NCBI GenBank assembly: GCA_014383605.1
Contig: JACNHM010000327.1
Location: forward strand, 1-11,487
Length of the DNA: 11,487 bases
Direction of reading: 5' to 3'
Source of the DNA: Chloroflexota bacterium
Lineage (GTDB): Bacteria; Chloroflexota; Anaerolineae; UBA3071
Shown here: piece by piece, positions 1-11,487 of the stretch
Layout of the letters: every line of letters begins with the position of its first letter
How positions within the stretch are numbered: position 1 is the first letter of the stretch
Made by a program: the position numbers and the translations under genes
The notes under the pieces: generated by a model
Databases searched by the model: none
Told to the model about the DNA's origin: nothing
What the model saw: the letters and a program-made list of their open reading frames with translations, nothing else

Positions 1-1207
1 CGTCCTCGACCGCCCTGGCGACGGCCTCCAACTCCTCCCGGCTGATGACCAGCGGCGGCAGGAAGCGCATCACGATCGGCCCCGCCGAAAGGGCCAGCAC
101 GCCTCGTTCCATCAGCGCCGCCAGATAAGGCCCGACCCGCTGCTTCAACTCGATGCCCACCATCAGGCCCAGGCCCCGCACCTGCCGGATGAGGGGCGAG
201 TTCATCTCCTGCAGGCGGGAGACGAAGTAGTCTCCCAGCTCCGCGGCGCGCTGTGGCAGGGCTTCTTCTTCGATGACACGAATGGCGGCCAGCGCCGCGG
301 CGCAGGCCAGCGGATTGCCGCCAAAGGTCGAGCCGTGCGCCTTGCCGGGCAGCTCCCCCACGCGGGGGCCCAGCAGCACCGCGCCCATGGGCACTCCGCC
401 GGCCATGGCCTTGGCCAGACAGAGCATGTCCGGCTCCAGACCGTGATGCTCGCAGGCGAACAGGCGGCCCGTGCGTCCAAAGCCCGTCTGCACCTCATCC
501 ACGATGAAGAGCGCCCCCCGCTCCTGGCAGAGCGCTTGCGCCCGGCGCAGATACTCGCCGCTGCCCGGCCTGACGCCCCCTTCTCCCTGCACCACCTCCA
601 GGATGACCGCCCCTGTGTTGTCGCCGATGGTTTCTTCGAGGGCGCCCACATCGTCGTAGGCGACATGCACGAAGCCTGGCACCAGCGGCTCGAAGGGCTG
701 GCGGTACTGGGGCTGCCAGGTGGCCGACAACGCCCCCAGGGTGCGGCCATGGAAGCTGTTCTTGGCAGCGACGATGCCCGGGCGACCGGTGACCAGGCGG
801 GCGAATTTGATGGCCGCCTCCACCGCCTCGGTGCCGGAATTGCACAGGAACACCCGCTCCAGGCCCGGCGGCGCGAGGCGCACCAGTTCAGCCTGCAGCT
901 CCGCCCGGCGGTCGTTGTAGAAAATCTCCTGACAGGTGATCAGCTTCTCGGCCTGCTCTTTGATGGCCGCCACCACGGCGGGATGGCAGTGGCCGACGTT
1001 GGCCACCCCATAACCGCTCACACAGTCAATGTAGGCTCGCCCCTGGGCGTCCCACACCCTGGCCCCCTCTCCCCGCACGACGACCAGAGGCCGCTTGCTG
1101 TACACCCCGCTGGTGTGGTTGTTCTCCAGCTCGATCCATTCCGCGACCTGCGGATTTGCGATTTGCGATTTGCGATTTGCAGATGTGCTGACTTGCTGAT
1201 GGGTCAT
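1..1207 (-). CDS. lysJ: LysJ/ArgD-type PLP aminotransferase ([LysW]-aminoadipate semialdehyde / acetylornithine aminotransferase family), 3' end cut by window
   Basis: Class III PLP-dependent aminotransferase that converts a LysW-bound semialdehyde to the amine (LysW-lysine or LysW-ornithine), normally with glutamate as donor; cytoplasmic. The frame is open from the ATG at 1207 to the window edge, giving 402 codons, so only a few C-terminal residues should be missing. Visible motifs are SGTEA (124-128) for PLP phosphate binding, DEVQTGFGR (237-245) with the PLP-contacting Asp, LAKAMAGG with the Schiff-base Lys at 266, HGSTFGGNPLACAAAL (291-306), and R381 in RFLPPL, the usual carboxylate contact. 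The start overlaps the lysZ stop as ATGA, implying translational coupling. Residues 10-19 (ANRKSQIANP) are encoded by a heptamer array and precede the conserved fold, so the N-terminal tail is probably dispensable. Family and pathway are secure from context. Whether it also serves as ArgD for arginine is inference. Confidence 0.93.
   Translation of the reverse strand, partial: MTHQQVSTSANRKSQIANPQVAEWIELENNHTSGVYSKRPLVVVRGEGARVWDAQGRAYIDCVSGYGVANVGHCHPAVVAAIKEQAEKLITCQEIFYNDRRAELQAELVRLAPPGLERVFLCNSGTEAVEAAIKFARLVTGRPGIVAAKNSFHGRTLGALSATWQPQYRQPFEPLVPGFVHVAYDDVGALEETIGDNTGAVILEVVQGEGGVRPGSGEYLRRAQALCQERGALFIVDEVQTGFGRTGRLFACEHHGLEPDMLCLAKAMAGGVPMGAVLLGPRVGELPGKAHGSTFGGNPLACAAALAAIRVIEEEALPQRAAELGDYFVSRLQEMNSPLIRQVRGLGLMVGIELKQRVGPYLAALMERGVLALSAGPIVMRFLPPLVISREELEAVARAVED
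1153..1180. repeat. Heptamer tandem array GATTTGC x4 inside the lysJ 5' end
   Basis: Four perfect head-to-tail copies of GATTTGC on the plus strand (GCAAATC in the coding sense). The array lies wholly in the lysJ reading frame and encodes residues 10-19. Because seven is not divisible by three, the array cycles through all frames and gives a seven-residue period (ANRKSQI) without a stop. Confidence 0.95.
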
Positions 1208-2007
1208 TGAATCACCGTCCCTCTGCCCGCCAGCGCCTGGCTGACCGGCGCTTCGATCCGTCCGTCGCTGAGGATCACCCGGCCGGCGCCGCCCGCCAGC
1301 GCCTCCGCGGCTCCCATCAGCTTCTTCTTCATGCGCCCCTGGGCGTAGGGCAAGTAGTCCTCCACGTCCCCGCGCCTGATGCTGCGGATCAGCGAGCTTT
1401 CATCGGGGAAGTCCTTCAGCAGGCCGGGAACGTTGGAGAGCAGGATCAGGGCCTCCGCCCGCAGCGCGGCGGCCACGGCTGCCGCCGCCCGGTCGCCGTC
1501 CACATTGACCATCTCGCCCTCGTGGCTGATGGCCAGCGGGGCGATGACCGGCGTGTAGCCGTGGTCGAGAAGCAGCCTCAGCAGGGAGATGTTGACCTGC
1601 TCGATGACGCCACTCCACTCGCCGTGCAGCACCTTGCGCTTGCCGTTCTCCATGATCTTCAGGGCCGACTTACGCCGCCCCGCCAGCAGCCGTCCGTCAG
1701 GCCCCGACAGTCCTACGGCGTTGACGCCCAGGCTTTGCAACCGCTCCACCAGCAGCTTGTTCACCCGTCCGGCCACCACCATGGCGAAGATCTCCAGCGT
1801 CTCCCGGTCGGTGTAGCGGCTGACGTGGCCCGAGACAGAGGTGACGAAGCGGGGCGGCTTGCCCAGCTTCTCGGAGATGACGTTGGTCTGGTGCGAGCCG
1901 CCGTGGACGAGCACCAGTTGCTCGCCTTTACGCACCAGTGGGGCGACATCGGCGCAGAGCGACTCGATACCCAATCCCTCCACCCCACCGATCTTGACGA
2001 CAATCAT
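1204..2007 (-). CDS. lysZ: LysZ/ArgB-family kinase ([LysW]-L-2-aminoadipate 6-kinase / [LysW]-glutamate kinase)
   Basis: Amino-acid kinase family, 267 aa. It phosphorylates the side-chain carboxylate of LysW-linked aminoadipate or glutamate with ATP, giving the acyl phosphate used by LysY. Visible elements are the N-terminal VVKIGG with K5 (phosphate contact), VHGGS (34-38, glycine-rich substrate/ATP loop), VNVDGDRAAAAVAAAL (167-182, the family's NxDxD-type segment) and GRMKKKL (224-230). The start is ATG 2007 with GGAGGT 8 bases upstream. It sits 18-19 bases after the lysY stop, and its own stop overlaps the lysJ start. The length suits the LysZ/ArgB family. The link to LysW rather than to free N-acetylglutamate is inferred from the neighbouring lysW and two LysX-type ligases and the lack of argJ/argA nearby; sequence alone could also be read as ArgB. 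Confidence 0.92.
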   Translation of the reverse strand: MIVVKIGGVEGLGIESLCADVAPLVRKGEQLVLVHGGSHQTNVISEKLGKPPRFVTSVSGHVSRYTDRETLEIFAMVVAGRVNKLLVERLQSLGVNAVGLSGPDGRLLAGRRKSALKIMENGKRKVLHGEWSGVIEQVNISLLRLLLDHGYTPVIAPLAISHEGEMVNVDGDRAAAAVAAALRAEALILLSNVPGLLKDFPDESSLIRSIRRGDVEDYLPYAQGRMKKKLMGAAEALAGGAGRVILSDGRIEAPVSQALAGRGTVIQ

Positions 2008-2026
2008 GATCTCTGACCTCCAATCT

Positions 2027-3064
2027 CTAGATCGGATGCAGCCCCGGGAACTCCAGCCCCGCCGTCTCCGGGAAACCGCACATCAGGTTCATCGCCTGCA
2101 CCGCGCTGCCGGCCGCGCCCTTCATCAAGTTGTCCAGGGCCGAGATGACCACCAAGCGGTTGCTCCCCTCTTCCCTGGTGAACCCCACGTCGCAGTAGTT
2201 GGAGCCGGCCAGGATCTTGGGCTCCGGGTAGCGATAGAAGCCGCGGCGGAACTTGACGATGCGGACGAACGGCTCGTTCCCGTAGGCTTGACGGTAGAGC
2301 TGCCAGACATCCTTCTCGCTGACGTCCGCGGTGAGGAAGCAGTGCGCCGTGGCCAACGCGCCGCGCACCAGCTCCACCGAGGTGACCGACATGTGGATGT
2401 CGGGGCGCTGCCCGTCGAAGGTCAACTCCTGCAACAGCTCGGCCATGTGGCGGTGGCTGGTGGGGGCGTAGGAGCGGACGACGTGGCTGCGCTCGGCGTG
2501 ATGGGAGGCGCTCGTGGGTTGAGCACCGCCCTCCGACGAGCCCACCTTGACCTCCACCACCGTCTTGCCGATCACGCCGGCGCGGCAGAGCGGCCACAGG
2601 GCCAGGTTGATGACGGTGGCGTTGCAGCCCACGCCGCTGACGTAACGAGCTTCCTGAAGCGCTTCTCGATGGAATTCCGGCAAGCCGTAGACGAAGCGGG
2701 GCAGCCAGGCGGGGGCCGGGTGCTGCCAATCGTACCAAAGCGGATAGTCGGCGGGATCGTGCAGCCGGAAGTCGGCGCTCAAGTCCACGATGCGTCCGGC
2801 GAGGGCGGCGAATTCCTCGACGCGCGGGGCCACCTGGCCATGCGGCAGGGCGGTGAAGAGCACGTCGCACGGTTCCAGCTCCTGCAACGACACCAGGCGC
2901 AGGTTCGTTCGCCCTCTGAGGTTGGGGTGCAGAAAGTGCGCTGGCTCGCCGGCGAAGCGCTCCGACGTCGCCTGCTTCACCACCACCTGGGGATGGTCCA
3001 GCAGCAGCCGCAATAGCTCTCCTCCGACGTATCCTGAGGCACCGACGATAGATGCGTTTAACAT
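2027..3064 (-). CDS. lysY: LysY/ArgC-family reductase ([LysW]-aminoadipyl/glutamyl phosphate reductase)
   Basis: NADPH-dependent acyl-phosphate reductase of 345 aa, making the LysW-bound semialdehyde from the LysZ product. The N-terminal Rossmann motif GASGYVGGELLRL (8-20) binds NADP. The catalytic cysteine is C147 in SGVGCNATVINL. A His-rich segment SHRHMAEL (203-210) carries the usual catalytic His, and a conserved C-terminal block (NLMKGAAGSAVQAMNLM) is present. The start is ATG 3064, with AGGAGAG about 6 bases upstream. Upstream, 131 bases separate it from the stop of the preceding ligase, and most of that gap is an 8-bp repeat array. This makes it the only wide gap inside the operon. A classical ArgC role on N-acetylglutamyl phosphate cannot be excluded from this gene alone; the LysW assignment comes from context. 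Confidence 0.92.
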   Translation of the reverse strand: MLNASIVGASGYVGGELLRLLLDHPQVVVKQATSERFAGEPAHFLHPNLRGRTNLRLVSLQELEPCDVLFTALPHGQVAPRVEEFAALAGRIVDLSADFRLHDPADYPLWYDWQHPAPAWLPRFVYGLPEFHREALQEARYVSGVGCNATVINLALWPLCRAGVIGKTVVEVKVGSSEGGAQPTSASHHAERSHVVRSYAPTSHRHMAELLQELTFDGQRPDIHMSVTSVELVRGALATAHCFLTADVSEKDVWQLYRQAYGNEPFVRIVKFRRGFYRYPEPKILAGSNYCDVGFTREEGSNRLVVISALDNLMKGAAGSAVQAMNLMCGFPETAGLEFPGLHPI

Positions 3065-3081
3065 AGACTCTCTCCTGCAGC

Positions 3082-3212
3082 GGGTAAGTTGGTGAACTGG
3101 TAAACTGGTAAATTGGTAAATTGGTCAACAGAGCCCGATTTGCCAATGTACCAATCTACCAGTTTCCCAATCTACCAATCTACCAGTTCCCCAATTTACC
3201 AATCTACCATTT
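3082..3212. repeat. Two converging 8-bp tandem arrays (TGGTAAAT-type / TACCAATC-type) between ligase B and lysY
   Basis: The left arm 3082-3129 holds six 8-bp units (plus strand: TGGTGAAC, TGGTAAAC, TGGTAAAT twice, TGGTCAAC, with a degenerate first unit). After a 19-base spacer (3130-3148), the right arm 3149-3212 holds eight units of the opposite sense (TACCAATC, TACCAGTT, TCCCAATC, and so on). The arms are roughly reverse complements, so the transcript could fold into a long imperfect hairpin. The right arm runs into the 3' end of ligase B and supplies its last codons and TAA stop. The tract is AT-rich against the GC-rich surroundings. Confidence 0.93.
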
Positions 3213-4104
3213 GCAACACGTAATCAACCATCCTACCCGCGATATCCACCTCCACGGCCTGCATGGCGCCGTGGAATTCAGGCGTGTGATTCACCTCGTT
3301 GACCAGCAAGCGGCCATCGGCAGTTTCCATGAGGTCCACGGCCAGGATGCCCCCGCCCACGGCCTGGGCGGCCGCCAGCGACAGCTCTCTGATGTCCGGA
3401 GTGATGGGACAGGGCAGGGCCTCGCCGCCGCGGGCGGTGTTGGTGATCCAGTGGGCCGAGCGGCGGTACATGGCGTAGGCGACCTCGTCGCCGATGACCA
3501 TGGTGCGGATGTCGCGGCCGGGCTTGTCCACGTACTCCTGGATGTAGAAGACGCTGTGCAGCGGCCCGCCCAGGGTGGCCTTGTGCTTGAGCACCGCCTC
3601 GGCTGTGTCCCGGTCGTTGACCTTGCTCAGCAGCCGCCCCCACGAGCCCACGGCCGGCTTCAGCACCACCGGATAGCCCATCTCCTCGATGGTTTGCAGG
3701 GCCGCCTCGACGCTGAGCGCCACCACGGTGCGCAGGGTGGGGACGTTGTGCTGCAACAGAGCCAGGGTGGTCAGCACCTTGTCGCCGCAGATGTGCACCA
3801 CCTGATAGCTGTTCACCGTCCTGATCCCCCAGCTGTTGAGGATGTTGAGGGCGTAAAGTGCCCGCGTGTGGCTGATGGCGCGGCACCAGATCACGTCATA
3901 CCCATCGGCAAAGAGCCTGTCCGAAAAGTCCGCAGAGGCGTCTCCCAGCCGCCGACAAGGTGTCGGCTCTCCGTTGTGGGCCTGCAACCGCAGGGCCAGA
4001 TGTCCCTCATCCAGCCGATCATACGCGATGCCGCGCGCTTCCAGGGCTCGGAAGATGTGCTTTTCCTCCAGGCGGATGCGGGAACAGAGGATGCCTAGCT
4101 TCAC
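3196..4104 (-). CDS. LysX/ArgX-family ATP-grasp ligase, second paralog (LysW-amino acid ligase of uncertain substrate)
   Basis: ATP-grasp (RimK/LysX family) ligase of 302 aa, expected to join an amino acid through its alpha-amino group to the C-terminal Glu of LysW. Motifs match its upstream paralog: [11 protein letters not shown] (107-117), [17 protein letters not shown] (147-162), [15 protein letters not shown] (186-200), [13 protein letters not shown] (217-229) and [12 protein letters not shown] (267-277, Mg/ATP-binding Glu and Asn). It differs in an insertion of about 20 residues (roughly 46-67) and in the loop after EF. That loop reads [13 protein letters not shown] here but [13 protein letters not shown] in the paralog, which points to a different substrate. 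The GTG start at 4104 overlaps the previous stop as GTGA and aligns with the paralog's N-terminus. The final residues MVDW and the stop lie in the repeat array. It could be ArgX (glutamate) or another specificity; a symbol is not justified. Confidence 0.88.
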
Positions 4105-4955
4105 CTTCCCGGTTCCATAGTAGCCACCTCCAAGGCGTAATCCACGATGCGACCGGCGATATCCACCCCTGTGGGTCCGATGCTGTTGCGGAACTCCGGC
4201 GTGTGGTTCACTTCCGCTACCAGCAGATGGCCATCGGGGGCCTCCAGGATGTCCACGGCCACCGCCCCGCCGCCCACTGCCTCCGCCGCGGCGCGGGAGA
4301 TGCGCTCGATCTCCGGAGTGATGGGACAGGCCGTGGCTTCCCCTCCCCGCGCCGTGTTAGTGATCCAGTGCGGTGCGTGCCGGTAGATAGCGGCGATGAC
4401 TTCGCCGCCGACGACGAAGCTGCGGATATCGCGCCCAGGCTTCTCCACGTACTCCTGAATGTAGAAGATGGAGTGACGATAGCCACCGAGGGTGTGCTTG
4501 TGTTCCAGGATCGTCTCCGCCGCATCACGATCGTTGATCTTGGCCAGAAGCCGTCCCCACGAACCGTTCAGGGGCTTCAACACCGCCGGATAGCCCATCT
4601 GCTCAATGGCTTGCAGGGCTGCCTGCGTGCTGAAAGCCACCTTGGTGCGCGGCGTGGGGACGCCACGCTTAGCCAGCGCCAGGCTGGTCAGCAGCTTGTC
4701 GCCGCAGGTGGCGATGACCTCGTAAGTATTGACCGTGGGTTGCCCGCTATCGCCCAGCAGCTTGCTGGCGTACAGGGCGCGCCAATGGCTCAGGCAGCGC
4801 ACGAGCACCACGTCGTAGCCATTGATGCCCTGCAAAAGACCCAGGGTGATGCCGTTAGCGTCAATCCGCTCGGCATCCACCCCTCGGTCGCGCAGGGCCT
4901 CGAAGATCAACTTCTCCTCGACGCGAACTCGGGAACACAGAACACCGACCCTCAT
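4101..4955 (-). CDS. lysX: LysX, LysW-alpha-aminoadipate (or glutamate) ligase
   Basis: ATP-grasp ligase of 284 aa that attaches the substrate amino group to the C-terminal Glu of LysW, using ATP. Visible motifs are [15 protein letters not shown] at the N-terminus, [12 protein letters not shown] (84-95), [16 protein letters not shown] (125-140), [15 protein letters not shown] (164-178), [12 protein letters not shown] (196-207) and the metal-site segment [12 protein letters not shown] (244-255). The following loop [13 protein letters not shown] resembles what I remember of Thermus LysX (a N-S-x-x-x-T-G pattern), so this copy is the more canonical one. The start is ATG 4955, which aligns with the paralog's start; a longer reading from 5018 would run back into lysW and is rejected. 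GGGGAG lies inside the end of lysW as the likely ribosome site. Only 4 bases separate it from lysW, and its TGA overlaps the next GTG. Confidence 0.92.
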
Positions 4956-4959
4956 GTTG

Positions 4960-5124
4960 TCACTCTCCCCAGTCTTCCTCCTCCTCCGGTGCCAGGTCCA
5001 GGACGATGGGATCCACACCCATCACCTCCAACTCGATACCGCAGTCATGGCAGACCACGATTTCCCCCACTTCCGTGTCGGGGGCCAGTTGCAATTCAGC
5101 AGCGCATTCGGGACATTCAGTCAT
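4960..5124 (-). CDS. lysW: LysW amino-group carrier protein
   Basis: A 54-residue acidic carrier that protects the alpha-amino group of the pathway intermediate by an isopeptide-type link to its C-terminal Glu, and presents it to LysX, LysZ, LysY and LysJ. The N-terminus holds a zinc-ribbon-like pair of CxxC motifs (C4-x2-C7 and C25-x2-C28). The middle is hydrophobic, and the C-terminus is the diagnostic EDWGE preceded by an acidic run (EEEEDWGE), ending exactly at Glu54. The gene is short enough to be missed by ORF callers with a length cut-off. The start is ATG 5124 behind a near-perfect Shine-Dalgarno site. It heads the operon and is the first gene after the long attenuator-like leader. 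The EDWGE tail together with adjacent ATP-grasp ligases makes this identification very secure. Confidence 0.97.
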
Positions 5125-5130
5125 TTCAGT

Positions 5131-5137
5131 ACCTCCT
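5131..5137 (-). promoter_or_regulatory. Shine-Dalgarno site of lysW
   Basis: AGGAGGT in the coding sense, 6 bases before the lysW ATG. It is the strongest ribosome site in the window and fits a carrier protein needed in high amounts. It fixes the lysW start. Confidence 0.9.
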
Positions 5138-5154
5138 CATCAGTCTATTTGCTT

Positions 5155-5178
5155 CCGCTGGACGGCCACGTCCAGCGG
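5155..5178. other. Perfect 10-bp inverted repeat with 4-base loop
   Basis: CCGCTGGACG and CGTCCAGCGG are separated by GCCA. No T-run follows on either strand, so it is not an intrinsic terminator. It lies 18 bases upstream of the lysW ribosome site, within the untranslated leader and downstream of the attenuator. It probably acts on RNA stability or translation, and it is the inner stem of the shared leader element. Confidence 0.85.
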
Positions 5179-5227
5179 CAAGGTGGCGGACATGGCTGTT
5201 CACTACAAAGCCCGAGTCCTTGACAAC

Positions 5228-5272
5228 AAAAAAGGCCGTCTCTCCTGGTCAATGCATCTGGAGAGTCGGCCT
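5228..5272 (-). terminator. Rho-independent terminator acting as attenuator in the lysW leader
   Basis: In the RNA sense AGGCCG-A-CTCTCC, a 14-base loop, then GGAGAG-A-CGGCCT running into six T. The stem has 12 pairs with one A/A mismatch, and the U-tract is immediate. It lies between the promoter (about 5438) and lysW (5124), so it should stop lysW-operon transcripts early unless the stem is disrupted. Its 5' arm is also the target of the antiterminator pairing. Confidence 0.9.
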
Positions 5273-5345
5273 GCAGCTACGGTGAGCCGATAACTAAGCG
5301 AAATCTACCTCCGCGGCAACATCCGGCAGGGCGAAACTCCCCAGA
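5257..5345 (-). promoter_or_regulatory. Antiterminator pairing (5326-5345 with 5257-5274)
   Basis: RNA segment UCUGGGGAGUUUCGCCCUGC (5345 to 5326), inside the leader peptide frame, can pair with GCAGGCCGACUCUCCAGA (5274 to 5257), which contains the terminator's whole 5' arm. I count 17 pairs: 10 contiguous including one G-U, a UU bulge, 2 pairs, one C/C mismatch, then 5 pairs. This helix and the terminator cannot coexist. Segment 5341-5344 (CTGG) can also pair with 5354-5357 (CCAG) just upstream, giving the usual 1:2 / 2:3 / 3:4 layout. Pairings were found by eye; no folding energies were computed. Confidence 0.75.
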
Positions 5346-5415
5346 GCGAGCGCCTGGAACGCCTGGACCTGATCTGCTTGGAGGTTCGCTTGCCGAACAA
5401 CGTCATGAGGTACAT
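5305..5415 (-). CDS. Arginine-rich leader peptide of the lysW operon (36 codons)
   Basis: The short frame from ATG 5415 to TAG 5305 begins 23 bases inside the predicted -10 element and ends 32 bases before the terminator stem. It encodes 36 residues, of which 9 are Arg and 2 Lys. Seven residues from position 16 read RSRRSRR, and the peptide ends in RR. Four Arg codons are AGG. GGAG or GGA lies just upstream; a second ATG at codon 4 (5406) is better spaced (10 bases after GGAG) and could be the true start. The RSRRSRR codons (5370-5350) sit directly upstream of the antiterminator strand (5345-5326), as expected for a ribosome that stalls when charged tRNA-Arg is short. Arg is common in GC-rich random frames, so the case rests on the position of the run together with the RNA pairings. 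A purely structural role for the 9-bp repeat (TTCCAGGCG-like) encoding the run is the alternative. Confidence 0.65.
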   Translation of the reverse strand: MYLMTLFGKRTSKQIRSRRSRRSLWGVSPCRMLPRR

Positions 5416-5437
5416 GCTCCGTTTCCGAATTACCGCT

Positions 5438-5466
5438 TTTATACCACAGTTCGTAGCATTTGTCAA
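5438..5466 (-). promoter_or_regulatory. Sigma-70-type promoter of the lysW operon
   Basis: In the coding sense TTGACA (5466-5461), 17 bases, TATAAA (5443-5438). This is a perfect -35, optimal spacing and a -10 with one mismatch to TATAAT. Transcription would start near 5431, leaving a leader of about 306 bases before lysW. It lies just downstream of the capA stop, so the operon is transcribed independently. Confidence 0.87.
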
Positions 5467-5468
5467 AT

Positions 5469-5490
5469 CGGCGATTCAGTCAACTCGCCG
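5469..5490. promoter_or_regulatory. Inverted repeat abutting the -35 element
   Basis: CGGCGA, 10 bases, TCGCCG, ending 2 bases before the -35 box. It could be a repressor/activator site or a weak stem ending the capA transcript (only a short ATTT follows). No known operator is recognised. Confidence 0.35.
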
Positions 5491-5513
5491 GCCAACGGCA
5501 GTTGCGTCTCGAG

Positions 5514-7262
5514 CTACCACCCGCTGGCGGCAGAGATGGTGCCCAGGACTTCTTCGCGCTCCCCAGGCGTGGCCCAGCGGGGCTGCGCCCAATCCTCCAG
5601 AATGGTCACCAGCAGCTCCGTGCTGATGTGACGGCCCTCGTAGATGACGTGGCGGGCGATCAGCCCCTGCCGCGCCTCCCACCACATCTGGTCAAAGAAG
5701 AGATTGCCCAGGCCGTAAAGAATGATCCCATCAGAAGTGAATTCCAGCGCCTGCGGCCGGTGCGCCTGCACGCCGGTGACGATGTCCGCCCCGGCGGCGC
5801 TGAGCGCTTCGAAGTCCGCTCGCTGCTTGGGCAGCGGTTCCGTCTGGTAGTCCCCCAGGTCGTTGAACTCGGTGTGCTGGATTTCCACCAGCACCAGGTC
5901 CACGTCTGCCCGCACGGCGGCGATGTCCGCCGTCATGGTCTCCAGATCGAAATAGGCCGAGCCGGGGCTGTCGGCGGTGGCCAGGGCTTCGGGAGGGCCG
6001 AACTCATTGGCCCCCAGGAAGGCCAGCCGATTGGCGTTGTGCGTGATGACAAGCGGCTTGCGGGCCTCTTCATCGTTGGCGCCGCCGCCGTACACGGGCA
6101 GCTCGTGCTCGGCGTAGATCTCCAGCGACTGGAGCATGGCCTCCTGGCCGAAGTCGTTCTGATGGTTGCCCGTCAGGCCGACGATGTCCACCCCCACCTC
6201 TTCCAGCGCGGCCAGATACTCCGGCTTGGAGCAGAGAACGATGTTGTTGAGGGTGGGGTCGGCCAGGCAGCCGGGCACGAGCGGTACCTCGTTGCTGATG
6301 TGCGTGATGTCGGCGGCGGCCAGCTCGGGGCCGATGACGTGGGCCGGATAAGCGTAATCCTCGTAGACTTCCATCTTCCAGGCCGTCATGCGGGACATGG
6401 CCGTCACCCCGGTCATCACCAGCACGGTGAGCTTGTGGGGATCGCGGTTGGTGGCGGGCACGCCCTCCCGCAGATGGGTCAGCAGATCCTCGGCCTGCGC
6501 TTCCGAGCCGTGCAGCCAGACGCGCAGCGTTAGCGGCCAGTCGCTTTGCGCCAACCGGTTGTCCACCGCCGAAAGCCCGTCCAGACGCAGAGCCCTGAGC
6601 CGCGGCTCCAACCGCTCGAAGGGCACGATGGACAGGGCCTGCTCGTCCTGCCAGAGAGCTTCCGTCAGCTCCTCGTCCGGCAGCAGCTCGACGCCCTCCC
6701 CCGGCGGCCCCCAGAGCCCGGCCAGCTCGGCCGCCGTCGCCTCGGTCACCAGCAGGCGGGCGAAGCCACCTGTCCCCGCCCACGTCTGGCGCAGCTCGTC
6801 CAGCGTGACCCCCTCGCGCAGCGTGGGAAAGCGCTGCACAGGCACGTAGATGCACTCGCTGACCAGGCGGGCGTCCGATGCCGGTTTCAGGTCCAGGCGC
6901 AGGTCGGCGACGCCTTCCGCCACGACGACCACGCCCCGCTCCGCAGCCCAGGCCTGGACCGCGTCGGCGATGGGAAGTGGTAAGTCGGCCGCCAGCGCCA
7001 AGCGGATGGCCGGCGTGGGCGTCACCGTGGGAGCGACAGGAGAAGGCGTGGGCAGCGGTGTGGCGACCACAGCAGAGGGGGTCGGTGTTGGCGTGGCCGT
7101 GGGCGGATGGTAGACAACCGTCGGCGGAACAGCGGCGGTCGCCGTTTCGGCGACAGGCGGTGATGGCACGATGACCTGCGGTGCGGGCTGCCGCTGGCAG
7201 GAAAGGACGCCGCAGAGCAGCGCACAGCCACTCAGCAAGAGAACGCTCCGAAACGCAATCAA
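5514..7262 (-). CDS. CapA-family lipoprotein with N-terminal binding-protein-like domain
   Basis: 582 aa, probably lipid-anchored outside the membrane. A short hydrophobic signal (MIAFRSVLLLSGCALLCGVLSC) offers two possible lipobox cysteines: C13 after LSG fits best but leaves a short signal, and C22 after VLS is the alternative. A Pro/Thr/Ser/Ala linker runs from about 30 to 85 (TATPTPTPS-like). Residues about 87-270 resemble a phosphate-type periplasmic-binding fold (YVPVQRFPTLREGVTLDEL, SIVPFERLEPR). Residues about 278-570 are CapA/PgsA-like: MTGVTAMSR in place of GDxMxxR, SNEVPLV, LTGNHQNDFG (363-372), IQHTEFND, GADIVTGVQAHRPQALEF (491-508) and YGLGNLFFDQ. The family is named for capsule polyglutamate synthesis, but substrates are mostly unknown. 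The start is TTG 7262; no ATG or GTG is in frame upstream, and the ribosome site is weak. It sits between the sugar genes and the lysW operon with no clear link to either. Confidence 0.85.
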   Translation of the reverse strand: MIAFRSVLLLSGCALLCGVLSCQRQPAPQVIVPSPPVAETATAAVPPTVVYHPPTATPTPTPSAVVATPLPTPSPVAPTVTPTPAIRLALAADLPLPIADAVQAWAAERGVVVVAEGVADLRLDLKPASDARLVSECIYVPVQRFPTLREGVTLDELRQTWAGTGGFARLLVTEATAAELAGLWGPPGEGVELLPDEELTEALWQDEQALSIVPFERLEPRLRALRLDGLSAVDNRLAQSDWPLTLRVWLHGSEAQAEDLLTHLREGVPATNRDPHKLTVLVMTGVTAMSRMTAWKMEVYEDYAYPAHVIGPELAAADITHISNEVPLVPGCLADPTLNNIVLCSKPEYLAALEEVGVDIVGLTGNHQNDFGQEAMLQSLEIYAEHELPVYGGGANDEEARKPLVITHNANRLAFLGANEFGPPEALATADSPGSAYFDLETMTADIAAVRADVDLVLVEIQHTEFNDLGDYQTEPLPKQRADFEALSAAGADIVTGVQAHRPQALEFTSDGIILYGLGNLFFDQMWWEARQGLIARHVIYEGRHISTELLVTILEDWAQPRWATPGEREEVLGTISAASGW

Positions 7263-7280
7263 CCACCATCTCGCAAAGGT

Positions 7281-7357
7281 GGTTTGAGGTTTGAGGTTTG
7301 AGGTTTGAGGTTTGCTCTTTGAGCTTTGAGCTTTGAGCTTTGGATTTGGAGGTTTTA
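7281..7357. repeat. Heptamer tandem array (GGTTTGA / GCTTTGA) spanning the araB stop and the araB-capA gap
   Basis: Eleven consecutive 7-bp units: GGTTTGA four times, GGTTTGC, TCTTTGA, GCTTTGA twice, GCTTTGG, then two degenerate units ATTTGGA and GGTTTTA. The last three bases of the array are the reverse complement of the araB TAA stop. The other end lies 18 bases before the capA start. Two sequence variants are segregated into left and right blocks, suggesting expansion by slippage of two founders. Confidence 0.93.
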
Positions 7358-9037
7358 TGCTATTCCCAAAACCTCAGCCTTGACGCGCTTCAGCCGCTTC
7401 ATCACGTCATTGGCGCCGCGGCCGAAGTAGTCGTGCAAGATCTTGTACTCAGCGTATAGCTGATCGTACACGGCCTGATTACCGGCAAGAGGCCGGAAGA
7501 CCTCGTCCTTGAGATGGGCCATGTGCTGCGCGGCCTCGAAGATGGTGTCGTAGCCGCCGGCCTCTTGGCCCGCGGCCACGGCCCCGAACATGGCCGAGCC
7601 CAAGGCGCCCGCCTGCTTGGAAGCCGCCACCTTGAACTCCCGCCCGGTGACGTCGGCGTAGATCTGCATCAGCAGCTTGTTGCGCTCCGGCAGGCCGCCC
7701 GTGGCCACGATCTCCTTCACGGCCACGCCGCTCTCCTCGAAGGTCTCGATGATGATGCGCGTGCCGTAAGCAGTGGCCTCGATGAGGGTGCGGTAGATTT
7801 CCTCCGGTTTGGTCAGCAGCGTGGCTCCCAGGAGCATGCCCGTCAGGTCCACGTCCACCAGCACGGAGCGGTTGCCGTTCCACCAATCCAGGGCCAGCAA
7901 GCCGCTCTCGCCTGGCCGCAGGGCGGCGGCCTTTTCCTCCAGCAGTTGATGCAGGTTCAGCCCGCGAGCCAGGGCCTCCTCCTGGTACGCGGCGGGCACG
8001 CAGTGCTCCACGAACCAGGCGAAGTGGTCGCCGACGCAGGATTGCCCGGCCTCGTAGCCGAAGAGGCCGGGGATGATGCCATCCTCGACCACGCCGCACA
8101 TGCCGGGAACGATGTGCTTGGCCTCGCCCAGCACCATGTGGCAGGTGGAGGTGCCCATGATCATCACCATGCGGCCGATCTCGGTGACCGTGGCCGCGGG
8201 CACGGAGACGTGGGCGTCCACGTTGCCGATGGACACCGCCGTGCCCGGCCGCAGCCCCGTCCACTGCGCCGCCTGTTCGGTCAGGCCGCCGGCGCGACCG
8301 CCCAGGGGGTAGATGTCCCGCGAAAGCTTCTCATCCACCACGTGGCGCAGCCGGGGGTCCAGGGCAGCGAAGAAGTCATCCGAGGGGTAGCCCGTCCCCT
8401 TCTCCCAAACGGCCTTGTAGCCCGCCGTGCAGGAGTTGCGCCGCTCCGCCCCCGTCAGTTGCAGCACGATCCAGTCGGCCCCCTCCACGTAGCGGTCAGC
8501 CGCGGCGTAGACTTCCGGAGCCTTGTTCAGCGTCTCCCAGATTTTAGGGAAGAGCCACTCGGAGGAGATTTTGCCACCGTAGCGGGGGAGCCACTCCTCG
8601 CTCCGCTCGGCGGCAATGCGGTTCAGCTCGTTGGCCTCGGGCTGGGCGGCGTGGTGCTTCCAGATCTTGACCCAGGCGTAGGGGTTGTCCCGCCACTCCG
8701 CCTTCAGGCACAGGGGGATGCCCGCCTCGTCAATGGGCAGCATGGTGCAGGCGGTGAAGTCAGTGCCCAGGCCGATGACGTCCTCGTCACTCACGCTCGC
8801 CTCTTGCAACACGGCGGGGATGGTCACCTTGAGGACCTCGATGTAGTCGGCGGGGTTCTGCAGAGCGAAGTCGGGCGGCAGCCAAATGTCGGTGCCCGGC
8901 AATTGCTCGTCAATGACACCGTCGCCGTAGGGATGGACGGCGGTGGCCACCTCCTCGCCCGTGGCCACGTCCACCAGCACAGCGCGGCCCGATTCGGTGC
9001 CAAAGTCAATGCCGATGGCGTATTTCCTCTCAGTCAT
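7355..9037 (-). CDS. araB: Ribulokinase (FGGY family)
   Basis: 560 aa, the usual length for bacterial ribulokinase. It phosphorylates L-ribulose (and often D-ribulose and ribitol) to the 5-phosphate with ATP, in arabinose/pentose catabolism; cytoplasmic. The N-terminal phosphate loop is [15 protein letters not shown] (9-23). Signature segments are [13 protein letters not shown] (89-101), [11 protein letters not shown] (121-131) and [14 protein letters not shown]. The likely catalytic base is Asp274 in GNVDAHV. The second-domain segment is [13 protein letters not shown] (292-304), followed by [16 protein letters not shown]. The start is ATG 9037, with AGGAG 5-6 bases upstream. It follows the other FGGY kinase by 106 bases. 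No araA or araD is in the window, so the pentose route cannot be completed here. The DFTACT and KHHAA motifs separate it well from xylulokinase. Confidence 0.93.
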
Positions 9038-9091
9038 GATAGCTCCTCTCTGTTGTCATGCGGGAGTGTAGTTCGGTTATGTCAAAAGCAC

Positions 9092-9119
9092 GTGATGCGT
9101 GATGCGTGTTGCGTGAATA
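9092..9119. repeat. Heptamer tandem array GTGATGC (four units)
   Basis: GTGATGC twice, then GTGTTGC and GTGAATA, lying in the 106-base gap between the FGGY kinase and araB. No promoter or terminator is evident in the rest of that gap. Confidence 0.8.
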
Positions 9120-9143
9120 TGGCTGCTCGCTGATTCGCTCAGA

Positions 9144-10649
9144 TCACAATTGGTGATTGAGCTCTGCCAAGGTCGGGTAGACCTGGGCGAAGAGTTGGAA
9201 ACTCTCCATGTAACGCTCGTGCAAGGCCAGGTCCGGCTCGTAGGTGCGCCCGATGCGCACCATCTGGGCCAGGGCCTCTTCCATGGAGGAAAACACGCCG
9301 GTGGCCACGCCGGCCAGGATGGCCACGCCCAGGCAGGGCGCTTCGGAGACGGCGACGGCCCGCACCGGCTTGCCGTAGATGTCGGCCTTGGTCTGCAGCC
9401 ACAGCGGAGACTTGGCGCCGCCGCCAAAGGCGCGCAGCTCCCGCACGGCGATGCCGGCCGCCTCCATAGCGTCCACGCTCAGCTTGACCTCATAGCTGAC
9501 GCTGTCCAGCATGGCCTTGATGATCTGCCCTCTGCTGGTGCTCAGGTCCAGGCCCAGAATCGCCCCTTTGGAGTCGGCGTCCATCGAGGGTGTTCCAGCG
9601 CCCACGAAATGCGGCAGGATCAGCACCGGCGACGGCCCCGGCGTGGCCTGCTGCAGGATCAGATCGTAGACGTCCTGGCCGGTTCGCTCCGCCTCCTGTC
9701 GCTCGGCGCCGGCGAAGTTGTCGCGATACCAGCGCAGCAGGGCGCCGCCGGTGGAGGAATAGCCCAGCACCAGGTACATGCCCGGCGCGGTGTGCGGGGC
9801 GATGGGCAGGTTGCTCTGCATGAGCGCCTCGTTCAGCACCAGCCGGGGCGAGGCCACGGCCACGCACTCCACAGTGCCCGTGGAATCCATGGCCACACCC
9901 TCGGCGATGGCGCCGCACCCCAGCGCCCCGCTAGGCTGATCGTGCCCTCCCGTCACCCCCACCGCGCCTGGCGCCAGCCCCAACTCCTCGATGACCGCCG
10001 CCGGGATCTCGCCGATGACCGTGCCCGAAGGCAGCACCTGCGACATCCGCGCCACGTCCAACTGGGCCAGTTCCAGGATTTCCTCGGACCAGGCCAGTCG
10101 CGACACGTCGAAGGCCATGGTGCGGGTGGCCAGGGTGCGGTCCATGGTCGGCGGCAACCCCAGTTGGTGGAAGACGAAATCCTGCATGCACAGGAAGCGG
10201 TGGGCCGCCCTGAACACGTGCGGATCGTTCTGCCGCAGCCACATCAGTTTGTTCACCGTGTACATGGGGTGCAGCGGCATGCCGGTGATGTAGAAGATGC
10301 GCTCTTTGCCCAACCGCTCGCCCCACCAACGGGCCTGCTCGCCAGCGCGGGTGTCAATGGCGGTGATGAAACCGTAGATGGGCCGGCCCTGCGCGTCCAC
10401 CGGCACAACGGATTCGCCGTGCGTGGACACGCTCAGCGCCCGCACCGGATCGGCAGCGACGGCGGCCGTCACCTGGCGGATGACGCCGGCCACCGCCGCC
10501 CAGACCTCGGCCGGGTCCAGCTCCATCCAGCCGGGCTGCGGCTGGTAGAGGCGATACTCGCGGTAGGCCTGAGCAAGCATATCGCCTTCGGGGCTGAAGG
10601 CCACCGCCTTGCAGCCCGTGATGCCGATGTCCAGTCCCAGTAAACTCAT
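9144..10649 (-). CDS. FGGY-family carbohydrate kinase, substrate unknown
   Basis: 501 aa two-domain sugar kinase. The N-terminal ATP-phosphate loop is LLGLDIGITGCKAVAF (3-18). STHGESVVPVDAQGRP (75-90) and AIDTRAGEQ (97-105) form the sugar-side elements. GGHDQPSGALGCG (234-246) holds the likely catalytic base Asp237. MDSTGTVECVA (254-264) and a C-terminal FGGGAKSPLWLQTKADIYGKPV complete the ATP site. It resembles the xylulokinase/gluconokinase branch, but I cannot assign a sugar. Start choice: ATG 10649 (GAGG 5 bases upstream) places LLGLDIG at the usual N-terminal position. A start at 10700 would add 17 unconserved residues and overlap the SEC-C gene. The 26-base gap from the SEC-C stop suggests co-transcription with it and with the aldolase upstream. 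Confidence 0.9.
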   Translation of the reverse strand: MSLLGLDIGITGCKAVAFSPEGDMLAQAYREYRLYQPQPGWMELDPAEVWAAVAGVIRQVTAAVAADPVRALSVSTHGESVVPVDAQGRPIYGFITAIDTRAGEQARWWGERLGKERIFYITGMPLHPMYTVNKLMWLRQNDPHVFRAAHRFLCMQDFVFHQLGLPPTMDRTLATRTMAFDVSRLAWSEEILELAQLDVARMSQVLPSGTVIGEIPAAVIEELGLAPGAVGVTGGHDQPSGALGCGAIAEGVAMDSTGTVECVAVASPRLVLNEALMQSNLPIAPHTAPGMYLVLGYSSTGGALLRWYRDNFAGAERQEAERTGQDVYDLILQQATPGPSPVLILPHFVGAGTPSMDADSKGAILGLDLSTSRGQIIKAMLDSVSYEVKLSVDAMEAAGIAVRELRAFGGGAKSPLWLQTKADIYGKPVRAVAVSEAPCLGVAILAGVATGVFSSMEEALAQMVRIGRTYEPDLALHERYMESFQLFAQVYPTLAELNHQL

Positions 10650-10675
10650 GGCAACCTCGTTGGTGTTTTCGGTGG

Positions 10676-10948
10676 TTATCGTCGTCGTTTCCTCTGGCAA
10701 CAGTGCTTGTACTTCAGACCGCTGCCGCAGGGACAGGGATCGTTACGCCCCACTCTTGCTTCTGCGCTCATCGAGGTTTGAGGATTGAGAAGCCGTTCTA
10801 CGTCAGAGACATCCTCAGTCTTATCCGGTTCTATGCCCACGATGACCTTCCAGCCGTGTCTGTTGCAGACGGAGAGAATCTCTCCAGCCCTATCCTGTGT
10901 CTGAACACGAACCACAGCCGGCCGTTCAGTGGTTCCCAGCTTTGCCAT
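10676..10948 (-). CDS. Small SEC-C zinc-motif protein
   Basis: 90 aa, cytoplasmic. The N-terminal half (about 1-55, [20 protein letters not shown]... ending DVERLLNPQ) is a compact domain of unknown function. The C-terminus is a canonical SEC-C zinc motif, [17 protein letters not shown], with C72, C74, C83 and C84 plus H82, then a basic tail QRKRRR. The arrangement resembles the small SWIM/SEC-C family I remember as PBPRA1643-like; that name is from memory and not checked. SEC-C tails occur on SecA and on many small proteins, where they bind zinc and sometimes ribosomes; the role here is unknown. The start is ATG 10948 with GAGAGGT 7 bases upstream. It is preceded by the second copy of the lysW-type leader element and followed by a sugar kinase, with no obvious functional tie. 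Confidence 0.85.
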
Positions 10949-11012
10949 AGCGTTTACCTCTCATCAGTAGATCTGAACTTGCTTCTGCCGGACTTGACAG
11001 TCCACCGCAAGC
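10949..11012 (-). promoter_or_regulatory. SEC-C gene leader element (copy 2 of a shared element)
   Basis: In the RNA sense TTGC..GGTGGAC-TGTCAA-GTCCGGCAGAAGCAAG, a gap, then ACTGATGAGAGGTA, with the ATG 11 bases after CTGATGAG. It aligns with the leader directly before lysW at roughly two thirds of positions. The GGAC/GTCC inner pairing and CTTGC/GCAAG outer pairing are retained, while the loop and several stem positions differ. It fills most of the 94-base gap after the aldolase stop. Confidence 0.6.
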
Positions 11013-11042
11013 TTTCTGGGTTCACGATCATTCCTGCCTTGG

Positions 11043-11487
11043 TCATCCGTTACACTGCCACAGCCGGATGCGGCGGGCGACCTCTTCTCGCATGCGTGCC
11101 TTTCCCTGCTGCAAGACATCGGCCGCTTTGCGCGAGCCCACGGTCTGTTGCACGCTGACCCCGGCAGGGAGCGATGCCATCGCGTCAGCGATGCCGTCCA
11201 GGAACGCCTGCTTCAGCACCGTGCCCACGTTGACCTTGGCCACGCCCAGGGCGATGGCCTGCGCGATTCCCTCTTCGGGGAAACCCGTGCCGCCGTGCAG
11301 GACCAGGGGCACCGGCGCCGCCTGATGGATGGCCTCCAGCCGCGGCCAGTCAATGGCCGCCTTCCCCTCGGTCAAGATATGCACGTTGCCCACGGAGACG
11401 GCCAGAGCGTCCACCCCCGTCTCGCCGACGAAACGGGCCGCCTCCTCGGGGTCAGTGAGACGTCCCACCTCGTCGCCCACCGCGCCC
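11043..11487 (-). CDS. Class II fructose/tagatose-bisphosphate aldolase, C-terminal part (5' end outside window)
   Basis: Zinc-dependent aldolase of the FbaA/GatY/KbaY type, which reversibly cleaves a ketose bisphosphate to glycerone phosphate and an aldehyde phosphate. The 147 visible residues run out of the window without a start. The GTG at 11480 is internal, since the frame continues upstream and the conserved first half is missing. Two zinc histidines are visible in the segments GVDALAVSVGNVHI and VPLVLHGGTGFPEEGI. The phosphate-binding segment GVAKVNVGTVLKQAF follows. The tail VQQTVGSRKAADVLQQGKARMREEVARRI resembles GatY-like members. Whether fructose- or tagatose-bisphosphate, or another phosphorylated sugar, is the substrate cannot be told. 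It lies upstream of the SEC-C gene and two FGGY kinases, which hints at a sugar catabolic unit. Confidence 0.9.
   Translation of the reverse strand, partial: GAVGDEVGRLTDPEEAARFVGETGVDALAVSVGNVHILTEGKAAIDWPRLEAIHQAAPVPLVLHGGTGFPEEGIAQAIALGVAKVNVGTVLKQAFLDGIADAMASLPAGVSVQQTVGSRKAADVLQQGKARMREEVARRIRLWQCNG

Follow-up and report, generated by a model that had tools for sequence, protein, structure and literature searches.

A probable arginine-sensing leader-peptide attenuator in front of a LysW-type biosynthetic operon in Chloroflexota

The window, by which we mean the whole 11,487-nucleotide stretch of Chloroflexota DNA analysed here, carries on its reverse strand, in this order, a promoter, a leader, a terminator, lysW, two RimK-type ligase genes and homologues of argC, argB and argD. 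The lysW gene (4962..5124) encodes a carrier protein with the C-terminus EEDWGE and scores over the cut-off of TIGR01206. It is followed by a lysX-type ligase gene (4101..4955; TIGR02144) and an argX-type ligase gene (3196..4104). The NCBIfam model scores both products as LysX; the types were assigned by reading the five-residue substrate signature, which is NSIGP in the first ligase (NSVHT in Thermus LysX) and GAMQA in the second (GFMVA in Sulfolobus ArgX). The remaining genes, each over the cut-off of its model, encode an argC/lysY-type reductase (2027..3064; TIGR01850), an argB/lysZ-type kinase (1204..2007; NF010659) and an argD/lysJ-type aminotransferase (2..1207; TIGR00707) that continues past the window edge. 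Upstream of the operon, and running in the same direction, lies a gene with a match to the PGA_cap domain (5514-7262). Two adjacent FGGY-family carbohydrate kinases are encoded at 7355-10700, also on the reverse strand.

The putative attenuator begins with a sigma-70-type promoter (5438..5466, reverse strand) made up of TTGACA (5466-5461), a 17-base spacer and TATAAA (5443-5438), with TGG before the latter as a TGn element; promoters of the same style precede the related leaders. The leader peptide gene (5415-5305), on which our reading and a composition-blind pick (described below) agree, has 36 codons and encodes MYLMTLFGKRTSKQIRSRRSRRSLWGVSPCRMLPRR, with nine Arg residues, RSRRSRR at codons 16-22 and two Lys in total. 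Beyond it lies an intrinsic terminator (5272-5228) of 12 pairs with a folding energy of -20.7 kcal/mol (z -3.5 against shuffles), followed by six T residues. Segment 1 (5389-5380) can pair with 5340-5331 in segment 2, the antiterminator strand (5345-5326); segment 2 can pair with segment 3 (5274-5257), the 5' arm of the terminator; and segments 3 and 4 form the terminator itself. Helices 1:2, 2:3 and 3:4 use common strands and hence compete. The alternative helix is included in the fold of 5349-5254 (-40.8 kcal/mol, z -2.3) and reached about 14-17 pairs (5349-5326 with 5276-5257) in the ribosome-position scan below. Promoter, Arg-rich leader, terminator and competing helix had all been proposed in a preliminary description of this DNA and are present; the Arg run does lie just before the antiterminator strand, at a distance of four bases rather than the five given there. 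As in a leader-peptide attenuator, the first gene is preceded by a promoter, a short and presumably translated frame and an intrinsic terminator whose 5' arm can be sequestered by another helix, and the control codons correspond to the predicted end product, arginine, a correspondence to which genome G007 (below) is an exception. Between the terminator and lysW there is also a perfect 10-base inverted repeat (CCGCTGGACG/CGTCCAGCGG; 5155-5178, reverse strand; -21.3 kcal/mol, z -3.8), which has no T-run and is absent from the L002 leader.

Taken singly, the leader of the window hardly stands out from chance, although its terminator is strong. At least five Arg codons within eight, in any frame, occurred in about 10% of dinucleotide shuffles (p ~0.1), the fold of the 204-nt leader had a z of -1.5, and a three-frame test for Arg runs on single regions gave no clear signal for Arg and some for Lys. 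Since the Arg content of the window leader is within chance for GC-rich DNA, the case rests on comparison with relatives. Scanning genome contigs gave 130 related loci, of which 80 were kept, among them 18 'tandem' loci in which a LysX-type ligase is followed by one with the GA signature. An Arg leader plus terminator precedes lysW at 11 of these 18; three have no such arrangement before lysW (L013, L014 and L019), the contig ends before lysW in two (L012 and L026), and the leader is cut by a contig end in two (L001 and L015), the terminator and segment 2 still being visible in L001. The leader is retained in relatives whose DNA farther upstream diverges.

For the helices, the window was aligned with eight of the tandem-locus leaders, giving nine sequences. 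Pairing was preserved in 98.8% of 81 cells for helix 1:2, in all cells for helix 2:3 (100%, 108/108; 12 pairs counted) and in 96.3% of cells for helix 3:4. Four pairs of the terminator are altered on both sides; in a shuffle test the covariation score was reached by 0 of 500 shuffles, and four such pairs by 13 of 500. Helices 1:2 and 2:3 vary too little among the nine sequences for covariation to show; three variable sites in segment 3 can still pair with segment 2, via G-C/G-U or U-A/U-G. Immediately 3' of the Arg run the peptide varies among relatives (LWGVS, GALGSF, RGSGEF) over an unchanged segment 2 RNA, which would follow if protein coding mattered in the Arg part alone. Both the Arg-rich frame and the alternative helix, whose absence from orthologous leaders the preliminary description had named as evidence against an attenuator, are present in the aligned orthologues. 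Judged by sequence comparison, the pattern across relatives does exceed chance: leader and helices are conserved, the terminator has compensatory changes and the codons match the pathway.

We then modelled a ribosome at each leader codon, with a footprint from 17 bases before to 13 bases after the first A-site base, on a transcript stopped just past segment 3. With codons 6-20 of the window leader in the A site, about 14-17 pairs of helix 2:3 formed; there were 0.2 pairs without a ribosome and 0 to 1.7 for codons after 20, except codon 33 (5.5). Arg10, Arg16, Arg18 and Arg19 fall inside this permissive range and Arg21 and Arg22 just outside it; when either of the latter occupies the A site, the modelled footprint overlaps part of the antiterminator strand. 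The earlier proposal that stalling in the Arg run frees that strand thus holds in the modelled scan for Arg16, Arg18 and Arg19 (and also Arg10), and fails for Arg21 and Arg22. A ribosome at the stop codon had been thought to mask 5345-5326; the modelled footprint extends only to about 5324, and in the model it is hairpin 1:2 (5389-5380 with 5340-5331), not the stop-codon ribosome, that leaves the terminator free. When the full transcript was considered at equilibrium, the terminator was preferred at nearly every ribosome position, so the switch would have to be kinetic and decided before segment 4 emerges. In known attenuators the decision likewise precedes the emergence of segment 4.

When arginine is scarce, a ribosome trailing RNA polymerase would stall at Arg10, covering segment 1, or alternatively at Arg16-19, covering part of segment 1 or sitting in the 1-2 loop. 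Segment 2 would then be free as segment 3 emerges, helix 2:3 would form and block the terminator, and the operon would be transcribed. With plentiful arginine, or with no ribosome, segment 2 would be occupied by a moving ribosome or by segment 1, hairpin 1:2 being able to form when both of its segments are free of ribosome; segment 3 would be left free and the 3:4 terminator would halt transcription. Here we infer the stalling itself, its dependence on the charging of tRNA-Arg and the timing of folding relative to transcription. The attenuator reading is based on the presence of the parts, on their preservation in relatives, on helices that compete for strands and on leader codons that agree with the pathway, and we consider it very likely. 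Under this reading the leader would control transcription of a LysW-based operon for arginine, perhaps also for lysine, by gauging arginine supply through charged tRNA-Arg.

Arginine is a well-supported product of the operon on genomic grounds. The preliminary description had predicted it from the leader, and the prediction is supported by the ArgX-type ligase, the argG and argH genes of the related runs in G002 and G001, the lack of ArgJ in relatives and an attenuator in G495 (below). A LysW-dependent arginine pathway has a glutamate-type ligase signature after EF; such a signature is found in the second window ligase, its Gly-Ala being read by analogy, and GAMQA aligns beside GFMVA of ArgX in 3vpb. 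Changing Asn-Thr of SaLysX to Gly-Phe is reported to shift its preference from alpha-aminoadipate to glutamate (PMC10433800). By analogy, the operon would encode one LysX-type and one ArgX-type ligase. In genome G002 the first ligase shares 88% identity with its counterpart in the window, and the genes run attenuator-lysW-lysX-argX-argC-argB-argD-LysK/ArgE-like peptidase-argG-argH (peptidase, argG and argH were identified by eye, argG in addition by PF00764). By eye, the arrangement in G001 is identical except that a PEP-carboxylase-like gene (L275, 3560-5041) is inserted in the LysW operon after argC and ahead of argB. Of the 30 genomes that have a Gly-type ligase at the locus, 1 has ArgJ, as against 8 of the 10 that lack such a ligase there; the exceptions are G028, with ArgJ alongside its ArgX-type ligase, and the pair G036 and G040, which have neither ArgJ nor a Gly-type ligase at the locus.

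Lysine synthesis by the LysW route in the organism of the window is suggested by its LysX-type ligase. DAP epimerase scored over the cut-off in 4 of 40 genomes and in 0 of the 18 tandem genomes, which are drafts. Homocitrate synthase did so in 19 of the 40 and in five of the 18 (G004, G010, G011, G013 and G015; all drafts), and was not found over the cut-off in the drafts G001 and G002, the nearest relatives of the window. The homocitrate synthase gene of G013 and G015 lies directly 3' of an argB-like gene (L144, L145), and no lysW attenuator was seen in these two genomes (none at L013; L015 cut by a contig end).

Arginine leaders also occur before argG. An exact search for CTCTGGGGAGTTTCGC over 396 genomes of the class matched ten, eight of them lysW leaders already known. 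The match in G455 (L268), immediately upstream of another gene where neither a leader nor a terminator could be seen, was taken as chance. The remaining match, in G495, is new: the attenuator of the lysW operons recurs there, with the leader MTSFGKRNFRQIVIRRFRSRRSLWGVS..., directly before argG, which is followed by argH. We collected 30 argG loci, read 18 of them and submitted all 30 to the composition-blind pick; nine of the 30 (L285-L287, L290-L292, L296, L297 and L302; L285 by eye, L286 with a weak T tract) carry both an Arg leader and their own terminator-like hairpin. Two further argG attenuators may be present at L301 and L303, in ArgJ-bearing genomes, each with a weak promoter, a frame reading RRRPAGSG and a terminator-like hairpin.

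Lysine counterparts precede homocitrate synthase or lysine-type lysW operons, with leaders such as SKRAKSKKPDPKSG, KKCKRFMPDPGSG, KCKHSKPDLGSG and KIKKMMKK. Two Lys-codon attenuators in series, each with a terminator, are found before homocitrate synthase at L149, L150 and L152 and before lysW at L153 and L154. At homocitrate synthase loci, a strict scan for promoter, ORF and terminator overlooked several leaders that were visible on reading the DNA. The tandem genomes G004 and G010 have a look-alike of the window attenuator before homocitrate synthase, so that each carries two leaders on one RNA frame (CTCTGGGGAG with GGCCGACTC): Arg-run codons (RRARPKR or RRARAKR) stand before lysW-lysX-argX, and Lys-bearing codons (QKPRPKQ or RPKKETLK) before homocitrate synthase. 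Another look-alike, in G007 (L271, 1230-1460), does not fit a simple Arg-or-Lys picture. Its leader, MYWYGVRTLQNPRPEENPRAGALGSSRAAG, includes NPRPEENPR and has four Arg, three Pro and no Lys; downstream of it, by eye, lie proC, a gene resembling PEP carboxylase and two that resemble homocitrate synthase but score below the cut-off.

Leaders were also picked without regard to composition, from a start codon, a Shine-Dalgarno sequence and a stop codon 35-105 bases before the terminator, which yielded 95 leaders from 246 usable regions. Requiring a promoter score of 9.5 and a terminator of -15 gave a strict set of 44 leaders, each assigned to the arginine or the lysine class. Six unclassified picks, 21 rows with a ligase of a third type (x; signature mostly HT..P, one row archaeal with ALSGA) and the G007 look-alike were left out of the counts; the arginine-class picks at L122 and L134, frames other than the Arg-rich one, were retained as picked. 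In the best six-codon window, Arg outnumbered Lys in all 24 strict arginine-class leaders, one of which (L172) may not be an attenuator; in the 20 of the lysine class, Lys outnumbered Arg in 12, six were ties and Arg outnumbered Lys in two. The class contrast gave a Fisher value of 1.8e-10 ignoring kinship, and p 0.008 when leaders were clustered by similarity (15 and 13 clusters). With the promoter demand dropped, 34 of 37 arginine-class leaders had more Arg, and the 45 of the lysine class divided into 21 with more Lys, 10 ties and 14 with more Arg. Because GC-rich DNA favours Arg over Lys codons, the 24/24 is partly background. Relative to their own base composition, arginine-class leaders had 109 Arg where 84.9 were expected (1.28x, z 2.8) and 29 Lys where 14.9 were expected (1.94x, z 3.7); those of the lysine class had 53 Lys where 19.8 were expected (2.68x, z 7.7) and 58 Arg where 68.7 were expected. 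By these figures the class contrast is driven mostly by the lysine class, the stronger half. Within each of the nine genomes in which both kinds were read, with leaders chosen by eye, every arginine leader was more Arg-weighted than every lysine leader (9/9; sign test 0.002).

The stall model was also applied to the 44 strict leaders. At permissive codons, Arg was enriched in the arginine class (42/189 versus 67/498) and Lys in that of lysine (22/128 versus 31/373), both at p 0.007, with no enrichment of Lys in the arginine class or of Arg in the lysine class. No permissive codon was found in six of the 44 (L125, L159, L160, L176, L188 and L247), and the permissive range misses the Arg run in L003, L005, L016, L129 and L132. 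We lean slightly towards a broader reading, in which Chloroflexota and relatives would control arginine and lysine synthesis on the shared LysW carrier through a family of attenuators whose specificity is set by exchange of Arg and Lys codons, partly through duplicated leaders, so that the codons would reveal the product of an otherwise ambiguous LysW operon. This reading is weakened by the third copy of the frame, in G007 ahead of proC and other genes, where Arg codons occur and Lys codons do not.

The main alternative concerns what is sensed. Every one of the 12 tandem-operon leaders picked with an attenuator has at least one Lys codon, and the 1.94-fold excess of Lys in the arginine class points the same way: the leader could report lysine as well as arginine, the Lys codons of RRARAKRS being of consequence, as would suit an operon that encodes ligases of both the ArgX and the LysX type. 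We regard such a dual sensor as unlikely, although worth keeping in mind, for the arginine-only argG leaders mostly contain Lys codons too (7 of 9, not L286 or L302), and homocitrate synthase has a separate attenuator in G004 and G010. A Thermus-type lysine leader, with Lys control codons before lysine genes, is not what the window has; its leader has nine Arg and two Lys.

The other alternatives leave arginine attenuation aside altogether or change how it acts. It is very improbable that the terminator merely serves the upstream gene and that the Arg-rich frame is a random one in GC-rich DNA with no regulation. Arg richness alone is indeed not significant, the leader fold has a z of only -1.5 and the PGA_cap gene does run in the same direction; yet a promoter separates that gene from the terminator, the leader persists in relatives with different DNA farther upstream, the terminator changes are compensatory and the leader codons match the pathway. 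Equally hard to credit is a different switch, be it a T-box, a riboswitch or an arginine repressor, that uses the leader and makes the frame incidental. T-boxes serve arginine genes elsewhere (PMC1262725), but no Rfam family, T-box and known riboswitches included, reached its gathering score in the window; moreover, leaders of quite different RNA sequence have Arg or Lys codons in common, and in most of them the stop codon lies about 50-75 bases before the T-run. Ribosome pausing might also sense arginine but act by way of Rho or of RNA decay; a precedent is the speF leader of Salmonella, where two Arg codons of orf34 sense arginine (PMC6386406). The strong intrinsic terminator and the competing helix of the window make this most unlikely here.

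The his, trp and leu attenuators of enteric bacteria place control codons within a short leader, have helices that exclude one another and use an intrinsic terminator, and the window leader is alike in all three respects. It differs in its occurrence in Chloroflexota, in arginine as the sensed amino acid and in a stop codon past segment 2, so that hairpin 1:2, not a parked ribosome, would permit termination. The lysine operon of Thermus likewise has a leader-peptide attenuator; in two Thermus genomes we found 14-codon frames with KK (MLARAKKLGRRGVG and MLAREKKLRRGGAG) before homocitrate synthase. Promoter, short frame and terminator ahead of LysW-pathway genes are common to both, whereas Thermus has Lys codons (with Arg) and lysine genes and the window has Arg codons and an arginine operon. 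Aside from this Thermus lysine case, our search of the open-access literature found no report of leader-peptide attenuation for arginine synthesis or LysW operons.

The speF leader of Salmonella resembles that of the window in that ribosome pausing at Arg codons of orf34 reports arginine; replacing these by Lys codons abolishes the arginine response, and the system works through Rho, translation and RNase G on polyamine synthesis, as against a biosynthetic operon and an intrinsic terminator in the window (PMC6386406). The LysW pathway of Sulfolobus likewise uses one carrier and two ligases, ArgX and LysX, with later enzymes in common, whereas the window system is bacterial, with adjacent ligases in one operon and an attenuator ahead (PMC10433800). 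Before the Firmicutes finding of a 2010 survey, amino-acid-specific leader peptides were known only in Proteobacteria and Actinobacteria, according to that survey (PMC2965389). Leader-peptide attenuation is a known mechanism; what is apparently new is its use to sense arginine for a biosynthetic operon of this phylum, with lysine-codon counterparts in the same genomes. If the reading is right, Chloroflexota join the lineages with amino-acid-specific leader peptides, nature has performed a codon-swap experiment, and the leader offers a sequence-only hint for separating operons of the ArgX kind from those of the LysX kind, whose ligases the NCBIfam model scores alike as LysX.

Two other groups of loci were observed in the course of this work. 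Within the searched phylum, a third ligase signature, mostly HT..P, occurs beside lysW (L083, L085-L087, L090-L092, L094, L095, L101, L103, L106, L155, L162, L163, L167-L169, L171 and L207); at L155 this ligase lies directly before homocitrate synthase and the leader has a mixed KRRK. Acidobacterial LysX-type operons (L044, L048, L050 and L055) have a distinct conserved leader, ..RK[RW]KC..IGGPC.., followed by a terminator.
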